NCBI RefSeq assembly: GCF_002572525.1
Contig: NZ_PDBS01000008.1
Span: 310,001 to 374,000 of the forward strand
DNA length: 64,000 bases
Source of the DNA: Natrinema sp. CBA1119
GTDB lineage: Archaea > Halobacteriota > Halobacteria > Halobacteriales > Natrialbaceae
Direction: 5' to 3'
Positions within the stretch are counted from its first letter, which is position 1; the number at the start of each line of letters is the position of its first letter. Under the pieces are notes generated by a model, which saw only the letters and a program-made list of their open reading frames with translations, was not told the DNA's origin and ran no database searches. Of the stretch, positions 1 to 64,000 are shown piece by piece. Position numbers and translations under genes: made by a program.

Positions 1-73
1 TTTGACGGAGTTGGACGCTCTTATCTCGGTGGAAGTAGAGATGGATAGTAGTAGATTGAATATGGGTATGTGT

Positions 74-1501
74 TTACCCCGAAGTCTCGACAGCCGGCAC
101 AGCGTGAGCCCGTAAGATCATCTCATTGTTGCTGACGACTCGACGAAGTTCTTCGTAGGGATTGCGTCCCTGCTGGCGCCATGTCGCCAGCAGGGACAAG
201 AGCGTCTCGTGAACGAACATACCTCGGTCGTTACGGAGTGTGCCGATGATTTTCCGGAGAACGACTGGTTCACGCAGTGCGTTCTCAGCTGCGTTGTTCG
301 TCTGGGAGACCGCTGGCTCACCGACGAAGGTGAGCCAGTGGTCGATCCCTCCTTCGATCTTCCCGAGTAGTGTTGCCACTGTTTCGTCGGTTACTGACCG
401 CTCAACGAGCGATCTAAGCCCGTTCTGGCATGATCGGTGCATCTGTGCTCTCTCACGAGGACTCGGGTCGGTCTCCAGCCACGACTGGAGACCGACGAAC
501 ATCTGTTTGAGATACCGGTGAACCGGCTCTGCCTCCTCGTGGTCACTAGCAATGTCCTCGGCTTCCCGGAGAAGATGTGCCCAGCACCGCTGAAGATTAC
601 TGGTGAACGCTGGATACGCCGTCCACCCATCGCAGATGACCGTTCCCGCGAAGTCCTCTCCGAGGACTTCCGCGGGGACATCGCTCCCACGACTTTCTCT
701 TACGGCGTACAGTGTGTGCTCTCTCGTCCGAAACGTCCAGATCCACGCTTGCTCACCCTCGCGTTTGATACCAGTTTCGTCGACGTGAACGATCTCTGCT
801 TGCTGAATCTGTCTTCGAATCTGTTCATATTCGTAGCGACCGGCGCGCGCAGCGCGCTCGGTCGCGTGCCACGCGGACGCGCCTGAGAGTTCTAGCCCGT
901 GCAGTTGCTCGAAGCGATCAGCGATTTTCCGGTAGGGAAGGCGGTGATCGTACCGAGAAAGTGCTGCTTGAGAGATGACGTTCACCCCGAACTGCCCCTC
1001 ATTGGGGCAGTCGGGGTGTGTAGCAACAGTTTCTGTTCCACAAGAGTCGCACTGGTAGCAGTGGCGGTTGTACTGGGTGACTTCAGGAGGCTGCGGATCA
1101 GGAACCTCCTCAACGAGTCGGGGGCTGACGCCCACCGACTCGTCGAAGTGTTTGCCACATTCGGGACAACAGTCACGGGTGACTTCGATCTCTTTGTCGG
1201 GACCAGCTGTTACACGCCACTCTGGATCATGACCGTCCTTCCGTCCAGGAGTGCCGCCGTCGGTTCGAACATTCTCGTCTTCGTCGTCCTGCGAGGTCGG
1301 GGACTCGTCAGTCCCCGACCGTCGCTTACTGGGTGGCGTGTGCGGATTTTCGTACTTGCGAAGACGTGTTTCGAGTTCTTCTATCCGCTCGTCCTTCTGA
1401 TCGACTTCCTGTTGAAGTTCTTCGACTTGTTGTTCAAGTTGAAGAAGTCGAGAAAGGAGCTCTTCTTTGGTGAAATCGTCTGCGTTCACAGACTCCACCA
1501 A
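74..1501 (-). mobile_element. IS66-family transposase (475 aa)
   Basis: Complete transposase of the IS66 type. Residues 10-50 form a predicted coiled coil (heptad-rich, Glu/Gln/Leu), followed by a charged linker and a Cys-rich zinc-binding part around residues 110-155 (CCPECGKHF and CYQCDSCGT). The DDE-like catalytic core follows: VHVDETG and VICDGWTAY supply candidate aspartates and NNAAENALRE the glutamate-containing helix. No accessory IS66 genes (tnpA/tnpB) are visible, so this is a single-gene type. The ends of the element were not defined because the window starts only 73 bp beyond the stop codon. The reading frame is intact, so the element may be active. Confidence 0.93.
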
Positions 1502-1524
1502 CGAGTTATGACAGCAGAGGCAAC

Positions 1525-1553
1525 GGGATGGGCTCCGCAGTGGAGCCCATCCC
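1525..1553. repeat. Perfect 12-bp stem-loop upstream of the IS66 transposase
   Basis: GGGATGGGCTCC (1525-1536) is followed by a 5-base loop and its exact complement GGAGCCCATCCC (1542-1553). It lies 24 bp before the transposase start codon. It could be a terminator or a structural part of the IS end that limits read-through into the transposase; the sequence does not decide. Confidence 0.6.
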
Positions 1554-1653
1554 TGAGAGTCGTATCCGATGTCTGCTGCCTGTTCATATCGTGTCCGTTG
1601 AACGCTTCCTACGAGACAGTACCGAAATTAGCTCGGGCTAAACACGTACGAAT

Positions 1654-2541
1654 ATGGTAGCCGATCAGAATAGCCAAATCGATCAGGGCGTCGTTGACGC
1701 TATTACCGCGCTCGGAAATGCCAAACGGCTGGAAATATTACTCGCGTTGGATACGGTGGAACAAGAACATCAGAAACCATGGCATACGATGTCCTTTACG
1801 GAACTGTACGACGCGGTTGACGTCGATAGCACGTCTCAATTTTCGTATCACCTCGATCAACTCGTCGGACAGTTCGTCAGTGAAACGCCTGATGGATACC
1901 GACTTACATATAGTGGGAACAAAATCGTTCGTACGGTCGTCTCCGATGTGTATGAAAGCACTTCCAAATTCGAAGACAGCGAAGTCTCCGGTACCTGTTT
2001 GTTCTGTGAAGAGGCGTCACTTCTAGCAACACTTGACGCCGAGCAATTCCGTATTCGCTGCACCTCGTGTGACGCGATCCTCGTAACCGATTTCTTTCCG
2101 AAGAGTCAGACGCGTGGCCGGACAACTGCAGAGATTCTCGAAAGCGTTGGCTACCGCATCTGGAGTATGCACATCCAGCTACGAGGGGACGTTTGTCCGG
2201 AGTGTTTTGGCCGCGTTGATACGGCTTTTGATGTGTACGAGCACAATGGGAAAACACATCACCTCTATAGTAGTACGTGTCGAGAATGTAAACATATAAT
2301 AAGCATTCCAATTGAAGTGACGGCTGCGTTTCACCCAACAGTCCTCTACCAGTTTTGGGAGCACGACATTTCGCTACTGGACGTTCCACTGTGGGAGTTT
2401 TTCGAGTATATTACATCTGACGTAATTGTGACGAATATCGTCTCCGATGATTCGGTTACAGCTACGTTCGAAATTACGCTGAACGATGAGACGATTCATC
2501 TCAAGATGGACGATACAGGAACAGTTTCAATTAGAAAGTGA
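1654..2541 (+). CDS. ArsR-type winged-helix regulator with zinc ribbons
   Basis: A 295-residue DNA-binding regulator. Residues 10-95 form a winged helix of the type that starts with ITALGNAKRLEILLAL, typical of haloarchaeal ArsR-like proteins. The C-terminal half has two pairs of Cys clusters (CLFCEE with RCTSCDA, then CPECFG with STCRECK), suggesting zinc ribbons or a metal- or redox-sensing module as in other haloarchaeal winged-helix proteins with a C-terminal zinc-ribbon domain. It stands alone between the IS66 element and a convergent membrane operon. Codon use is more AT-rich than in the right half of the window, in line with an accessory origin. The ligand cannot be inferred. Confidence 0.85.
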   Translation: MVADQNSQIDQGVVDAITALGNAKRLEILLALDTVEQEHQKPWHTMSFTELYDAVDVDSTSQFSYHLDQLVGQFVSETPDGYRLTYSGNKIVRTVVSDVYESTSKFEDSEVSGTCLFCEEASLLATLDAEQFRIRCTSCDAILVTDFFPKSQTRGRTTAEILESVGYRIWSMHIQLRGDVCPECFGRVDTAFDVYEHNGKTHHLYSSTCRECKHIISIPIEVTAAFHPTVLYQFWEHDISLLDVPLWEFFEYITSDVIVTNIVSDDSVTATFEITLNDETIHLKMDDTGTVSIRK

Positions 2542-2580
2542 GGAGACGATTCGTCGACTTCTTGCCTGTTAATCCCATTG

Positions 2581-3444
2581 TCACTCCGGAAGCGATACCG
2601 GTTCGAACTCTTGGAGTCCGAAGTACGTCAGTACGACAGCGCCCAGTCCGGTCAGGAGAAGTCCGCCCGCAATCAGGTCCCCGAGGATCGGAATCACTCC
2701 GATCACCTGTAAGAGCACCATGATACCAACGACTCCGAGACCGGTCGCTAGTCCGACTTGTGGGATGTTCAACTGTTGACCAGCGAGATATCCCAGTGCG
2801 ATGATTCCGTAACCAATGGTCAAGAAACCGATTAGAAGGCCGAGTATGCTCACAGGGAGGAGGATCAGGGTGAACGCCATGAAGACGAACACGGAGAGGA
2901 ACGTTACGGAGAGAAGTGCTCCCACGGTGAGGCTAATCAGTGGATGATCGTGCGCGGCTGCCCCGACAGTATCGAGCAGTGGTTCATATTTTCGGGAGAG
3001 TAACACCCCCACAAGCGCTAGTATTAGCGTTGTCACCACGACCGGCGTATACGCGGCGATCGGACCGGGTTCAGAGGATTCAAACGCGACAGTGGTCCGC
3101 TCCGTGATGGTTGCTTCGGCGGACAGTTCCTCGCTCCCACCGATATGCTGGAGTTCTCCGCCGATCGTTGCATCGTCCTCAACGACGAGTAATCCGGAGA
3201 GTTGCGTCACGTCACCCTCGACTGTTCCATGGACCCGAAACTCGCCACCGATAACGTAGACCGGACCGGACACTACTTCGCCGGCCGGCACCGTGACCGT
3301 CGCGTCCCCGACGATCAATGCACCTCGGTGCTCGGTCATCTCGTGGTCACCTTCGATAACGAACTCAGTGGTCTCGACGTCTGCCCCACCCGCCGAGATC
3401 ATGAGCAACACGATTATCAAGAGCGGGATGAGTTCCAGATTCAT
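2581..3444 (-). CDS. Bactofilin-like polymer-forming membrane protein
   Basis: A 287-residue protein with an N-terminal signal or anchor segment (residues 5-20), then a short right-handed beta-helix-like domain (about residues 25-110) with repeated V-G-x-V patterns such as GPVYVIGGEFRVHGTVEGDV, as in polymer-forming (bactofilin-like) proteins. About five transmembrane helices follow (residues 130-280). It is the second gene of a two-gene operon: its ATG overlaps the TGA of the upstream MFS-type gene by four bases, so translation is probably coupled. The likely role is an envelope scaffold; no enzyme motif is present. Confidence 0.75.
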   Translation of the reverse strand: MNLELIPLLIIVLLMISAGGADVETTEFVIEGDHEMTEHRGALIVGDATVTVPAGEVVSGPVYVIGGEFRVHGTVEGDVTQLSGLLVVEDDATIGGELQHIGGSEELSAEATITERTTVAFESSEPGPIAAYTPVVVTTLILALVGVLLSRKYEPLLDTVGAAAHDHPLISLTVGALLSVTFLSVFVFMAFTLILLPVSILGLLIGFLTIGYGIIALGYLAGQQLNIPQVGLATGLGVVGIMVLLQVIGVIPILGDLIAGGLLLTGLGAVVLTYFGLQEFEPVSLPE

Positions 3445-4717
3445 GGCGTCATCCCTCCACGAGCCAATTCAACCATCCGATGCACGTATAGCACCACCGG
3501 CAGTGTAACGACGAACAGCAGTGCCAGCGCGTTCACGTACGTCAGATGGCTCAGCAGTGAGAGTCCCACCCCCTCGGAGTACAGCGCTAGCGAGGTACTC
3601 AAGAAGGTCGCTAGCCACCCCGTTATCCCGACACCGAGGGCCGTGTGCGTGCCGATCGTCTCGGGCGTCGAAAGATCCGGCCAGAGTGCAAAGTTGAGTG
3701 TCGTGTAGAAGCTGACCGCGAGCACGTAGAACATCGGCAGTACCAGTGGTGGGGTATCACCCGCACCAAACTGAATATGGAAGACATACAGGAGGTGCGT
3801 GAACGCGAACAGGCCGAACACCCAGAAGAACAGCCAATTCCGGTCGAAATTCGTGTAGATGACGCCAGCGGCGAGCGCCCCAATGACGTGCAAGACAGCG
3901 ATAAACAACCGGACGCTTAGGTCGGGGGATTGCCAGGACGTGTAGATATACAACGGCGTTTCGATGATCCGGAGAAAGCCCAGGCTATCGATGAAGAAGA
4001 CGCCAAACATCAGCACAACCGGTCCCAAGAACGCGAAGCTAACCGTTCGAACCGGTATTGGCCGACAGAATCGGCCAGTTCCGAACGCGTCGCGTTCGTG
4101 TTGACTGGCGAGACTATCAACGAATCGGAACCGCTTGACTGAGAGAACGGCGAGAACGAGGACAGCTGGACCCATCATCGCGCTCATGACGAGACTGAAC
4201 TCGTCGATCTGCCACTCGATTGGATACAGGGCCGCGACGAAAAACGACAACCCTGCCACGATAGCAGCGACGTATCCCCGATCCCTCACAGGAACGAAAT
4301 CGAGCATGAAACTAAACGACACCGGAATTCCGACGCCGAGCGCCATCGAACAGACGATCACCCAAAGCACGAACTGTTCGATCGTACTCACGTATGGGGC
4401 AGCGATCGTCAGAAGCAACTGGACGAAAACGACCAGAAAGAGCAACCGGAACTTCACGTACAGGTCCGTGCTCCATCCACGGCGATCCATCAGGACGCCG
4501 CTGGAGACGGCTGCAACGAGGGTGAAAAGCGCAAGTATGGCCATCACTATCGACACGTCCCCGGGGGCATACCGATCTCCTGTGTTCCGAGGTCGGTCAG
4601 TCCCAGTTGGACGAACGTGAGGTTGTAATAGTACCCGGCCGTGAGCGCAGACACGTAGATCAGATATCCAGTGATGGGGATCCACTGGCGCTCTCGGACG
4701 AACTCGAGGAGTTTCAT
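3441..4717 (-). pseudogene. MFS-type membrane transporter, one frameshift near the N-terminus
   Basis: The body encodes about 10-11 hydrophobic segments of a major-facilitator-like permease (for example the loop YAPGDVSIVMAIL and the helix that follows). The natural N-terminus starts at the ATG at 4717 (MKLLEFVRERQWIPITGYLI, an excellent first helix) but lies in a different frame. The two frames meet at the C/G run 4559-4567 (CCCCGGGGG), where adding one G would give an uninterrupted protein of about 425 residues. The longer uninterrupted frame up to 4763 has a non-membrane, Arg/Pro/His-rich N-terminus and is spurious. It is first in an operon with the bactofilin-like gene. Either a fresh pseudogene or a base-calling error; the substrate is unknown. 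Confidence 0.75.
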
Positions 4718-4809
4718 GGAGTGCCGTAATCCTCTCTCTGGTATAAATATTGTCTCCAGTCATACATATTGGCAGTACTGTAACTCAAGTATACTTGAGG
4801 TGTTCTCTA

Positions 4810-4889
4810 TAGTAGCCACTGAACGTCACTGGACACCTGATCGAATGACTGCATTGCGATCAGCGTGTAAATCGTTTCAGTGGCTACTA
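4810..4889. mobile_element. 80-bp MITE, copy 1
   Basis: Starts TAGTAGCCACTGAACGTCAC and ends ATCGTTTCAGTGGCTACTA, so the two ends are imperfect inverted repeats of about 30 bp. It is one of nine related copies in the window and has the standard 80-bp length. A TA dinucleotide lies on the left; the right flank is AA, so a target duplication is not intact here. It contains no coding capacity. Confidence 0.9.
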
Positions 4890-5168
4890 AAGGACGATCG
4901 CTGGCGTATCGAACTCACAGAAGAGTGGCTACCCGTCCTCAGCGGGATATGAATGGGTTAGTAGGGCGATTCCAACACACTTGGAATCGGAGCGGGGTTG
5001 ATATAGGACAGGACGAACACATTCACTGTCGCGTTCCCACGGCGCGACACGATCCAATCACCACCCATCCCCACTGATCCAGTTTCCATGCCGCCAGGCG
5101 GCCATCCCCCTGTGCCTATCCGGGCGGCATTTTGAGGTTTCTCACAGCGATCAAACGCCGAGCGATAG
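4890..5168. other. Intergenic stretch without a recognisable gene
   Basis: Between the first MITE and the next small gene I see only a short plus-strand frame ending at 5077 (it includes VGRFQHTWNRSGVDIGQDEH) that I cannot match to a family. It may be a remnant. There are no repeats or RNA genes, and the region is poorer in G/C at third positions than the window average. Confidence 0.4.
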
Positions 5169-5348
5169 CTATCCGATCTCGAGTGCGTCGACGGCTCCGG
5201 CGGGCTCGCCGTCGTGACCGACGAGGCGATCGGCGGCCAGCTGCAAGACGTGTTCCGCGAGCTCGGGATTAGCTTGCTCGTAGTGGACGCTAAACTCGGT
5301 CAGGGCGACGGCGATCAAGGGACCTTCGCGTCTATCGGTGAGGGACAT
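5169..5348 (-). CDS. Small hypothetical protein (59 aa)
   Basis: A short acidic frame starting at the ATG at 5348 (MSLTDRREGPLIAVALTEFS). Its composition (Asp/Glu/Ala-rich with a Leu/Ala helix, AEHVLQLAADRLV) looks like a genuine haloarchaeal protein and not random sequence. A frame opening upstream to 5429 exists, but its added residues look non-coding. No family recognised; no operon partner. Confidence 0.45.
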   Translation of the reverse strand: MSLTDRREGPLIAVALTEFSVHYEQANPELAEHVLQLAADRLVGHDGEPAGAVDALEIG

Positions 5349-5681
5349 CGCTGTCGTTGGCCGCGGCTTCCCATCTAGAAACTCTCGCGTTACAAAAACG
5401 CCGGCCAGAGGCCAGCGTTGAGCCCCCATCCCCTGTAGGTGATCTGTCGCCAGGGGAGGGTCCGAGACCGGTGTGCGTGACGATTGGCTTCACGTCGGAA
5501 CGTGATTCGATCTCGGAAGACGAGGGACCGTATGTCTCGTGTCGGACGGGTTCTGTCAGGTAACGACTGAACCCATTCCCCCTCGTCATCATCATGTGAT
5601 GTCCGTTTTCAAATAGCTCTATTGGCTGGATACGTTGGTAACAATGATGTTACCGGCAGCTGATCGTAAGAGTAGCCTCGT
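5349..5681. other. Intergenic stretch, nothing recognised
   Basis: About 330 bp between two short minus-strand coding segments. It has open frames on both strands, but none has haloarchaeal amino-acid composition or a recognisable motif, and no hairpin or repeat stands out. Confidence 0.4.
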
Positions 5682-6047
5682 TTACTCGTCAGCCGATTCG
5701 TCGTTCTCATCCTCGTTCAGGTGCCGTTCTTTCTGGGCGACGTCGGTAGCCGGCCAGTCCTCCCGTTGATACTCTTCAGCATGTTCGGTGTTGACGTGCT
5801 CGAGGCGTCCGGTTGTATTGCCGGCCGTAAAGTCGCAGTCGTCGGGCGATGGACACTCGTGGATTCGAACGCTGGAGTGGCCATCTGAGTCAGTTATCTC
5901 TGCGCGGTTTGAGAAATGGTGGTAAGGATATCTGTGAATGTACTGCCGGTCAACCTCCCAGCTGCGACAGATGTTCTTGTCTTCGTGCGAGAAAAAGTGC
6001 GCGAATGCGGCACGAGATAGTGACCAATCTACGAAAGTCGTGATCGC
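5682..6047 (-). pseudogene. Remnant of a small C2H2-type zinc-finger-like protein
   Basis: The minus strand is open from a stop near 6048 to a TAA at 5682-5684 and reads as an acidic haloarchaeal C-terminus. It holds CPSPDDCDFTAGNTTG followed by RLEHVNTEHAEEY, so Cys-x5-Cys and His-x4-His spacings fit a single zinc finger. The tail is Glu/Asp-rich. There is no ATG, GTG or TTG start in this frame before the upstream stop, so the 5' end has been lost or shifted. The finger could have bound DNA or a protein partner; no family assigned. Confidence 0.45.
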
Positions 6048-6089
6048 TCAGTACAGGTGAAAGCATGACCGAAATTACTCTAGACATGT

Positions 6090-6136
6090 CGATATCCGAT
6101 GATATTAAAATCACATAAAACACTTTTTGGATATCG
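6090..6136. promoter_or_regulatory. AT-rich region with CGATATCC/GGATATCG inverted repeat
   Basis: CGATATCC at 6090-6097 and its exact complement GGATATCG at 6129-6136 flank 31 bp of A/T-rich DNA that contains TATA-like stretches. It lies about 150 bp before the HTH_10 regulator gene. It could be an operator or promoter of that gene, but the distance is long and no transcript start can be placed. Confidence 0.3.
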
Positions 6137-6284
6137 TTTATATGAATGAAACCAATAGTATATGGGGAGTAATTTACTTTCTACGAGGAACCTCAGAACT
6201 CGTCATGGAGTGTCCTAAGCGTGGGAATATTCATATACGTGTCCATTCCTGCTCTTTTTCTGCGTTTCTCTATTACCATTTTGT

Positions 6285-6923
6285 ATGCTTATCGTGGAGT
6301 ATTGGACAGATACCCCTCTGCTGAAAACCGCTTTCGAATACGTCCCAGAGATAAGTGTGTATCCTGAAGAAGGGTATATTGACGAGAGGGCACACTATAT
6401 TTTCTGGGCTAGTGGCGGGGATTTCAATGCCTTTGAGGAGGGCCTTGATGCTGACCCGACGGTCACAAATTCGAAAACTCTGACCGAGCTGGAAACGCGT
6501 AAGCTGTACCGGGTCACATCTACTGAACAGGGAGGAGACTCAGGGAGACTCCAGGTTTGGCGTGACCTTAACCTTGTGCTGCTTGACGGAGAAGGAACTC
6601 TTGACGGTTGGATACATCGGATGCGGTTTCCTGATCGGGAGGCACTTACACAATATAACAGGATTTTTCAGGAGCAGGGATGGCCTTTCCACCTTCAAAC
6701 GGTTTATCGTGAGTCTGAAGCACGGAATGATGTTGATGCATTGTTAACGGACAAACAGAAAGAGGCCCTTGTCGCTGCTTATGAGATCGGGCATTTCGAT
6801 ATCCCGCAAACTGCGTCGCAAACTGACGTTGCAGCAGAGGTCGGTATCTCTTCTCAGGCACTCTCCGAACGGCTCCAGCGAGGGATACGAACCTTGATTG
6901 AGGCCACAGACATCTCCCCATAG
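6285..6923 (+). CDS. Bacterio-opsin-activator-type HTH_10 regulator
   Basis: A 212-residue transcription regulator. The C-terminal 60 residues carry the HTH_10 domain: LTDKQKEALVAAYEIGHFDIP, then the recognition part DVAAEVGISSQALSERLQRG. The N-terminal 140 residues correspond to the Bat-like sensing domain (starts MLIVEYWTDTPLL). The family controls bacterioruberin, retinal and many other haloarchaeal genes; the target here is unknown. The gene is unusually AT-rich for this organism, like its neighbours to 8.4 kb, which fits horizontal acquisition. Confidence 0.85.
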   Translation: MLIVEYWTDTPLLKTAFEYVPEISVYPEEGYIDERAHYIFWASGGDFNAFEEGLDADPTVTNSKTLTELETRKLYRVTSTEQGGDSGRLQVWRDLNLVLLDGEGTLDGWIHRMRFPDREALTQYNRIFQEQGWPFHLQTVYRESEARNDVDALLTDKQKEALVAAYEIGHFDIPQTASQTDVAAEVGISSQALSERLQRGIRTLIEATDISP

Positions 6924-6988
6924 AACTTAAACCCCAGAATATTCCCCCACCGAGGCGATAGGTCTACGAGCGTTCTTTCTCTATACTG

Positions 6989-7336
6989 ATGGCAGTTCAA
7001 ACGTCTATCTACGAAGCGGTTGGGGCACCACGGCGTCGTAAAGTTTGTCAGTACCTGGAAGGTACTGAGGATACCCCGGTGACGCTCGAGGAGGTAGCGA
7101 CACACGTCGCCACGAACGAACAGACTGAACGCGATAGCCCCGTATCAGAGAGGGAATCCTACCGGCGGATTCGTATCGAACTCCACCACCAACATCTTCC
7201 AAAACTGGCCGATGCTGCTGTCCTACAGTATGAGTCCGACCGGAAGTTAATGAATGCTAGCGCTAAATTACCGGCAGCTATCGAACTCACTGAAAGTGTG
7301 CAAGGAGCCGCTGAGAGTGCTACCCCAAACCCATAG
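6989..7336 (+). CDS. DUF7344-like HTH protein (115 aa)
   Basis: A small protein with the start SIYEAVGAPRRRKVCQYL, followed by an alternation of helices ending in HHQHLPKLADAAVLQYE. This pattern is typical of haloarchaeal DUF7344 proteins, a winged-helix-like family often found next to HTH_10 regulators. It follows the HTH_10 gene by 65 bp on the same strand and may be co-transcribed. Likely DNA-binding; partner and target unknown. A MITE inserted 8 bp after its stop codon. Confidence 0.72.
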   Translation: MAVQTSIYEAVGAPRRRKVCQYLEGTEDTPVTLEEVATHVATNEQTERDSPVSERESYRRIRIELHHQHLPKLADAAVLQYESDRKLMNASAKLPAAIELTESVQGAAESATPNP

Positions 7337-7344
7337 ACGTCCTA

Positions 7345-7424
7345 TAGTAGCCACTGAAACGATGTACACACTGATCCTAACGCACTCGTGCGATTTGGTG
7401 TGCATTGACTTTTAGTGGCTACTA
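7345..7424. mobile_element. 80-bp MITE, copy 2
   Basis: Begins TAGTAGCCACTGAAACGATG and ends ACTTTTAGTGGCTACTA, flanked by TA on both sides (7343-7344 and 7425-7426), consistent with a TA target duplication. Exactly 80 bp. It lies just downstream of the DUF7344-like gene. Confidence 0.9.
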
Positions 7425-7560
7425 TATCCGCATAGATTTTTAGGGGCCGGTACGCGTTGATAGAACAGTTGACGCTCATTAAGCATAAAACGGGATCGTC
7501 GTGGTGAACTCATGCTCTCTATGCAGCACCGGGTGATTTGGCAGCGGGGTGATCGTTCCG

Positions 7561-7690
7561 TTATTTGTGGTGGACTCGACGGAGTGCGTCGGCGGTCGCA
7601 GTTCCGGAGATCCGGATGTACTTCTGATCAGTCGCACGGGCACTCCAACCCATCAGTGTCTGTAGCGGTGCAGGGGCTACACCCTTGTAC
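7561..7690 (-). pseudogene. C-terminal remnant of a tyrosine recombinase/integrase
   Basis: The minus strand reads LQTLMGWSARATDQKYIRIS followed by GTATADALRRV and a TAA at 7561-7563. This is the end of a XerC/D-like phage integrase, where the catalytic Tyr sits in a K-Y-I-R context. Everything upstream of about 7690 is missing. It marks the trace of an integrated element whose integrase has been lost. Confidence 0.6.
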
Positions 7691-7881
7691 CCCTGATGAC
7701 TGCTTCTGCTGCATCGACGGCGAGAATTCATTGAGAGTCCGTATCGAAACTTTATAGACTCACCTCCAGACTCTTACTCATGGTAACATTTAGCAAGGAT
7801 AGGTTGTATTCTCATATGCTCGTTGCGGCGAATAGTCGGGAGGTGAGAACAGTTGTAACGGGCGCAACGGAGGCGAAGAGA

Positions 7882-8383
7882 ATGTCAACAACAGAGATAA
7901 AAGGCCAAGTCCGGCGGGCGGAAGACGCCGTAAATGCCAGAGATTACGACGCCTTTGGCGAGATTTTCGCGAACGACTTCGTACTCGAACGAGAGTTATA
8001 GTAGCCGCTGAAAGTCACTGCACACCTGATCGCGCAACTGCATTGCGATCAGCGTGTAAATCGTTTCAGTGACTACTATAGAGGAGATACACGGCGTTAA
8101 CGGATACGTAGAATACCTGGAACAGCTCCTTAAGGCATTCCCAGACCTGACCGTCGCCTTCGAAGAGATGGTTGCCGAAGGTGATACGGTGGTCGTCCGG
8201 TATTCAAGTGTTGGCACGCACGAAGGTGTATATAGCGGCGTCGAGCCAGCCGGTAAGCAAGTCACCATCTCGGGGCTGAGACTGATTCGGGTCGAGGATG
8301 GAAAGATAACAGACGTCTGGAGTCGCGCGAATAATCTGAGCCCCCTCGGCCAGTTAGGGGTCGTCGACCTCTCGACGGAGTAA
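7882..8383 (+). pseudogene. SnoaL-like ester cyclase gene split by a MITE
   Basis: The 5' part (ATG at 7882) encodes the start of a SnoaL/NTF2-fold protein (helix RRAEDAVNARDYDAFGEIFA) and stops inside the MITE at 7999-8001. The 3' part runs from 8081 to 8383 and encodes EEIHGVNGYVEYLEQL, then the beta-sheet of the fold ending VSGLRL-type strands (here TISGLRLIRVEDGKI). Removing the MITE and one TA copy joins GAG TTA to GAG GAG in the same frame and restores about 139 residues. A GTG inside the MITE end (8069) could start the 3' part, but half a SnoaL fold is unlikely to be functional. The family binds small hydrophobic molecules; substrate unknown. Confidence 0.8.
7999..8078. mobile_element. 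80-bp MITE, copy 3, inside a gene
   Basis: Begins TAGTAGCCGCTGAAAGTCAC and ends TTTCAGTGACTACTA, with TA duplicated on both sides (7997-7998 and 8079-8080). It interrupts the ester cyclase gene and brings an in-frame stop from its own first three bases. Its precise exchange for one TA restores the reading frame, which defines the insertion unit. Confidence 0.95.
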
Positions 8384-8571
8384 TCCTTCGTCCACTTTTT
8401 GACGTCCCTCATCCGGCAATACTAGGGTAGGCAGAAACGTGCTGCATACACCATCTGTATCTTGTAGCCGGTTCTTGACAGGAACCGGGTAGATCTCGAC
8501 CTGCACTGGTATGTGAGTCCCCTGTAGTGAACGATAACTACGTGTGCATGCTTCTCAGGCGAAAGGCTGTC

Positions 8572-9368
8572 CTAAACCAGTGAGATCACGATAACGACAC
8601 TGCCGCCAATACCAGCAAGAATACCGACCCCACGTGCCAGCTGCTCACCCCACGTAACCGTCCGTTCGAGCGAGAGCACAACTGCGATGAGTGCCATCCA
8701 GACGATATTCATCGAACCCACGATCACCATAAATGCGAACAGCGCCCAACAACACCCGACACAGAAGACGCTGAACTGCCAGCTCATCCGGACGGCACCG
8801 CGCACTCCCGTCCGATAATGGCTCAAAAGGACCCCGAGCGGTGACCGGCAATACCGCAGACACCGATATTTGTATGGTGAGAGCTGGTACCCCGATAAGA
8901 GTAGCAACGACCCACCCATCAGAAGCCCACTGTGGGCGTTCGTGAGACCGACAATCGGCACCAGCGCATTGACAGCAAGCGGGACAAGTCCTGTCAACGT
9001 CCAAACGAGTGCGTACGTCCCGATAAACGCCCCAACTCGCGTTGCTTTACCCGTGGCTGTCGTTCCCTCGAGCGTCTCGGCGTAGAGCCGGACGAGCGGG
9101 ACCGACGACGGGTACATCATGGCGACCATCATTACCCCCACATGAGCAGGTACAAGCTGATACCAGTCACCCCATTCGAGAGCGCCATCGCCTCCGGTGC
9201 TCCCGGGTCGGACATGTGCATTTGCACACCCCTCTGTCCGCCAGGCATCGGGAGCCAGCGACCAATGACTGCTGCCCACGCGAGCAGCGCGATTACGTAG
9301 GTGATGAGCGCGATAATCGGGATTCGCCGGTGAGTGATCCGATTCCGAAATGAGTCATGTGTCCCCAT
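8572..9368 (-). pseudogene. DUF2182 multi-pass membrane protein, one frameshift
   Basis: A predicted metal-associated integral membrane protein of the DUF2182 type. The first part (ATG at 9368) carries the first helix and a periplasmic loop (PIIALITYVIALLAWAAVIG). The rest, from VMMVAMMYPSSVP onward, has five more helices. The two frames meet at CCCCC 9134-9138: with one more G on the coding strand the sequence reads ...LLMWG-VMMVAMMYP without a break, about 265 residues. The next gene upstream on the same strand is a DUF1326 protein 32 bp away; these two families commonly occur together. The biochemical role is not established. Confidence 0.8.
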
Positions 9369-9400
9369 GATCGAGTGACTATCTCGCTGTCCTACCGCCC

Positions 9401-10011
9401 TCAGGAGTTCGCCAATTCGAAGTCGCCGAGATAGGCGTTGTTTCCGGAGACGTCCCACGTGAACTGGTCATCGTAGGAGACCGTGGCCGTGGTTGACTTC
9501 CCGGTCTGTACCTCCGTACTCTTCGTCAGTGGGTGGGGTGAGATCGTACCGACTTCCTCGTTGAACCCGACCGCACCGCTCGCATCCATTTCGATGGCAT
9601 CCCCGATCTCAACGGAGAAGTCCGCCCCGTCCCGCGAGAAGCTGATCGGAACGGTTGTGACGTCGGCGGATCGGACGTGTGTGTCAGCGACGGGCGCCCA
9701 GATGCCACCGGCGCGGCCGGAGTAGATGTCCTCGAGGGCCTCGCGCTGATCGTCGTTGGCTGTCTCGTCGATGAGTAACACGATGTCCCACTCCGTCTCG
9801 GGGCGAACATGACCCCCTCATCGGTCGAAATGAGCATGCCGACATCTACCCCACTTAGGTCGACATCGCCGTAGCTTCCCTCCTCGATATGCCACGCCAG
9901 TGAGACGGTACAGACGTCATCGTCCGGTGATTCCATCCATACACACTGGCATGCAACATCACAGTTACAGGCTTCAACGTAGTCTCCCTTGATGGTCCAT
10001 TCTTGTACCAT
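9401..10011 (-). pseudogene. DUF1326 protein, one frameshift
   Basis: Starts MVQEWTIKGDYVEACNCDVA, with the Cys cluster CNCDVACQCVW that characterises DUF1326 and could bind metal. The frame breaks at GGGG 9800-9803 after DEGVMFAP and resumes in the next frame with ETEWDIVLLIDETANDD; one extra base gives a continuous protein of about 203 residues. It precedes the DUF2182 gene, forming the usual two-gene unit. Both genes are broken by the same kind of single-base loss in a C/G run. Confidence 0.8.
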
Positions 10012-10184
10012 TGATGAACACCGTGAGATACGCCAGCAAGTAACACGATAAAGCTATCTAGTGAAAATATACCACCTGGTGAAATCGTTGGGTTGACTTC
10101 CCCATTCACCTGTTAACGCATTTCATTAGTAAACATCCGTGCACGTTATCTCGTCCTGTATTGAGCGATTCTACCCACCCGATA

Positions 10185-10340
10185 ATGGAAGAGGTCGTGG
10201 TGCATTCGCGACCTGTATCCAGTAGACGACTTTTAGGAGATTTCAGAGAAGTCAATAGCCAATCTGGCAACTGGTTCGCCTATACTGATCGATTGGTTGC
10301 TCAAGGCCTGATATCGGAGAGTATCGGGGTAGAACTATAG
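10185..10340 (+). CDS. Short ORF ended by a MITE (51 aa)
   Basis: Reads MEEVVVHSRPVSSRRLLGDF and ends ...LVAQGLISESIGVEL with a TAG that belongs to the MITE terminus at 10338. Without the MITE it would continue three codons to its own stop. The tail resembles the last helix of a small regulator, but no family is recognised. It may be a truncated or recently altered gene. Confidence 0.35.
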   Translation: MEEVVVHSRPVSSRRLLGDFREVNSQSGNWFAYTDRLVAQGLISESIGVEL

Positions 10341-10547
10341 TAGCCACTGAACGTCACTGCACACCCGATCGTACGACTGGAGCGCGGTTCGGAGCGAGCG
10401 CGGTTTGGAGCGAGCGCGGTTCGGAGCGAACGGAGTGAGCGAGAACCGCGGGAATGCGAACGGCGAGCGAAGCGAGCCGTGAGCGAACGGAGTGAGCGAG
10501 AACCACGGACTGTGCGATCGGTGTATAAATCGTTTCAGTTGTTACTA
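10338..10547. mobile_element. 210-bp long MITE, copy 4
   Basis: Same termini as the 80-bp copies (TAGTAGCCACTGAACGTCAC; right end GTTTCAGTTGTTACTA) with TA on both sides (10336-10337, 10548-10549). The centre is enlarged by about 130 bp of short, partly palindromic units such as GCGCGGTTCGGAGCGAGC and GAACGGAGTGAGCGAGAACC. Confidence 0.88.
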
Positions 10548-10660
10548 TAATTCAGTCGTGAGACGCTCGATCTCTGTTTGGAGTGTATCGATACGCTTGT
10601 TCTTTTGTTCGAACGTTGTCTCGAGAAAGATGAATATACCAGACGAAACGAAGCGTCTCA
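10539..10660 (-). other. Short minus-strand coding segment with coiled-coil end
   Basis: From the ATG at about 10657 the minus strand reads MRRFVSSGIFIFLETTFEQ and then a heptad-like tail (KNKRIDTLQTEIERLTTEL) that stops at TAG contributed by the MITE terminus. The tail is a convincing coiled coil. The segment may be the C-terminus of a lost gene. It converges with the short plus-strand frame on the other side of the MITE. Confidence 0.3.
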
Positions 10661-10845
10661 TCTCTTATAAGTGAGAGGGTTGACGGAATTGGTAGTACGA
10701 GAAAAAGTGAGCTGCCCGCCTGTCCCCGATACGTCGTCGACGATGGCGCGGAGGTGGTCGTTGCGGTCGTCTGTGTAGAACGTAACAAAGGCGAGGTCGT
10801 CACAGACCGTTAGGTCCGTGACTGCCGACGTGCCCGCAGTTCGGA

Positions 10846-11841
10846 TCAACTCGATGAAGCGGAAACGCCAAGAAACTCGAACGGTTCAGTCTCGACGAGT
10901 TCAGTAGCGACATCGCCAGCGAAGACATTCCCCTGATTCTCACCGAGTGGTAGCGATCGAACTCCGGCATCGGGGGCGAAGTCGATTCCATCGAAATCCA
11001 ACCAGAAGACGTTCGGTGAGAGCGCCGACTCGAAGTAGTAGCGTCGATCTCGGTGATCGGCGACCGTGCGCCAACGCGTCGAGGAGATATGTGGTTCGTC
11101 CGGTGTACTGATGCCGTAGGGCACGGAAACGTTGCGGATCGCGCCGAAGACGCTCGCCGTTGCGGTTCGACGGTTCTGGGTTTGCGGGATCGCGTCCACA
11201 TAAAAACTTGCGCGGGCGAATCGGTCAGCCGGGCGATTCGTTCCCGGTAACATGACGGTGCCGCCGATTGCCGACCAGTACTCGTCGAGTGCGAGTTGCT
11301 GGTCGAACGGCGGGGAGTTCGTCATTACCTGATATTCCTGATCGTGGTGGATTGTTAATTCACCGTCGACATACTCGAGGATGGCGCTGTCACCCGTGGC
11401 GTCCGAGATGGACAGGTGTAGGGTGGCGAACCGGCCTTCGTCCGGGATTTCGTCGGAAACGACGACGAAGTCCTCTTTCCGGTGGTTCTCGACCGCCTCG
11501 GCCACCGTCGCGAAGTTGTCGAGGAGGTACTGTGCCCACAGCGAGACCGCCAGTCCGGGTGTGTTACCATCCCACTCGGGATAATCAGATTCGGTGAGCC
11601 ACAGGACGTTTGTGGCCAGACCCGCCTCGTTCATCCCGTCGGTCGTCGCGATGTCGTACGCCGACGCGATAACACTGCCGTACTCAGCAGTCCATTCCAT
11701 CGAGGCCGGGCCGACGTTGCCCGTTCGCTCCATTCCGCGTGGGAATACCCAGATGTTGGTACCAATCTCGCTGTGCCAGTCCATCGACCGAGCGGTGAGC
11801 ACGATGTTCTCTGGTCCGAGATATACTAATCGGGTACACAT
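10846..11841 (-). CDS. Linear-amide C-N hydrolase (choloylglycine/penicillin V acylase family)
   Basis: A 331-residue Ntn-hydrolase. The start MCTRLVYLGPENIVLTARSM gives the catalytic Cys directly after the initiator Met and the conserved R-x-M-D-W motif (ARSMDWHSEIG). Further family marks are EAGLATNVLWL and the Asn-containing QVMTNSPPFDQQ. The family opens linear amides such as bile-salt conjugates, penicillin V or acyl-homoserine lactones; the natural substrate in haloarchaea is unknown. No signal peptide, so cytoplasmic. A further 63-residue frame (10658-10849) begins with TTG over its stop codon; I cannot tell if that is a gene. Confidence 0.88.
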   Translation of the reverse strand: MCTRLVYLGPENIVLTARSMDWHSEIGTNIWVFPRGMERTGNVGPASMEWTAEYGSVIASAYDIATTDGMNEAGLATNVLWLTESDYPEWDGNTPGLAVSLWAQYLLDNFATVAEAVENHRKEDFVVVSDEIPDEGRFATLHLSISDATGDSAILEYVDGELTIHHDQEYQVMTNSPPFDQQLALDEYWSAIGGTVMLPGTNRPADRFARASFYVDAIPQTQNRRTATASVFGAIRNVSVPYGISTPDEPHISSTRWRTVADHRDRRYYFESALSPNVFWLDFDGIDFAPDAGVRSLPLGENQGNVFAGDVATELVETEPFEFLGVSASSS

Positions 11842-12077
11842 TTACACTCTCCCTCCCGTTTCTCGGCTGTTGTGCCACATGATCTCATCGCACGTTAAGC
11901 AAGAAAATAAGTTCAGTCTAGGACCAACTGATATGTTCTGGCTGCGTAGGGACTGTCCCTCGAATTCGGAAGGTGCTACGGGAGTACGCCGATTCCGGTG
12001 CGACTAGGGGGTCGACTAACGACTAGCCAGCACATCGCCCCAGCAGTCTTATGGCCGCTCGTCCGCTCCACCCGTAT

Positions 12078-12446
12078 TCAGGACCGATCGGAACTGGTTC
12101 GCACTAGCGCCTCGGCCGTAGCGGCGTACCGGCCAGCCTGGACTTCGCCGAACGAGACGACCAGCATCGTCACCCAGGCTCCGGAATCGACGACGGCGTA
12201 CGACAGTTCCGACCCGTCCACTCGGCCGTGATAGATGGGAACGCCGTCGAACGTTCCCACAGGGTACCCGAGGACGGCCGCGATTTCATCGGGATCGACG
12301 TCCGATGCGTGGTCCCGTATCTCGGTGAGTGATTGCAGACTCGTCGGATCGACTGTACACAGACTGCCGTCGATATCGATCGAGAGCACTGCTCCCTCCA
12401 GCGATTCGAAGTACGATATATCGTCGTCTCGTCGTTCGATATCCAT
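12078..12446 (-). CDS. Small acidic protein downstream of the giant NTPase (122 aa)
   Basis: From the ATG at 12446 (MDIERRDDDISYFESLEGAV) this is an acidic alpha/beta protein with several hydrophobic strands (SYAVVDSGAWVTMLVVSFGE). A TTG nine codons upstream is an alternative start. It lies 63 bp after the stop of the 1426-residue protein on the same strand, so the two are probably one transcript and may act together. No family recognised. Confidence 0.6.
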   Translation of the reverse strand: MDIERRDDDISYFESLEGAVLSIDIDGSLCTVDPTSLQSLTEIRDHASDVDPDEIAAVLGYPVGTFDGVPIYHGRVDGSELSYAVVDSGAWVTMLVVSFGEVQAGRYAATAEALVRTSSDRS

Positions 12447-12509
12447 GTGTTTCGGGTCTTGGACGGTCGTCAAACGATCAGCTACGGACGGTGCCCAGCA
12501 GCATCGCTC

Positions 12510-15500
12510 TCACTGGTCTTCCTGTTCCGGCTGGTTGTGTCCGGGTCCGCCGTCAGTAGTCGAGTCCGGTTCGATGTTGGGGCCATCCGGTTCGTCGATC
12601 CCCTCCGCGACGAAGACGGTGCTTGCGATGTCGCCGTTCCCCGTCGCCTGTAGTCCCTGATCGAGGCGTGCCACGTAGTCCGCGCGGGCCCGGACATTCG
12701 CCGTCGATAGCGTGTCGCCCGCTTGCGAGAACGTTCGTTCGTGTGCGAGGTCGGCACGGAGCAGGTCCGCGTCGATCGCGGCCTGGATCGAATCGTTCAC
12801 GGCGTCGATGTACACTTCGATCTCCGTCCAGGGCCCCTGGCTCTTTACAGACTCCACGACCAAGTCGGCATACACACCCTCCAGAAACGCCGCTGGATCG
12901 TTCACGTGAGGCCCCCTCGTGAACTCGTGAAGTTCGGCATCGAGCCGTCGCCGCCACTCGTCGGCACCGTCGTGGACTGCTTCGAGGAGGGCTTGAACGT
13001 ACACGGCGGCGACGAACTCGGCCGGACGCTCCGGCAGTTCTTTCGTCGCGGTCGCTTCGATCCTGGCGCTCACGATCTCGAGCCATTCGTCGAGCTCCGA
13101 AATATCGGTCTGCGTTCGGCCGACAATCGCGAGTGCCTCGGCGTAGATCCGTTCGAAGATTCCGACTCGCTCGATATCGATCCAGTCGAACGAGAACTCC
13201 CCGTCGAATACCGCAAGGACCTGGGTCACTCCGAACCGGACCTCCTCCGGCCGGGCGTCGGCAGCGAGTGCGAGTGCCCTGCCGAAGACGGAAGCCACGT
13301 AGACTACCGGATGGGGCGGATTATCCGGCGCGTTCGCGGCCGTTTTGATCTGGGACAACACCGACTCGACCAGCCGTTCGTGCGTCCGTTCGCTGACGTC
13401 AGTTCGGGTCAGCACTGCCGCCAGGATCTCGGCGTCCGTCGCCGCGAAGGCGTCGAACCAGTCCGTCTTGTCGGGCCCGTCGATGGACTCTCGACTGGTC
13501 CGAAACGAGTGGATGAGCACTTCGATCCACTCCTGGGTGCGATCTGATTCCCCGTTGGCCGCCCAGTTCCTGGCAGCCCCGCCGAATACGTCGGCCAGGA
13601 ACGTAGTCGGATCGTCGACCGAGTCGCTCGTGGTCGCTCTCGCCTCGATCCGATCCGTGAGGCCGGTATACCAGGTGTGCTCCCCGCGTGGTGTGACGCC
13701 GCCGTCCGAATCCGCCGATTCTGGTTCGTACCCCCGAACGTGCGTCGACAGCGCACCGCGATACACGTCCGTCAGATACTGCGTCGTTTCCTCGGGAGGT
13801 CCGTCGGCTGCGATCCCTCGCATCACCGACGCGTCGTATCGTTCCATCCAGTCCTCGAAACCGAGGGAGGACTCGAACGGAATCGTTTTACTACCGTACG
13901 GGTACTGACTGACCTGATCCGGATCGTCGTTCTCGACCTCGCCGAAAGCAGCGAGCGCCGCTGCATGGAGGCCTGCCCGGACCGTTCGCTCGTTCTCGAA
14001 CGGTTCTGCACTGGCGATCGAATCAACGATTCGGTGACACCCTGCAAACAACTGCTCGGCGTGGTCGATATCACCGGATCGGACGACGACCCAAACGGCT
14101 TGCCCATACGCGTCGAGGACGAACGTCTCGGGGTCCTCGATGAGTTCCGTCGCTGTCGCCGTTTGGCACACGCTCTGGCCGACGGCGTCGATGAAGGGGG
14201 CGAACACCTCGTCAGGACAGCCGTGCTCGAACACCCACATGCCCAGGCCGGCGACGTAGACATCTTTGAGCATCACGCACTGGCTCTCCCGGTCAGTGAT
14301 GTCCTGGGCTGCCTCCCTGGCGCGGGACGCGATATCGGCCACCCAGGCCGACAGTTTCTCAGCCGAACACTCGACATCCGCAACTGCCCCGAGCATGGAC
14401 GCGAAACTGTTTCCGAGGATGCCCATGGTGTATCGGTCGTTGGGGCTCATCCCGTACTGGCGGACGCGCGAGACGATGGTGGAGATGCCCCCGTTGGCCG
14501 CCGCTGGATCGTCGGCCCGTCTGACGATCCGTCCGACTGCGCCTCCGTAGACGAAGTGGAGCGGGAATTGCCACCCGTCGTCGACCATCTCGTGAAGTGC
14601 CGCGTCGACACATCCGATCGCGCCGTGGTTTACGATCGACCCGTCTGGCGGCTGGGCGAGCCTCGCCAGTGCGCCCGTAAAAGCGGTGGCAAACGGCTCC
14701 AGGTCGCCGCCGACGGCTTCGCGACCGTGCGGAGCGGCGGTCTCGTTCGTGACCTCCAGCACGCCGCGTGCGACGGCGTGAACCCACTCGTCGGTCGTTG
14801 ACTTCGCTCTCGCCACGGCCGCAATGGCGGCCCCGTAGACCTCGCCTCGGTACAGGAGCGCTTCGTCGGAGTCGTCAGTCCGGTTCAGGCCCACCTCCGC
14901 CACGAGGTCGTCGATGACGGAGAGCCACGGCCCGGCAGCGGTTGGCCCGTGGGTCATGGAGATGGCGTCGACTGCCTCGGCGACGGTGGCCCCGACGTAT
15001 TCCCCGTCCAGCGAGTGATCCGGAACCCCCGCAATCGCTGCCAGTGTGCTCTGGTCCGTGACCGACTCGACGTCGACTGTCCGACGGGACGGTGACTGCA
15101 CCTCGTTCCACCCGATCGCATCGAGCAGGTCCCCAGCGACGGCTGCGGGCTCTCGATCGGGCGAGCCGTACATGTCGTCCATGCTGATCTCGACGCGGTC
15201 GGTCCAGGCTGTCAGTTCCTCACAGCCGGCCCGCTCACAGACGTCGTCGAGTCGGTCGCGGTAGGCGTCATCGCAAATGAGCAGTGCACCCACACAACTC
15301 CCCTCGTCGACCCACTCGGGGAGTGCTCGCAGACCGTCGTCGCCTGGTATCCTCGCAGGCCCGGCACCGTACGTCGCGACGACGACGGCGTTCGGCGTCG
15401 CCTCGACCCCTTCGCGAATGTGATCGGGATTGTTGAGAGCGGGGAGTCTGATAGTTGCTCCCCACTCGGCGAGTTCCGTGACCAGGGACGCGGCCACGTG

Positions 15501-16790
15501 ACGCTTCCCGCTCGCTTTGGGACCGGAGAGAACGACCAGTCCCCCATCGAGTGCGTCGAGGAGGTCCGTGTCGTCGGCGAACGATCTCCAGTCCCTCCCG
15601 TTCTCGCCCTCACCGTTTGTCTCCTGGAACTGCGCCGGCAGTTCGCGCTCGGCGGCAGCGTCGTACAATGCCTGCGGCCCGTCCCAGTACCAGGAACCGA
15701 CGAGTCTAAACAACCCGTACTCCTCGGGGTCCGTCGAAATCGCTCCGAACGTTGAACTGGCCGACTGGAGCACGTCGACTGGCTCACTGACCGCCTCACG
15801 TGCCACGTCGAGTACCGATTCCCGGTCGCCGTCGTCAGCGAGACGGTCGCCGATCAGTGCCCGTGCGGGATCGGCGGCGAACACCGTGAGGTGATCAACC
15901 GTTCCAGGCGGGAGATCCAGTGCGATCTCCAGTGCTTCAGCGGCCGTGGACACTATTCGAAGCCGAGCGAGTGACTCGAGCCAGTCCGCCTCCTCGTCCA
16001 GTCCAACGGCGACCAGCGCTACCGCGGCGAGGACCGGTGGTGCGCGTTCGTTGGGGATCCGGCTTGGAAGGCCACCGCTCGGAACGAGTGGTGAGACTGC
16101 GTCCGCGAACTCTTCGCTGAACGGGTCGATCGAAACGTCGTAGCCGCCGAACGCTCGCCTGACATCTCCGGGCAGTATCACCGACGCAGCGTCCTGTTTC
16201 GAGAGGGAGGCAAACGCTTCCGGCGTGACGGTCGCATCGTACCAGCCGAGATGTGCCTGGAGCTGCGGGGTTTCGAAGTAGTACGGCGGATATCTGGCCC
16301 GGTCCAGCACGACCGATAGTTCGTCCTCTCGGAGGTCGCCCACACCGCGCTTGCTGAGACGCTGCCGAACCTCGTTTATTGCCGCCGGAGCAGCAGTCGG
16401 CGGCGTTCGTACCACTAACACTGTATCGACCGTCTCGACGAACTGTCCGGCGACCCCCAGATCACGCTGGCAGAGCCAGTCGAAACTCCGCGGTCGGGCG
16501 AGGAGTACTGCACCACCCGATCCGGCGAACAGCGATTTCTCGCCGAACTCGTACGTGTAGGTCGCTACGCTCTCATCGTCGAGGTCGAACACCGCGGACA
16601 CGAAGTCCTCGAGGATGACGAGTTCGTCGTCGACGGCTACTGTCTCGGGCAGTTCTCGGACAGTTCGACCGACCGACCGCAGCCGCTGTGACGTTCCGAT
16701 ACCGGGTGCACCGAGAACGAGCGTCACCTCGTCCGGTTCGACTGCATCCACCAGTTCACCAGGCCTAACTTCCTGTATCGTACAATCCAT
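12510..16790 (-). CDS. Giant protein with two P-loop regions and a ~48-aa repeat solenoid (1426 aa)
   Basis: Start chosen at the ATG at 16790 (MDCTIQEVRPGELVDAVEPD); upstream in-frame residues look non-coding. Residues 27-34 (GAPGIGTS) are a Walker A-like loop with ELVILEDF at 56-63 as a possible Walker B. Residues 423-430 (GPKASGKR) are a second, better Walker A, with GALLICDD at 501-508 as Walker B. From about 640 to 1320 a solenoid repeats a V-Y-x-x-A-L-like anchor: 651, 747, 844, 894, 1009, 1068, 1168, 1215, 1263 and 1307, with weaker units near 700, 795, 939 and 1120, giving a period of about 48 residues. The C-terminal 50 residues are Pro/Glu/Asp-rich. The layout resembles STAND-type signalling NTPases (sensor solenoid plus NTPase), known in antiphage defence, but no effector domain is visible. 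Function unknown. Confidence 0.8.
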   Translation of the reverse strand: MDCTIQEVRPGELVDAVEPDEVTLVLGAPGIGTSQRLRSVGRTVRELPETVAVDDELVILEDFVSAVFDLDDESVATYTYEFGEKSLFAGSGGAVLLARPRSFDWLCQRDLGVAGQFVETVDTVLVVRTPPTAAPAAINEVRQRLSKRGVGDLREDELSVVLDRARYPPYYFETPQLQAHLGWYDATVTPEAFASLSKQDAASVILPGDVRRAFGGYDVSIDPFSEEFADAVSPLVPSGGLPSRIPNERAPPVLAAVALVAVGLDEEADWLESLARLRIVSTAAEALEIALDLPPGTVDHLTVFAADPARALIGDRLADDGDRESVLDVAREAVSEPVDVLQSASSTFGAISTDPEEYGLFRLVGSWYWDGPQALYDAAAERELPAQFQETNGEGENGRDWRSFADDTDLLDALDGGLVVLSGPKASGKRHVAASLVTELAEWGATIRLPALNNPDHIREGVEATPNAVVVATYGAGPARIPGDDGLRALPEWVDEGSCVGALLICDDAYRDRLDDVCERAGCEELTAWTDRVEISMDDMYGSPDREPAAVAGDLLDAIGWNEVQSPSRRTVDVESVTDQSTLAAIAGVPDHSLDGEYVGATVAEAVDAISMTHGPTAAGPWLSVIDDLVAEVGLNRTDDSDEALLYRGEVYGAAIAAVARAKSTTDEWVHAVARGVLEVTNETAAPHGREAVGGDLEPFATAFTGALARLAQPPDGSIVNHGAIGCVDAALHEMVDDGWQFPLHFVYGGAVGRIVRRADDPAAANGGISTIVSRVRQYGMSPNDRYTMGILGNSFASMLGAVADVECSAEKLSAWVADIASRAREAAQDITDRESQCVMLKDVYVAGLGMWVFEHGCPDEVFAPFIDAVGQSVCQTATATELIEDPETFVLDAYGQAVWVVVRSGDIDHAEQLFAGCHRIVDSIASAEPFENERTVRAGLHAAALAAFGEVENDDPDQVSQYPYGSKTIPFESSLGFEDWMERYDASVMRGIAADGPPEETTQYLTDVYRGALSTHVRGYEPESADSDGGVTPRGEHTWYTGLTDRIEARATTSDSVDDPTTFLADVFGGAARNWAANGESDRTQEWIEVLIHSFRTSRESIDGPDKTDWFDAFAATDAEILAAVLTRTDVSERTHERLVESVLSQIKTAANAPDNPPHPVVYVASVFGRALALAADARPEEVRFGVTQVLAVFDGEFSFDWIDIERVGIFERIYAEALAIVGRTQTDISELDEWLEIVSARIEATATKELPERPAEFVAAVYVQALLEAVHDGADEWRRRLDAELHEFTRGPHVNDPAAFLEGVYADLVVESVKSQGPWTEIEVYIDAVNDSIQAAIDADLLRADLAHERTFSQAGDTLSTANVRARADYVARLDQGLQATGNGDIASTVFVAEGIDEPDGPNIEPDSTTDGGPGHNQPEQEDQ

Positions 16791-16984
16791 GAGTTTGCGG
16801 CAACCCACCCCGTCGACGAATCTGTGCGAGAGTACGACAACGGAAGTTGGTTGTATTTGTCTAATTCTGACCGTAATATAACAGTTTCTATCGCCAACGA
16901 TCTGACGTGTGTTCCGCTGCATCTCGACGACCGACACCGAAAACCGAGCTTCCCCATCCAACTTGCTCACGGCTGACGCCGTTC

Positions 16985-17065
16985 GCACCGTGAGGGGAGC
17001 GGGAGACCAAAGGTCTCACGGGCCAAGCGAACGGGCGCTTCGCGCCCGTGAGCAGCTGGGGTTCC
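16985..17065. repeat. Cluster of short palindromes
   Basis: Contains GAGACC-aaa-GGTCTC (a perfect 6-bp inverted repeat) and CGGGCGC-ttc-GCGCCCG (a 7-bp stem) within 40 bp, between the start of the giant NTPase gene and the ArdC-like remnant. The stems could act as a bidirectional terminator or be the scar of a lost insertion. Confidence 0.5.
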
Positions 17066-17091
17066 TGCTTCCAAGACGTGCTTTGCAGAAA

Positions 17092-17311
17092 TCAAAGTGG
17101 ACACTGGCGCTTGATCAGGAGCGTATTCCGATACAAGGAGTCATAGAAGCGACGCTGGACCTCGAGCCACTCCAGGAACTCTGCGCTGGCCTGCCGCGTC
17201 GTCGACGCCGGCGACGAGCTCGGCAATCCATGCTCCGATAGTGCTGTTCATCTCCTGGGATCTCGTGTCGGTATCCTTCGAGGAAACCGACGAGTCACTG
17301 ATCGTAGCCAT
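17092..17311 (-). pseudogene. ArdC-like antirestriction protein, N-terminal remnant
   Basis: From the ATG at 17311 the frame gives a Ser/Thr-rich head and then STIGAWIAELVAGVDDAA. After a frameshift near 17190 it continues EFLEWLEVQRRFYDSLY-RNTLLIKRQCP and stops at 17092-17094. This order (short acidic helix, F-x-E-W-L, RNTLLIK-x-QCP) matches the N-terminal ssDNA-binding part of haloarchaeal ArdC-like proteins carried by plasmids and integrative elements. The rest of the roughly 300-residue protein is missing. Confidence 0.55.
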
Positions 17312-17414
17312 TGTGTTCACCGAATCGAGTTCACGGCGACTGCGTCAGTGCAGACCGCGGTGCACCCCTCAACAGGGGACAAAAAACATCACCAGTAGCC
17401 CGCTTGCCGGCGTC

Positions 17415-18182
17415 TCAGCGGCCGATTGTGCCCTGGCGTGTGATCGGGGCGTCGGGGTTGATGGTAAATGCGACGATGGTCGAGTCCTCGGTTGCAGTGA
17501 CGGTTACGTCGCCGTCGTCAGTCACGAGTGCGTTCTCGGTGTACCCGACGGACTCCTCGCCGACGTTGACGGTTCCCTCGAAGACGTACAGATAGGTGTG
17601 CCAGTCCGACTGGGACGGTAGCGTGACCGTGGCGCCGGCGCCGAGACGGCAGTCGTAGAAGTCGACATCGTTGCGGACGAACAGTGGTGCATCGGTCCCC
17701 TCGGGCCCGAACAGGTGGCGCCACTCGTTCGCAACGGGATCAGGAATCGGCTCGTGCTGGATGTTCGGCTCGAGGTCGAGGCTGTGCGGCCGAACGAAGA
17801 TCTGGAGCATCCGCAGCGGCGGGTCGTCCGCGAGCGTTTCCTCGGCGTGCCAGAAGCCGCTGCCGGCGTTCATCACCATCAGGTGTTCGGGGTCCGTTAC
17901 GAGTTTGTTACCCTGCCGGTCGTCGTGGCGCATCACGCCGTCGGGCACCCAGGAGATGATCTCCTCGTTGCGGTGCTGGTGCATTCGGATGAGTGTCTCC
18001 GGATCCATGAACGACTCGACGACGGTCGCAAGTGGCCCGTATCCGTGGTCGTCGTGTTCGGGGACTGCCCTCCCAGGGAAGTTGAGGTGGATTCTGAACG
18101 TGCCCTGGTTCTGCGAGATGTCCGTTCGCGGCGACGTGTGGATACGAGGTTGCGTCTGTGTTGAGGGCGAATCTTCCATCAC
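17415..18182 (-). CDS. Pirin-family bicupin protein
   Basis: A 255-residue pirin. The N-terminal cupin carries the metal-binding pattern MHQHRNEEIISWVPDG and later GSGFWHAEE; the C-terminal cupin is the more degenerate half (SDWHTYLYVFEGTVNVGEE). Some bacterial pirins oxidise quercetin and others regulate metabolism or redox sensing; which applies here cannot be told. It is a single gene, with a long MITE about 160 bp behind its start. Confidence 0.88.
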   Translation of the reverse strand: MMEDSPSTQTQPRIHTSPRTDISQNQGTFRIHLNFPGRAVPEHDDHGYGPLATVVESFMDPETLIRMHQHRNEEIISWVPDGVMRHDDRQGNKLVTDPEHLMVMNAGSGFWHAEETLADDPPLRMLQIFVRPHSLDLEPNIQHEPIPDPVANEWRHLFGPEGTDAPLFVRNDVDFYDCRLGAGATVTLPSQSDWHTYLYVFEGTVNVGEESVGYTENALVTDDGDVTVTATEDSTIVAFTINPDAPITRQGTIGR

Positions 18183-18344
18183 CAGGTCGTAATCGCTCAG
18201 CCGCTATATGGGTTCTGCGCGAGCTCCCTCAATGTGACACTCTGGATGGGCTGGTTGTTCAGTCCGGTAGAGTACATCCGGACGGGAAGTAGACGCTCCG
18301 CTCGCTGCCGATCTCTTCAAGATCCTCCGATGGCGGTGGAAATA

Positions 18345-18535
18345 TAATAACAACTGAAACGGTTTATACACCGATCACACAGTCCACGGTTCTTGCTCGC
18401 GGTGCTCGCTCGCGGTGCTCGCTCACGGCTCGCTTCGCTCACCGTTCGCATCCCCGCGGTTCTCGCTCACTACGTTCGCTCCGAACCGCGCTGCTGTCGT
18501 ACGATCGGGTGTGCAGTGACGTTCAGTGGCTACTA
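18345..18535. mobile_element. 191-bp long MITE, copy 5
   Basis: Left end TAATAACAACTGAAACGGTT, right end GACGTTCAGTGGCTACTA, with TA on both sides (18343-18344, 18536-18537). The enlarged centre has CGGTTCTCGCTCAC-type short repeats shared with copies 4 and 6. It lies directly against the TrkH remnant. Confidence 0.88.
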
Positions 18536-18540
18536 TAGCA

Positions 18541-18713
18541 CTCGTAACTGCAGTATCCACAGACAGCGCCGGTATCGTATTCAGCGGCGTCGGGGCCGCG
18601 ACGGACTCGTCGTGGAACGGGTGGACTCGACTCTGGTCTTCCTGATGTGGATCGGTCGACTGGAGATAGTCCCCGTGCTGGCGGTGTTCATCTCCGCGAT
18701 TGACAGTCGGTGA
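18541..18713 (+). pseudogene. trkH: TrkH potassium transporter, C-terminal remnant
   Basis: Begins directly after the MITE. One frame gives ALVTAVSTDSAGIVFSGVGA, matching the start of the last pore-loop region; after a one-base slip the other frame gives LVFLMWIGRLEIVPVLAVF and a stop at 18713. W-x-G-R-L-E-I-x-P-V-L is the hallmark of the last TrkH helix. Only about 50 of some 500 residues remain. The gene probably formed a unit with the USP and permease genes behind it. Confidence 0.7.
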
Positions 18714-18822
18714 CGGACGAGCCGAGGTGAACCTAAACGACGAGTTTTCAGCGCTGGAGAGGTATTTTAAACTCTTCTGCTGCTCCAGTGGCGCAGAGCG
18801 TACCTTCTTAACTGACGAGGAT

Positions 18823-19275
18823 ATGAGTGCTCGTATGACGAGGACTGATCAACCGGACGAGCGGGACCTCCTCGACCACATTCTCCTGCCCGTCGCCCAC
18901 GAGGCGGACGCGCTGGCGACGGCACGGGTGCTTGAACCCTACGACCCGGAGCAGGTTACCGCGCTGCACGTCGTCGAGAAAGGCGGAGGCGTCCCCGACA
19001 AGACGCCGGTCGAGCAGTCAGAGGAGCTCGCGGCCGAGTCGTACGCCGCGGTTCGAACTGTGTTCCCAGACGCCGACGACCACACCGCGTACGACCGAGA
19101 CATCGTCGGCGCGATCTTCGACGCCGTCGACGAGGTCGGCGCGAGCGCGATCGCCTACCGCTCTCGAGACGGCAACCGCCTGATGCAGTTCCTCTCCGGT
19201 GACCTCTCGATCAAGCTCGTGACGAGATCGCACGTGCCCGTGATCGCGCTTCCGCGCGAGGGAGCGACCGAATGA
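18823..19275 (+). CDS. Universal stress protein, non-ATP-binding variant
   Basis: About 150 residues with the USP alpha/beta fold: first strand [20 protein letters not shown], second strand VTALHVVEK, last strand VPVIALPRE. The usual G-2x-G-9x-G(S/T) nucleotide motif is replaced by [16 protein letters not shown], so ATP binding is unlikely. ATGs at 18823 and 18835 are both possible starts; GAGG precedes the first. Its TGA overlaps the ATG of the permease-USP gene (ATGA), so it is co-translated and may regulate that transporter. A TATA-like TATTTTAA lies about 60 bp upstream. Confidence 0.88.
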
Positions 19276-21638
19276 GCGACGAAGAGCTCGCGAAGGACCT
19301 CGGCCCGCTGGCGGCGCTTACCATCGGGATCGGGACAATGATCGGCGCCGGGATCTTCGTTCTCCCCGGCACCGCGGTCTCGCGGGCCGGCCCCCTCGCG
19401 GCGTTCACCTTCGTCCTCGGCGGCGTCATCGCCCTGTTCACGGCGTTGTCGGCCTCCGAGCTCGGTACGGCGATGCCCAAGTCCGGTGGCGCGTACTTCT
19501 ACGTCAACCGGGCGCTCGGACCCATGTTCGGCTCCATCGCGGGGTGGGCGAACTGGCTCGGGCTCGCGTTCGCCTCCGCGTTCTACATGTACGGCTTCGG
19601 CGAGTACGTCAACGCGCTCGTCGGGCTCGGATCGGTCGGACTCGGACCGGTGTCGCTGGAGGCCGCGCAGGTGATCGGCCTCGCCGGCGCGCTGCTCTTT
19701 ATCGCGGTCAACTACTTCGGTGCGAAAGAGACCGGCGGACTCCAGATCGTCATCGTCATGTCGCTTCTGGGGATCCTCGCCGTCTTCACCGTCGTCGGTC
19801 TGCTGAACGCCGATATGGAATCGCTACGACCGTTAGCGCCGCCGGGGACGACGAGCGAAGTCCTCCCGGTGACAGGGATCATCTTCGTCTCGTATCTGGG
19901 GTTCGTCCAGATCACCTCGGTCGCCGAGGAGATCAAAAACCCCGGGCGGAACCTCCCGCTCGCGGTCCTCGGATCGGTCGTCATCGTCACGGTCGTGTAC
20001 GCGCTGTTCCTGGTCGTGTTACTCGCGGCAGTGCCGACCGAACTGGTCGCGAACAATGAGACCGCAGTCGTCGACGCCGCTCGCCTGCTGTTTGGCAACT
20101 ACGAGGTGTTCGGCTACTCGCTCGGCGCCGTCGGCGCCGGCATGCTCCTGCTCGGCGGACTGCTCGCGACTGCCTCGTCGGCGAACGCATCGATCCTCTC
20201 GTCATCGCGGATCAACTTCGCGATGGGGCGCGAGAAGATCGTCACCCCGAAGCTCAACGAGATCCACAAGCGGTTCGGGACTCCCTACAAGTCGATCGCA
20301 CTTACCGGCGCGCTCATCCTCGTCTTCCTCGTTGCCGGCGGCGTCGAGTCGCTGTCGACCATGGGCTCCGTGCTCCACCTCATCGTCTACGGCCTGCTCA
20401 ACCTCGCGCTCATCGTGATGCGGGAGTCGGGGGTCGAGGGGTACGATCCCGACTTCGAGGTCCCCTTCTACCCCGCCGTCCCGATAATCGGGACGGTGTC
20501 GTCGTTCGCGCTGATTGTCTACATTGAGCCGACGATAATTCTGATCTCGTTCGGCCTCGTCGCCTTCGCCGTGCTCTGGTACCTGCTGTATGCCCGCGGA
20601 AAGGTGGAGTCGCGCGGCGTGTTGGGCACGTGGATCCTCGACCGTTCCGACGAGCTGCCGAAGGCCGCCGTGTCGGCGGCTACGTCGGTCCAGCCGAGCG
20701 GCGACGACTACCGCGTGATGGTGCCGCTCGCGAACCCCGCGACTGAGGAGCACCTGATCACGCTCGCGTCGGCCATCGCCAAGCAGCGCAACGGGACAGT
20801 CGTCGCGGTCAACATCGCGAACGTCCCCGACCAGACGTCGCTGGAGGCCGCGCGTGACCGCGGCGCCCACGAGGCGGCACACGACCTGTTAGACCGGGCC
20901 CGTGACGACGCCGAGACGTTCGGCGTTGACGTGGAGACGCACGTCGTGTTATCACACCGCGTGTTCGAGGAGGTGTTCGACGCGGCCCGCACCTACGGCG
21001 CCGACCTCACCGTGATGGGCTGGGGAGAGGACTCCCATGGGGCGCCGGGGCGCGCGGAGACGGCGGTCGACGAGCTCGCTCACTCGCTGCCGTCCGACTT
21101 CCTCGTGTTTCGCGACCGCGGGTTCGACCCCTCGCAGATTCTCGTGCCGACCGCCGGCGGTCCGGCCTCGGACTTGTCCGGCGCAGTCGCGAAGATGCTC
21201 CAGACCGAGTTCGACGGTGAGGTCACCCTGTTGCACGTCGCCGACGACGAGGCGGCGGGCCGTCGGTTCCTCACCGAGTGGGCCGCCGAGCACGACCTCG
21301 CCGACGCGACGATGCGAATCGAGAGCGGCGACGTCGAGTCGGCCATCGACCGCGCCGCGCGGGACGCCACGATGCTGATCATCGGCGCGACCCAGAAGGG
21401 ACTGCTCTCGCGGCTGTTCCGCGGATCGGTCGTGTTGCAGGTGCTCGAGGACGTGGAGTGTTCCGTGCTCCTCGCCGAGAAGCGCGACAACCGCAGTATC
21501 CGAGCCCGGCTGTTCGGAAGCGGCGCCCGGGCGACTGCGCCGAGCGGGTCGGACGACTCCGACGGTCCCACTGCCGATACCGACGCCACGCCCGAACCGT
21601 CGACGCCGCCGGTCGAGGGCGGCGAAACCGACAACTGA
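19272..21638 (+). CDS. APC-superfamily amino-acid permease with two C-terminal USP domains
   Basis: 788 residues. Residues 10-445 form about 12 transmembrane helices of an amino acid-polyamine-organocation transporter; the start [20 protein letters not shown] is the unwound substrate-binding helix 1. Cytoplasmic USP-like domains follow at about 477-610 ([20 protein letters not shown]) and 620-737 (ILVPTAGG ... SVLLAEK). The tail is Thr/Asp/Pro-rich. Such fusions are thought to gate or sense nucleotide or stress state for the transporter. It overlaps the preceding USP gene by four bases. The substrate is not evident. Confidence 0.93.
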
Positions 21639-21725
21639 TCGGCGTCACCGACACCGTCCGCGCCCCCTCTCGTGTCACGGAACGATAGGCTTTCGGTGAT
21701 AAATTCTGAATGGCAGTCACGTGTA

Positions 21726-21932
21726 TAGTGACAACTGAAACGGTTTGCACACCGATCGTACAGTCCGCGGTTCTCGCTCGCGGTTCTCGCTCACTCCGTT
21801 CGCTCACGGCTCGCTTTGCTCGCCGTTCGCATTCCCGCGGTTCTCGCTCACTCCGTTCGCTCCGAACCGCGCTCGCTCCGAACCGCGCTCCAATCGTGCG
21901 ATCGGGTGTGCAGTGACGTTCAGTGGCGACTA
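21726..21932. mobile_element. 207-bp long MITE, copy 6
   Basis: Left end TAGTGACAACTGAAACGGTT, right end GACGTTCAGTGGCGACTA, with TA on both sides (21724-21725, 21933-21934). The centre has the same CGGTTCTCGCTCACTCCG-type units as copy 5. It lies immediately in front of the TrkA remnant. Confidence 0.88.
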
Positions 21933-21934
21933 TA

Positions 21935-22140
21935 TCTGATCGTCGTGGGTGCGGGCAACATCGGGACACCGCCCGTCGAACTCCCGACCGAGCGGCAACG
22001 AGGTCATCGTCATCGAGCGCGACGAGGAACGCGCAGAGCGGGGGTCGAGGCAGTACAACTGTCTTGTTCTCAATGACGATGCGGCCTCCACGGAGACGCT
22101 CCGCGATGCCGGAGCTGATCGCACGGACGCCCTCATCTCT
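21935..22140 (+). pseudogene. trkA: TrkA-type NAD-binding (RCK) domain remnant
   Basis: The frame next to the MITE reads LIVVGAGNIGTPPVELPTE (Rossmann G-x-G-x-x-G); after a frameshift near 22005 it continues NEVIVIERDEERAE and CLVLNDDAASTETLRDAGAD, ending in DALIS. This is the start of a TrkA-N/RCK domain, the regulatory subunit of K+ uptake systems. The remaining sequence is lost. With the TrkH remnant it brackets the USP-permease pair. Confidence 0.7.
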
Positions 22141-22454
22141 CCGCAGAACGCGTCCGAATTCTTCAGCGAGTCTCTCGAGTTCCGAAATCGACTCGTCTTC
22201 GCTTCCGTCCCATGCATGGTGGACCTCCAACCCAACTCGCCGAAGGGTCCGATTCCAATTTCCGAAAACTCGATTATACGGACTTGCAGTATAGGGGCCA
22301 CCCGAGTCCCTCCTGTACGGCAGTAATCCCGTAGCGTCTTCATGTCCGGAATCGTCGCGATACCCGCGTCGATCAGTCGTGTATTCGGCGCTTCAAGCCG
22401 CTTCTCCGGTGAGAATTCTGCTGATGATTCGGATTCCTTTGACGAGTTACCCAT
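22141..22454 (-). pseudogene. Unrecognised minus-strand gene remnant
   Basis: From the ATG at 22454 the sequence reads MGNSSKESESSAEFSPEKRL and then LIDAGIATIPDMKTLRDYCR. After at least one frameshift another frame shows EVHHAWDGSEDESISELERL and an acidic helix up to the junction with the TrkA remnant. Composition and codon use are haloarchaeal, so a real gene once stood here; I cannot assign a family. Confidence 0.4.
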
Positions 22455-22529
22455 TCTGGACGCCGCCACCCTTTGGCGGCGCAAAAGACCTCACAGAGAG
22501 GTGAGACGCTGGGGACGGCACGTTCCGGT

Positions 22530-23333
22530 TCAGAAGACGCCAGCGATGAATCCGAATCCCATGACGACGAGGACGGTCGCTGAGAACAGCGGAAGGTACG
22601 GTGTGTACTTCTCAACGGTTTTCTCGTACTCCTGATAACCAGCGATGAGCAGCATCGTCAACCCGACGATACCGATGATGACCGTCAGCGCGTACGCGGT
22701 CATCAGTTCTAAGCAGTACGTCGAACTGGCACAGAGAGCGATGATTTCGAATTCCTCCTCGTGGGCGAATCCGAGGACGAATGCAAACCAAGCGATTCCG
22801 AACAGTCCGCGGTCGGCGTCAGTAGCTGGCTCTGTTCCGTGCTCGTGAGAATGTCCACCGATACCTCTAAGCCGAATTCTCACGTGTTTAAGGACCCCAT
22901 TTGGGGAGTGTTCCCGCGTCGGTGACGTGGCGTGATCGTGATGAGCAGAATGGTCCCCCGTATGTTCATTCTGCTCGTGATCATGGGAGTGGCTGTGTGT
23001 ATACTCTCGAATTCCGAGGCCAATGAGTAATACCCCTGCAACGATACTCACCGGGCCTCCGATGGTGCTGCCGCCGAGAATCGAGATGGGCTCGTTTACT
23101 TGAGTCAGCTGGAAGTACGATTTCGTGTAGAAGAACACGCCGACCATCGCGAGACTGCTGATGAGGTGTCCGATGCCGATGAGGAAGCTGGCGGCGAACC
23201 CGTAGAGCCACTTGTTGGATTGGTCGAGCGCATAACTCGCGGCGACCGGCCATCCGTGCCCGGGTTCAACGCCGTGCACGAATCCGAGCGCTATCGCGCC
23301 GGCGAGTAGTGGAACTGCCTCACCGTGGAACAT
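22530..23333 (-). CDS. NicO/UreH-type nickel (metal) transporter with His-rich loop
   Basis: 267 residues, about 6 transmembrane helices. The first helix holds HGVEPGHGWPVA, the H-x4-[D/G]-H-type motif of the NiCoT/NicO/UreH-like families; a second motif is FVLGFAHEEEFEI. Between helices 3 and 4 is a loop loaded with His (HSHSHDHEQNEHTGDHSAHH and GGHSHEHG), a likely metal-collecting segment. The divergent neighbour is a NikR-like repressor, so nickel or cobalt import under NikR control is the most direct reading; export as in RcnA is the alternative. Confidence 0.87.
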   Translation of the reverse strand: MFHGEAVPLLAGAIALGFVHGVEPGHGWPVAASYALDQSNKWLYGFAASFLIGIGHLISSLAMVGVFFYTKSYFQLTQVNEPISILGGSTIGGPVSIVAGVLLIGLGIREYTHSHSHDHEQNEHTGDHSAHHDHATSPTREHSPNGVLKHVRIRLRGIGGHSHEHGTEPATDADRGLFGIAWFAFVLGFAHEEEFEIIALCASSTYCLELMTAYALTVIIGIVGLTMLLIAGYQEYEKTVEKYTPYLPLFSATVLVVMGFGFIAGVF

Positions 23334-23436
23334 TCGCTTATACCTCTATCGCTGCATCGTATAGCGGTTGTTACGACTGAAATGGGACTTCCGTAATAAT
23401 CGAAGGCTCAAGACAGTCGGAGACCAACTGGGAACT

Positions 23437-23844
23437 ATGCGAACGAGCTTGAACGTGTCTGAGGATATTCTCGACGAGTTCGACGAGACGTGGCAGGCCG
23501 AGGGATTGGACTCTCGCTCACGGGCGATTCGGGAAGCGATGCAGGAATACATCGAAGGGCATTCACAACTCGAAGAGGTCTCGGGTGAGGTCGTCGCCGT
23601 TCTGGCCTTTGATTACCAGCACCACGAGGTGATTCATGACCTCCACTCAGCCCAACACCAGTTCCAGGACGTCATCGAAACGATGAGCCACACTCACCAG
23701 GGCGACTGGTGTTTGGAGACGGTCTTCTGTCACGGCGATGCGGCGCGGGTCAGGGAACTCGTGTATCGGCTCCGTGATTTCGATGGAGTCGGTCGCGTGA
23801 AGACGATGCTCCTCCGAGATACTGCGCCGGACGGCTCTGCTTGA
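23437..23844 (+). CDS. NikR-like nickel-responsive regulator (135 aa)
   Basis: A ribbon-helix-helix N-terminus (RTSLNVSEDILDEFDETW, residues 2-45) and an ACT-like metal-binding C-terminus. His and Cys ligands are present: HHEVIHDLHSAQH and SHTHQGDWCLE. In the classical family the high-affinity site is H-x-H-x5-C; here the spacing is H-x-H-x4-C, one residue shorter. Start chosen at 23437 because upstream in-frame codons are not family-like. It is transcribed away from the His-rich transporter; the 103 bp between them must hold both promoters and an operator. Confidence 0.88.
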   Translation: MRTSLNVSEDILDEFDETWQAEGLDSRSRAIREAMQEYIEGHSQLEEVSGEVVAVLAFDYQHHEVIHDLHSAQHQFQDVIETMSHTHQGDWCLETVFCHGDAARVRELVYRLRDFDGVGRVKTMLLRDTAPDGSA

Positions 23845-23848
23845 GGAG

Positions 23849-24090
23849 TCACTCGATACAGCCACTCATCTTGGACGTATCGCGTCGGAACGCCTGGCAG
23901 GCCTGCTTGAACGCCTCGTTGAACGTCGAGAACGGGTGTACGGTGTCGATGATATCGTCCACGGTCAGGCCGAACTTCACCGCCAACGTTGCTTCCCTGA
24001 TTATACCGGCAGCACGGGTCCGGCCATGTGGATGCCAGCGATCTCGTTGTCGCCGGAATCGAGGGAGATTACCGAGCTAACCACCGAAAC
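23849..24090 (-). pseudogene. merA: Mercuric reductase-type flavoprotein, C-terminal remnant
   Basis: One frame gives VISLDSGDNEIAGIHMAGP; after a slip near 24000 the next gives REATLAVKFGLTVDDIIDTV, then HPFSTFNEAFKQACQAFRRD and a stop at 23849-23851. This is the dimerisation domain of MerA/dihydrolipoamide dehydrogenase-like enzymes, and TVDDIIDTVHPFPT-type sequence with a Cys near the end (MSGCIE) is typical of MerA. The second terminal Cys is replaced by Gly. The FAD- and NAD-binding parts are gone. Confidence 0.65.
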
Positions 24091-24563
24091 TCGATCCCAC
24101 TCATCTGTGTTGGTTACTCGGGACGCTCGTCTCTGGGCTACTCGAGAGCAGGCCCGTAGCGGGCTGTACCACACTTGGCACTCCCAGATTGGTTTCCCTG
24201 TCCACGTCTCATCAGGGATCGATTCATGGGTCATGAACTGATGGTCGGTCGCCTTCCCGCAGTTCTAACAGTCGAGGTACTCTGTCGTCGGCCCCGACGG
24301 AGGCTGCCTATTCGACTCACCCGCGCCAGCCGTCTCGGTGAGTGCCATCGCTGGAACCAACTCCCCCTCGTCGTCGGCGTCCTCGAGGGCTACTTTGGGG
24401 CGCGATTCGTCGCGGATGCCGTTCCCACTCTGGTCGTAGAGCCGCGTCGGGGCCGGCTGGTGGTGCTCCGACGCCGTTTGTCCTCTCCCACCTGTTGGTC
24501 CGCGGGCGGCTGCGAGAAGCTTCTCACCCGCTGTTGAGGCGCTGGGCGTAACGTACCTCGCCA
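24091..24563. other. Decayed stretch without an identifiable gene
   Basis: Open frames exist on both strands (for example a minus-strand frame starting MARYVTPSASTAGEKL near 24564), but none has a recognisable motif. The sequence lies between the MerA and TauE remnants and is probably the eroded middle of lost genes. Confidence 0.35.
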
Positions 24564-24872
24564 ATGGTCGTCGGATTGCCGCTCGCGTTCTCCGTCAGTC
24601 CGCTCAACGAGGAGGCGAAACTGCTCGTTTTGCTCGTCGGCACCAGTTCCGTCGCCATGCTCGGGTCCGTGGCGCTCGCGTTACTGGCCGGTGTGAACAA
24701 CGGTATCGGTAGCGGAGGCTACGGGCCCGTCGTCACGCTGGGGCGGCTCCTCTCGCGGTGATTATCCTCCCTCACGCGGTCCGGGTCCCTCCGAACGCGA
24801 TCTGGCGCTATCATTCCAATCTACGCGTTCGGGATCGGTCTCCTGGGCCTCCTGCTCGGTCTGGAGACCTGA
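24564..24872 (+). pseudogene. TauE/SafE-family permease remnant
   Basis: Reads a transmembrane helix and then VNNGIGSGGYGPVVTLGRLL, the conserved Gly-rich loop of TauE/SafE sulfite/sulfonate exporters. After a deletion it ends with a final helix IPIYAFGIGLLGLLLGLET and a stop at 24870-24872. It is not a complete transporter. Two intact TauE-type genes occur at 45.7 and 51.6 kb. Confidence 0.6.
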
Positions 24873-24997
24873 CCGCCGTCGGCTCGAGCGCACCGGAGCG
24901 GACCTCCGTTATTGATCCGTTTCGGTCGGCACAACCGGGTCGGATCCCGGATCGAGTTTCGAGGAGTCACCCGAGATCAGGCTTATTATCGGGATTC

Positions 24998-25435
24998 TTA
25001 GGCGGTGAACACGGGGATATCAAGCGAGCCGACCACCCGGTTCGTGATCGACCCGATGAGCGGCTTGTCGGGATCCGAACGCCCGCGTTTGCCCATCACG
25101 ACGAGATCGATGTCGTGTTCGTCGACGTACTCGAGGATGGCCTCGACGGGCGTATTCGCCTTGACCGCCGTGACGCAGTTGACCTCGGCGTCAGCGGCGA
25201 GGTCCTCGATCTCCGAGATAAACGTTTCACCCTTCTTCTCGAGGCGGCGTCGCGTCTGTGCGATGTCGCTCGGGACCGCGACGTAGTCGGCGTCGCCCAT
25301 GTCCATCGCGTACAGGACGTGCAGCGTCGCGTCGTTTCGCCGCGCGAACTTGATCGCCTGTTCGGCCCCGTTGCGAGCGGCTTTGCTGCCGTCGGTTGGA
25401 ACAAGGATATCGTCGAAGTCACGTGGTTCGTCCAT
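24998..25435 (-). CDS. Universal stress protein (145 aa)
   Basis: Start at the ATG at 25435 (MDEPRDFDDILVPTDGSKAA). ATP-binding motif GKRGRSDPDKPLIGSI fits G-2x-G-9x-G-S. The acidic loop after the first strand (VPTDGSKAARNGAEQA) contains the phosphate-binding Asp. Isolated on the minus strand, with its own promoter region towards the PPOX remnant. Confidence 0.9.
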   Translation of the reverse strand: MDEPRDFDDILVPTDGSKAARNGAEQAIKFARRNDATLHVLYAMDMGDADYVAVPSDIAQTRRRLEKKGETFISEIEDLAADAEVNCVTAVKANTPVEAILEYVDEHDIDLVVMGKRGRSDPDKPLIGSITNRVVGSLDIPVFTA

Positions 25436-25668
25436 AGGTAACGGACCACGTGGAAGTGGGTAATTCTTGCCCCCCGCTTCCGACACTGCGAGCGGCCACT
25501 ACGCGTCGGAGCAGCAAAATCGAATCGGCAGTGATATGATACTCTTCGACAGCCAGGCGAAAACGGTACCGAGGGCCCGCCGCGGTCTGCTGCCGGCATC
25601 GTTCGGTTCCCTCTCGCGGTGTGCACACGGCAGAGTGGTTTTTTGAGCGCCGTGGTGAGCGCCATAAC

Positions 25669-25858
25669 ACATCAGTTAACGAATTGCAAGAGTACGACCT
25701 GGAGAAGATGAGTGACACCGAAATCCGGAGCTTCCTGTCGACCCAGAAAACTGGCGTTCTGGGCCTCACCGAGGAGGACGCCCCGTACCTCCTTCCGCTG
25801 ACGTTCGGCTACGACGGCGAGACGTGACTCTACTTTACGTTCCTCCTCGGCTCTAGAC
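25669..25858 (+). pseudogene. Pyridoxamine-5'-phosphate-oxidase-like remnant
   Basis: A second, broken copy of the family found intact at 37684-38160. The aligned start reads TSVNELQEYDLEKM instead of MSVDELQEYGLVEM, so the initiator codon is lost. The middle (FLSTQKTGVLGLTEEDAPYL) is well conserved. An in-frame TGA at 25825-25827 stands where the intact paralogue has Arg, consistent with CGA to TGA. The 3' end is cut at 25858 by the IS6-type element. Confidence 0.7.
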
Positions 25859-26543
25859 GCTGTTCAGAGTAGAGTGTGAAGGAGTGAGGCGGTGGAATTC
25901 GTTGTGCTATGCCAGAATTCGACCGCCTCGACGGATCTAGCATCGGGATCGAGCTATATTTTGTGGATCGCGAGCAGACACCGCGCGAGCTCATGGAACT
26001 CAGTATCCAGCTGTACGAATCATCACTTTTGGATACTATCTCTATCTGAGAGTGCTTCGGTGTCGAACGGGCGCACTCGACTGTTCACAAGTGGGTCCAA
26101 AAGGCCGACGTACAGCCGACAGACGGTGCCCAGTCGGATCACAACGCGCTCGACGAGACCGTGATCCATCTCGACGATCAGCGCTACTGGCTGTACGCTG
26201 CTGTCGATCCCAAAACGAACTAATGTCTCCAATTCAGGCTTTTTCCAACGCGAAACGAGGGTATTACCTGGATCTTTCTCTCTGAATTCCCCGAGAAACA
26301 CGACGTCGACGACGCCGTGTTTCTCGTCGATTTCGGACCCTGACTGAAAGCTGCACGCAACCAACATGGCCTCCGATTTCGTCACGAGACACACGGAAAT
26401 CGAAACGCCGCCAAACATCTCTTTCAATGGGTAAAACGGTGGACCTACCAGTTCGAAATTGCTTCAGAAACGCCGAGCCGAATACCGCCGAAACGTGGCT
26501 CCAGCGCTACGCCTACGTATGGAATCAACGAAACTGAACACGG
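25859..26543 (+). mobile_element. Degenerate IS6-type insertion sequence, copy A
   Basis: The left end GCTGTTCAGAGTAG and right end CTGAACACGGC are inverted repeats. The transposase starts at the ATG at 25909 (MPEFDRLDGSSIGIELYFVD) and shows IS6 landmarks: VERAHSTVHKWVQKA, then ALDETVIHLDDQRYWLYAAV with the first catalytic Asp. It is broken by several stops and shifts (for example after AAVDPKTN). It truncated the PPOX-like gene on its left. Confidence 0.8.
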
Positions 26544-26833
26544 CCCCCTCACGGTGCCGAAAGACTCAGTATCGGTACCAAATGAGGGTAGTGAAGCAGG
26601 GCCCAAAGCTTCGGGTGTATTAACCAACGATTTGGACTCATCCCTCGGACCCGTTGGGTAACTCAGTCACCCTCCTGCAGCGGAGAACACAAACCCGGAA
26701 GAGACAGGAATCTACCTCCGACGAGCGGCTGCGCTGCGTACAGTAACTTAGTCCCCGCCGTTGCGGTGCTCAGAATTAAGCCGAGCAGACGCGTCTGCAG
26801 AGGCGCGTAATTCAGTGAGTAAGCTGCTGAGCG

Positions 26834-27049
26834 TCAGTGGCTCGGGAAGTAATTCGTCGATTCTCTCAGCGTCTGTTCGGCCTCGAGGACTATCTCGTGC
26901 AGTTCATCGACGGGAATCTGCCCGTCTTCCACGGCACCACGTTCTGGGTGATATCCCTGATCGCCGTACTCAGAGTCGGGAACCAGGTCAACATCGAGAG
27001 CTCGGTCGAACTCAGGGATGTCCTGTGGATCAGGGTCATCTGGCGTCAT
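26834..27049 (-). CDS. Small acidic protein (71 aa)
   Basis: From the ATG at 27049 it reads MTPDDPDPQDIPEFDRALDV and ends in a long helix (DELHEIVLEAEQTLRESTNY). It is strongly acidic and looks genuine. Its ATG overlaps the TGA of another short frame (about 27047-27145, RFDIELVQELERAKAVAGPA), which may be the tail of a lost upstream gene. Function unknown. Confidence 0.5.
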   Translation of the reverse strand: MTPDDPDPQDIPEFDRALDVDLVPDSEYGDQGYHPERGAVEDGQIPVDELHEIVLEAEQTLRESTNYFPSH

Positions 27050-27209
27050 TGGTCGAGCACCTCGATGTCGGGATTCACACCGGCTGGACCTGCGACCGCT
27101 TTCGCACGCTCGAGTTCTTGAACGAGTTCGATGTCGAACCGCAACGGACCGTCTGTGTACGATCGCGCTTACGTGTTCGATTGCTGCAGACCGGCCGATC
27201 GACGAACGG

Positions 27210-27629
27210 CTATCTGACGACAATAACGGTGGTCGGCGAGCGTCGGACGACCATCTCCGCGACGCTCCCGAGGAGGATCCGCGATACTCCTTCCCGTCCG
27301 TGGCTGCCGATGGTGATAGTGTCGAACTCTCCCTCTTCAACTCGGTCGACGATCGTTTGAGCCGGTTTTCCGGTATCGATCTCGGTTTCGAGTTCGCGAT
27401 CGTATTCCGTCGCGATTGTCATCGCATTCTCGAGGATCTCCTCGCCGTGTTCGCGGCCTTGTTCGGCGCCGAGTTCCCCGGCGTCTCCGAATGCAGCCCA
27501 GTACCCCGCAGGAATCGGCACGATATACAGGGCCGTGACTGCTGCATCGGGAAACGTTTCGAAGGCGTACTCGAGTGCCTTTTCGGCAGGGCCGGAGTCG
27601 TCGTATGGAACGAGGATTCGCCCGCTCAT
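27210..27629 (-). CDS. Universal stress protein (139 aa)
   Basis: Start at the ATG at 27629 (MSGRILVPYDDSGPAEKALE). The ATP motif GSHGREGVSRILLGSV is intact (G-2x-G-9x-G-S) and the last strand TTVIVVR ends the fold. The upstream in-frame extension to 27758 is not USP-like and is rejected. Confidence 0.9.
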   Translation of the reverse strand: MSGRILVPYDDSGPAEKALEYAFETFPDAAVTALYIVPIPAGYWAAFGDAGELGAEQGREHGEEILENAMTIATEYDRELETEIDTGKPAQTIVDRVEEGEFDTITIGSHGREGVSRILLGSVAEMVVRRSPTTVIVVR

Positions 27630-27662
27630 ACTGAGATGGACTGCAGGAGCGACTATAATGGT

Positions 27663-27827
27663 ATATGTATGTGATCGGGTACGACTTCGAAACACGTTCC
27701 CATCGAGAGGCACAGTCACGACAACGGAACGTGTGGTCTTCTCTGTCGCGTCCCCCACCAGATCGGAATCGCGCTACTCGCGTTCGGCGTGTTGCTGGCG
27801 CTCTTCGACACCGTTCTGGATCGGTAG
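27663..27827 (+). pseudogene. Membrane-protein tail remnant
   Basis: The plus strand encodes HQIGIALLAFGVLLALFDTV followed by a stop at 27825-27827: one clean transmembrane helix with a short polar end. No start codon or upstream domain in the same frame is convincing. It is probably the last helix of a lost gene. Confidence 0.3.
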
Positions 27828-27971
27828 TACGAGCGGTACTGAGTTTCGACACACCGCCGTCGATCGCTGGTCGAACCCGGTCTCGCGCGAACGGTCAACG
27901 CCGTTCCGCCGACGTAGCCCGAGCCCAGCGCTATCCCGTCGAACACAGACTACGAGACGATCGGGAGTCTA

Positions 27972-28051
27972 TAGTAGCCACTGAAAGTCATTGCACGCCT
28001 GCTCGAACGACAGCTGTCCGATCAGTGTGTGAATCGTTTCAGTGGCCATTA
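27972..28051. mobile_element. 80-bp MITE, copy 7
   Basis: Begins TAGTAGCCACTGAAAGTCAT, ends CGTTTCAGTGGCCATTA, with TA on both sides (27970-27971 and 28052-28053). It sits 30 bp in front of the sugar-phosphate isomerase gene and so occupies that gene's promoter region. Confidence 0.9.
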
Positions 28052-28081
28052 TATTATATCCATGGCGGCGAATGCGTCCGT

Positions 28082-28834
28082 ATGGACGTTGGTCTCACGG
28101 TCGGCGATTCGCTCGAGCGGACGGAACGAACGATCGAGGGATTCGACCTCGCGGAGCTGTCGGTCGGCGACGGAACCGATCCCGACGAGATCGACGTGGG
28201 CCAACTCGAAACGATACTCGCTGCTGCGGATGCCGACCTGTGTGTTCACTTGCCGTTCAAGCAGGTCGTCGCGACGCCGGTCCCGGAAATCAACGACGCG
28301 ATCGTCGACTACCTGTCGCGGTTGCTCGAGTGGGCCGGGACTGCAGATGCGGAGAAAGCCGTTCTTCATGGAACGGCTCGGAACCCGCACGATACGGACC
28401 TTCGACCCGTCTTTGCCGACCAGCTCGAGGCGATCGGAACGGCCGCCGCCGACGCCGACGTGGAACTCGTCGTCGAGAACGTCGGGCATCAAAAACGCGG
28501 ATTGCCGCTTACCGTTCTGGGTGATCTCGCACGCGAAACCGAGACGGCCGTCTGTTTCGATGTCGGTCACGCGTACATGGAAGACGGCGACGACGGCGTC
28601 GATCGATTCTGTTCGCGGTACGGTGACCTCGTCTCGCATCTCCACGTCCACGACGCCCGAAGCCGGGGCGATACCCATCTCCCGATCGGTGCCGGCGAAA
28701 TCGACTACGGCGTCGTTACGGATCACCTCGCGGGATTCGAGGGAACCGTCGCGGTCGAAGTCTTCACCGACGACGTCACGCTGTTGCGCGACACCGCACG
28801 GCGAGCGAGGACGGTACTCGAGTCCGATTCGTAA
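28082..28834 (+). CDS. Sugar phosphate isomerase/epimerase (TIM-barrel, AP-endonuclease-2 fold)
   Basis: 250 residues from the ATG at 28082 (MDVGLTVGDSLERTERTIEG). The metal-site residues of the fold are present: LCVHLPF, ELVVENVGH (Glu), CFDVGHAYM (Asp/His), SHLHVHDAR (His), HLPIGAGEIDY, and VAVEVF near the end. The family isomerises or epimerises sugars and inositol derivatives with a divalent metal; the substrate cannot be read from sequence. A MITE ends 30 bp upstream, so present expression depends on sequence in or after that element. Confidence 0.88.
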   Translation: MDVGLTVGDSLERTERTIEGFDLAELSVGDGTDPDEIDVGQLETILAAADADLCVHLPFKQVVATPVPEINDAIVDYLSRLLEWAGTADAEKAVLHGTARNPHDTDLRPVFADQLEAIGTAAADADVELVVENVGHQKRGLPLTVLGDLARETETAVCFDVGHAYMEDGDDGVDRFCSRYGDLVSHLHVHDARSRGDTHLPIGAGEIDYGVVTDHLAGFEGTVAVEVFTDDVTLLRDTARRARTVLESDS

Positions 28835-28851
28835 TTCTGCTCGCTGGCTCG

Positions 28852-29019
28852 ATGGCCTTCGAGAAACCGTTCCCGGTATGTTCCCGTGATCGCGACGGTT
28901 CGGCCGGGGCCGCTTGTGGCGAGTCGGGAACGGTTCACGACGAACTCCTCGAGGAGACTCCGGACGACGTTCGCGACGTGCCGGCAGCAGACGCGACAGA
29001 ACACTATAGTAACAACTGA
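28852..29019 (+). CDS. Short ORF truncated by a MITE (55 aa)
   Basis: Starts MAFEKPFPVCSRDRDGSAGA and continues through an acidic helix (VHDELLEETPDDVRDV). The last residues and the TGA come from the MITE that begins at 29007. Cys residues at 10 and 22 could form a small metal site. Composition is haloarchaeal; probably the front part of a gene cut by the element. No family recognised. Confidence 0.35.
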   Translation: MAFEKPFPVCSRDRDGSAGAACGESGTVHDELLEETPDDVRDVPAADATEHYSNN

Positions 29020-29086
29020 AACGATTCACACACTGATCGCACAACCGTCGTGTGAGCAGGTGTGTAGTGGCTTTCAGTGGCTACTA
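29007..29086. mobile_element. 80-bp MITE, copy 8
   Basis: Left end TAGTAACAACTGAAACGATT, right end CTTTCAGTGGCTACTA, TA on both sides (29005-29006 and 29087-29088). Exactly 80 bp. Inserted in opposite orientation to copies 1, 3 and 7, as judged by which terminus carries the ACAACTGAAACG variant. Confidence 0.9.
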
Positions 29087-29194
29087 TAGATGAACGACCG
29101 CTGAGGCCGATCCAAGATTGGACGGTACCGTCACTCTGCAGTGAGACAGCGCCTGAACCTATTTGTACGGTCCAGTGGTGGACCCACTACGGCC

Positions 29195-29599
29195 ATGTAC
29201 GAGACAGTCCTCGTCGCGACCGACGGAAGCGAATCAGCGACCCGCGCAACCGATCACGCACTCGATCTCGCGTCGACGTTTGACGCCGACTTCCACGCGA
29301 TCTACGTCGTCGACACTCGTCGGTACGGGAAATCGACGCTGGCGGACACGGAGGACGTTATCACAGGCCTGAGAGAGCGCGGTCAGGACATCTTAGACGA
29401 TATCGCCGCGCAGGCGGACATCGATGTAACGATCGAAATTCACGACGGACGTCCACACGAAGTGATCGGCGAGTACGCCAACCAGATCGATGCGGACCTG
29501 CTTCTCCTCGGCAACCGCGGTATGGATTCCGGTGGTGAAATCGGGAGCACCGCAGAACGCGTCGTCAGGTACGTCGATCGCCCCGTGATGACGGCCTGA
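29195..29599 (+). CDS. Universal stress protein (134 aa)
   Basis: Starts MYETVLVATDGSESATRATD at 29195. The nucleotide loop is LLLGNRGMDSGGEIGSTAE, two residues shorter between the second Gly and the G-S than the usual motif, so ATP binding is uncertain. The fold ends VDRPVMTA. Confidence 0.9.
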   Translation: MYETVLVATDGSESATRATDHALDLASTFDADFHAIYVVDTRRYGKSTLADTEDVITGLRERGQDILDDIAAQADIDVTIEIHDGRPHEVIGEYANQIDADLLLLGNRGMDSGGEIGSTAERVVRYVDRPVMTA

Positions 29600-29659
29600 A
29601 ACACGTCTCGAGGCGGAACACGCTGAGGAATTCGGAAGGAAATCGATGTCGAGCGACGA

Positions 29660-29941
29660 CTTGGTGTCGATAGCCTGCTCCCGCAGATTTATATCAATCG
29701 TGATCTCGCTGACCCGCGAGATGAACTCTTGCCAGTCAAACCGTTGGCCGTGGTCGTCGACGGCCCCCGTGATGTACCACTTGATCTCCATCGGGAGCGA
29801 TGCGGCGAGATCCTCGGCCGCGCCCTCCGGGATTCGCTGTCCGAGGGTCGTGAGCGTCGCCCGGATTGTCCGAACCGTTCGGCCGGTGTCCGGTAACTCG
29901 AGTCAGTGCTGTACCGTTCCAATGAACTCGTCGAAGTTCAT
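29660..29941 (-). pseudogene. DUF2267 protein with premature stop and lost C-terminus
   Basis: From the ATG at 29941 it reads MNFDEFIGTVQH, then an in-frame TGA at 29903-29905 (codon 13), then LELPDTGRTVRTIRATLTTL and PMEIKWYITGAVDDHGQRFD. This is a DUF2267 protein; relatives have Arg at codon 13, so CGA became TGA. After RVSEI the sequence no longer follows the family. Dead unless the stop is suppressed. Confidence 0.7.
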
Positions 29942-30816
29942 GGCACCAGTCTACTCGGCGACCACGGACTTCAAGCTACGTGCTACCTTTCAACAGCGAG
30001 AGAGTCCCCGCCATTCGCAGTAGTTCCCGATTCAACGTGCGTATTGATCGGTATCTAACGGCTCGCTACAGCAGGTAAGGATCTATTTTCGCACCGAGAA
30101 AGATTACAAGCATATTAATGTAAATATGACTTGAATCCCCGTCAAACAGCGGGTATATTCTCGGCATACCAGACGAAACAGCGTAACAGTTCAGGAATAG
30201 CGGACGACGGTCGCGTCGCCGCGAGCAGCCGAGCCGAACGATGCACGATCGACGGCCACACGTTCCGCGTTCGAAATACGCCGTTTCCGTTCCGATCGGC
30301 CCCCGGTCCCCCGTAGACGGTATCACTCTCCGGTGTAGGGATAGCGCGCCCCATCGTCGCTGCCCACGACGATGGAGTTCGTGAATCACGACGGCGACTT
30401 GTTCACAGTCGCGGGAAAACGAAGAGGGCGGCCCGAATCGCCAGATTGGCCGGCCCGCCACGGAGGCGACCGTCCAGTCGAGAGGGGTGAGGAGCAGTGA
30501 AAGCTACGTGAGGGCCGACAACGACGTTCCTGTCTCGCCTCCTCATCACCAACGCAACGGCCGAGGCGCGAATCGATGCCGTCTCGAGACCGACGATTCG
30601 TTCGGATGGCAGCGTGCGGACGACGAGATTCGGGGCACTCGAAATCCGCTCCGATGGGCGACGGGAGACTCGGAATCGAACGGGCGAGTTCCAACTGGGC
30701 CGTCTGCGTTTCGTCTACGCGGATCCGAACTGGACGATTCCGCACGATGGAAACCAGTGAAAGGTTTAACATGACCGTCGTCGGACTCCGAGTCGGGGTA
30801 CGCCCCAAGGGAACGC
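29942..30816. other. Long stretch (about 875 bp) with no gene I can support
   Basis: Several open frames of 60-130 codons exist on both strands, but all have the Arg/Ser/Pro-rich composition of antisense or shadow frames. The part 30070-30180 is AT-rich. No repeats, hairpins or RNA genes were recognised. It probably holds the eroded remains of lost genes and, at its right end, the Hsp20 promoter. Confidence 0.45.
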
Positions 30817-31272
30817 ATGAGTTCTGATGAAAATCCTTTCAGGAGTCTCGAACGGCGATTCGAGCAGATGCAACGGCAACTCGAAGACGTGCTGGACGCG
30901 TGGGACGGTGATCGGTACGGTCCGACGACGGAGATCGCGACGGCCGGAATGGGAATCGATCTGGCCGACCGAGGCGACGAGTTCGTCCTGACGGCCGACG
31001 TTCCGGGATTCGAGACCGACGATATCGACCTCCGACTCGCTGACGACACGCTCCACATCACCGCGGAACGAACGAAGGAATCGACCGAAGAAGAAAACGA
31101 GTCATACATCAGGAACGAGCGGACACGGCGATCGATGAGTCGGGCCGTCCAACTCCCGGAGTCGGTCGACGAGGAGGCCGTCGAGGCATCGTACCGGAAC
31201 GGCGTACTCACCGTCACCTTGCCGAAGACAGAGCCGACGGAACCGGAGGAGACCTCGATCGATATCGAGTAG
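30817..31272 (+). CDS. Hsp20/alpha-crystallin small heat-shock protein
   Basis: 151 residues. The alpha-crystallin domain spans about 45-140: GIDLADRGDEFVLTADVPGF, then LADDTLHITAERT, and the end strand SYRNGVLTVTLPK, with the A-x-x-x-n-GvL motif. The C-terminal tail lacks a clear I-x-I but ends TSIDIE. It holds unfolding proteins in solution and fits the stress theme of the surrounding USP genes. Transcribed alone. Confidence 0.93.
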   Translation: MSSDENPFRSLERRFEQMQRQLEDVLDAWDGDRYGPTTEIATAGMGIDLADRGDEFVLTADVPGFETDDIDLRLADDTLHITAERTKESTEEENESYIRNERTRRSMSRAVQLPESVDEEAVEASYRNGVLTVTLPKTEPTEPEETSIDIE

Positions 31273-31562
31273 TCCAGTTCCAAGGCGGAACGTGGGGCTC
31301 CGTTGGGCGAGTTAGCAACGTCATCTCGCGGACATCGTCCCCGCCCGTCGCGACCGATCCGAAACCGTTCTCGGTCCTGCGGATGATCTGCCGTCGACCG
31401 CGATCGGTCGATCGCGATCGAACCGACAGCGACCGTCCAGCACCTCTCGAGTACGAGTATGCGGGACGGAGCCGTCGATCGGGCGGCGATCGAACATCCG
31501 ACTTCTAATCGATTGAAAACACCCTCTAGAATCATATCCCGCGCCGACGTATCGGTATCCGC

Positions 31563-32324
31563 ATGACCGAACAAACAACGAAGGCGTCGTTCGAGAGGGT
31601 CGCAGATATTCCGGCCGATTCGCCGACACTCATTGAGGGCTTACCCGGCCACGGGCTCGTCGCGGCGATCGCGGTCGATCAGATCACGGACCAGCTCGGC
31701 CTCGAACACTGTGGAACCATCACGTCCGAGGCGTTCCCGCCGGTCGTGACGTTCGAAGACGGACTCGTTCAAGATCTTGTTCGTGTTTCGGCCGGATCCG
31801 ATCCGGCGGTGATGTCCTTAGAAAGCGACCTCGCGATTCCGCAACCGGCGTTCGAGCCGCTGTCACGGTGTGTCCTCGAGGACCTCGCCGACGAATTCGG
31901 CCGTGCGATCTTCCTTGCGGGTGCGCCGGCTGAAGCGGAAGAACAACTGGGTGACGTCACCGGCGTCGCGACGACCGACTCGATACGGGACGATCTCGTC
32001 GACGCGGGGATTCCGACAGCCGACGACCGGGGACTCGTCGGCGGGATCACCGGCTCGCTCGTCCAAGAATGCTACCAAGCCGATGTCCCGGCCGCCTTGC
32101 TGATCGTCCGTTCGCATCCGTTCCTTCCTGATCCGGAGGCGGCCAAATCCGTGATCGAGACCGCGCTCGAGCCGCTCGTCGACTTCGATATCGACACGAC
32201 GGCACTCGACGAGCAGGCCGACGATATCCAACAGCGGATGCAACAGGTCGCACAGCAGTATCAGCAGATAACCGAAGAGGGAGAGGATCAGCAACAGCAG
32301 GTACAAACCGGAATGTTCCAGTGA
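31563..32324 (+). CDS. PAC2-family protein (proteasome assembly chaperone-like)
   Basis: 253 residues. The start region PTLIEGLPGHGLVAAIAVDQ is the PAC2-type strand-loop-helix; further conserved parts are GTITSEAFPPVVTFEDGLVQ and VGGITGSLVQECY. A C-terminal coiled, Gln-rich tail (residues 215-250) is common in haloarchaeal members. Eukaryotic relatives assemble proteasomes; the archaeal role is unproven. Confidence 0.88.
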   Translation: MTEQTTKASFERVADIPADSPTLIEGLPGHGLVAAIAVDQITDQLGLEHCGTITSEAFPPVVTFEDGLVQDLVRVSAGSDPAVMSLESDLAIPQPAFEPLSRCVLEDLADEFGRAIFLAGAPAEAEEQLGDVTGVATTDSIRDDLVDAGIPTADDRGLVGGITGSLVQECYQADVPAALLIVRSHPFLPDPEAAKSVIETALEPLVDFDIDTTALDEQADDIQQRMQQVAQQYQQITEEGEDQQQQVQTGMFQ

Positions 32325-32606
32325 ACTGCCTTGCCGACAACGAGGGGTAGGTCGCGGTACCAAGGACGGTGATACGGGGCGCGCCACGCCTGTGACCTGT
32401 CGACTGACAGTCCGTGACTACGCCACCCCAGTGAACGAAACCGTCTGAGCCGAGCAGTCTTCCCGTCGATCAGCCGCGACGGCACGGACACGGGTCGCCA
32501 GTGGCGGTCGTCCCCGTTGAAGAGACCGAGGTCGATTTCGATTGTGACTCCGGATGCGCACGTGGGGCGAAAAAGGGGAGATGCGGTCTATCGCTGGTGC
32601 AAACGG

Positions 32607-33026
32607 TCAGTACTCAGGCCGCTGTGCTCGGATAATCTCGGCAAGTTGTTGTTCCTCGTCGGCGATGAGTTCTGTCAGGTCGTCGGCGGTGATAATCCCG
32701 ACGAGTTCATCACCCTCACAGACGGGCAGCCGACGGATACCGTTTTCGGCCATTAGGTTCGTCGCCTTGTAGAACCCCTCGTTTCGATCGATCGTCTGGG
32801 GATCTTCGGTCATCACGTCTGCTGCCGTTTGTCCGGACGGGTCGGCATCGTCAGTGAGGACGCGCACGGTCAGATCGCGATCGGTCACAATGCCGACCGG
32901 CGAATCGCCGTCCGTGATCATGACGCTGCCGACACCTTCCTGATCCATCGTGGCCGCGAGCTCGGCGACTGACGCGTCTGGATCAGCCGTTACAACATCG
33001 CTTCGGGCTAAATCATCTATTGGCAT
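32607..33026 (-). CDS. Two-CBS-domain protein (139 aa)
   Basis: From the ATG at 33026 (MPIDDLARSDVVTADPDASV). Two CBS repeats: first ending GIVTDRDLTVRVL, second ending GIITADDLTELIA. CBS pairs bind adenosyl nucleotides and act as energy sensors. It stands alone, so its partner is unknown. An in-frame ATG four codons upstream is possible but less family-like. Confidence 0.92.
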   Translation of the reverse strand: MPIDDLARSDVVTADPDASVAELAATMDQEGVGSVMITDGDSPVGIVTDRDLTVRVLTDDADPSGQTAADVMTEDPQTIDRNEGFYKATNLMAENGIRRLPVCEGDELVGIITADDLTELIADEEQQLAEIIRAQRPEY

Positions 33027-33244
33027 AGCTCCCTCCAACAGGGAGAACTACCCCGAACTAATTAATTGATTGCCACGAGTGTCTCCTACTCGGAATGACA
33101 CGTGGTATTCATTACGGAAAGACCCGCTTCAGAGCCGGAAGGATGTCAAAGCGAGCCAGTTACGCAGAAGAGGGTCACCGAAACCCTTCAGCGCATCTGG
33201 AGTCCCGCTCCGAGTGTCCCAGCAGGGTCTCGGCCGCCAGAAAC

Positions 33245-33256
33245 ATACTTATAGAT
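33245..33256 (+). promoter_or_regulatory. TATA-type promoter of the membrane hydrolase gene
   Basis: ATACTTATAGAT about 25-30 bp before the ATG at 33279 fits an archaeal TATA box for a leaderless or nearly leaderless transcript. Confidence 0.5.
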
Positions 33257-33278
33257 CCGTCCTCTATTGAAGGACACA

Positions 33279-33883
33279 ATGATGGCGACGACACACGTGC
33301 TCTGGGGATGGTACTCGCCCTCCCCGTCCTCGCGATCGCCCCGGAGTTCGCCCCGGCCGCCTTCGCGGCTGGCCTCGTCGGCGGGGTGCTCCCCGACCTC
33401 GATCTCTACGCGGGCCATCGGAAGACGCTCCACTATCCGGTCTACGCGTCGCTCGCCACCGTTCCGACGGTCGCGCTCGCGGTCGTCGCACCGTCGACGA
33501 TGACCGTCGCACTCGCCGTCGCGCTTTCCGCGTCGGCGCTCCACGCCGTCGCTGACGTCCTGGGCGGTGGCCTCGAGTTACGACCGTGGGAAGAGGGGTC
33601 CGAGCGAGCGGTTTACAGTCACTATCACGACCGCTGGATTCGACCCCGCCGCTTCGTGCGCTACGACGGCGCACCCGAAGACCTCACGGTCGCCGGGCTC
33701 GTAGCGGTCCCGCTCGTCGTCATGAGTGACGGGCCCGTCACCGTCGTCACGGTCGCACTCCTGTCAGTGTCGGCCGTCTACGTCCTGTTGCGAAAACCCC
33801 TCGCGAACATCGCTGAGCGTCTCGCCGGCCTGGCGCCGGACCCGGTAGCCCCGTATCTTCCCGAGCGCTACCGCCAAACCTGA
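33279..33883 (+). pseudogene. Membrane-bound metal-dependent hydrolase family protein, one frameshift
   Basis: Begins MMATTHVLWG at 33279 and continues in the next frame as MVLALPVLAIAPEFAPAAFA and GGVLPDLDLYAGHRKTLHYP, the D-x-D and H-R-x-x-x-H motifs of the YdjM-like membrane hydrolases. The break is at GGGG 33304-33307; one extra G restores about 201 residues with five hydrophobic segments. Either a single-base lesion or a base-calling error. The reaction of this family is not known in detail. Confidence 0.8.
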
Positions 33884-33956
33884 GGTGACGGTGACTCCGA
33901 CGTCAACCGCTTCGTTCGAGCCGACGACGCACTGCTTACCGCTGAATCGGCTGACG

Positions 33957-34385
33957 CTATCGACGTTCGACGAGCGCGTCGGCCTTGCTCCGGACGCGAA
34001 TCGCCTCGAGGCGATCCGCTAGCGAGTCCGCTTCCGCGAGCTTGGGCTCCGTCTCGGCGTGGATCGTGTACAGCGGATCGCCGGACTCGACCGTTGTCCC
34101 GTCCGTTCGATGGATCACGAGCCCGGCGCGGGCGTCCAGTGGCGCGCCCGCGCGGCGTGCGAGGTCACAGAGTCGCCTGTTGTCGACGCGCGTCACGAAC
34201 CCGGACCGCTCCGCTCGAACGATCGTTGATTTCCCACCCGGCTCGAGATCGTTCGATTCAATCGCCGGGTCGCCGTTCTGCGCTGCGACGATGCGGCGGA
34301 ACCGATCGAGCGCCCGCCCCGAGTCGAGACTCTCCGCGAGTGGTCGACTCGTTCCGATGTCGGTCGCGGTGACGTCGAATTGCAT
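33957..34385 (-). pseudogene. deoA: AMP phosphorylase-like gene with a large internal deletion
   Basis: 142 residues in one open frame, against about 500 for archaeal AMP phosphorylase. The first 15 (MQFDVTATDIGTSRP) resemble the family's N-terminus, and from about residue 20 the sequence (SLDSGRALDRFRRIVAAQNG) is that of the C-terminal third, through GYVT-type sequence (SGFVTRVDNRRLCDLARRAG) to the end. Roughly 350 residues with the active site are missing, without loss of frame. The enzyme would start AMP breakdown in the archaeal pentose bisphosphate pathway; this product cannot. Confidence 0.7.
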
Positions 34386-34586
34386 CCGTTCAGAGTCGAC
34401 TCGCCCGATCTACAAAATGTCGGGGGACCGTTCCCGGTACGCGACGATTGCCAGAGATGGATCGCTTCCGACGTCCCCGTAACCACCGTACGAGCGCGGG
34501 GCGACAGCCGGTTCAGAGGGCTCCCGGTTCCGCGTCGAGGCGGGAATTCCCCGTGACTCTATGACGTCTCAGCCGGTAGCGTTCGT

Positions 34587-35030
34587 ATGCCACGAACGGT
34601 TCTCGTTCCCGTCGACGGATCGCCGCTGAGTTCGCGCGCGCTTCGGCACGCGTTGCGCGAGTTTCCCGAAGCGGAAATCGCGGCCTACCACGTGATCGAT
34701 CTCTTCGAACCCGACTACGCGGACGAGGCCGTCACGTCGAACTACGAACCGATGCTCGGTTCCGACGAGTGGTATCGCTTCGTCGGCGAGAGACGAGATC
34801 GGCTCTTCGCCGAGGTCGACGAGATCGCCGCCGACTACGACCGGTCGGTCGCGACCGACTCCGACATCGGCGATCCGACGCGCCTCGTTCTCGAGTACGC
34901 CGCCGACGAGGACGTCGATCACATCGTCCTCGGTGCCCACGGACGGACTGGCACGGAGCGCGCGGTGTACGGAAGCGTCACCGAGGCGGTCGTCCGCCGG
35001 GCACCGGTTCCAGTCACCGTCGTCCGGTGA
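34587..35030 (+). CDS. Universal stress protein (147 aa)
   Basis: MPRTVLVPVDGSPLSSRALR start; motif GAHGRTGTERAVYGSV fits G-2x-G-9x-G-S; final strand VPVTVVR. Followed after 59 bp by another USP gene on the same strand. Confidence 0.93.
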   Translation: MPRTVLVPVDGSPLSSRALRHALREFPEAEIAAYHVIDLFEPDYADEAVTSNYEPMLGSDEWYRFVGERRDRLFAEVDEIAADYDRSVATDSDIGDPTRLVLEYAADEDVDHIVLGAHGRTGTERAVYGSVTEAVVRRAPVPVTVVR

Positions 35031-35089
35031 ACGACCGCGCGGAGACACCCCAACCTTGTTCACCTCCAGTAGCGAAGGTGACGGTAGCA

Positions 35090-35578
35090 ATGACGTTTCT
35101 CGTTCCCTTCGACGGGTCATATCTGGCCGAGGCGGCGCTGCTTCGCGCGGCCGAGTACGGCGAGGCGCTGGACGAAGACGTGATCGCCCTGACCGTCGTT
35201 CCGGATGACGAAGCGTACGCGATCGACGTCGGGTGGTACGAGGACGGAGAGGACGACCCCTTTGGCGTCCCGTACGTCGCCGGAAAGCTCCACGAGGGCG
35301 TCACCGATATCGCCCCGCAGGCCGCGTTCCGATACGAGCGAATCGATCGGAGCGCGCCGGCGGCGATCGCGGCGCGGATCAAATCGATCGCCGCGGAGGT
35401 CCGACCGGCGGTCGTCTTCCTCGGAACCGACAACGTCGGCGAGATCGCAGAACCGGTGACCAGCGTCGCCGGCGGCGTCGCGGAAGACCCCACGTACGAC
35501 GTCCACGTCGTCCGATACTACGCACCGCCGTCGGTTCCGGCGGTCCGACTCGAGGAGGGATCGTACACGGACGAGTGA
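35090..35578 (+). CDS. USP-like protein lacking the ATP motif (162 aa)
   Basis: Starts MTFLVPFDGSYLAEAALLRA. The alpha/beta pattern is that of USPs, but the glycine-rich nucleotide loop is replaced by FLGTDNVGEIAEPVTSVAGG, and the C-terminus has an added tail (YYAPPSVPAVRLEEGSYTDE). It probably does not bind ATP and may serve as a partner for the adjacent ATP-binding USPs. Confidence 0.85.
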   Translation: MTFLVPFDGSYLAEAALLRAAEYGEALDEDVIALTVVPDDEAYAIDVGWYEDGEDDPFGVPYVAGKLHEGVTDIAPQAAFRYERIDRSAPAAIAARIKSIAAEVRPAVVFLGTDNVGEIAEPVTSVAGGVAEDPTYDVHVVRYYAPPSVPAVRLEEGSYTDE

Positions 35579-35750
35579 CGAACGAGCGGACCCGGACGCG
35601 TCGTGCGGTGTGTTTGGACGTCAGAGTCAGCGGGATCCTCGTCGGCTGATAATTCGGGATCGACAGCTCGTCCGATCGCGGGGATCGTACACATCAGGTG
35701 TGCTGAAAGAACCTGTGCGATTGATGGGCGCCCAGGTTGAACGGACTGGC

Positions 35751-36629
35751 ATGTTCACGACCGTACTCGTCCCGACGGACGGCAGTCCCGGAGCCGAAGT
35801 GGCGATCGCCCACGCGACGGAACTGGGCTGGAGGTACGACGCCAGCGTTCACGCGCTCTACGTCATCGACACCGGGACCGAACCCGCCGCTCTCGACGCC
35901 GACGAGCGAGAGGAATTCCACGCCCCGGCCGAGCGTCGCGGACGGGAAGCGACGATCCGAGTCACGGACCGAGCCGAGGAGCGCGAACTGAATGCCGCGC
36001 GGGAGGTTCGCGAGGGGATCCCCCACAGGGAAGTCCTCGAGTACGTCGACGAACAGGATGTCGACCTGATCGTCATGGGGACCCACGGCCACACCGGTGC
36101 CGAGCGCGCTCGTCTGGGCAGTACCACCGAGCGCGTGGTCATGCTCTCGGACGTGCCGGTGCTGTCGATCCGCCTCCCCGAAGGGACCGAGGAACCCGAC
36201 CGGGACGTCGGTCCGTACGAGAACGTAGTGATTCCGACCGACGGGAGCGACGCCGCCGAACGCGCCGCGGAAGCCGCACTCGACGTCGCTGAGAAGTACG
36301 ACGCGGCCGTTCACACCGTGTACGTCCTCGACACGACGATTTACGATCTCGAGGATGTCCCGCGAAGTATCATCGGATCGCTCAAAGAGGGCGGGGACAA
36401 TGCGACAGAAACGATCGCGGACATGGCGCGGGAGCGGGACCTCCCCGTGACAACCGACCGTCGGCGGGGCGTCCCGACGGACGAACTGCTCGACTACATC
36501 GACGACGTCGACGCTGCGCTGGTCGCTATGGGAACGCGCGGCCGAACCGTCGGATCCGGGCGGTTACTGGGGAGTACCACGGCACGCGTCGTCCGTCGAT
36601 CGACGGTGCCGGTACTGACGGTCAGCTAG
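35751..36629 (+). CDS. Tandem-domain universal stress protein (292 aa)
   Basis: Two USP domains: residues 1-140 (MFTTVLVPTDGSPGAEVAIA, motif GTHGHTGAERARLGST) and 158-292 (NVVIPTDGSDAAERAAEAAL, motif GTRGRTVGSGRLLGST). Both keep G-2x-G-9x-G-S. An in-frame ATG nine codons upstream (35724) is possible. Third USP in a row on this strand. Confidence 0.93.
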   Translation: MFTTVLVPTDGSPGAEVAIAHATELGWRYDASVHALYVIDTGTEPAALDADEREEFHAPAERRGREATIRVTDRAEERELNAAREVREGIPHREVLEYVDEQDVDLIVMGTHGHTGAERARLGSTTERVVMLSDVPVLSIRLPEGTEEPDRDVGPYENVVIPTDGSDAAERAAEAALDVAEKYDAAVHTVYVLDTTIYDLEDVPRSIIGSLKEGGDNATETIADMARERDLPVTTDRRRGVPTDELLDYIDDVDAALVAMGTRGRTVGSGRLLGSTTARVVRRSTVPVLTVS

Positions 36630-36671
36630 TCGTTACCGGCGATAGAATCGGAAGAGCGAGCGACAGAGCGG

Positions 36672-36995
36672 TCATCCGATCGTCATCACTTCGTCGGCCC
36701 GTTCGATACATTCCAGAAGATCGCCCATCGTCCCGCGCGGACGAAGCCGATCCTCGGTCAGGTCTCGTGAATCGAGACAGGTGCCACAGGCGAGAAGTTC
36801 CCCGTCGTTCTGGACATACTTCAGCATCAGCCCGTGGGGATTGAACTGCTGGTGTTCGCGGTCGGGCGCTTCGACGCCGTCACCGAGTAGGAACATCTCG
36901 ACGAAGTGGTCGGACTCGAGCGCCGTGTTCGCCAGTCGAAACGCGTTCCAGACGCGTTCCGGGTCGTTCGTCTCGAGGACGATTCCAAGGTGCAT
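36672..36995 (-). CDS. DsrE-family protein (107 aa)
   Basis: Starts MHLGIVLETNDPERVWNAFR at 36995. The DsrE/F-like fold is shown by the strand-helix start, FLLGDGVEAPD and the Cys-bearing loop ELLACGTCLDSR. The two Cys (C-G-T-C) could carry sulfur as in sulfur-transfer relatives. The closest functional context in the window is the sulfur module 9 kb to the right. Confidence 0.85.
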   Translation of the reverse strand: MHLGIVLETNDPERVWNAFRLANTALESDHFVEMFLLGDGVEAPDREHQQFNPHGLMLKYVQNDGELLACGTCLDSRDLTEDRLRPRGTMGDLLECIERADEVMTIG

Positions 36996-37096
36996 ACGAG
37001 ACCGTTCCACGGGGATCTATTTGAATCGAGCAGGGCCTCTCCAGTCGATGGAACTGTCCCCGATTTTTATCATGTTGTCACGATACTAGCTACTCG

Positions 37097-37549
37097 ATGT
37101 ACGATCGATTGCTGCTCCCGACCGATATGAGTCCCGGCGTCGACCGCGCTATCGAGCACGCGATCGACGCTGCACAGCGATACGGCGCCGAACTGCACGT
37201 GCTGTACGTCGTCGACGCCGACGCGTACAGTTCCTACCCCGGTGACGAGTACGTCCACGAGTTCGAAGGCCTCGAGCACGCGCTCGAAGAAGCCGGCCGC
37301 GACGCGGTCGGGGACATCGTCGACCAGGCGACCGAGGCCGGCGTTTCGACGGAGACCGAGATTCGCCACGGCGTCCCGCACGAAGAAATCCTCGCGTACG
37401 CCGACGACGCCGATATCGGACTCACGGTCGTCGGCTCGAAGAATCGCCCCGGCGAGTACCGACGACTGCTCGGCAGCGTCGCAGAGCGCATCGCTCGGAT
37501 GGCAGAAAAACCGGTGACTGTGGTGAAGACGCCCGTCGACGAGGACTGA
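37097..37549 (+). CDS. Universal stress protein (150 aa)
   Basis: MYDRLLLPTDMSPGVDRAIE start. The loop VVGSKNRPGEYRRLLGSVAE keeps G-S but has Asn for the second Gly, so nucleotide binding may be weakened. Ends in MAEKPVTVVKTPVDED. Confidence 0.92.
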   Translation: MYDRLLLPTDMSPGVDRAIEHAIDAAQRYGAELHVLYVVDADAYSSYPGDEYVHEFEGLEHALEEAGRDAVGDIVDQATEAGVSTETEIRHGVPHEEILAYADDADIGLTVVGSKNRPGEYRRLLGSVAERIARMAEKPVTVVKTPVDED

Positions 37550-37683
37550 GCGAGATTCGAAACCACATTCCCCCTGAACGTCAGTCCCGGACACCCTGTG
37601 TGACCGCGAGTGGTCTCGAGAACCCGAGCGCGGCCATCGACGGCGGGATATGCGAGACGCTTGGCTCGTCATTTCGACGGCCG

Positions 37684-38160
37684 CTACTCGGTGTCGGGCC
37701 GGAGAGCGGACGGCAGGCCCTGATGTTTGATGCCCGTTTGCTCTTCGATCGAGAGCTCGAAGACCGCGACGTCTCCGGACAGGGTCGCCGTCTCGATGAG
37801 ACTCGGCCGCCACGCGTCGCTCAGCGTCTCCTCGAGCGCGTCCCAGTCCGACTCGGGGACCTCGCTGAGCGTCCCCGTCAGGAGAGCGCTCTGCCAGTTG
37901 TACATCGTGTCGACCGTGAACACGAGGAAGCTCGCGGTGTCCGTTTCGTCACTCAGCGTTTTCTTTCGACTGCTGGATCCGATGAGGTACGTGAGGTAGA
38001 GCCGCTCGTCGCCGTCGTACCCGTACGATACCGGGATGAGATAGGGGACTTCGTCACCGGGAAGGCCGAGTACGCCCATCTGCTGGCTCGACAGGAAGTC
38101 CCGAATCTCTCCGTCATTCATCTCGACTAGTCCGTACTCCTGCAGTTCATCAACAGACAT
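37684..38160 (-). CDS. Pyridoxamine-5'-phosphate-oxidase-family flavin-binding protein
   Basis: 158 residues with the split beta-barrel fold: MSVDELQEYGLVEMNDGEIR, then GVLGLPGDEVPYLIPVSYGY and LYLTYLIGSSSRKKTL, which provides the flavin phosphate contacts. It belongs to the broad FMN- or F420-binding group, so the substrate is unknown. An inactive paralogue lies at 25.7 kb. Confidence 0.88.
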   Translation of the reverse strand: MSVDELQEYGLVEMNDGEIRDFLSSQQMGVLGLPGDEVPYLIPVSYGYDGDERLYLTYLIGSSSRKKTLSDETDTASFLVFTVDTMYNWQSALLTGTLSEVPESDWDALEETLSDAWRPSLIETATLSGDVAVFELSIEEQTGIKHQGLPSALRPDTE

Positions 38161-38274
38161 ACACTACTGTTTCGAGAGCTGTATAGAAAAAGTCACCTCC
38201 CGTTCCCAGCGGCGGGGTGTCAACCGTTTCGATAGTCCGGCGACGCTGCGTCGCGACTCGATATCACAGTTCGG

Positions 38275-39189
38275 CTACGCGTCGTCGACCATCGGAACGC
38301 AAAGCACGGGGACGTCGGCGTTTCGAACGACGTTCTCCGCGACGCTTCCGAGGACATGTCGGGGCAGTCCCGACCGACCGTGGGTCCCCATCACGACGAG
38401 ATCGATGTCGTTGTCGTCGACGTACTGCATGATCACCCGCGTCGGCGGGCCGCTCGCGACGAGCCCGGTGACGCTTACACCGTCGTCCGTCGCGCGAGTT
38501 CGGACCTCATCGAGTGCTTGTTCCCCGGTTTGCTCGAGGTCGGTCAAGACGTCACTCGGCGTCGGCGTCGCTGGAATACGGCTCGTGTCGACCGAAAAGA
38601 GGGTGTGGACCATCGCATCGAACGAGTCCGCCAGCGAGATTCCCCAGTCGACCGCGACCGCTGCCCCCTCGCTCCCGTCGGTCGGGAGGAGAATGTTTTC
38701 GTACGGCTGTCCGTCCGGAGCGAGGGAGTCGGTCCCCGGCGGCACTGCCAGTACCGGCATGTCGACAGTTCGGAGGACGCGTTCGGTGACGCTTCCGAGC
38801 AACACCCGCTCGAGACCCGCTCGGCCCTTCGTCCCCATCGCGACGACGTCGATATCGTGGGCCGATGCGTACTCGGCGATCGTTTCGTGCGGGGCCCCGC
38901 GCTCGACCGCCGTAGTGACGTCGAGGGTCGCGTCCGTGCGGTCGGCAACGTCGACGACCGCTTCGACGGCCGCTTCGGCGTCGGCCTCGAGCAGCGTCTG
39001 CGGCTCCGCTCCCTCCTCGTCGAACCGGGTCCGTAAGACGCCGGTCTCCCTCGTATCGACGACCGAGAGGACATGGATCTCTGCGGTCGCTGCTCGAGCC
39101 AGGTCGATACCTCGTCTCGCTCCCGACAGAGCGCCCTCGCTTCCATCGGTCGGAATAAGGACCCGCTCGATCGCGTGTCGCTGGGTCAT
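38275..39189 (-). CDS. Tandem-domain universal stress protein (304 aa)
   Basis: Two USP domains, the first starting RVLIPTDGSEGALSGARRGI with motif GTKGRAGLERVLLGSV, the second starting NILLPTDGSEGAAVAVDWGI with motif GTHGRSGLPRHVLGSV; both motifs are complete. Transcribed alone from the minus strand. Confidence 0.93.
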   Translation of the reverse strand: MTQRHAIERVLIPTDGSEGALSGARRGIDLARAATAEIHVLSVVDTRETGVLRTRFDEEGAEPQTLLEADAEAAVEAVVDVADRTDATLDVTTAVERGAPHETIAEYASAHDIDVVAMGTKGRAGLERVLLGSVTERVLRTVDMPVLAVPPGTDSLAPDGQPYENILLPTDGSEGAAVAVDWGISLADSFDAMVHTLFSVDTSRIPATPTPSDVLTDLEQTGEQALDEVRTRATDDGVSVTGLVASGPPTRVIMQYVDDNDIDLVVMGTHGRSGLPRHVLGSVAENVVRNADVPVLCVPMVDDA

Positions 39190-39407
39190 AGGTCAGTACG
39201 AAACCACTACTTCACAACGAATAAAGGGACCGGCACGGTCCGTCCCAAGCCGACCATCGGCGGATTCTCGGCCGGATCGACGAAGGGATCGAATCGGGTG
39301 CACGAGGGGGCCGGCTTGTCTCTGCTCGAGTCCGACCGCATCGATAGCGTGGTGTCCGCGCTCAACCGGCCGAATCACCTCGGTCCCGCTCGTCGTGCCT
39401 TCACAAC

Positions 39408-40778
39408 CTATTCGCTGATGCGCGACTCGAGGCGCTCTCGCAGTTCCTCCGTCTCCTGCCGAAGTCCGTCGCTGATTCGAACGTCGTACGGATCTGGACC
39501 CTCGATTCGTCGGTGTTCGTCGGGCAGTTTCCGGCGGTTCTCCCGCGCAGTGTCCCGAATGTCGTCGATGTCCGGGAGTTCGTAGACACGATCACCGCCC
39601 TCGAAGACGGTGACGAGTTGCTCCGCTCCGGCCAGTTCCTCGTCACGGAGACCGAGCGTATCGCCAGCGTATTGCCCGTCCGATTCGGTCCGTCTGACGC
39701 TCTTCGCTCCCGGATAGGTCACTTTTCCCGGCGAGAGCTTCATGGTCGGTCGCATTTCCCCGTCGCGTTCGACGGCCACGAGCTTGTACACTCCCTCGAC
39801 TTTCGGCGTGTCCGTACTCGTCACCAGCGCGGTTCCCGGACCGAACCCCGCCGCGATACCGTCGCGATCGAAGAACTCGCGGATCGCGTACTCGTCGATT
39901 CCCGAGGAGATGAACTGGTCGACCTCGGGGATGACCTCGTCGACCGCTTTCGAGAGCGCCGGGATATCGCCGGAGTCCAGTCGGACTCCGCGAAGCGAAA
40001 CGTCCACCCCTTCAGCGACCTCCTTCGCGATTTCCGCACCGCGGACGGTGTCGTAGGTGTCGATCAGGAGCACGCTGTCGTCGCCGTACTCGCCGACGAA
40101 CGCCTCGAACGCGTCCCGTTCCCGATCGAAGCTCTGCACCCACGAGTGTGCCATCGTCCCGGAGACCGGGATACCGAACGCTTCGCCAGCGGCGACGTTC
40201 GAGGTCGCGTTGAAGCCGCCGATATACGCAGCGCGTGCCGCTTTCATCCCGGCGTCCGTCCCGTGGGCACGACGGGAACCGAAGTCCACGAGGCGCTGGT
40301 CGTTCCCCGTCCGATCGATCACGTCTCGCATCCTGCTCGCCTTCGTCGCGATCAGCGACTGATACCCGATCTGGTTGATCAGGGCCGTCTCGAGCAGTTG
40401 GGCCTGTAGGATCGGTGCCGTCACTTCGAGCAATGGCTCGTTCGCGAACACGAGCGTTCCCTCGGGCAGGCCGCGGACCTCGCCCGTGAACTCGAAGTCC
40501 GCCAGCCGCTCGAGAAACGCGGCGTCGAATCCCTGTTCGCTCAGATACTCGAGGGCGCGGTCGTCGAACGAGAGCGACTCGAGGTAATGGATCGCCTGCT
40601 CGAGACCTGCAGCCACCATGTAGCCGCGATTCGTCGGCAGGTCGCGGACGAAGAGACTGAACGTCGCCCGCGGGTTGTGATCTCGATTGGCGTATCCCTG
40701 CATCATTCGCAGTTCGTACAGGTCGGTGAACAACGGGACGTTCTCGGAGGACACGAAGCCGAACGTCGGGCCGGGCAT
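39408..40778 (-). CDS. pncB: Nicotinate phosphoribosyltransferase (456 aa)
   Basis: Joins nicotinate to PRPP in NAD salvage. Start at 40778 (MPGPTFGFVSSENVPLFTDL). Family landmarks: LFTDLYELRMMQGY, FANEPLLEVTAPILQAQLLE, DFGSRRAHGTDAGMKAARAA with the catalytic His region, RLDSGDIPALS, and GFGPGTALVTSTDTP for PRPP phosphate binding. Length and motif order are normal. A short plus-strand frame starting MMADFLVVIAGLFLGW (about 40809-40920) runs from its 5' side into the IS6 copy and may be a truncated membrane protein. Confidence 0.94.
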   Translation of the reverse strand: MPGPTFGFVSSENVPLFTDLYELRMMQGYANRDHNPRATFSLFVRDLPTNRGYMVAAGLEQAIHYLESLSFDDRALEYLSEQGFDAAFLERLADFEFTGEVRGLPEGTLVFANEPLLEVTAPILQAQLLETALINQIGYQSLIATKASRMRDVIDRTGNDQRLVDFGSRRAHGTDAGMKAARAAYIGGFNATSNVAAGEAFGIPVSGTMAHSWVQSFDRERDAFEAFVGEYGDDSVLLIDTYDTVRGAEIAKEVAEGVDVSLRGVRLDSGDIPALSKAVDEVIPEVDQFISSGIDEYAIREFFDRDGIAAGFGPGTALVTSTDTPKVEGVYKLVAVERDGEMRPTMKLSPGKVTYPGAKSVRRTESDGQYAGDTLGLRDEELAGAEQLVTVFEGGDRVYELPDIDDIRDTARENRRKLPDEHRRIEGPDPYDVRISDGLRQETEELRERLESRISE

Positions 40779-40922
40779 GCTCCCGAGTACGGTGTCCAAG
40801 TCGTAATAATGATGGCTGATTTTCTGGTAGTAATTGCAGGGCTCTTTCTCGGATGGCCATCATTATTCTACTGTGTAGGGAAGTCCTCCATCTGGGGTAG
40901 TTACCTGCTATCCCTCCCCAGC

Positions 40923-41613
40923 GCTGTTCAGATACGGTCTGAAAAGCGAGGCGGTCAGAACTATAGGTGTCCATGCCCGAATTCAGTCGCCGCAACGGCG
41001 CTAGTAGCGGTATTCAATTGGATTTTGTGGAGCGAGAGGCGACACCGCGCGAGCTGATGCGATTGAGTATCCAGCTCCATTTGTCAGAGTTATCACTTTC
41101 GGATATTGTTCTTTTCTTAGGGAGTTCGGTGTCGAACGGGCGAGATAGACGATCCATAATTGGGTACAGAAAGCCAATCTACAGCCGACAACGGGAAGCC
41201 AACCGGATCACGTTGCGCTCGACGAAACCGTGATCCAACTCGACGATCAGTGCTACTGGCTGTATGCTGCTGTCGATCCCGAAACGGGCAAATTACTCCA
41301 TTTCAGGCTGTTTTCGACGCGGAACGAGGGTGTTATCTGGATCTTTCTTTCTGAACTCACCGAGAAACATGACGTCGACGACGACGTGTTTCTCGTCGAT
41401 TCTGGACCGTGGCTGAAAGCTGCACTCAATCGATACGACCTCCGATTTCCACACGAGACACACGGAAATCGGAACGCCGTCGAACGTCTCTTTCAAGAAG
41501 TAGAACGACAAACCTACCAGTTCGAAAATTGCTCCAGAAACGCCAAACCGAATACCGCCGAAACGTGGTTCCAGAGCTACGCGTACGTATAAAATAACTA
41601 ATCTGAACACGGC
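40923..41613 (+). mobile_element. Degenerate IS6-type insertion sequence, copy B
   Basis: Ends GCTGTTCAGATACG and ATCTGAACACGGC are inverted repeats. The transposase starts at 40973 (MPEFSRRNGASSGIQLDFVE) and is interrupted near 41120, then intact from about 41180: ALDETVIQLDDQCYWLYAAV, FLVDSGPWLKAALNRYDLRF and the end ETHGNRNAVERLFQEVERQT, which holds the catalytic Glu. No 8-bp target duplication is visible. It is the better preserved of two related copies. Confidence 0.82.
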
Positions 41614-41643
41614 CCCGCGGACGGTGTGCAGATTGTAATACTG

Positions 41644-41970
41644 ATGGGCTCTGAATCGCCCCGTTCGGAAACGGCGTCGACCGAAGAGATTCAGACGTGT
41701 TACTATCGGTTTGTCGGAACTGCACCGGACGATTATATCTGTCCCAAACGTATCAAGCCACTATTCGCGAGGGTTGTCGTCTTTTTCACCGTGTTTTGGA
41801 GGCCGATCTTGCATCTCGTCGGCGTGATCTACATCACGGTGTTACTGATCGTCTGGCTGCTGGAGGCGTGCGGTTGTTCCTGCTGGGCTTCGTCGACGGA
41901 GTGGTGCAACTGTGTCATTGCGACGTTGTTCTATCACTTTCTGAAAACGCATCGGCGACGAGTCACGTGA
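41644..41970 (+). CDS. Small membrane protein next to the IS6 copy (108 aa)
   Basis: From the ATG at 41644 (MGSESPRSETASTEEIQTCY) to 41970. Of the overlapping frames, only this one has G/C-rich third positions, so it is the likely coding frame. It has two hydrophobic stretches (FARVVVFFTVFWRPILHLVG and VIYITVLLIVWLLEACGCSC), with a Cys cluster (CGCSCW...CNC) behind. Start region lies 30 bp beyond the IS end. Unknown function; may be the remains of a larger gene. Confidence 0.45.
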   Translation: MGSESPRSETASTEEIQTCYYRFVGTAPDDYICPKRIKPLFARVVVFFTVFWRPILHLVGVIYITVLLIVWLLEACGCSCWASSTEWCNCVIATLFYHFLKTHRRRVT

Positions 41971-42024
41971 GTTGCGGATCGATCGCCCGCGTTCGGTCGC
42001 GGCTCCCCCTCCGGCAGTGCCCGT

Positions 42025-42426
42025 TCACTCGACGAGTAATACGGGGACCGATGCCTCCTCGAAAACACGCTTCGACACGCTCCCGCGAACGAAATGGTCC
42101 AGTTCTCGATGGCGACCGATGACGATGAGATCAATATCGCGTTCGTCGGCGTACGCTATAATCGATCGATGACGGAGGCCGTGGGTGACATCACCCTCGA
42201 CGTGCTCGATGCCGGCGGCCGTCGCACGGTTGCGGACGTAGTCGACCGCCTGGTGACCGACTTCCTCGAGATCCTCGAAGTCGATTCCGGGGGCGATCGA
42301 AGCCGAGTTAACGACGTATAGCGTATGAAGCGTGGCGTCGTGTTCGCTGGCGAGACCGATCGCTTCGTCGATCGCCCGTTCGGTGCTCTCGCGTCCGTCG
42401 GTCGGGACGAGAATGCGGTCGTACAT
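42025..42426 (-). CDS. Universal stress protein (133 aa)
   Basis: Start at 42426 (MYDRILVPTDGRESTERAID). The loop IVIGRHRELDHFVRGSVSKR lacks the second Gly of the ATP motif, so it may not bind ATP. Ends in VPVLLVE. Divergent from the next USP gene, 132 bp apart. Confidence 0.92.
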   Translation of the reverse strand: MYDRILVPTDGRESTERAIDEAIGLASEHDATLHTLYVVNSASIAPGIDFEDLEEVGHQAVDYVRNRATAAGIEHVEGDVTHGLRHRSIIAYADERDIDLIVIGRHRELDHFVRGSVSKRVFEEASVPVLLVE

Positions 42427-42558
42427 ACAGTGCTGTTCATCGATACGGGCAATAATTCTCGCCCTTCGGTGACGGGGTCGGCCGAGAAACGCGATGCACG
42501 GCTGATCGTCTCGCTCGCTCCGGGGGAGTTTTTTCTCTACTCGCGACGTGTTCACAGT

Positions 42559-42999
42559 ATGGCGACGCACGTACTGGTGGCGCTCGACGGATCGCAGCAA
42601 TCGTGGGCCGCGTTCGACCACGCGGTTTCGAATTACGACGGCGAGACGATCACGACGTTACACGTCGTCGATCCAATGGAAGGAGTATACAGCGATTACG
42701 GAGGCGGTGGATACTACGATGCGCAGGTCCATGATCAGGCCGTCGAACGCGGCGAAGCACTCGGCGAACAGGCTCGAACTCGAGCGGACGACGCGGGTAT
42801 TCTCGAGACGACTACACTCGAAACCGCAGTCGAAACGGGGCCGCCCGCACGAACGATACTCAAGTATGTCGACGAGAACGATGTCGACCATGTCATCATG
42901 GGCAGTCACGGTCGCTCTGGCGTCGCGCGGGTGTTGCTTGGAAGTGTCGCCGAAACCGTAACGCGGCGATCGCCGGTGCCAGTGACGATCGTTCGATGA
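42559..42999 (+). CDS. Universal stress protein (146 aa)
   Basis: MATHVLVALDGSQQSWAAFD start, full ATP motif GSHGRSGVARVLLGSV, final VPVTIVR. An inserted Gly/Tyr-rich loop (YSDYGGGGYYDAQ) follows strand 2. Confidence 0.93.
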   Translation: MATHVLVALDGSQQSWAAFDHAVSNYDGETITTLHVVDPMEGVYSDYGGGGYYDAQVHDQAVERGEALGEQARTRADDAGILETTTLETAVETGPPARTILKYVDENDVDHVIMGSHGRSGVARVLLGSVAETVTRRSPVPVTIVR

Positions 43000-43012
43000 C
43001 CGAGCGCACCGA

Positions 43013-43200
43013 TCAGGGAGCCTCGCGACGAAGTCGTTCCGGAACGACCTCGAGTTCGACTTCGACCTCGTTCGTTCGCATGAACGGTGGCGTCCACGGA
43101 TCGTTGTGCTGGAGCAGCGTCGATTCGCCGCGCGCCTCGAGATCCAGTCGAGAGAGGTGCTCGAGGAGCCACTCCTGGCTTCGGTCGCGTTCGATCCCGT
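43013..43200 (-). pseudogene. SOUL-type heme-binding protein, C-terminal remnant
   Basis: The minus strand reads RSQEWLLEHLSRLDLEARGE, then HNDPWTPPFMRTNEVEVELE and stops at 43013-43015. D-P-P-W-T-P-P-F-x-R-x-N-E-V is the characteristic C-terminal end of SOUL/HEBP-like proteins. Upstream coding has been replaced by the ABC permease remnant on the other strand. Confidence 0.5.
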
Positions 43201-43219
43201 TCGTCGAGCACAGACCGTC

Positions 43220-43441
43220 GGAGCCGGTTCAGTCTTCGGTCTGTTCTTGCTCGATACCTTCACGTTCGATACCGACTACGAGTGGCTCGGCAACGTCGCG
43301 TTCTCCCGATACGTCGACCCCGGTGCGATCCTCGTCGACGGCGAAATCTCGTGGTCGGACATCTCCGTTCTCCTGCTCGCCGTCGTCGTCCTCGACGTCG
43401 TCAGCGGAGAGTACTTTGAACGGCGCGATCTCTCCGGGTAA
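43220..43441 (+). pseudogene. ABC-2-type permease, C-terminal remnant
   Basis: Reads SVFGLFLLDTFTFDTDYEWL, then GNVAFSRYVDPGAILVDGEI and ends with a hydrophobic segment plus SGEYFERRDLSG. This order matches the last periplasmic loop and last helix of haloarchaeal ABC-2 permeases. Strong G/C at third codon positions supports the frame. No ATPase gene is nearby. Confidence 0.55.
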
Positions 43442-43516
43442 CTCACCGCGGTCCGTCAATCTGCGCCTCATCCGCTTCCATCATATCGGCACGACTCCCG
43501 ATTTCACCGTCCGGAG

Positions 43517-43945
43517 TTACCGGACGGACGTTACCGGAACGGGTGATCTGCGGAACACTTCCTTCGCGACGTTGCCGACCAGATAGCCGCGCGTAATGTC
43601 TTCGCTGTGTCGACCGTGACTTCCCATCACTATCGCGTCATAGTCCTCGGCAGACTCGAGAATCGCTCGCACCGGGTGACCGATCCCGACGTCCGTTTCG
43701 ATTGCCGCATCGTATTCGGCGGCGATATCACGAGCGGCCTCGAAGACGACCGCAGCGCGTTTTTCTGCCTCTGCTTCGAGATCATCGGCCAATGCGAGAC
43801 CGACCGCTTCGCCCATCATCACCGTCGGTGTCCCGACGACGTGATACGCGGTGATCTCGGCGTCTGGATGGGTCTCCAGTGCGTACTCGAGTGCCTTCCC
43901 AGCCATCTCCGAACTGTCCATGGGGACGAGAACGCGCGTGATCAT
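43517..43945 (-). CDS. Universal stress protein (142 aa)
   Basis: MITRVLVPMDSSEMAGKALE start. The nucleotide loop is IVMGSHGRHSEDITRGYLVG, in which G-2x-G is present and the distal Gly-Asn replaces Gly-Ser. Ends VPVTSVR. Confidence 0.92.
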   Translation of the reverse strand: MITRVLVPMDSSEMAGKALEYALETHPDAEITAYHVVGTPTVMMGEAVGLALADDLEAEAEKRAAVVFEAARDIAAEYDAAIETDVGIGHPVRAILESAEDYDAIVMGSHGRHSEDITRGYLVGNVAKEVFRRSPVPVTSVR

Positions 43946-44005
43946 ACGCTCGCTACGTGAGCATTGAATAAAGGAGTACAGGGGAGTCAGTCCCCGTCGT
44001 TTTCC

Positions 44006-44196
44006 ACTAACGCCGACTCACGAACTGATTACCGACGATCTCGAGGCGACGGCGACCTACGTCGATTGCGACGTCTCCAGCGTCGACAATCTCGAGTCAA
44101 CGCTCGACGAAGCTGAGCAGTTCGACGACGTCGACGTGCTCGTCAATAACGCGGGTCTCTTCCAACGGACTACTCGCGTTCGAGTCCGTCGAACGA
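44006..44196 (+). pseudogene. Short-chain dehydrogenase remnant cut by a MITE
   Basis: The plus strand reads YVDCDVSSVDNLESTLDEAE and VDVLVNNAGLFQ, the D-V-S and N-N-A-G motifs of the SDR Rossmann fold. The Gly-rich start and the Y-x-x-x-K active site are missing, and the frame runs into the MITE at 44197. Confidence 0.65.
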
Positions 44197-44276
44197 GAGT
44201 AGCTACTGAACGTCACTGCACAGCTGATCACACGATAGCATTGTGACCAGTGTGTACATCGTTTCAGTGGCTACGA
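44197..44276. mobile_element. 80-bp MITE, copy 9
   Basis: Left end GAGTAGCTACTGAACGTCAC, right end CGTTTCAGTGGCTACGA. Length is 80 bp like five other copies, but the outermost bases have mutated and a TA remains only on the right (44277-44278), so this is an older copy. Confidence 0.85.
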
Positions 44277-44328
44277 TAGAGTCATTCAGGACCATGACCG
44301 GCATGCACAAACCGGTTCACAGCCTGCG

Positions 44329-45174
44329 TCAGGCCATTCGATCCGGTGGAATGAGCATGACGTTTCCGTCCGCCCGTGCGACGATGTCTTCGGAGACGCT
44401 CCCGAGCAACAGTCGTCGGAGCCTGCTGTGCCCACGCGAGCCGATGAGGATCGATGTCGGCTCGTACTCGTCTTCCGCGGCGAGGATCTCGTCTGCTGGA
44501 TCACCCTGACGGACCGCTGTTCGCGTCTCGATCCCCCACTCCTCGAGTTGGGTCGCCAGCTCCGCCAGTCGCGCTTTGGGGTCGGCATCCTCCGGAAGTT
44601 CCGGATCCTTCGGCGTTTCGACGTGAACCAGCGTGGCCTCCCGCGTCGCGTGACGGAGGTACGAGAAGGCCTCGAACGCCCGCTCGGCGTTCTCCGAGAA
44701 GTCCGTCGCGTACAGCATCCGCTGAAACAGGTGTTCGCGGACGACGGCCGGCTCGTCCGCCTCGCGTTCGATCCGGTTGACCAGCAGCGGGACGACCGTC
44801 GTCCGTGCGAGGTTGCGTGCGGTCGAGCCGATGACGCGGTTTTCGAGCGGGCTCTTTCCCCGCGAGCCGACGACCGTGAGGCTGGCGCCGACCGCCTCTG
44901 CGATCCCGTTGATGCGTCGATGGGGCGTGCCGCGGACGACGTGTGCTTCGACGTCGAAGCCTGCGTCTTCGATGACGCGGCGGTAGCGCCCAAGCGCCTG
45001 CTCGCGTCGTTTCTCGAAGTCCATCCCGGGCATGCCCGCGTGGACGTTCGACGGGATCACGGTCACGAGGTGGATCTCCTCGACGCCGATTCGGCCGAGA
45101 CACTCGAGGCAGGTCTCGTTCTCGATCGTCGCCTCACTGGCGGCGGAGAGGTCGGTCGCACAGATCGCTTTCAT
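44329..45174 (-). CDS. Tandem-domain universal stress protein (281 aa)
   Basis: First domain starts MKAICATDLSAASEATIENE (motif GSRGKSPLENRVIGST), second starts RMLYATDFSENAERAFEAFS (motif GSRGHSRLRRLLLGSV). Both nucleotide motifs are complete. The first domain holds two Cys in its first helix (ETCLECLG), unusual in USPs and possibly redox-related. Last USP of the island, bordering the sulfur module. Confidence 0.92.
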   Translation of the reverse strand: MKAICATDLSAASEATIENETCLECLGRIGVEEIHLVTVIPSNVHAGMPGMDFEKRREQALGRYRRVIEDAGFDVEAHVVRGTPHRRINGIAEAVGASLTVVGSRGKSPLENRVIGSTARNLARTTVVPLLVNRIEREADEPAVVREHLFQRMLYATDFSENAERAFEAFSYLRHATREATLVHVETPKDPELPEDADPKARLAELATQLEEWGIETRTAVRQGDPADEILAAEDEYEPTSILIGSRGHSRLRRLLLGSVSEDIVARADGNVMLIPPDRMA

Positions 45175-45538
45175 ACTACTCGTAGGACCGACGCCATAAT
45201 ATTGTTTGTGGTTACCAATACCAAATCCGAGCTATCGGTTGCGACCGATGGAGACGGCGATGCGGTCACCGGCAACTATCAGCCAGTAACACTCCGCTGC
45301 TTTGAACGGTGGAACCGCGCGACGTAGTCGATTCGACCGCGCCCGAACTGTACAGGCCGGTCGTCGAACGAACTGTATATCTCCATAAGTTATTTGAATA
45401 TCTCCGTAGGTTAGCCGTGAGATTGACCACAGTAATATTGTGCGTGAATCCCAAAAGCGTTATACCCCTCCTCCGGGTAGTCGATACTGAGTAGAAAACC
45501 ATGATCCGCACACAACCGAACGGTGGTGGTCGATCCCG
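45175..45538. promoter_or_regulatory. Promoter region between the USP island and the sulfur module
   Basis: The region is AT-rich with no gene. CAAAAGCGTTATACCCC at about 45462-45478 is a BRE/TATA-like promoter for the small DUF7512-like gene; the sequence AATATTGTGCGTGAAT lies just upstream at about 45447-45462. A similar layout (TTGTACAATATTCAC followed by AAAACCCTTATACC) precedes the HTH regulator gene at 46829. AATATTG also occurs near 45200 before the USP gene. Confidence 0.5.
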
Positions 45539-45685
45539 ATGATCGACCTTGCCGCATATTCGCCAGCAGTACAAGCAGGCGCGCTCGTCGGCGCCGTCCT
45601 CCTCGAAGCGTTCGTCCTCTACGTGGGGTACGGCGCGCTTGAGCGGGTCGCAATGCCAGTCGTCGAAAGAATCAAACACGCATAG
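45539..45685 (+). CDS. DUF7512-like small membrane protein (48 aa)
   Basis: Encodes MIDLAAYSPAVQAGALVGAV and one transmembrane helix (VLLEAFVLYVGYGALERVA). Its TAG is directly followed by the ATG of the TauE/SafE gene, so the two are co-translated. Members of this short family are found beside TauE transporters in haloarchaea. It could be a small transporter subunit. Too short for most gene callers. Confidence 0.75.
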   Translation: MIDLAAYSPAVQAGALVGAVLLEAFVLYVGYGALERVAMPVVERIKHA

Positions 45686-46726
45686 ATGGAGCTATTCGGA
45701 ATCGCACTGATGACACTCGTACTGTTCGTGGGCTTTGGCTTCATGGTCGGGGTCCTGTTCGGCTTCTTCGGCATGGGCGGGTCGTTCCTCGTCACGCCCG
45801 CGTTACTCGTGATGGGATACCCCGCCAGAGTCGCCGTCGGGAGCGGGATGGCGTTCGTCTTCGGGACGGCCGTGATAGCGACGCTGAAACACCACGACTT
45901 GGGACAGGTCGATTACAAACTCGGCGGGTTGATGATCGTCGGAACGTCGGTCGGCATCGAAATCGGCCGGATCGGGGTGTTCTACCTCGAGGACATCGGC
46001 CTCGCCAGCGGCGTTATCGGCGTCACGTACGTCGCCCTGCTGGGCACGATCGGCATGTTCGTTACGCGTAACGCGCTCAAAAACGACGGCGAGGACGATA
46101 GCGGCGGCAGTCACCACGAGGCCGCGAACGGTGAGATCGATCCGGACGCGATCCCCGACATCGCGAAGAAGATCCAGTCGTACCACGTCCCGCCGATGAT
46201 GACGATTGCGGGCGGAATCAAGGTCTCGCTGTGGATGGTCCTCGGCGTCGCGTTCGCGACGGGGCTGCTGTCGGGCTTCCTCGGCGTCGGCGGCGGGTTC
46301 ATCCGCATGCCCGCGATGTTCTACCTCATCGGGGTGCCCGTTCCCGTCGCGGTCGGAACCGACCTGTTCGAGATCGTCTTCTCGGGCGGAATCGGTTCGT
46401 TCCTCTACGGGATGGAAGGCGGTGTCGACCTCTCGATCGTCGCACCGCTGCTCGCGGGGAGCGCGCTGGGCGCCAGAATCGGGTCGGCCGCGACTGGCAT
46501 CGTCAACGAAGACGACATCAAAATCTACTTCGGGCTGATGCTCCTGGGTGGATCGATCGCCGTGGCGTTCCAGCAGGCCGGCGACTACCTCGGAATCGAG
46601 ATCTTCAACACGGTCGGCTTCGTCCTGATCCTGCTCTCGGCGTTCATGGTCAGCGGGGCCGTGATCTACAGCACGATCTCGACGATGCGAGCCCAGACGA
46701 AGGCGTCTGTGACGTCCGCGGACTGA
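45686..46726 (+). CDS. TauE/SafE-family sulfite/sulfonate exporter (346 aa)
   Basis: About eight transmembrane helices in two repeats; each repeat begins with a Gly-rich loop (GVLFGFFGMGGSFLVTPALL and GLLSGFLGVGGGFIRMPAML). A cytoplasmic Asp/Glu/His loop (EDDSGGSHHEAANGEIDPDA) lies between. Family members export sulfite, thiosulfate or organosulfonates. Together with the rhodanese-persulfide dioxygenase 0.7 kb downstream, export of the sulfite formed from persulfide oxidation is the likely role. Confidence 0.92.
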   Translation: MELFGIALMTLVLFVGFGFMVGVLFGFFGMGGSFLVTPALLVMGYPARVAVGSGMAFVFGTAVIATLKHHDLGQVDYKLGGLMIVGTSVGIEIGRIGVFYLEDIGLASGVIGVTYVALLGTIGMFVTRNALKNDGEDDSGGSHHEAANGEIDPDAIPDIAKKIQSYHVPPMMTIAGGIKVSLWMVLGVAFATGLLSGFLGVGGGFIRMPAMFYLIGVPVPVAVGTDLFEIVFSGGIGSFLYGMEGGVDLSIVAPLLAGSALGARIGSAATGIVNEDDIKIYFGLMLLGGSIAVAFQQAGDYLGIEIFNTVGFVLILLSAFMVSGAVIYSTISTMRAQTKASVTSAD

Positions 46727-46775
46727 CGCCATAAACGCCGCTCACCCAGTTCTGGTCCCACCTCATTGAGATTGT

Positions 46776-46802
46776 ACAATATTCACAAAACCCTTATACC
46801 GA
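46776..46802 (+). promoter_or_regulatory. Palindrome and BRE/TATA before the HTH regulator
   Basis: ATTGTACAAT (perfect 10-bp palindrome) is followed by ATTCACAAAACCC and the TATA-like CTTATACC, about 30 bp before the ATG at 46829. The palindrome directly upstream of the promoter is a plausible autoregulatory operator. Confidence 0.5.
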
Positions 46803-46828
46803 CGCGTTCCCTATCTCGCAATAGTACA

Positions 46829-47236
46829 ATGGCAAATTCGATGGCAGAACAACTACAGCAGGACATGAAGTGTGAAGGGCTACTCGAGTGCATCCACGGG
46901 CTCAAGCAACTCGACAAGGACTGCTTCCGCGTGCTGGTCGAGAGCGAGGAAGCGCTGACGATCGACGAGGTCGCCGACCGGGTCGACCGCGAGCGCTCCA
47001 CTGCGTACCGCTCGATTCAGCGGCTGCTCCAGAGCGGCTTCATTCAGAAAGAGCAGATCAACTACGAACAGGGCGGCTACTACCACGTCTACTATCCGAC
47101 GGACCCGACCCAGATCGCGAACGACATGCAGCGGATGCTGAACGACTGGTACGCGAAGATGGGGCAGCTCATCCAGGAGTTCGAGGACAAGTACGAACAC
47201 GCAGAGGCAGACACCGAAGTTCCCGCCCAGGGCTAA
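46829..47236 (+). CDS. TrmB-like winged-helix regulator with N-terminal Cys residues (135 aa)
   Basis: The HTH is at about residues 45-85 (EALTIDEVADRVDRERSTAY, RSIQRLLQSGFIQKEQ). Three Cys precede it (KCEGLLECIHGLKQLDKDCF), a candidate thiol or persulfide switch, and a coiled C-terminus follows. ATG at 46841 is an alternative start. Placed between the TauE exporter and the persulfide dioxygenase, it probably senses sulfur compounds and controls this module; the Cys role is inference. Confidence 0.85.
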   Translation: MANSMAEQLQQDMKCEGLLECIHGLKQLDKDCFRVLVESEEALTIDEVADRVDRERSTAYRSIQRLLQSGFIQKEQINYEQGGYYHVYYPTDPTQIANDMQRMLNDWYAKMGQLIQEFEDKYEHAEADTEVPAQG

Positions 47237-47471
47237 CCGGATCGTCCGCCAGATCCGTCCTCGGTTCTCGAGCGAACGCTGTCCTCACCATGTTTGAGGG
47301 TGTTCGCCCCTCTTATCGTGATCGCCGAAATCTCACGTTCGCGTCTCGAATCCATCGTCGATCGTCCGTCGAAGCGACAGATCAGGCTGAATGGGACCGG
47401 TGATTTTCAGGTCTCGTAGCGTGCACTCGACCAACGACTTTAAGGAGCACTATCCCATAGAATTGGGTGTA

Positions 47472-48596
47472 ATGAGCAATACTAAGTTCGATCCGGCAGC
47501 GGTCGCTCGACGCATCGCCGAGAACGATGCAGCCGATCTCTTCGTCCTCGACGTCAGGAACGAAGACGACTACGAGGAGTGGCGGATCGACGGAAGCACG
47601 AACGTCCCGATCTACGACGAACTGCTGGAATACGACTACTCGACGTTGGAGGGGCACCTAGACGAGCTCCCGAAAGACACGGAAATCGCGGTCGTCTGCG
47701 TCGCCGGCATCACGTCGGCGCGGGCCGCGGAGTTCCTCCGCGAGCACGGATTCGACGCGAAATCGGTCGACGAGGGCATGAACGGCTGGGGTCGCGTCCA
47801 CCGCCAGTACGACGTCGACGCCACCGACGGCGTCGTTCAAATCGTCCGTCCCGGTACGGGCTGCGTCTCGTACCTCGCCCACGACGGCGAGGAGGCCGTC
47901 GTCGTGGATCCGAGCCAGTACGTCGATCGGTATCTGAACGCGGCCGACGAGCGCGACCTCGAGATCGTCGGCGTCGCGGACAGCCACGCCCACGCCGACC
48001 ACGTCTCGGGCGCTCGTCGGCTCGCCGGCGAACTCGACGTCCCATACTACCTCCACGGGGACGACGCCGGCGACCTCGAGGACGTCACGGAACTCGCGGA
48101 CGGCGAGACGATTTCCGTCGGCGACCGCGACCTCGAAGTGCTCCACACACCCGGACACACGCCCGGCAGCGTCTCGTTCCGGTTCGGCGACGCGCTGCTG
48201 TCCGGTGACACGCTGTTCCTCCGCAGCGTCGGCCGCCCCGACCTCGAGGATAGCTCGGAAGACGCCGTCCGCGAGGCCGCCAGCCGGCTATTCGATAGCC
48301 TCGAGCGACTGACGGCCCTCGAGGACGAAACCGTCGTCCTTCCGGGTCACTTCAGCGACGAGTCGATTCGTCCGCTGGCGACCGAACTCGGCGACCTCCG
48401 GGCGGAGACGACCAACGAACTCCTGAGTTACGTCGAGGACGACGACGAGGAAGCGTTCGTCGAGACGATCGTCGAGAGCCTCACGGACGAACCGGCAAAC
48501 TACAACGAGATCAAGCAGATCAACTGGGGCAGGGAGCAACCCGGCGGCGACGTCGAGGCGCTCGAACTCGGGCCGAACAACTGCGCCGCAAATTAA
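47472..48596 (+). CDS. Rhodanese-metallo-beta-lactamase fusion (persulfide dioxygenase-like, 374 aa)
   Basis: Rhodanese domain at about 5-115 with the active-site loop VVCVAGITSARAAEFL (catalytic Cys followed by V-A-G-I-T), then a metallo-beta-lactamase domain at 120-330 with SHAHADHVSG, HTPGHTPGSVSF, LLSGDTLFL and VLPGHFSDE, the iron ligands of ETHE1-like persulfide dioxygenases. It would oxidise glutathione- or other low-molecular-weight-thiol persulfide to sulfite and process thiosulfate via the rhodanese part. Start at the ATG at 47472. Next to a sulfite exporter and an HTH sensor. Confidence 0.92.
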   Translation: MSNTKFDPAAVARRIAENDAADLFVLDVRNEDDYEEWRIDGSTNVPIYDELLEYDYSTLEGHLDELPKDTEIAVVCVAGITSARAAEFLREHGFDAKSVDEGMNGWGRVHRQYDVDATDGVVQIVRPGTGCVSYLAHDGEEAVVVDPSQYVDRYLNAADERDLEIVGVADSHAHADHVSGARRLAGELDVPYYLHGDDAGDLEDVTELADGETISVGDRDLEVLHTPGHTPGSVSFRFGDALLSGDTLFLRSVGRPDLEDSSEDAVREAASRLFDSLERLTALEDETVVLPGHFSDESIRPLATELGDLRAETTNELLSYVEDDDEEAFVETIVESLTDEPANYNEIKQINWGREQPGGDVEALELGPNNCAAN

Positions 48597-49043
48597 CGTC
48601 GGCAGTCGTTGGAACGGTCACGCCGTCGTCAAGGCGCTGGACGGCCGTCGTGACAGCACAGTTCGGGTTCGCTAACGGGAACTGGAAGACGAACGTGCGG
48701 CCCAGCGGGTTCCGGCCCCGAGTGAACAGTTTTCTTGTTCATGAACCGGTACCCAGTTCGATCGGGACTACAGCTCTCTGCTGTCGGAGAAGCTTCGACG
48801 AGAAACGTGAATACGCCTCGAGCGGTATCTGACACTGACGGTCGGTGAACTGCTCGCGGGCGTCGCGCTGGGCGGGTCCCGGGCAGAGTGCTCGATCGCG
48901 TCGAGAGACGTGAAAGAGTGGCCCACCAGCACCAGGTCGACAACGAACACGACTACGGTGCCGACGATTTGCTGGGTCAGCAAATCGTCAGCGTTGTTTT
49001 GCCGTCTCCCGGGTTGGATTATAGTACGCTACTTTCACGAGCC
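48597..49043. other. Intergenic stretch with promoter and operator-like palindrome
   Basis: 447 bp without a gene I can support. Its right end carries the palindrome at 48964-48988 and a TATA-like GATTATAG at about 49018 in front of the carbamoyltransferase. The rest shows only shadow frames. Confidence 0.5.
48964..48988. promoter_or_regulatory. Operator-like palindrome, copy 1 (perfect 11-3-11)
   Basis: ACGATTTGCTG-GGT-CAGCAAATCGT, a perfect inverted repeat, ends 55 bp before the ATG of the carbamoyltransferase and about 30 bp before its TATA-like element. The same core occurs before two other genes in this region, so it looks like the binding site of a dimeric regulator. Confidence 0.65.
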
Positions 49044-50828
49044 ATGACTGACTATCAACTCGCGTTCAAACCGGCGATCGGGCTCTACGGCCAGCACGAC
49101 CCGAGCGCCGTTCTCTTCGATGACGGGACGCCCGTCTTCGGCGTCGAGGAAGAGCGATACACGCGGGACAAACACGCGACAGAGACGTTTCCCGAACACG
49201 CGATTCGGGCGTGTCTCGACCATCGAAACCTGTCCCTTCCGGACCTGGATCGTATCTTTCTTCCATACGAGCCGCAGCTCCGTGGCAAGATCGCTTCACA
49301 CTATGTCTCTGATGCGATCCGAGCGCCCGGAGTCGGACGAAAACTCACTGCACTCGAGGAGACGCTCATCACGCAGGTTCGGAGTCGGTTCGTCCCGACC
49401 CGACAGATCGAGAACCGCCTCGAGTCGATCGACTCGTCGGTGCCGCCGATCGAAACGATTTCACATCACCGCTGTCACGCCGCGAGCGCGTTCCACCCGT
49501 CGGGGTTCGACGAGGGCGTCGTCCTCACGGTCGACGCGAAGGGCGAGTACGACTCGACGGCCGTCTGGCGCGGCGACGAGGACGGCCTGACGCGCGCGTA
49601 CACCTACGAACACCCGAACAGTCTCGGTCTCTTCTTCGCGGTCGTGACCGAGTTCCTCGGCTACCGGATGTTCAACGGCGAGGGGAAAGTGATGGGACTG
49701 GCACCCTACGGCGAGGACAATCCGGAGATAGAGGGCGTCCTACGCGAGTTAATCGACACGGGCGCCGACTACGACGTCACCGAGCTGACGAAGCGCTGGG
49801 GGACCGGCCACGGCGTCAAAATCCTCGAGGACGCGTTCGACCGGTCGCGAACGGAGACGCCCGGCGAGTTCGACCAGTGGGAGCAAGACCTCGCACACAC
49901 CGCCCAGAAACTGCTCGAGGAAACGGTGGTGGGTATCGCGGAAACGGCCATCGACCAGTTGGACACGGCGAACGTCGCGATCGCCGGTGGCGTCGCGCTG
50001 AACTGCAAGTTGAACAAGTGCATCCGCGAGTCGCCACACGTCGACGACGTCTTCGTCCAGCCGGTCGCGAACGACGCCGGGCTCGCGCTCGGTGCGGGCT
50101 GGTCCCAGCAGCCGCCGTTGGCTGTCGACCACCAGACGGACGTCTACCTTGGTCCCGAGTACGACACCGAGGAGATCCACTCGACCCTCGAAACGAACAA
50201 ACTCGAGTACAGAGAACCGGACGACCTCGAGCGGTACGTCGCCGAACGGCTCGCCGACGGCGACCTCGTCGGCTGGTTCCAGGGACGGCTGGAGCTAGGG
50301 CCGCGAGCGCTCGGTGCCAGGAGCATCCTCGCTGACCCCCGCACCGCCGCGTCTCGCGACCGGGTCAACCGGTTCGTCAAACACCGTGAGGAGTGGCGGC
50401 CGTTCGCGCCGTCGATGCTCGAGTCGGCCGCCGAGGAATACCTCATCGGTGGCGGTTCGGCACCGTTCATGATCGATGCCTACGATATCCGGCCCGAGCG
50501 AACCGACGAACTCGAGGCCGTCTTGCATCCGGCCGACGACTCGACGCGCCCCCAGACCGTTCGTGAGGACCAGCACCCGCGCTATCACCGGCTCATCTCC
50601 GAGTTCGCCGACATCACGGGCGTACCGGTCGTCCTCAACACCTCGTTCAACGATCACGCCGAACCGATCGTCCGGACGCCGACGCAGGCGATCAAGGACT
50701 TCTACGGGATGGGACTCGACGTGCTCGTCCTCGAGGACCTCGTAGTCGAAAAAGACGTGACGAAAACGGATCGGCGTTCGGAACTACCACTTCGTTCGGG
50801 AGGCGCGCCGAACCCGGTACAGCAGTAG
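49044..50828 (+). CDS. NodU/CmcH-family carbamoyltransferase (594 aa)
   Basis: The N-terminal domain has an ASKHA/Kae1-like fold with metal-binding SHHRCHAASAFHPSGF and adenylate-site sequence; the C-terminal YrdC-independent domain has LELGPRALGARSILADPR and VPVVLNTSFNDHAEPI. Enzymes of this family transfer a carbamoyl group from carbamoyl phosphate via carbamoyl-AMP to hydroxyl or other groups of sugars or secondary metabolites. Target unknown; no biosynthetic cluster surrounds it. Start at 49044; the palindrome 55 bp upstream suggests it shares control with the redox genes. Confidence 0.9.
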   Translation: MTDYQLAFKPAIGLYGQHDPSAVLFDDGTPVFGVEEERYTRDKHATETFPEHAIRACLDHRNLSLPDLDRIFLPYEPQLRGKIASHYVSDAIRAPGVGRKLTALEETLITQVRSRFVPTRQIENRLESIDSSVPPIETISHHRCHAASAFHPSGFDEGVVLTVDAKGEYDSTAVWRGDEDGLTRAYTYEHPNSLGLFFAVVTEFLGYRMFNGEGKVMGLAPYGEDNPEIEGVLRELIDTGADYDVTELTKRWGTGHGVKILEDAFDRSRTETPGEFDQWEQDLAHTAQKLLEETVVGIAETAIDQLDTANVAIAGGVALNCKLNKCIRESPHVDDVFVQPVANDAGLALGAGWSQQPPLAVDHQTDVYLGPEYDTEEIHSTLETNKLEYREPDDLERYVAERLADGDLVGWFQGRLELGPRALGARSILADPRTAASRDRVNRFVKHREEWRPFAPSMLESAAEEYLIGGGSAPFMIDAYDIRPERTDELEAVLHPADDSTRPQTVREDQHPRYHRLISEFADITGVPVVLNTSFNDHAEPIVRTPTQAIKDFYGMGLDVLVLEDLVVEKDVTKTDRRSELPLRSGGAPNPVQQ

Positions 50829-50863
50829 CAGCAATCTGATCTTCGGTACAGTCGTCGGCGACG

Positions 50864-51235
50864 TCAGTTCGCCGCGTGCGTCTCGAGTACGTCCACGAGC
50901 GTTTCACTGCTCTGGAACCCGTCGTCGAGACGGGCGACTTCCTCGCCGTCGCGCAGGACGACGAGCGTCGGGACGCTCTGGACGCCGAACTCGGCGGCGA
51001 GATCCGGGACGAGACCGGCGTTCACCGTCGCCACGACGCCGGGTGCGCTGCGCGCGACCCCGCTGAGCACCGGCTCCATCGACGCACAGATTCCACAGCC
51101 GGACGTAACGAACTCGAGCAAGACGAGGTCGTGTGCCGCGAGCAGGTCGTCGTAGTCGGCCATGTCGTGTAGCTGGACTGGTTTCTGGGTCGCGCGACCG
51201 TCGTCGGTCGGCTCCGAGGGTGTGGGTTCGGTCAT
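50864..51235 (-). CDS. Thioredoxin-like protein with CGIC motif (123 aa)
   Basis: From the ATG at 51235 (MTEPTPSEPTDDGRATQKPV), then a thioredoxin fold: LVLLEFVTSGCGICASMEPV with the redox pair C-G-I-C, and QSVPTLVVLRDGEEVARLDD with the cis-Pro. Cytoplasmic. It faces the carbamoyltransferase tail to tail. CAATACTATTG, a perfect 11-bp palindrome, lies upstream at about 51284-51294. Confidence 0.9.
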   Translation of the reverse strand: MTEPTPSEPTDDGRATQKPVQLHDMADYDDLLAAHDLVLLEFVTSGCGICASMEPVLSGVARSAPGVVATVNAGLVPDLAAEFGVQSVPTLVVLRDGEEVARLDDGFQSSETLVDVLETHAAN

Positions 51236-51567
51236 CGACACTGCTAGGGTCCGAACGCATTTCAGTGTTTTGTAGAAAATGCACAATACTATTGCACTCT
51301 CGGTCGATCGCTCTGCAGACGAGGACTTATGATGACCGTGTGCCGACGATCGGAACAGTGATGGCTAATGTTGCCTCTATTGACGACAGAGCTATTTCTA
51401 GAGTGTCCCTGGAAACAAGCTCGAGAAGGTCTAATTCGACGATTTTCCAGAGTACCGCTAACTCGGGCTTCGATAAATCTCGCCGAATCGCACAGTGGAA
51501 TACGGGTGGCCGACCGATGTCCTCGAAACGGCGATTTCGAGCGGTCGAGATGCGCCTTCGAACTAGT

Positions 51568-52491
51568 ATGAGTGCTCCCGAATCTACAGTCGACGTCGAA
51601 CAGTTCGTCACGAATCTCTTCGAGTTCCAGTACCGCGAGGTGACGATGGTCGGCGCGACGCTGACCGTCCTCGTCGCCTCGATCGTCTTCTTCCCGGGTT
51701 TCGAGAACGTCGGACAGGGTGTTCAGTCCGAACTTTCAGTCGGATTGCTCGCCGTACTGAGCCTGGTCGCGATCGTCGCTGGCATCGTCAAGGGGATGAC
51801 CGGCTTTGGCTACTCGCTCATCATGACACCGATCTTCGCGACGGTAGTCGATCCGACCGTCGCCGTCGTCGTCCTGGCAATTCCCCCGTGGATGCTCAAT
51901 ATGTTCCAGATCGCGGAAACCGGAACGGGGCGGTCGTTCGTTCGCGAAGAGTGGTCGCTCCTGTTGCTCGCCGTTATCGGGACCGTCATCGGCGTCGCAG
52001 CGCTGGCGACGTACAGCGCCGGACCGCTCGTCCCCTTCGCTATCGGTCTCGTTCTCCTCGGCTACGTCGTCTTTCAGGTCGTGCAGAACTTCGTGACGGT
52101 CGAGGAAGCACACCATCCCATCGCACTCGGCACGGCCGGGTTTTCCCAGGGCTTTCTGCTCGCTTTCGCGAATCTCGGGCCGTTGCTCCCGGCGTACTTT
52201 CACACCTTCGAGCGGGACGCCGAGCGATACATCGGCGGGTTGGCGATGGTTCTCGGAACGATATTCACGGTTCGTATCGTACAGATGGCGCTGTTCACCG
52301 ATCTCCTGACGACCTACCGGCTCTGGCTCGGGTCGATGATCGCCGTCGTCACGATCGTCGGCCTGCTACTGGGGACGTATCTCCGACGCCTCGAGTTCGA
52401 CGAGCGCGCGTTCAACTGGTTCGTCGTCGGACTCCTGTTCGTTATCTCGCTCAACATCTTCCGCAACTCCGTGCCAGCGCTGTTCTTCTAA
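51568..52491 (+). CDS. Second TauE/SafE-family permease (307 aa)
   Basis: About eight helices; the first repeat loop is VAGIVKGMTGFGYSLIMTPI, the second GTAGFSQGFLLAFANLGPLL. More distant from the first TauE copy than expected for a recent duplication. The N-terminal 20 residues are polar (MSAPESTVDVEQFVTNLFEF). The longer frame upstream of 51568 is AT-rich and not membrane-like, so the ATG at 51568 is preferred. Probable exporter of a sulfur anion or organic sulfonate. Confidence 0.9.
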   Translation: MSAPESTVDVEQFVTNLFEFQYREVTMVGATLTVLVASIVFFPGFENVGQGVQSELSVGLLAVLSLVAIVAGIVKGMTGFGYSLIMTPIFATVVDPTVAVVVLAIPPWMLNMFQIAETGTGRSFVREEWSLLLLAVIGTVIGVAALATYSAGPLVPFAIGLVLLGYVVFQVVQNFVTVEEAHHPIALGTAGFSQGFLLAFANLGPLLPAYFHTFERDAERYIGGLAMVLGTIFTVRIVQMALFTDLLTTYRLWLGSMIAVVTIVGLLLGTYLRRLEFDERAFNWFVVGLLFVISLNIFRNSVPALFF

Positions 52492-52591
52492 CAGTAGACG
52501 GTAATACGAATTTGTTATGCAAAACGGTCCCCGAAACTGGATCACTTGATTCGACACGTGCGAATGGAACGCTGCGGAGAGGACCGAGCAT

Positions 52592-52786
52592 CCGCGAGCG
52601 AAGCGAGCGGTTCACCGCCGGATCGGGGTGAAACCCCGTGACGGCGGCCTTTTGGCATCATCAGAATCGCAAAGCGGTTCTGATTAGCAGTCAGAACGCG
52701 TTGCGTTCTGACAGCATCAACGGGTTTTGCCGGGGGTTCGACCGAGTGAGTGAAACGAACGAGGGAGGACCCCGGCAAAAGAGGTT
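52592..52786. repeat. Array of five consecutive stem-loops
   Basis: In order: CCGCGAGCGAAGCGAGCGG (52592-52610); CGGGGTGAAACCCCG (about 52624-52638); ATCAGAATCGC-aaa-GCGGTTCTGAT (about 52660-52684); GTCAGAACGC-gtt-GCGTTCTGAC (52690-52712); and TTTTGCCGGGG paired with CCCCGGCAAAA (about 52725-52786) around a 40-base loop. It fills the gap between the convergent TauE and CcdA genes. Likely roles are a bidirectional terminator or a structured RNA. Confidence 0.65.
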
Positions 52787-52847
52787 GCTGTACTGACCGT
52801 GAATTACACGAGTTATTCTGTCTGATGAAATCATGCTACTATTACTG

Positions 52848-53513
52848 CTAATAGACAACGAGTGCCAGATAGAGCTGTCCAACCCCTGCCACGATCATCA
52901 GGCATCCGGCGAGTCGCTTCAGGTGCTCCGAATAGGCCGCGAACCGACCCGCACTCGCGACCAGCCCCATTCCGGTCGCGACCGTCACCGCAATCATCAG
53001 GGCGACTATGCTACCGACGTAGGTCAGCAGGACGAGCGCCGCCGCCTCGGTCGGCAGCGACAGCGAGCGGGCGACCACCGCGAGGAAGACGGGCGCGACG
53101 CAACCGGCCCCAGCGAGCGCGTAGCCCGCGCCGAAAAGCCCGAATCCGAAGACGCTCGAGCGCCGCTCCGGAAGCGGAATCGACAGCGAGGGGGCGCGAC
53201 CGGCGAGAACGAGTACGCCGAAGACCACCAGCAGTCCGCCGACGAGCGACTCGAAGATCGTCAGGTTCGATAGCGTCTGCTGGCCGATCACGAACGTCAC
53301 CCCGATGAGGGCCATGAGGGTTCCAAGAACGCCACTACCTGCGGCGATTCCCCGGATCGTTGCCCCACCGAGTGACGCATCGTCGCCGTCCGTTCGGCTG
53401 ACGTAGAACCCGACGTATCCCGGCAACAACGGATACGCACAGGGGCTAAAGAAGGTCGCGACGCCGGCAGTGAGCGCGAAGACGACCGTCGACAGAAGCG
53501 ATACGTCGATCAC
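52848..53513 (-). CDS. ccdA: CcdA-type thiol-disulfide transmembrane protein (221 aa)
   Basis: Six hydrophobic helices. The two buried Cys of the family are in FFSPCAYPLLPGYVGFY and LAGAGCVAPVFLAV. CcdA carries electrons from cytoplasmic thioredoxin across the membrane to extracellular TlpA-like proteins. A GTG start at 53513 overlaps the TGA of the TlpA-like gene (GTGA). The long in-frame upstream extension is antisense to that gene's end and is rejected. Confidence 0.88.
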   Translation of the reverse strand: MIDVSLLSTVVFALTAGVATFFSPCAYPLLPGYVGFYVSRTDGDDASLGGATIRGIAAGSGVLGTLMALIGVTFVIGQQTLSNLTIFESLVGGLLVVFGVLVLAGRAPSLSIPLPERRSSVFGFGLFGAGYALAGAGCVAPVFLAVVARSLSLPTEAAALVLLTYVGSIVALMIAVTVATGMGLVASAGRFAAYSEHLKRLAGCLMIVAGVGQLYLALVVY

Positions 53514-54097
53514 GCGTCCGTCCCTGCCTCGAGCGCCTGTTCGATCCCCGCCACGAGTTCGTCCGCCGTTTTGACGCCGGTGTCCGACCACTGAACGCGT
53601 CCGGACGTATCGATCGCGACGGCGGAGGGATAGCCACCCGCAAGATACCGTGCAGTCAGTTCCGCAGTCGGATCGAGACCGAGCGACCAGTTCCCGTCGT
53701 GTTTCTCCCACCAGTCGACCAGTTCCGCTTTCGTCACTGATCTGCCGATCGCTTCGCTCGTAATCGAGATGAACAGCACGTCGTCACCGATGCGATCGTT
53801 CGCCACCGCAAGTGCGGGCATCTGTTCGATACACGGCGGACACCACGTGCCGAAGAAATCGATGAACGTCGGTCGGTCGGACGCCGGAACACGGACCTCG
53901 CCGGCTTCGCTTCCCGGCGCATCGATCGTCTCGATCGTGAGCGGTTCGGTGTCCGGAGATCCCGTCCCATCCGAATTCCCGCTTTGGGCCTCGTCTGTTC
54001 CATCTCCGAACGACGGTGGACCGCGTATCGCCAGCGCCCCTGCGCCACCGATCGTACCCAGGCTGCCGACTCCGGCGAGGATATCTCGCCTGCGCAT
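53510..54097 (-). CDS. TlpA-like exported thioredoxin (195 aa)
   Basis: The Tat-type signal MRRRDILAGVGSLGTIGGAG is followed by an Asp/Ser/Thr-rich linker and a thioredoxin fold: FIDFFGTWCPPCIEQMPALA holds C-P-P-C; GYPSAVAIDTSG has the cis-Pro. Extracellular disulfide reductase that would receive electrons from CcdA and maturate copper or heme proteins. It lies between the Sco and CcdA genes with 1-bp and 4-bp junctions, so the three form one operon. Confidence 0.9.
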   Translation of the reverse strand: MRRRDILAGVGSLGTIGGAGALAIRGPPSFGDGTDEAQSGNSDGTGSPDTEPLTIETIDAPGSEAGEVRVPASDRPTFIDFFGTWCPPCIEQMPALAVANDRIGDDVLFISITSEAIGRSVTKAELVDWWEKHDGNWSLGLDPTAELTARYLAGGYPSAVAIDTSGRVQWSDTGVKTADELVAGIEQALEAGTDA

Positions 54098-54098
54098 C

Positions 54099-54821
54099 TT
54101 ACGCTTTCACCACCGTTTCGAGATCGGCGACTACCCGTGAAGTCTCGACCGTTGCACCTCGGGGATACGCTCGCTCGACGATCCCGTCTTCGTTCGCGAG
54201 CAAGATCAAATTATAGTGGGGGAACTGATACTCGAGCGAATCGTACTTCTCGGCATCGACCTTCTTGAGCGGCAACCCGATCCGGTCGGTCAAGATCTCT
54301 TTCGCCGTTTCGTACCGCTCCGGTCTGAGGAAGTCCCAGTTCCCGGCCTCGAGATCGACCCCCTGCTGGTCGGCGAACGTTCGAAGCGCGTCTTCCGTGT
54401 CACGTTCCGGATCGAACGTCATCGCGAGCAGTTGAACATCCTCACCGTACCCGTTGGCAGCGGCAACTTCCTGTGCACGACGGAGTCGTAGTATCAACGC
54501 GGGACACATCCCATCGGGACACGACGTATAAAAGAATGTCATCAAAACTGCCCGGCTGCTCTCGAATTGATTCGTCGAGACGGTTTCACCGGTCAGTTGG
54601 TTGGGGAGTTCGACCGACGGAACGTCGTCGCCGTAGCTCGGATGCGACGACTCGCTCAGATCTTGATTCGGTGGGCCGAGAACCGCTCCGTCGGCATGCT
54701 CCCGTTCACTACCGTCGCTGTCGTCTGCCTGCCCCTCGTTGCTCGAGAGGGAATCCAGACAGCCCGCTGTGGTAGCGACACTCGAGGCGGCGATCGATCG
54801 GAGCCAGAGACGCCGGTTCAT
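54099..54821 (-). CDS. SCO1/SenC-type copper-site assembly lipoprotein (240 aa)
   Basis: Start at 54821 (MNRRLWLRSIAASSVATTAG) with a Tat-like arginine pair and lipobox TAGC. Sco fold: VLMTFFYTSCPDGMCPALIL, with the two Cys four residues apart where the family usually has three, and the distal copper ligand His in FPHYNLILLANEDG. Sco proteins deliver copper to the Cu-A site of terminal oxidases or similar cupredoxins. First gene of the Sco-TlpA-CcdA operon. Confidence 0.88.
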   Translation of the reverse strand: MNRRLWLRSIAASSVATTAGCLDSLSSNEGQADDSDGSEREHADGAVLGPPNQDLSESSHPSYGDDVPSVELPNQLTGETVSTNQFESSRAVLMTFFYTSCPDGMCPALILRLRRAQEVAAANGYGEDVQLLAMTFDPERDTEDALRTFADQQGVDLEAGNWDFLRPERYETAKEILTDRIGLPLKKVDAEKYDSLEYQFPHYNLILLANEDGIVERAYPRGATVETSRVVADLETVVKA

Positions 54822-54935
54822 ACGTCGACGTTTCGGTGGGAATCGTAAATCCAGTACGACGATTCCCCGAGTCGGAAAAAGGGACAGCGGCAAGGGTGAA
54901 CGAAGAGCGCGAATGTCGCTCGGGAAGGTGCGATA

Positions 54936-55199
54936 TCACTTCGTCAACGAAATGAGAACGAGCACCATCCCGCTCGAAACGATGGCCGCCTGCACGAGGG
55001 CGGCGGACGCGATCGTCGTCCCGAACACCTGGTAGATGAGCCCCTCGCAGATCGCGCCGGCGCCGATGAAGACGAACCCGCCGGAGACGTACAGCATCGG
55101 CGTCTGACCGCTGCGACGATAGCCGTGATACGCCAGATACGCGACGCCGAGACTCAGCACGAACGTGAACAGTTTGGCGATCACGAACGACGCTTCCAT
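54936..55199 (-). CDS. DUF7521-like small membrane protein (87 aa)
   Basis: Three transmembrane helices: MEASFVIAKLFTFVLSLGVA, YVSGGFVFIGAGAICEGLIY and AAIVSSGMVLVLISLTK. Its ATG overlaps the last base of the TGA of the HTH regulator (TGATG), so translation is coupled. The pairing of this family with an HTH protein is common in haloarchaea. Role unknown; perhaps a membrane sensor for the regulator. Confidence 0.75.
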   Translation of the reverse strand: MEASFVIAKLFTFVLSLGVAYLAYHGYRRSGQTPMLYVSGGFVFIGAGAICEGLIYQVFGTTIASAALVQAAIVSSGMVLVLISLTK

Positions 55200-55639
55200 C
55201 AGTCGTCACCCCGGAGATCGCTCCAGAGGGACGTGAAGTTGTCAGCGAGCTCGTCGCGCGTTTCCAGCGTCAGCGAGAGTTGGCCATCGGTGATATCGAC
55301 GTGGAGTTCCTCGAGCGACGTTTGGAACTCGCTTCGATGCGAGCCGTCCGTATCGACGGTGTTCCGCTCCTCGATGAGGTCGTGGTCCTGCAGCGTCGAC
55401 ACTCGCCGATAGATCGTCGTGAGCGAGGCGTTGCACTCCTCGCTGAGCGTTTTCGCGGTCTTCGGCCCGTGATCCGCGGCGAGGAGTATCTTCCGTGCGT
55501 ACTCGTCCGCGAGGATCTGGAAGATTTCCGCCGAATCCGAGGAGCCTCCGTGTTGCACACGATAGACCCCGTCGTTCAGTGCCAAATAGGCCACGATTCC
55601 CCGACTCAGCAAATCGTCGTCACTGTCTTGTACCCACAC
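55199..55639 (-). CDS. Winged-helix regulator of the HTH/DUF7521 pair (146 aa)
   Basis: The HTH covers about 40-100: QILADEYARKILLAADHGPK, TLSEECNASLTTIYRRVSTL and a wing with VDTDGSHRSEF. It lies upstream of DUF7521 and near the Sco-CcdA operon, and could be the regulator that reads the nearby palindromes. A GATT-N-CAGCAAATC half-site lies inside its own 5' coding end (55596-55616). Confidence 0.82.
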   Translation of the reverse strand: MWVQDSDDDLLSRGIVAYLALNDGVYRVQHGGSSDSAEIFQILADEYARKILLAADHGPKTAKTLSEECNASLTTIYRRVSTLQDHDLIEERNTVDTDGSHRSEFQTSLEELHVDITDGQLSLTLETRDELADNFTSLWSDLRGDD

Positions 55640-55750
55640 TCGGGTGGTACTCGTGACTACGGACGTTCGTCGTCCGTTTCGTCTCCCAACGGTAACCAGA
55701 CGGCATCGAACCGGAACGCCTCGAGCGCACGGACCACGTCGACGAACGCA

Positions 55751-56245
55751 TCACGGTGTGCAGGCCGGACACGACCGCCTATGGCGAGCGTAGATCAGTC
55801 CCGCCAGAATCGCCACGGAGAGCGCACCGAGGGCCGGTCGTAACGGATCGAAGTACGTCATAAGCGCGGACGAACTGAACAGGGCGAGCAGGGCGACGTT
55901 ACAGATCGGACAACCGACCGCCAGGAACCCGCCGACGAGACCGCCGAGCGCCCAGCGATCCTCGCTACTCGCACCGCCGGCCTCGCTCTCGTCGTCACCC
56001 TCGAGGTCGGGATCGACCACTTCGGTCGCCAGTCGCTGTGCCGCGTAGACGCCCGCCAGCAGCGCGGTCAACAGCAGAAACAGGTAGTCGACGGGCGTCC
56101 GCGGGACCATCCGAACGTACAGCGGGTTCGGAATGAGACCGGTGACGAGGCCGAACAGCAGGACCACGCCGATTCCGGCGGCCGTTCCCCACAGCATCGC
56201 TCGCCGATCCGATCGGATCGATCGGACGAAGTCGTGTGCCGTCAT
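55751..56245 (-). CDS. Membrane protein with GCPIC motif (164 aa)
   Basis: Four hydrophobic helices from the ATG at 56245 (MTAHDFVRSIRSDRRAMLWG). The third is preceded by FLAVGCPICNVALLALFSSS, in which C-P-I-C sits at a membrane face; the C-terminus has HRRSCPACTP, another C-P-A-C. Paired CxxC sites suggest thiol-disulfide or metal chemistry in the membrane. Its start overlaps the stop of the preceding gene (ATGA). No family name recognised; context points to the copper/thiol pathway. Confidence 0.78.
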   Translation of the reverse strand: MTAHDFVRSIRSDRRAMLWGTAAGIGVVLLFGLVTGLIPNPLYVRMVPRTPVDYLFLLLTALLAGVYAAQRLATEVVDPDLEGDDESEAGGASSEDRWALGGLVGGFLAVGCPICNVALLALFSSSALMTYFDPLRPALGALSVAILAGLIYARHRRSCPACTP

Positions 56246-56790
56246 TTCGTCGCCTCCGTCGTGATCACACAGTGTTCCGGATGGCCCGCACGTCCGAGGA
56301 AGAACACCAATAGGGCGAGCCCGCTGACGCGAAGCAACGCGCCGTCGTACGGGAGCACTGCCATCCCACCGGCGAACCCGAGAAAGCCGAGGAGGCCGGC
56401 ACCACAGCTCGCACAGCCCGACGCGAGGAGCCCCGGGACGATGCCGGAGAGATCGGTGAGACTCGAGAGACCAACGATCCGCAGTTGCGCAACGGCGTTG
56501 ACGACCGCGACACCTGAAAGCAGGGCGTAGAGGACGATGACCGCGAGCCCCGACCAGCCGTCGGTCCGGTAAACTGTCTCCGTGAGCGAGACGAGGACGT
56601 ACTCGAACCAGTGGAATCCGTCGCCGAGCATCTGGAGCGAGAATCCCGGCATCGTACTCAGGATCAGGAGAACGTAGGTGGCGACCGTCACGAGTACCAG
56701 TCCGATCGTCCCTCGCCACGTCTCGAACGGGTACGAGACCGCTGCAGCGAGGTTCGTCAGGTACCCGCTGATCGAATCGCGCGTGAACAT
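56242..56790 (-). CDS. Membrane protein with GCASC motif (182 aa)
   Basis: About five transmembrane helices. The motif PGLLASGCASCGAGLLGFLG, C-A-S-C, matches in position the GCPIC motif of the following gene, so the two proteins are probably distant homologues acting as a pair. Ends HPEHCVITTEATK. Start at 56790 (MFTRDSISGYLTNLAAAVSY). It lies divergent from the deacetylase-like gene, with a palindrome at 56832 between them, so one operator could serve both directions. Confidence 0.78.
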   Translation of the reverse strand: MFTRDSISGYLTNLAAAVSYPFETWRGTIGLVLVTVATYVLLILSTMPGFSLQMLGDGFHWFEYVLVSLTETVYRTDGWSGLAVIVLYALLSGVAVVNAVAQLRIVGLSSLTDLSGIVPGLLASGCASCGAGLLGFLGFAGGMAVLPYDGALLRVSGLALLVFFLGRAGHPEHCVITTEATK

Positions 56791-56831
56791 CTAGCTGCAC
56801 CGATGCAGGGATGACTGAAATCACCGACTCC

Positions 56832-56852
56832 GATTTGCTGGGTCAGCAAATC
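56832..56852. promoter_or_regulatory. Operator-like palindrome, copy 2
   Basis: GATTTGCTG-GGT-CAGCAAATC, a perfect 9-3-9 repeat, ends 56 bp before the ATG at 56909. Downstream it is followed by AACGGTTCCGTTTAC, nearly the same as after copy 3 (GGCGGATCCGTTTAG), which should hold the BRE/TATA part. It also lies 42 bp before the divergent gene at 56790. Confidence 0.7.
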
Positions 56853-56908
56853 AACGGTTCCGTTTACGCCATCGGAGAGAGAACGTAACGACGAGTAACC
56901 TATCTACA

Positions 56909-58789
56909 ATGAGTCATGAACGCGACGCAAACGAGGGGCCGTCTCGACGGCGAATGCTCGCCGCACTCGGTGCCGCATCGACGACGGTCGCTGGCTGTAT
57001 GGACATTCTATCGGACGACGACGGCAACGGAGTCGGCAGGGGCGAAATGTCGTCCGGCCCCACGCACTGGCCCGCTATCGAGACGGGGCAGGTAGTCTCT
57101 GACTTCGAGGATCTCGACGAGTGGTCCTCCCGAACTGGCAAACTCTCGGCCGCTTCCGACGAGGCGCGACTCGGATCCCAAGCGGCGGTCGTCGAAAGCG
57201 ACGAGGCGACGGCCGGCATGGAGGTTCGGTTCGACGACGGAATCGACTTCGAGGACTGGGACACCTCGCTGGCGGTCAAACCGGAATCCGCCGATCGGAT
57301 CATCGTCGAGTTCCTCGCACCGACGCGGAGCGAACGCCTCACCAGTATTCGAATCGTTCCGGACGGGTACGACGGCTGGTTCCGAATGGACTGTGGCTAC
57401 CAGCAGAAGCCGGGGGAAGACCCGGACCTGTCGAACGTCACCGGCCTCAATATCATCGCGGACGGGCCGGACGGCGGACCGACCAAATTGCTGGTCGACG
57501 ACCTTCGCCGAACCGAATCGGCCGCCAACGGTGCCGCAATCCTCGCGTTCTACGGCGGCCACGGTTCGCATTACGACATCGCGGCCGAGATTCTCGAGGA
57601 GCGCGACTGGACCGCGGCGGTTCCGGTCAGCCCCGAGCAAATCGGAGCTGCCGGTCGGATGGGGCGCACCGAATTACGCGACCTCCGAGACCGCGGCTGG
57701 GACGTCTGTTCGCTCCCACAGGTGTCGACGCCCCTGCCGGAACAGTCCGAGGACCAGCAGCGACAGGTCCTCGAAGCTGCTCGAGACGCGCTCGCAGACG
57801 AGGGCTTCGAGGACGGATCGCGTCACCTGTTCGTTCCCGAGGACCGAATGGATGCAACGACCTACGACCTCGCGAGAGAGATTCACGAGTCAACGTTCCT
57901 GTACAACGCCGGAACGACGAGCGTGCCGCCGACCGAGATGCACATGATTCCGTTCATCTGGGGTCCCGCACTTCACACCGGTGTTCGCCGCCACACCAAC
58001 CTTTCCGATCAGTACAACCATCTCACCGTGGTGCGCGTTCCGCGGATCGTCGACGAAGAAGACATCGGTGTCAACGAAAATCGGATGTCACTCGACGACT
58101 TCGGACTGCTCCTCGATCACATCGAGCACCGCGGCCTCGACGTCATCACTCCCTCGGATCTGGTCGACGAGACGTTCGAGCGCGCCAACGGCACCGACGA
58201 AACCGAGAACAGAGAGCGACCGAGCGGAACGATTCTCGAGGCGGGCCAGTCCCACACGTTTGAGGGATCCGGCTCTGGCGACACCGCCACGTTCGACCTC
58301 GACGAGGGGATCCTCGTGGCGAACGTCTCCCACGACGGCGGGGAGATTGCTGTCGACGTGACGAAACCCGACGGTACCGGACGCAACGAGAATCTGCTGA
58401 CCACGTCCGGGAATGCCACCGGCGAATCGATCATGGCCGTCGACGACGACGCCTACAGACTCGAGGTCGACGCCGACAGCGCATGGTCGATCGACCTCTC
58501 ACAGCCGACGGTCGACAGCGATGAACTCGAGGACCTTCCGCTCGAGGCGACCGGGACGGGATCGGCGTTCGTCGGGCCGCTGTGGACCGAGGGCGGCATC
58601 AGGGTCGTCGCGACACACGATGGTGACGGCACGTTCATCGTCGACGGCTACGATGCGGACGGCAGTCGGGAGATACTCGTCCACCGGACCGGCGAGTTCG
58701 ATAACTCGCGGTCGTACAAGGCGGGCGGCCCCGTCTGGCTCAACGTCGAGGCCGACGGCGACTGGACGCTCGAGGTCGTGGACTCGTAG
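56909..58789 (+). CDS. Exported lipoprotein with degenerate polysaccharide-deacetylase domain (626 aa)
   Basis: N-terminal Tat-type signal and lipobox: SRRRMLAALGAASTTVAGC. Residues 45-200 form a beta-rich domain (EDLDEWSSRTGKLSAASDEA). Residues 205-430 resemble the NodB (polysaccharide deacetylase) barrel: AAILAFYGGHGSHYDIAAEI in place of the usual T-F-D-D-G, and later VITPSDLVDETFE. The two catalytic Asp of the family are absent at this place (FYGGHGS), so deacetylase activity is doubtful. The C-terminal 190 residues are another beta-sandwich. A surface sugar-binding role is a guess. It shares a promoter pattern with the DsbA-like gene that follows. Confidence 0.75.
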   Translation: MSHERDANEGPSRRRMLAALGAASTTVAGCMDILSDDDGNGVGRGEMSSGPTHWPAIETGQVVSDFEDLDEWSSRTGKLSAASDEARLGSQAAVVESDEATAGMEVRFDDGIDFEDWDTSLAVKPESADRIIVEFLAPTRSERLTSIRIVPDGYDGWFRMDCGYQQKPGEDPDLSNVTGLNIIADGPDGGPTKLLVDDLRRTESAANGAAILAFYGGHGSHYDIAAEILEERDWTAAVPVSPEQIGAAGRMGRTELRDLRDRGWDVCSLPQVSTPLPEQSEDQQRQVLEAARDALADEGFEDGSRHLFVPEDRMDATTYDLAREIHESTFLYNAGTTSVPPTEMHMIPFIWGPALHTGVRRHTNLSDQYNHLTVVRVPRIVDEEDIGVNENRMSLDDFGLLLDHIEHRGLDVITPSDLVDETFERANGTDETENRERPSGTILEAGQSHTFEGSGSGDTATFDLDEGILVANVSHDGGEIAVDVTKPDGTGRNENLLTTSGNATGESIMAVDDDAYRLEVDADSAWSIDLSQPTVDSDELEDLPLEATGTGSAFVGPLWTEGGIRVVATHDGDGTFIVDGYDADGSREILVHRTGEFDNSRSYKAGGPVWLNVEADGDWTLEVVDS

Positions 58790-58920
58790 TACTGGATTCG
58801 ATCGCTCGAAACACTCGTTGCGCTCGACACCGTTTCCGCTGTTCGATCACTGCTCATCGTCGGACCGTCGGGAGTGACCGAATGGGCGAATCGGAACGGG
58901 ACGGACGAGCTCTCGATCCA

Positions 58921-58941
58921 ATTTTGCTGACCCAGCAAATC
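58921..58941. promoter_or_regulatory. Operator-like palindrome, copy 3
   Basis: ATTTTGCTG-ACC-CAGCAAATC: two mismatches in the first two bases of the left arm, core TTTGCTG-N3-CAGCAAA intact. It ends 48 bp before the ATG at 58990, and GTTTAGG at 58951 is the TATA-like part. This spacing supports 58990, not 58973, as the start of the DsbA-like gene. Confidence 0.65.
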
Positions 58942-58989
58942 GGCGGATCCGTTTAGGGCGGGTAGCGTAAACGTGAGCGCGAACAATCG

Positions 58990-59716
58990 ATGTCGCTCGA
59001 TCAGCCGTCTCGTCGCGCTCTCGTTACAGGTCTCGTTGGAACTCTCGGCGTCGGCGGCGCTTACTTATCTCACGCGATCCGACGACACCGCTCACGACCT
59101 CTCCCCGTCGTTTCACTCGAGCGACGAGACGTCCCCACTCGGCGTCGAATTGCGGGGAAAGCCGATTATGGGTGCGTCCGATGCATCGCTCGATATCTAC
59201 TACTGGACGGACTTCCAGTGTCCGTTCTGCGAACAGTTCGAACGGGAGACGCTCCCCGACCTCGTTCGAGAGTACGTCGAACAGGGGACGGTTCGAATCA
59301 TATTCATCTCACTGCCGTACTTCGGTGCGGACTCGATGACGGCCGCGATCGCCGGCAAGTGCGTGTGGGACCAAGTTCGTGACGCCGACCCATCGACGTA
59401 CTGGGACTGGCACGCGGCGATCTTCGAGGAACAGGGCGAGAAGAACTCCGGCTGGGCTACAGCCGAGAACCTCCTCGAGTACACGCGCTCGGTCGACGGC
59501 GTCGACGCCGACTCGCTCGAGTCGTGTCTCGACGATCGATGGTCGGCGCTCGAAGACGAGATCGACGCGGATAACGAGCAAGCACGTTCGTTTGGCGTTC
59601 GGGGGACGCCGACGTTCGCTGTCTTCGATCCGGACTCCGAATCCGTCGGGACGCTCGTCGGCGCACAGCCCATCGAGCGCTTCGATGAGGCGATCGAACG
59701 AATCGAAGACGCGTGA
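58990..59716 (+). pseudogene. DsbA-type exported thioredoxin, frameshift after the signal peptide
   Basis: ATG at 58990 gives a typical Tat signal (SRRALVTGLVGTLGVGGAYL); the mature domain is in the next frame (SLDIYYWTDFQCPFCEQFER with C-P-F-C, and FGVRGTPTFAVFDPDS with the cis-Pro). The frames meet between about 59060 and 59085, where removing one base restores a protein of about 242 residues. A GTG at 58973 in the second frame would give a weaker signal lacking twin Arg. DsbA-like proteins form disulfides in exported proteins. Real lesion or sequencing error. Confidence 0.75.
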
Positions 59717-59799
59717 GATCAGTCGCGATCGAGACGAGCGTCCGACGACCGATCGGTCGACATGATCGGCGACCGCCTCGCGCGATCGTGCGGCCGCCG

Positions 59800-61482
59800 T
59801 CACTCGTATTCGAACACGCGTGCCATCCCTCGCTCGAGGTGATAGACGTTGTGACAGTGGAACAGCCAGTCGCCGGGGTTGTCCGCCAGGAAGTCGAACG
59901 TCACCTGATCGCCGCGGGGCGCGACGAGGACGGTGTCCTTGACCGCGTCGCCGACCTGAAAGAAGTGGCCGTGGAGGTGCATCGGGTGGATCGCCGGGCT
60001 GCGGTTCACCATCTGCACGCGGACGTGGTCGCCCTCGCTGATCTCGAACGGGTCGGCGTCGGGATACGTCTCGCCGTCGATGGTCCACGCGTCGGCGTCG
60101 GCGCTGCCCATCATCCCGCCCGACAGCGTGAGGTCGAACGTTCGATCCGGCTCCCCGTCGAGATCCAGCGGCTCGAGCGCCTCGAGATCCTCGTACTCGA
60201 GTTCGTCGCCGTCGAACTGCGGCCGGTCGACAGAGCCGTCGGCGGCGGCGTCTGCGTACCGCAGTCTCGCCTCCGCGGGGTCCTCTTCGCCGACGACGGG
60301 TTCGGCGACGACGGCCCACTCGCCGGGGGCGTCGGCCTCGAGGATCGCGTCGTAGCGCTCGCCCATGCTCATCACGAACGAATCCACCTCGACGGGTTCG
60401 ACCGGTCGCCCGTCGGCGTGCGTGACGGTCAGCGAGTGGCCGCCGACCCCGACGCGATAGGTCGTGGCGCTGCTGGGGTTGATGAACCGCAGCCGAACGC
60501 GCTCGCCCTCTTCGACTTCGAATACGGCCGGATCCGAGGGGAGGCGGCCGTTGACAAGCAGTCCCTCGTACGGGGGTCGCTGACCCATCATCTGACTGCC
60601 CGGTCCCATGCCGTCGCCGGGCCCGGGACCGTCGCCAGGTCCGCCGTCACTGCCGGGACTCATGCCGTCGTCAGGACCCATTCCGTTACCCGGTCCCATT
60701 CCGTTGCCGTCTCTACCCGGTCCCATTCCATCGTTCGGTCCGCGACCGTCACCGCGTCCGTCGCTATCGGGCCCCATCCCGTCGCCGTCTCCGCCTGGCC
60801 CGCCATCGGGCCCCATCCCGTCGCCATCTCCGCCTGGCCCGCCATCGGGGCCCATGCCACCGCCGCCCGGCGGGGCTTCGATCGAGTCGAGCGCCGGCTC
60901 CTCCCCGAGGTAGTCGTCGAGCTGCAACGTGTACTCGCGGTCGTACTCGACGTGGGTCGACTCCTCTTCGACGATCAGCGGTCCGTAGAGTCCCCTGTCG
61001 AGTTGTAACCCGACGTGGCTGTGGTAAACGTACGTGCCCGCCGGCGACGCCTCGTACTCGTACTCGAACGTCTCGCCGGACGAGACGGGCGCTTGCGTGA
61101 CGTCCGGAACGCCGTCCATCGGGTTCGGTACGGGAACGCCGTGCCAGTGGATCGTCGTCCCCTCGGACAACCCGTTCTCGAGCGAGATGCGGAGCGTCTC
61201 TCCTTCGCCGACCCGGAGCTCCGGTCCGGGGAACTGCTCCTCGTACAGCCACGTCTCGACGCTCTCGTCCGCTCCGACGTCGACTTCCCCGCTCGAGGCG
61301 ACCAGCGTTTCTTCGAGTCCGCCGTCGTCTCCGGTCCCGCCGTCCTCGTCCCCCTGTGCGGTCCGCTCGAGTGCGGCCGCTCCGATTCCGATCCCGTTCG
61401 GTAGTCCCGCGATTCCGAACAGCGTCGCACCGCCGATGCGTAGCGCCTGCCGTCGTGGGACGGTTCGATCAGTATCGTCCAT
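59800..61482 (-). CDS. Multicopper oxidase with Gly/Asp/Met-rich insertion (560 aa)
   Basis: Tat signal RTVPRRQALRIGGATLFGIA, start at 61482. Copper motifs: IHWHG (111-115), HSH (154-156), HPMHLHGHF (499-507), and HCHNVYHLERGM (542-553), which supplies the T1 Cys/His and an axial Met. Residues 205-300 are a low-complexity insert built from units like DGMGPDGGPGG, with several Met (GMGP, SQMMGQ), recalling Met-rich copper-binding inserts of CueO-like enzymes. Likely cuprous oxidase or laccase on the cell surface, in keeping with the Sco and TlpA genes. Confidence 0.93.
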   Translation of the reverse strand: MDDTDRTVPRRQALRIGGATLFGIAGLPNGIGIGAAALERTAQGDEDGGTGDDGGLEETLVASSGEVDVGADESVETWLYEEQFPGPELRVGEGETLRISLENGLSEGTTIHWHGVPVPNPMDGVPDVTQAPVSSGETFEYEYEASPAGTYVYHSHVGLQLDRGLYGPLIVEEESTHVEYDREYTLQLDDYLGEEPALDSIEAPPGGGGMGPDGGPGGDGDGMGPDGGPGGDGDGMGPDSDGRGDGRGPNDGMGPGRDGNGMGPGNGMGPDDGMSPGSDGGPGDGPGPGDGMGPGSQMMGQRPPYEGLLVNGRLPSDPAVFEVEEGERVRLRFINPSSATTYRVGVGGHSLTVTHADGRPVEPVEVDSFVMSMGERYDAILEADAPGEWAVVAEPVVGEEDPAEARLRYADAAADGSVDRPQFDGDELEYEDLEALEPLDLDGEPDRTFDLTLSGGMMGSADADAWTIDGETYPDADPFEISEGDHVRVQMVNRSPAIHPMHLHGHFFQVGDAVKDTVLVAPRGDQVTFDFLADNPGDWLFHCHNVYHLERGMARVFEYE

Positions 61483-61605
61483 CACAGAACCGCCCACAAC
61501 TGCCGGGAAAAAGGAAGGGCATGCCAGCGCGCGCTCTTCTCGATTCGCGTCCGAGAAACGTGACCTCGGGGCTGGAAACCGCGTTCGAACGAGTCGCCGG
61601 CGTTC

Positions 61606-62166
61606 TCACTCGAGCACCGCGATCAGCAGGAAGGTCTCCGGTCGGACGGCCTCGTGTTCGATGGCGAACCCGACCTCGCGGAGGGCGTCCGCCGCCTCGT
61701 CGGCGCTGTAGCGCTCGTCGACCGGCGGCCCGTTCTCGCCGGTTCCGGTGGCCGCCCAGTCGACGACGACGAGCCGACCGGCGGGCGCGAGGACCCGCCG
61801 AATCTCGGCCAGCGACTCCGCGCTCGCGAACTCGTGGTAGGTCATCGTCGAGAACGCAGCGTCGACGCCGCCGTCGTCGAACGGCAGGTCGCTTACGTCG
61901 CTGGTCACGAGATCGACGTTCTCCGGGATACCCTTCTCTCGGTAGTAATCCTGCATCTCCTCCTGGACGTCGACTGCGTAGACCTCGCCGGCGTACGGGG
62001 CGACGTCGTCGGTGAAGAAGCCGGTCCCGCTGCCGAGGTCGGCGACGGTGTCGTCCGGTGAGAGCGAAAGCGCCCACAGTAGTTCCTCGGCCGAGAGGAA
62101 GCGATATCGCTTCCCGGCCTCCTCTAACTTGTCAGCCCGCGACGCGTCGAAGGTGTGGTATCCCAT
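61606..62166 (-). CDS. Class I SAM-dependent methyltransferase (186 aa)
   Basis: Motif I is TVADLGSGTGFFTDDVAPYA; motif II region EVYAVDVQEEMQDYY; post-motif DLPFDDGGVDAAFSTM. It resembles UbiE/COQ5-like enzymes. The start MGYHTFDASRADKLEEAGKR recalls methyltransferases found with thiol/metal detoxification genes in haloarchaea. Its stop is 107 bp from the multicopper oxidase, and a DUF302 gene starts upstream on the same strand with a 2-bp gap, so these two are co-transcribed. Confidence 0.9.
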   Translation of the reverse strand: MGYHTFDASRADKLEEAGKRYRFLSAEELLWALSLSPDDTVADLGSGTGFFTDDVAPYAGEVYAVDVQEEMQDYYREKGIPENVDLVTSDVSDLPFDDGGVDAAFSTMTYHEFASAESLAEIRRVLAPAGRLVVVDWAATGTGENGPPVDERYSADEAADALREVGFAIEHEAVRPETFLLIAVLE

Positions 62167-62168
62167 GG

Positions 62169-62609
62169 TTACAGATTCTCGAACGCAGTATCGACCAGTT
62201 CGCCCGTCTCCGCCACGATGTCTGCCATCTCGTCGTCGTCCGGTGCCATTCCGACAAGTCGCGCGATCCGCATGATCGAAACGTGGTAGATGCGCTGTCG
62301 ACCGGGTTCTTCCTCCCAGACGACGACGTTACATGGGAACAGCGCGCCGAGTTTACCGTCGGTCGCCTCGAGTGCCCGGTCGGCCACCGTCGGGTTACAC
62401 GCGCCGAGCACGTAGTAGGGGTCGCGGTCGGCATTGACCTTTTCGTTGAGCAGTTCCGACGGGGAGAACTCGACGGGAATGCCGAACCCCGCGTCGGTGA
62501 ACACCTCACGAACGTGTTCGATGGCGTCCTCGTGGTCCATCTCGAGCGTCGTCTGTTTCCCACCGATGTCGTCCGGATCGATCCGGGTGGGGTCGATTGG
62601 CAGCGTCAT
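62169..62609 (-). CDS. DUF302-family protein (146 aa)
   Basis: Start at 62609 (MTLPIDPTRIDPDDIGGKQT). The DUF302 fold is shown by HEDAIEHVREVFTDAGFGIP, PYYVLGACNPTVADRALEAT and ALFPCNVVVWEE. One Cys lies in each of the last two. These proteins appear in sulfur oxidation and redox clusters; a small-molecule-binding role is likely. Operon with the methyltransferase. Confidence 0.9.
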   Translation of the reverse strand: MTLPIDPTRIDPDDIGGKQTTLEMDHEDAIEHVREVFTDAGFGIPVEFSPSELLNEKVNADRDPYYVLGACNPTVADRALEATDGKLGALFPCNVVVWEEEPGRQRIYHVSIMRIARLVGMAPDDDEMADIVAETGELVDTAFENL

Positions 62610-62876
62610 TCGTGGAGAGTATTGGGCCCACCACAAAAATCAGTTCTGGATTTTACCGTCGACCGCTACGAGATCGCCACCGACTCGTGGAAGTACATCA
62701 CCGAACGCTGCGCCAGCGAAGACCGGGAAACGAATCGCGTGCAAGAGCCTCCTGCATTGTTCGACACGAGAATGGGAACGTCGCGGGTGGGATCGACGAG
62801 CGGTCAGTTCGAGACCGCAATCGCTGACTCGGAAAATCGGCCGAACGCATATTACCTTCTGCCTGCAAGTTCACGT

Positions 62877-63143
62877 ATGGGTTCGGACGTCTCCAGTCAA
62901 TCGCTGCTCGGGCTGGCAGGGCTCGCGAGTCTCTGTTGTGTCGGACCGGGGACCGCCGCCATCGCCGGCGGAACGTCAGTCGGGATGATCGTTGGGATCG
63001 CACAGGGTGTGGTGATCTTCGCAGTGCTCGGTATCATCGGGCTCCTGATCCGACTTCACTCGAGTTGCTCGTGTTCGGCCCGTAACGCTGACCGGGAGAC
63101 GCAGCGATCCGCGGGCGTGAAGCGAAACGCGGACCTCGAGTGA
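62877..63143 (+). CDS. Small Cys-rich membrane protein (88 aa)
   Basis: From the ATG at 62877 (MGSDVSSQSLLGLAGLASLC). Two helices, the first with SLCCVGPGTAAIAGG, the second ending RLHSSCSCSARNAD. Vicinal Cys in a helix next to G-P recall mercury or copper transport proteins, but no family is assigned. It lies divergent from the DUF302 gene. Confidence 0.6.
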   Translation: MGSDVSSQSLLGLAGLASLCCVGPGTAAIAGGTSVGMIVGIAQGVVIFAVLGIIGLLIRLHSSCSCSARNADRETQRSAGVKRNADLE

Positions 63144-63259
63144 TCCGTCGACCTGAGTGATGAACGCTTCCACACAGATCATGACGCTGCGGACCGTACC
63201 GAACTCGTCGAGCAGAGACTCGTGACGACAGATACTGCACCGAAGCAATAGCCGTAGTT

Positions 63260-63295
63260 GATTGTATAGTATTGGGAATTTCCAGAAATACTTTT
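63260..63295 (+). promoter_or_regulatory. Promoter with AGTATT/AATACT inverted repeat before the flavoprotein gene
   Basis: GTATAGTATTGGGAATTTCCAG followed by AAATACTTTTTGCG holds AGTATT and AATACT arms around a 13-base centre that itself contains GGAATTTCC (a perfect 9-base palindrome with central A/T). It ends about 30 bp before the ATG at 63321 and probably covers the TATA element. Confidence 0.45.
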
Positions 63296-63320
63296 TGCGC
63301 TGCCGTCCTACCTCTCACGT

Positions 63321-64000
63321 ATGACCGAGACGTTCGTCGTTATCGGCGGTGACGCCGCGGGAATGAGCGCCGCGAGCAAGGCGAAACGAGAGGATCCCGA
63401 GCGAGAGGTGATCGTCTTCGAAAAGGGCGAGTGGGTCTCCTACGCCGCCTGCGGGATGCCCTATTACGTCAAGGGGGCGGTCGACGAACTGGACGACCTC
63501 GTCACCGTGACGCCCGAGGAGTTCCGGGAGGAACGGGACGTCGACCTGCGGACGGGTGCGGAGGTCGTCGACATCGATCCGGAGGCGCGAACGGTCACGG
63601 TCGAGACCGAGGACGAGACCCACAAGCAGCCCTACGACGACCTCCTCGTCGCGACCGGCGCGAGCGCGATCGAACCGCCGTTCGAGGGACTCGGACTCGA
63701 GGGCGTGTTCACCATCCACGACATGGACGAGGCCGACGCCATCGAGGAGTACGTCACCGACTACGGACCCGAGACGGCCGCGATCGTCGGCGGCGGCTAC
63801 GTGGGGATTGAGATGGCCGAAGCGCTGTCGGCCCGCGGCGTCGACGTCCACCTCTACGAGATGCTTCCCCACGTCCTCCAGCCGTTCGGTGAGGCCGTCG
63901 CCAAGGTCGTCGAGGACCACCTGCGCGAGCAGGGGGTCGAACTCCACCTCGATACCGCTGTGTCGGGCTTCGTCGGCGACGAGCGGGTTGACGGCGTTGC
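63321..64000 (+). CDS. CoA-disulfide reductase/NADH oxidase-like flavoprotein, 5' part
   Basis: 226 residues visible; the gene runs past the window end. FAD motif FVVIGGDAAGMSAASKAKRE; redox Cys loop WVSYAACGMPYYVKGA with the single Cys typical of the class; NAD(P)H motif AAIVGGGYVGIEMAEALS. Enzymes of this class reduce CoA disulfide, persulfides or polysulfide using NADPH. Fits the sulfur module on its left as a thiol regeneration step. Confidence 0.9.
   Translation, partial: MTETFVVIGGDAAGMSAASKAKREDPEREVIVFEKGEWVSYAACGMPYYVKGAVDELDDLVTVTPEEFREERDVDLRTGAEVVDIDPEARTVTVETEDETHKQPYDDLLVATGASAIEPPFEGLGLEGVFTIHDMDEADAIEEYVTDYGPETAAIVGGGYVGIEMAEALSARGVDVHLYEMLPHVLQPFGEAVAKVVEDHLREQGVELHLDTAVSGFVGDERVDGV

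Follow-up and report, generated by a model that had tools for sequence, protein, structure and literature searches.

A family of paired, cysteine-containing membrane proteins accompanying a DsbA-like thioredoxin in haloarchaea, with a possible role in thiol exchange

The locus considered here raises the question of what two small membrane proteins with matching cysteine motifs may do in a haloarchaeon, and together with which partner. Their genes lie in a stretch of 64,000 nucleotides of Natrinema sp. CBA1119 (contig NZ_PDBS01000008.1, positions 310,001 to 374,000), which we call the window and in which all coordinates are counted from its first letter. The most constant facts found in our analysis are the cysteines of these proteins and the presence of an exported DsbA-like thioredoxin as their partner.

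Two membrane proteins and their cysteines

The gene of P2 occupies positions 56242-56790 of the minus strand, and encodes a 182-aa four-helix membrane protein with GCASC at residues 125-129 in TM3 and C174 after TM4. On the same strand, P1 (55751-56245) is a four-helix membrane protein of 164 aa, with GCPIC at residues 111-115 in TM3 and CPAC at its C-terminus (residues 159-162). The two genes overlap by the sequence ATGA, shared by the ATG of P1 and the TGA of P2. The first-pass annotation of this DNA had described two overlapping genes whose products have GCASC and GCPIC in corresponding positions, and a CPAC at the end of one of them, and all this was confirmed; the profile alignment sets GCxxC on GCxxC, and C174 of P2 aligns with the tail cysteines of P1.

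The same annotation had taken P1 and P2 for diverged relatives, and comparison of their profiles by hhalign agrees with this assumption, with matches of 95-96% and the cysteines in register. The P1 and P2 profiles matched at 95.2%, at 96.0% with bacterial P1 sequences added, and at 75% when only haloarchaeal P1 was used. Another explanation would be that P1 and P2 have no common origin, and that hydrophobic convergence around a CxxC has made two small membrane proteins look alike. Both the 75% obtained for haloarchaeal P1 alone and the match of the P2 profile to its own reverse (94.6%, probably because the GCAxCG motif is near-palindromic) speak in its favor. However, the P1-P2 match increases once the bacterial sequences are included, the P1 profiles match reversed P2 at 2.7% at most, and with the exception of P2 against its own reverse, no control comparison of the P1, P2 and MerT profiles (reversed profiles, CcdA, TauE, DUF7521) exceeded 4.1%. 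We consider convergence very improbable, and P1 and P2 appear, on the evidence of their sequences, to be two members of one undescribed membrane-protein family.

Profile searches assigned neither protein to a Pfam or NCBIfam family, and a search of PDB sequences gave no family either. A possible identity of P1 with complex I subunit C2 was rejected, since the match (E 0.022) is confined to a generic stretch of helix. No second copy of P1 or P2 was detected in their own genome at E <= 0.001. Searches of open-access PMC text on MerT-like families, haloarchaeal DsbA/DsbB, CcdA together with sulfur genes, and persulfide genes of haloarchaea brought up no description of the family.

The motif cysteines, which the first-pass annotation expected to recur in homologues of both proteins, do recur. 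Among haloarchaeal homologues found by BLAST, and counting residues that are present (gapped rows being left out), C126 and C129 of P2 are cysteines in 63 of 64 sequences each and C174 in 65 of 65; for P1, the respective numbers are 59/59 for C112 and C115, 54/57 for C159 and 54/54 for C162. The conserved cysteines were found in 57 of 57 sequences of a second P2 alignment, a count that is partly circular for C126 and C129, as the pattern of the source scan contained GCA[SA]C, and independent for C174, which lies outside that pattern. Of the 35 sequences in a larger P1 alignment, which includes three from bacteria, 31 retain C159 and 28 retain C162, and the tail cysteines are absent from four of its rows. 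When bacterial P1-like sequences were read by eye, GCPxCN was seen in 14/14 and a cysteine after TM4 in 13/14. The motifs of P1 and P2 are thus not there by chance.

Hydrophobicity analysis revealed four helices in P1 and five peaks in P2, two adjacent ones of which correspond to one helix when P2 is aligned with P1. The charges of the loops favor an N-in/C-in topology, from which we infer that GCxxC would lie in the middle of the membrane, with the cysteines of the tail on the cytosolic side, as described for MerT. The AlphaFold model of P1 is poor (pLDDT 60). That of P2 (pLDDT 76, pTM 0.71) is least reliable in the region of the motif (48-61 for blocks 111-150), and it gave no fold match, with a best Foldseek E of 0.95 and a best Z of 4.9.

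Among 242 genomes of the haloarchaeal class, P2 was found in 64 and P1 in 66; both occur in 49, P1 only in 17, P2 only in 15 and neither in 161, so that each is found without the other in some genomes, and because the genomes and loci are related by descent, Fisher values for this co-occurrence, as well as for the neighboring genes discussed below, overstate the evidence. In both collections searched, relatives of P2 were haloarchaeal only (29 plasmid records; 80 loci kept of 81). Those of P1 reach Actinobacteria, Thermomicrobium and one alphaproteobacterium (89 plasmid records obtained with an Arthrobacter query, haloarchaeal ones included), and in the searches made bacteria had only P1-like proteins, without P2. 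That the two proteins are halves of one heteromeric carrier, as the first-pass annotation proposed, is a conjecture which their separate occurrence does not favor.

Relation to the mercury carrier MerT

The profile of bacterial P1-like proteins matches that of MerT at 95.7% (P=8.8e-9, 63 columns), with the TM3-TM4 hairpin aligned to TM1-TM2 of MerT, the alignment of the latter consisting of six sequences only. With all P1 sequences together the match is 89%, with haloarchaeal P1 71%, and with P2 0.3%; a direct relation of P2 to MerT was therefore rejected, and its link to that protein leads only through P1. Independent support comes from curated models: that of Pfam for MerT matches five of ten bacterial P1-like proteins (E 0.005-3.2, the best at 17.3 bits against a cutoff of 32.9), and the NCBIfam model four of ten (best E 9.5e-5, best score 22.5 bits against a cutoff of 150), one protein from Arthrobacter (L143) giving 0.018 with NCBIfam MerT and 0.0015 with the MerTP fusion. 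All these matches fall on the same hairpin and all are below cutoff, while P1 and P2 of the window have no Pfam MerT match.

In MerT, Cys24/25 receive mercury from MerP and hand it on to Cys76/82 on the cytosolic side (PMC5715351). P1 and P2 share with it a helix hairpin having a mid-membrane cysteine pair in the first helix and a cytosolic cysteine after the second, and an exported two-cysteine partner, which is MerP for MerT and the DsbA-like protein for P1 and P2. For P1, the position of the pair in the middle of the first hairpin helix follows from the profile alignment and the conserved CPxC; a cysteine follows the second helix as well, its cytosolic side being suggested by charges. On the other hand, P1 and P2 differ from MerT in having two extra N-terminal helices and CxxC instead of CC, they fall below the MerT cutoffs, and they were not seen with mer genes. 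P1 is thus predicted to work like MerT, yet it is not classifiable as MerT because every match to the MerT models is below cutoff.

A direct role in mercury transport was rejected, as no mer context was seen around the loci. MerT (PF02411) exceeds its cutoff in 0 of 59 genomes, and no MerA or MerP family is prominent among the 34 commonest clusters of neighbors; a CoA-disulfide reductase encoded near P2 scores 127.5 against the MerA cutoff of 454. Nevertheless, the function of a thiol or soft-metal carrier, which the first-pass annotation had suggested, seems plausible precisely because the hairpin is related to that of MerT.

The DsbA-like partner and other neighbors

The survey of gene neighborhoods covered 80 P2 loci from genome contigs, 64 close and 16 distant, and 40 control stretches, two from each of 20 genomes at positions chosen by hand, mostly chromosomal and not plasmid-matched. 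A DsbA-like gene, sought with a single-sequence query, is present in 63 of the 64 close loci and in 35 of 35 genera, in 13 of the 16 distant loci and in one control. With a family profile it was found within 6 kb of P2 in 78 of the 80 loci, a few of these matches being weak or short, and in 38/80 it stands directly upstream of P2, not more than 300 bp away and in the same orientation. A P1 gene that is at most 150 bp from P2 and read in the same direction was found in 30/80 loci, and P1 is absent from 39/80 of the fetched stretches.

In the window, the DsbA-like thioredoxin (Thioredoxin_4/DSBA, CPFC) is encoded on the plus strand at 58973-59716. Its frame is broken; a Tat-like signal peptide (MSLDQPSRRA..., 58973-59130) is out of frame with the mature domain, relatives read through, and either a defect of the gene itself or an error in sequencing would account for this. 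The first-pass annotation missed this constant partner, perhaps because a gene of a 626-aa lipoprotein-like protein (56909-58789, plus strand) intervenes between P2 and DsbA. That protein, a homologue of which is annotated as polysaccharide deacetylase, has no Pfam match, and its gene is an optional neighbor, which occupies this place in some Natrialbaceae.

On the other side of the pair, the minus strand of the window encodes an HTH_20/ArsR-like regulator (55199-55639), the small membrane protein DUF7521 (54936-55199), Sco (SCO1-SenC, 54099-54893), a TlpA/ResA-like thioredoxin (Redoxin, 53510-54097), a CcdA-like protein of uncertain start (52848-53711; an 86% profile match to actinobacterial CcdA and no Pfam match above cutoff) and a thioredoxin (50864-51286), and the plus strand a TauE/SafE exporter (51133-52491). 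A multicopper oxidase is encoded beyond the DsbA-like gene (59800-61497, minus strand). In the 64 close loci, compared with the 40 controls, HTH_20 was found in 42 (0), DUF7521 in 43 (0), thioredoxin in 29 (1), CcdA-like protein in 20 (0), Sco in 15 (0) and TlpA in 12 (0). Sco and CcdA, as well as the surface protein, all of which the first-pass annotation had placed beside the pair, are only optional in the fetched stretches.

Sulfur genes (rhodanese-MBL, CoA-disulfide reductase, DUF302, TauE, DsrE) occur in 42 of the 64 close loci, representing 22 of 35 genera, and in 2 of 40 controls, and copper-type genes (multicopper oxidase, 4-helix Cu protein, P-ATPase and Sco, the last being the commonest) in 24/64 and 1/40, respectively. 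In the distant branch of P2 (L210-L225), which has a GCAACG-type motif and its own DsbA, copper-type neighbors are missing, and sulfur genes were present in only 1 of 16 loci, indicating that a sulfur cargo would not be general. An apparent fusion of DsbA and P2 in one of these loci (L210) was rejected, as the C-terminal half of DsbA is lost and the arrangement looks like a frame break.

Fifteen bacterial plasmid records were also examined, twelve of them chosen for variety among 60 matches listed of 89. A DsbA-like thioredoxin, CcdA and the P1-like protein are encoded side by side in seven (L142, L143, L232, L233, L237, L238 and L243), and this trio is absent from eight, among which the Rubrobacter (L141) and Rhodococcus (L236) records have copper-type neighbors in its place. 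Some bacterial P1-like genes adjoin those of P-type ATPases or HMA proteins. The haloarchaeal and bacterial DsbA-like proteins form one family (hhalign 100%), both matching NF041057 below its cutoff. Besides the trio, the Streptomyces record L233 contains CsoR-like, rhodanese and TauE genes, comparable to those of the PDO-TauE-rhodanese-CsoR circuit of sulfane sulfur tested in S. coelicolor (PMC7533328). The Arthrobacter locus of pA58H2 (L142), with DsbA-like thioredoxin, CcdA, DsrE and a BlaI/COG3682-type regulator in addition to the P1-like gene, is listed in print as a plasmid 'CYT' module, with two CcdA proteins; the available passages of that source note the module only as a sulfur/cytochrome gene cluster, and do not set the P1-like protein apart as a family (PMC6305408).

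A possible cysteine relay and its alternatives

P1 and P2 probably convey sulfur, electrons or a soft metal from one side of the membrane to the other. The reading we favor, with slightly less than even confidence, is that they constitute a cysteine relay of the MerT-hairpin type that serves the exported DsbA-like thioredoxin by a transmembrane exchange of sulfur bound to thiols or of disulfide equivalents. Each protein would provide four helices in an N-in/C-in arrangement, a GCxxC in the middle of TM3 and one or more cytoplasmic cysteines after TM4. As we infer the order, direction and cargo of the relay, the latter would be thiol-bound, with sulfane sulfur or disulfide/dithiol equivalents as the likeliest candidates, and would move between CPFC of DsbA, the GCxxC halfway through the membrane and the cysteines of the cytosolic tail, to be taken over by persulfide enzymes, rhodanese, DsrE or thioredoxin of the cytosol.

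A membrane cysteine relay like that proposed here is found in the YeeE/YedE importers (TsuA, SoxT1A), and their short forms, PmpA and PmpB, are paired four-helix halves; the SoxT1A gene adjoins that of a periplasmic DsbA-like thioredoxin, with rhodanese and DsrE genes downstream, and the authors of that study consider release of sulfur from DsbA and its import through membrane cysteines to rhodanese and DsrE (PMC11582611). The cysteine motif of P1 and P2 is different, and no match to the YeeE/YedE family was obtained for P1, P2 or ten bacterial relatives. It is this parallel, together with the constancy of the cysteines and of DsbA, that makes us place a relay of sulfane sulfur or disulfides first and Cu(I) second.

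According to the latter explanation, to which we give a minor though appreciable probability, P1 and P2 would transport a soft metal, with Cu(I) as the likeliest one, received from either Sco or the DsbA-like thioredoxin, in order to feed or protect cuproenzymes such as the multicopper oxidase or CuA oxidase. The relation to MerT, which takes Hg(II) from MerP, is consistent with such a function, as are Sco, TlpA, CcdA and the multicopper oxidase within the window, the excess of copper-type genes over the control, the P-ATPase, HMA and CsoR neighbors in bacteria, and the binding of Cu(I) reported for a ScsC protein (PMC8900818). However, P-ATPase (4/64 close loci vs 1/40) and the 4-helix Cu protein (4/64 vs 0/40) are not significantly enriched, sulfur genes are commoner, no mercuric reductase family is prominent among the recurring neighbors, and MerT above cutoff is lacking from the 59 genomes. 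Genes of DsbA and DsbB are often paired, and the near-invariant pair of P2 and DsbA genes, retained even in the distant branch, where sulfur genes are mostly lacking, could mean that P2 is a DsbB/VKOR-like oxidase or CcdA-like reductase which only re-oxidizes or re-reduces its DsbA-like partner, P1 doing likewise for another thioredoxin. We regard this as unlikely: neither protein matches a DsbB/VKOR family at E up to 1, P2 has three conserved cysteines (the TM3 pair and the C-terminal one) with no second extracellular pair, and the profiles of P1 and P2 match CcdA at 0.5% at most. In the Scs (suppressor of copper sensitivity) systems and in DsbD/CcdA-thioredoxin systems of the SoxVW type, an electron carrier of CcdA type accompanies exported thioredoxins resembling DsbA or TlpA; relative to them, P1 and P2 would be an extra membrane component, and, unlike in those systems, CcdA accompanies P2 in less than one third of the close loci fetched.

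Returning to the thiol relay, the common denominator may be exchange with DsbA, because the distant P2 branch is mostly devoid of sulfur genes, and the cargo may differ between the branches. A narrower version, in which P2-P1 would be an importer of sulfane sulfur (persulfide) belonging to a new class, with the exported DsbA-like protein loading a MerT-type hairpin that delivers to cytosolic rhodanese, DsrE or persulfide dioxygenase, we put forward only as a rather doubtful possibility. If it were true, mercury carriers would represent one branch of a wider family of thiol relays, extending from haloarchaea to Actinobacteria. An unnamed, widespread membrane family with conserved cysteines is in any case a near-constant companion of the exported DsbA-like thioredoxin in haloarchaea, and its relatives in Actinobacteria occur together with DsbA and CcdA. 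P1 and P2 would supply such thioredoxins with a membrane partner, would tie the architecture of a mercury carrier to the ordinary movement of sulfur or redox equivalents, and would make the crossing of prokaryotic membranes by sulfane sulfur or disulfide equivalents testable.

Several further genes recur in the vicinity of P2. A protein of 88 aa, made of two helices and having CC in the first of them and a cysteine on the C-terminal side, is encoded in the window at 62877-63143 (plus strand), and is MerF-like in appearance only. This undescribed protein of about 88 aa occurs in 25 of the 64 close P2 loci (17 genera) and in none of the 40 controls, often beside P1, with relatives such as L182:9497-9757 and L186:8991-9254; its inclusion as a third Mer-like member was rejected, the profile match being 27% to MerT and 23% to P1. 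Adjoining genes of a SAM methyltransferase (61606-62166) and a DUF302 protein (62169-62636, assigned because it resembles L149:4016-4456, a PF03625 match), both on the minus strand, recur in 24/64 and 15/64 close P2 loci, respectively. A carbamoyltransferase gene, located at 48888-50828 of the window, recurs near P2 in 11 loci.
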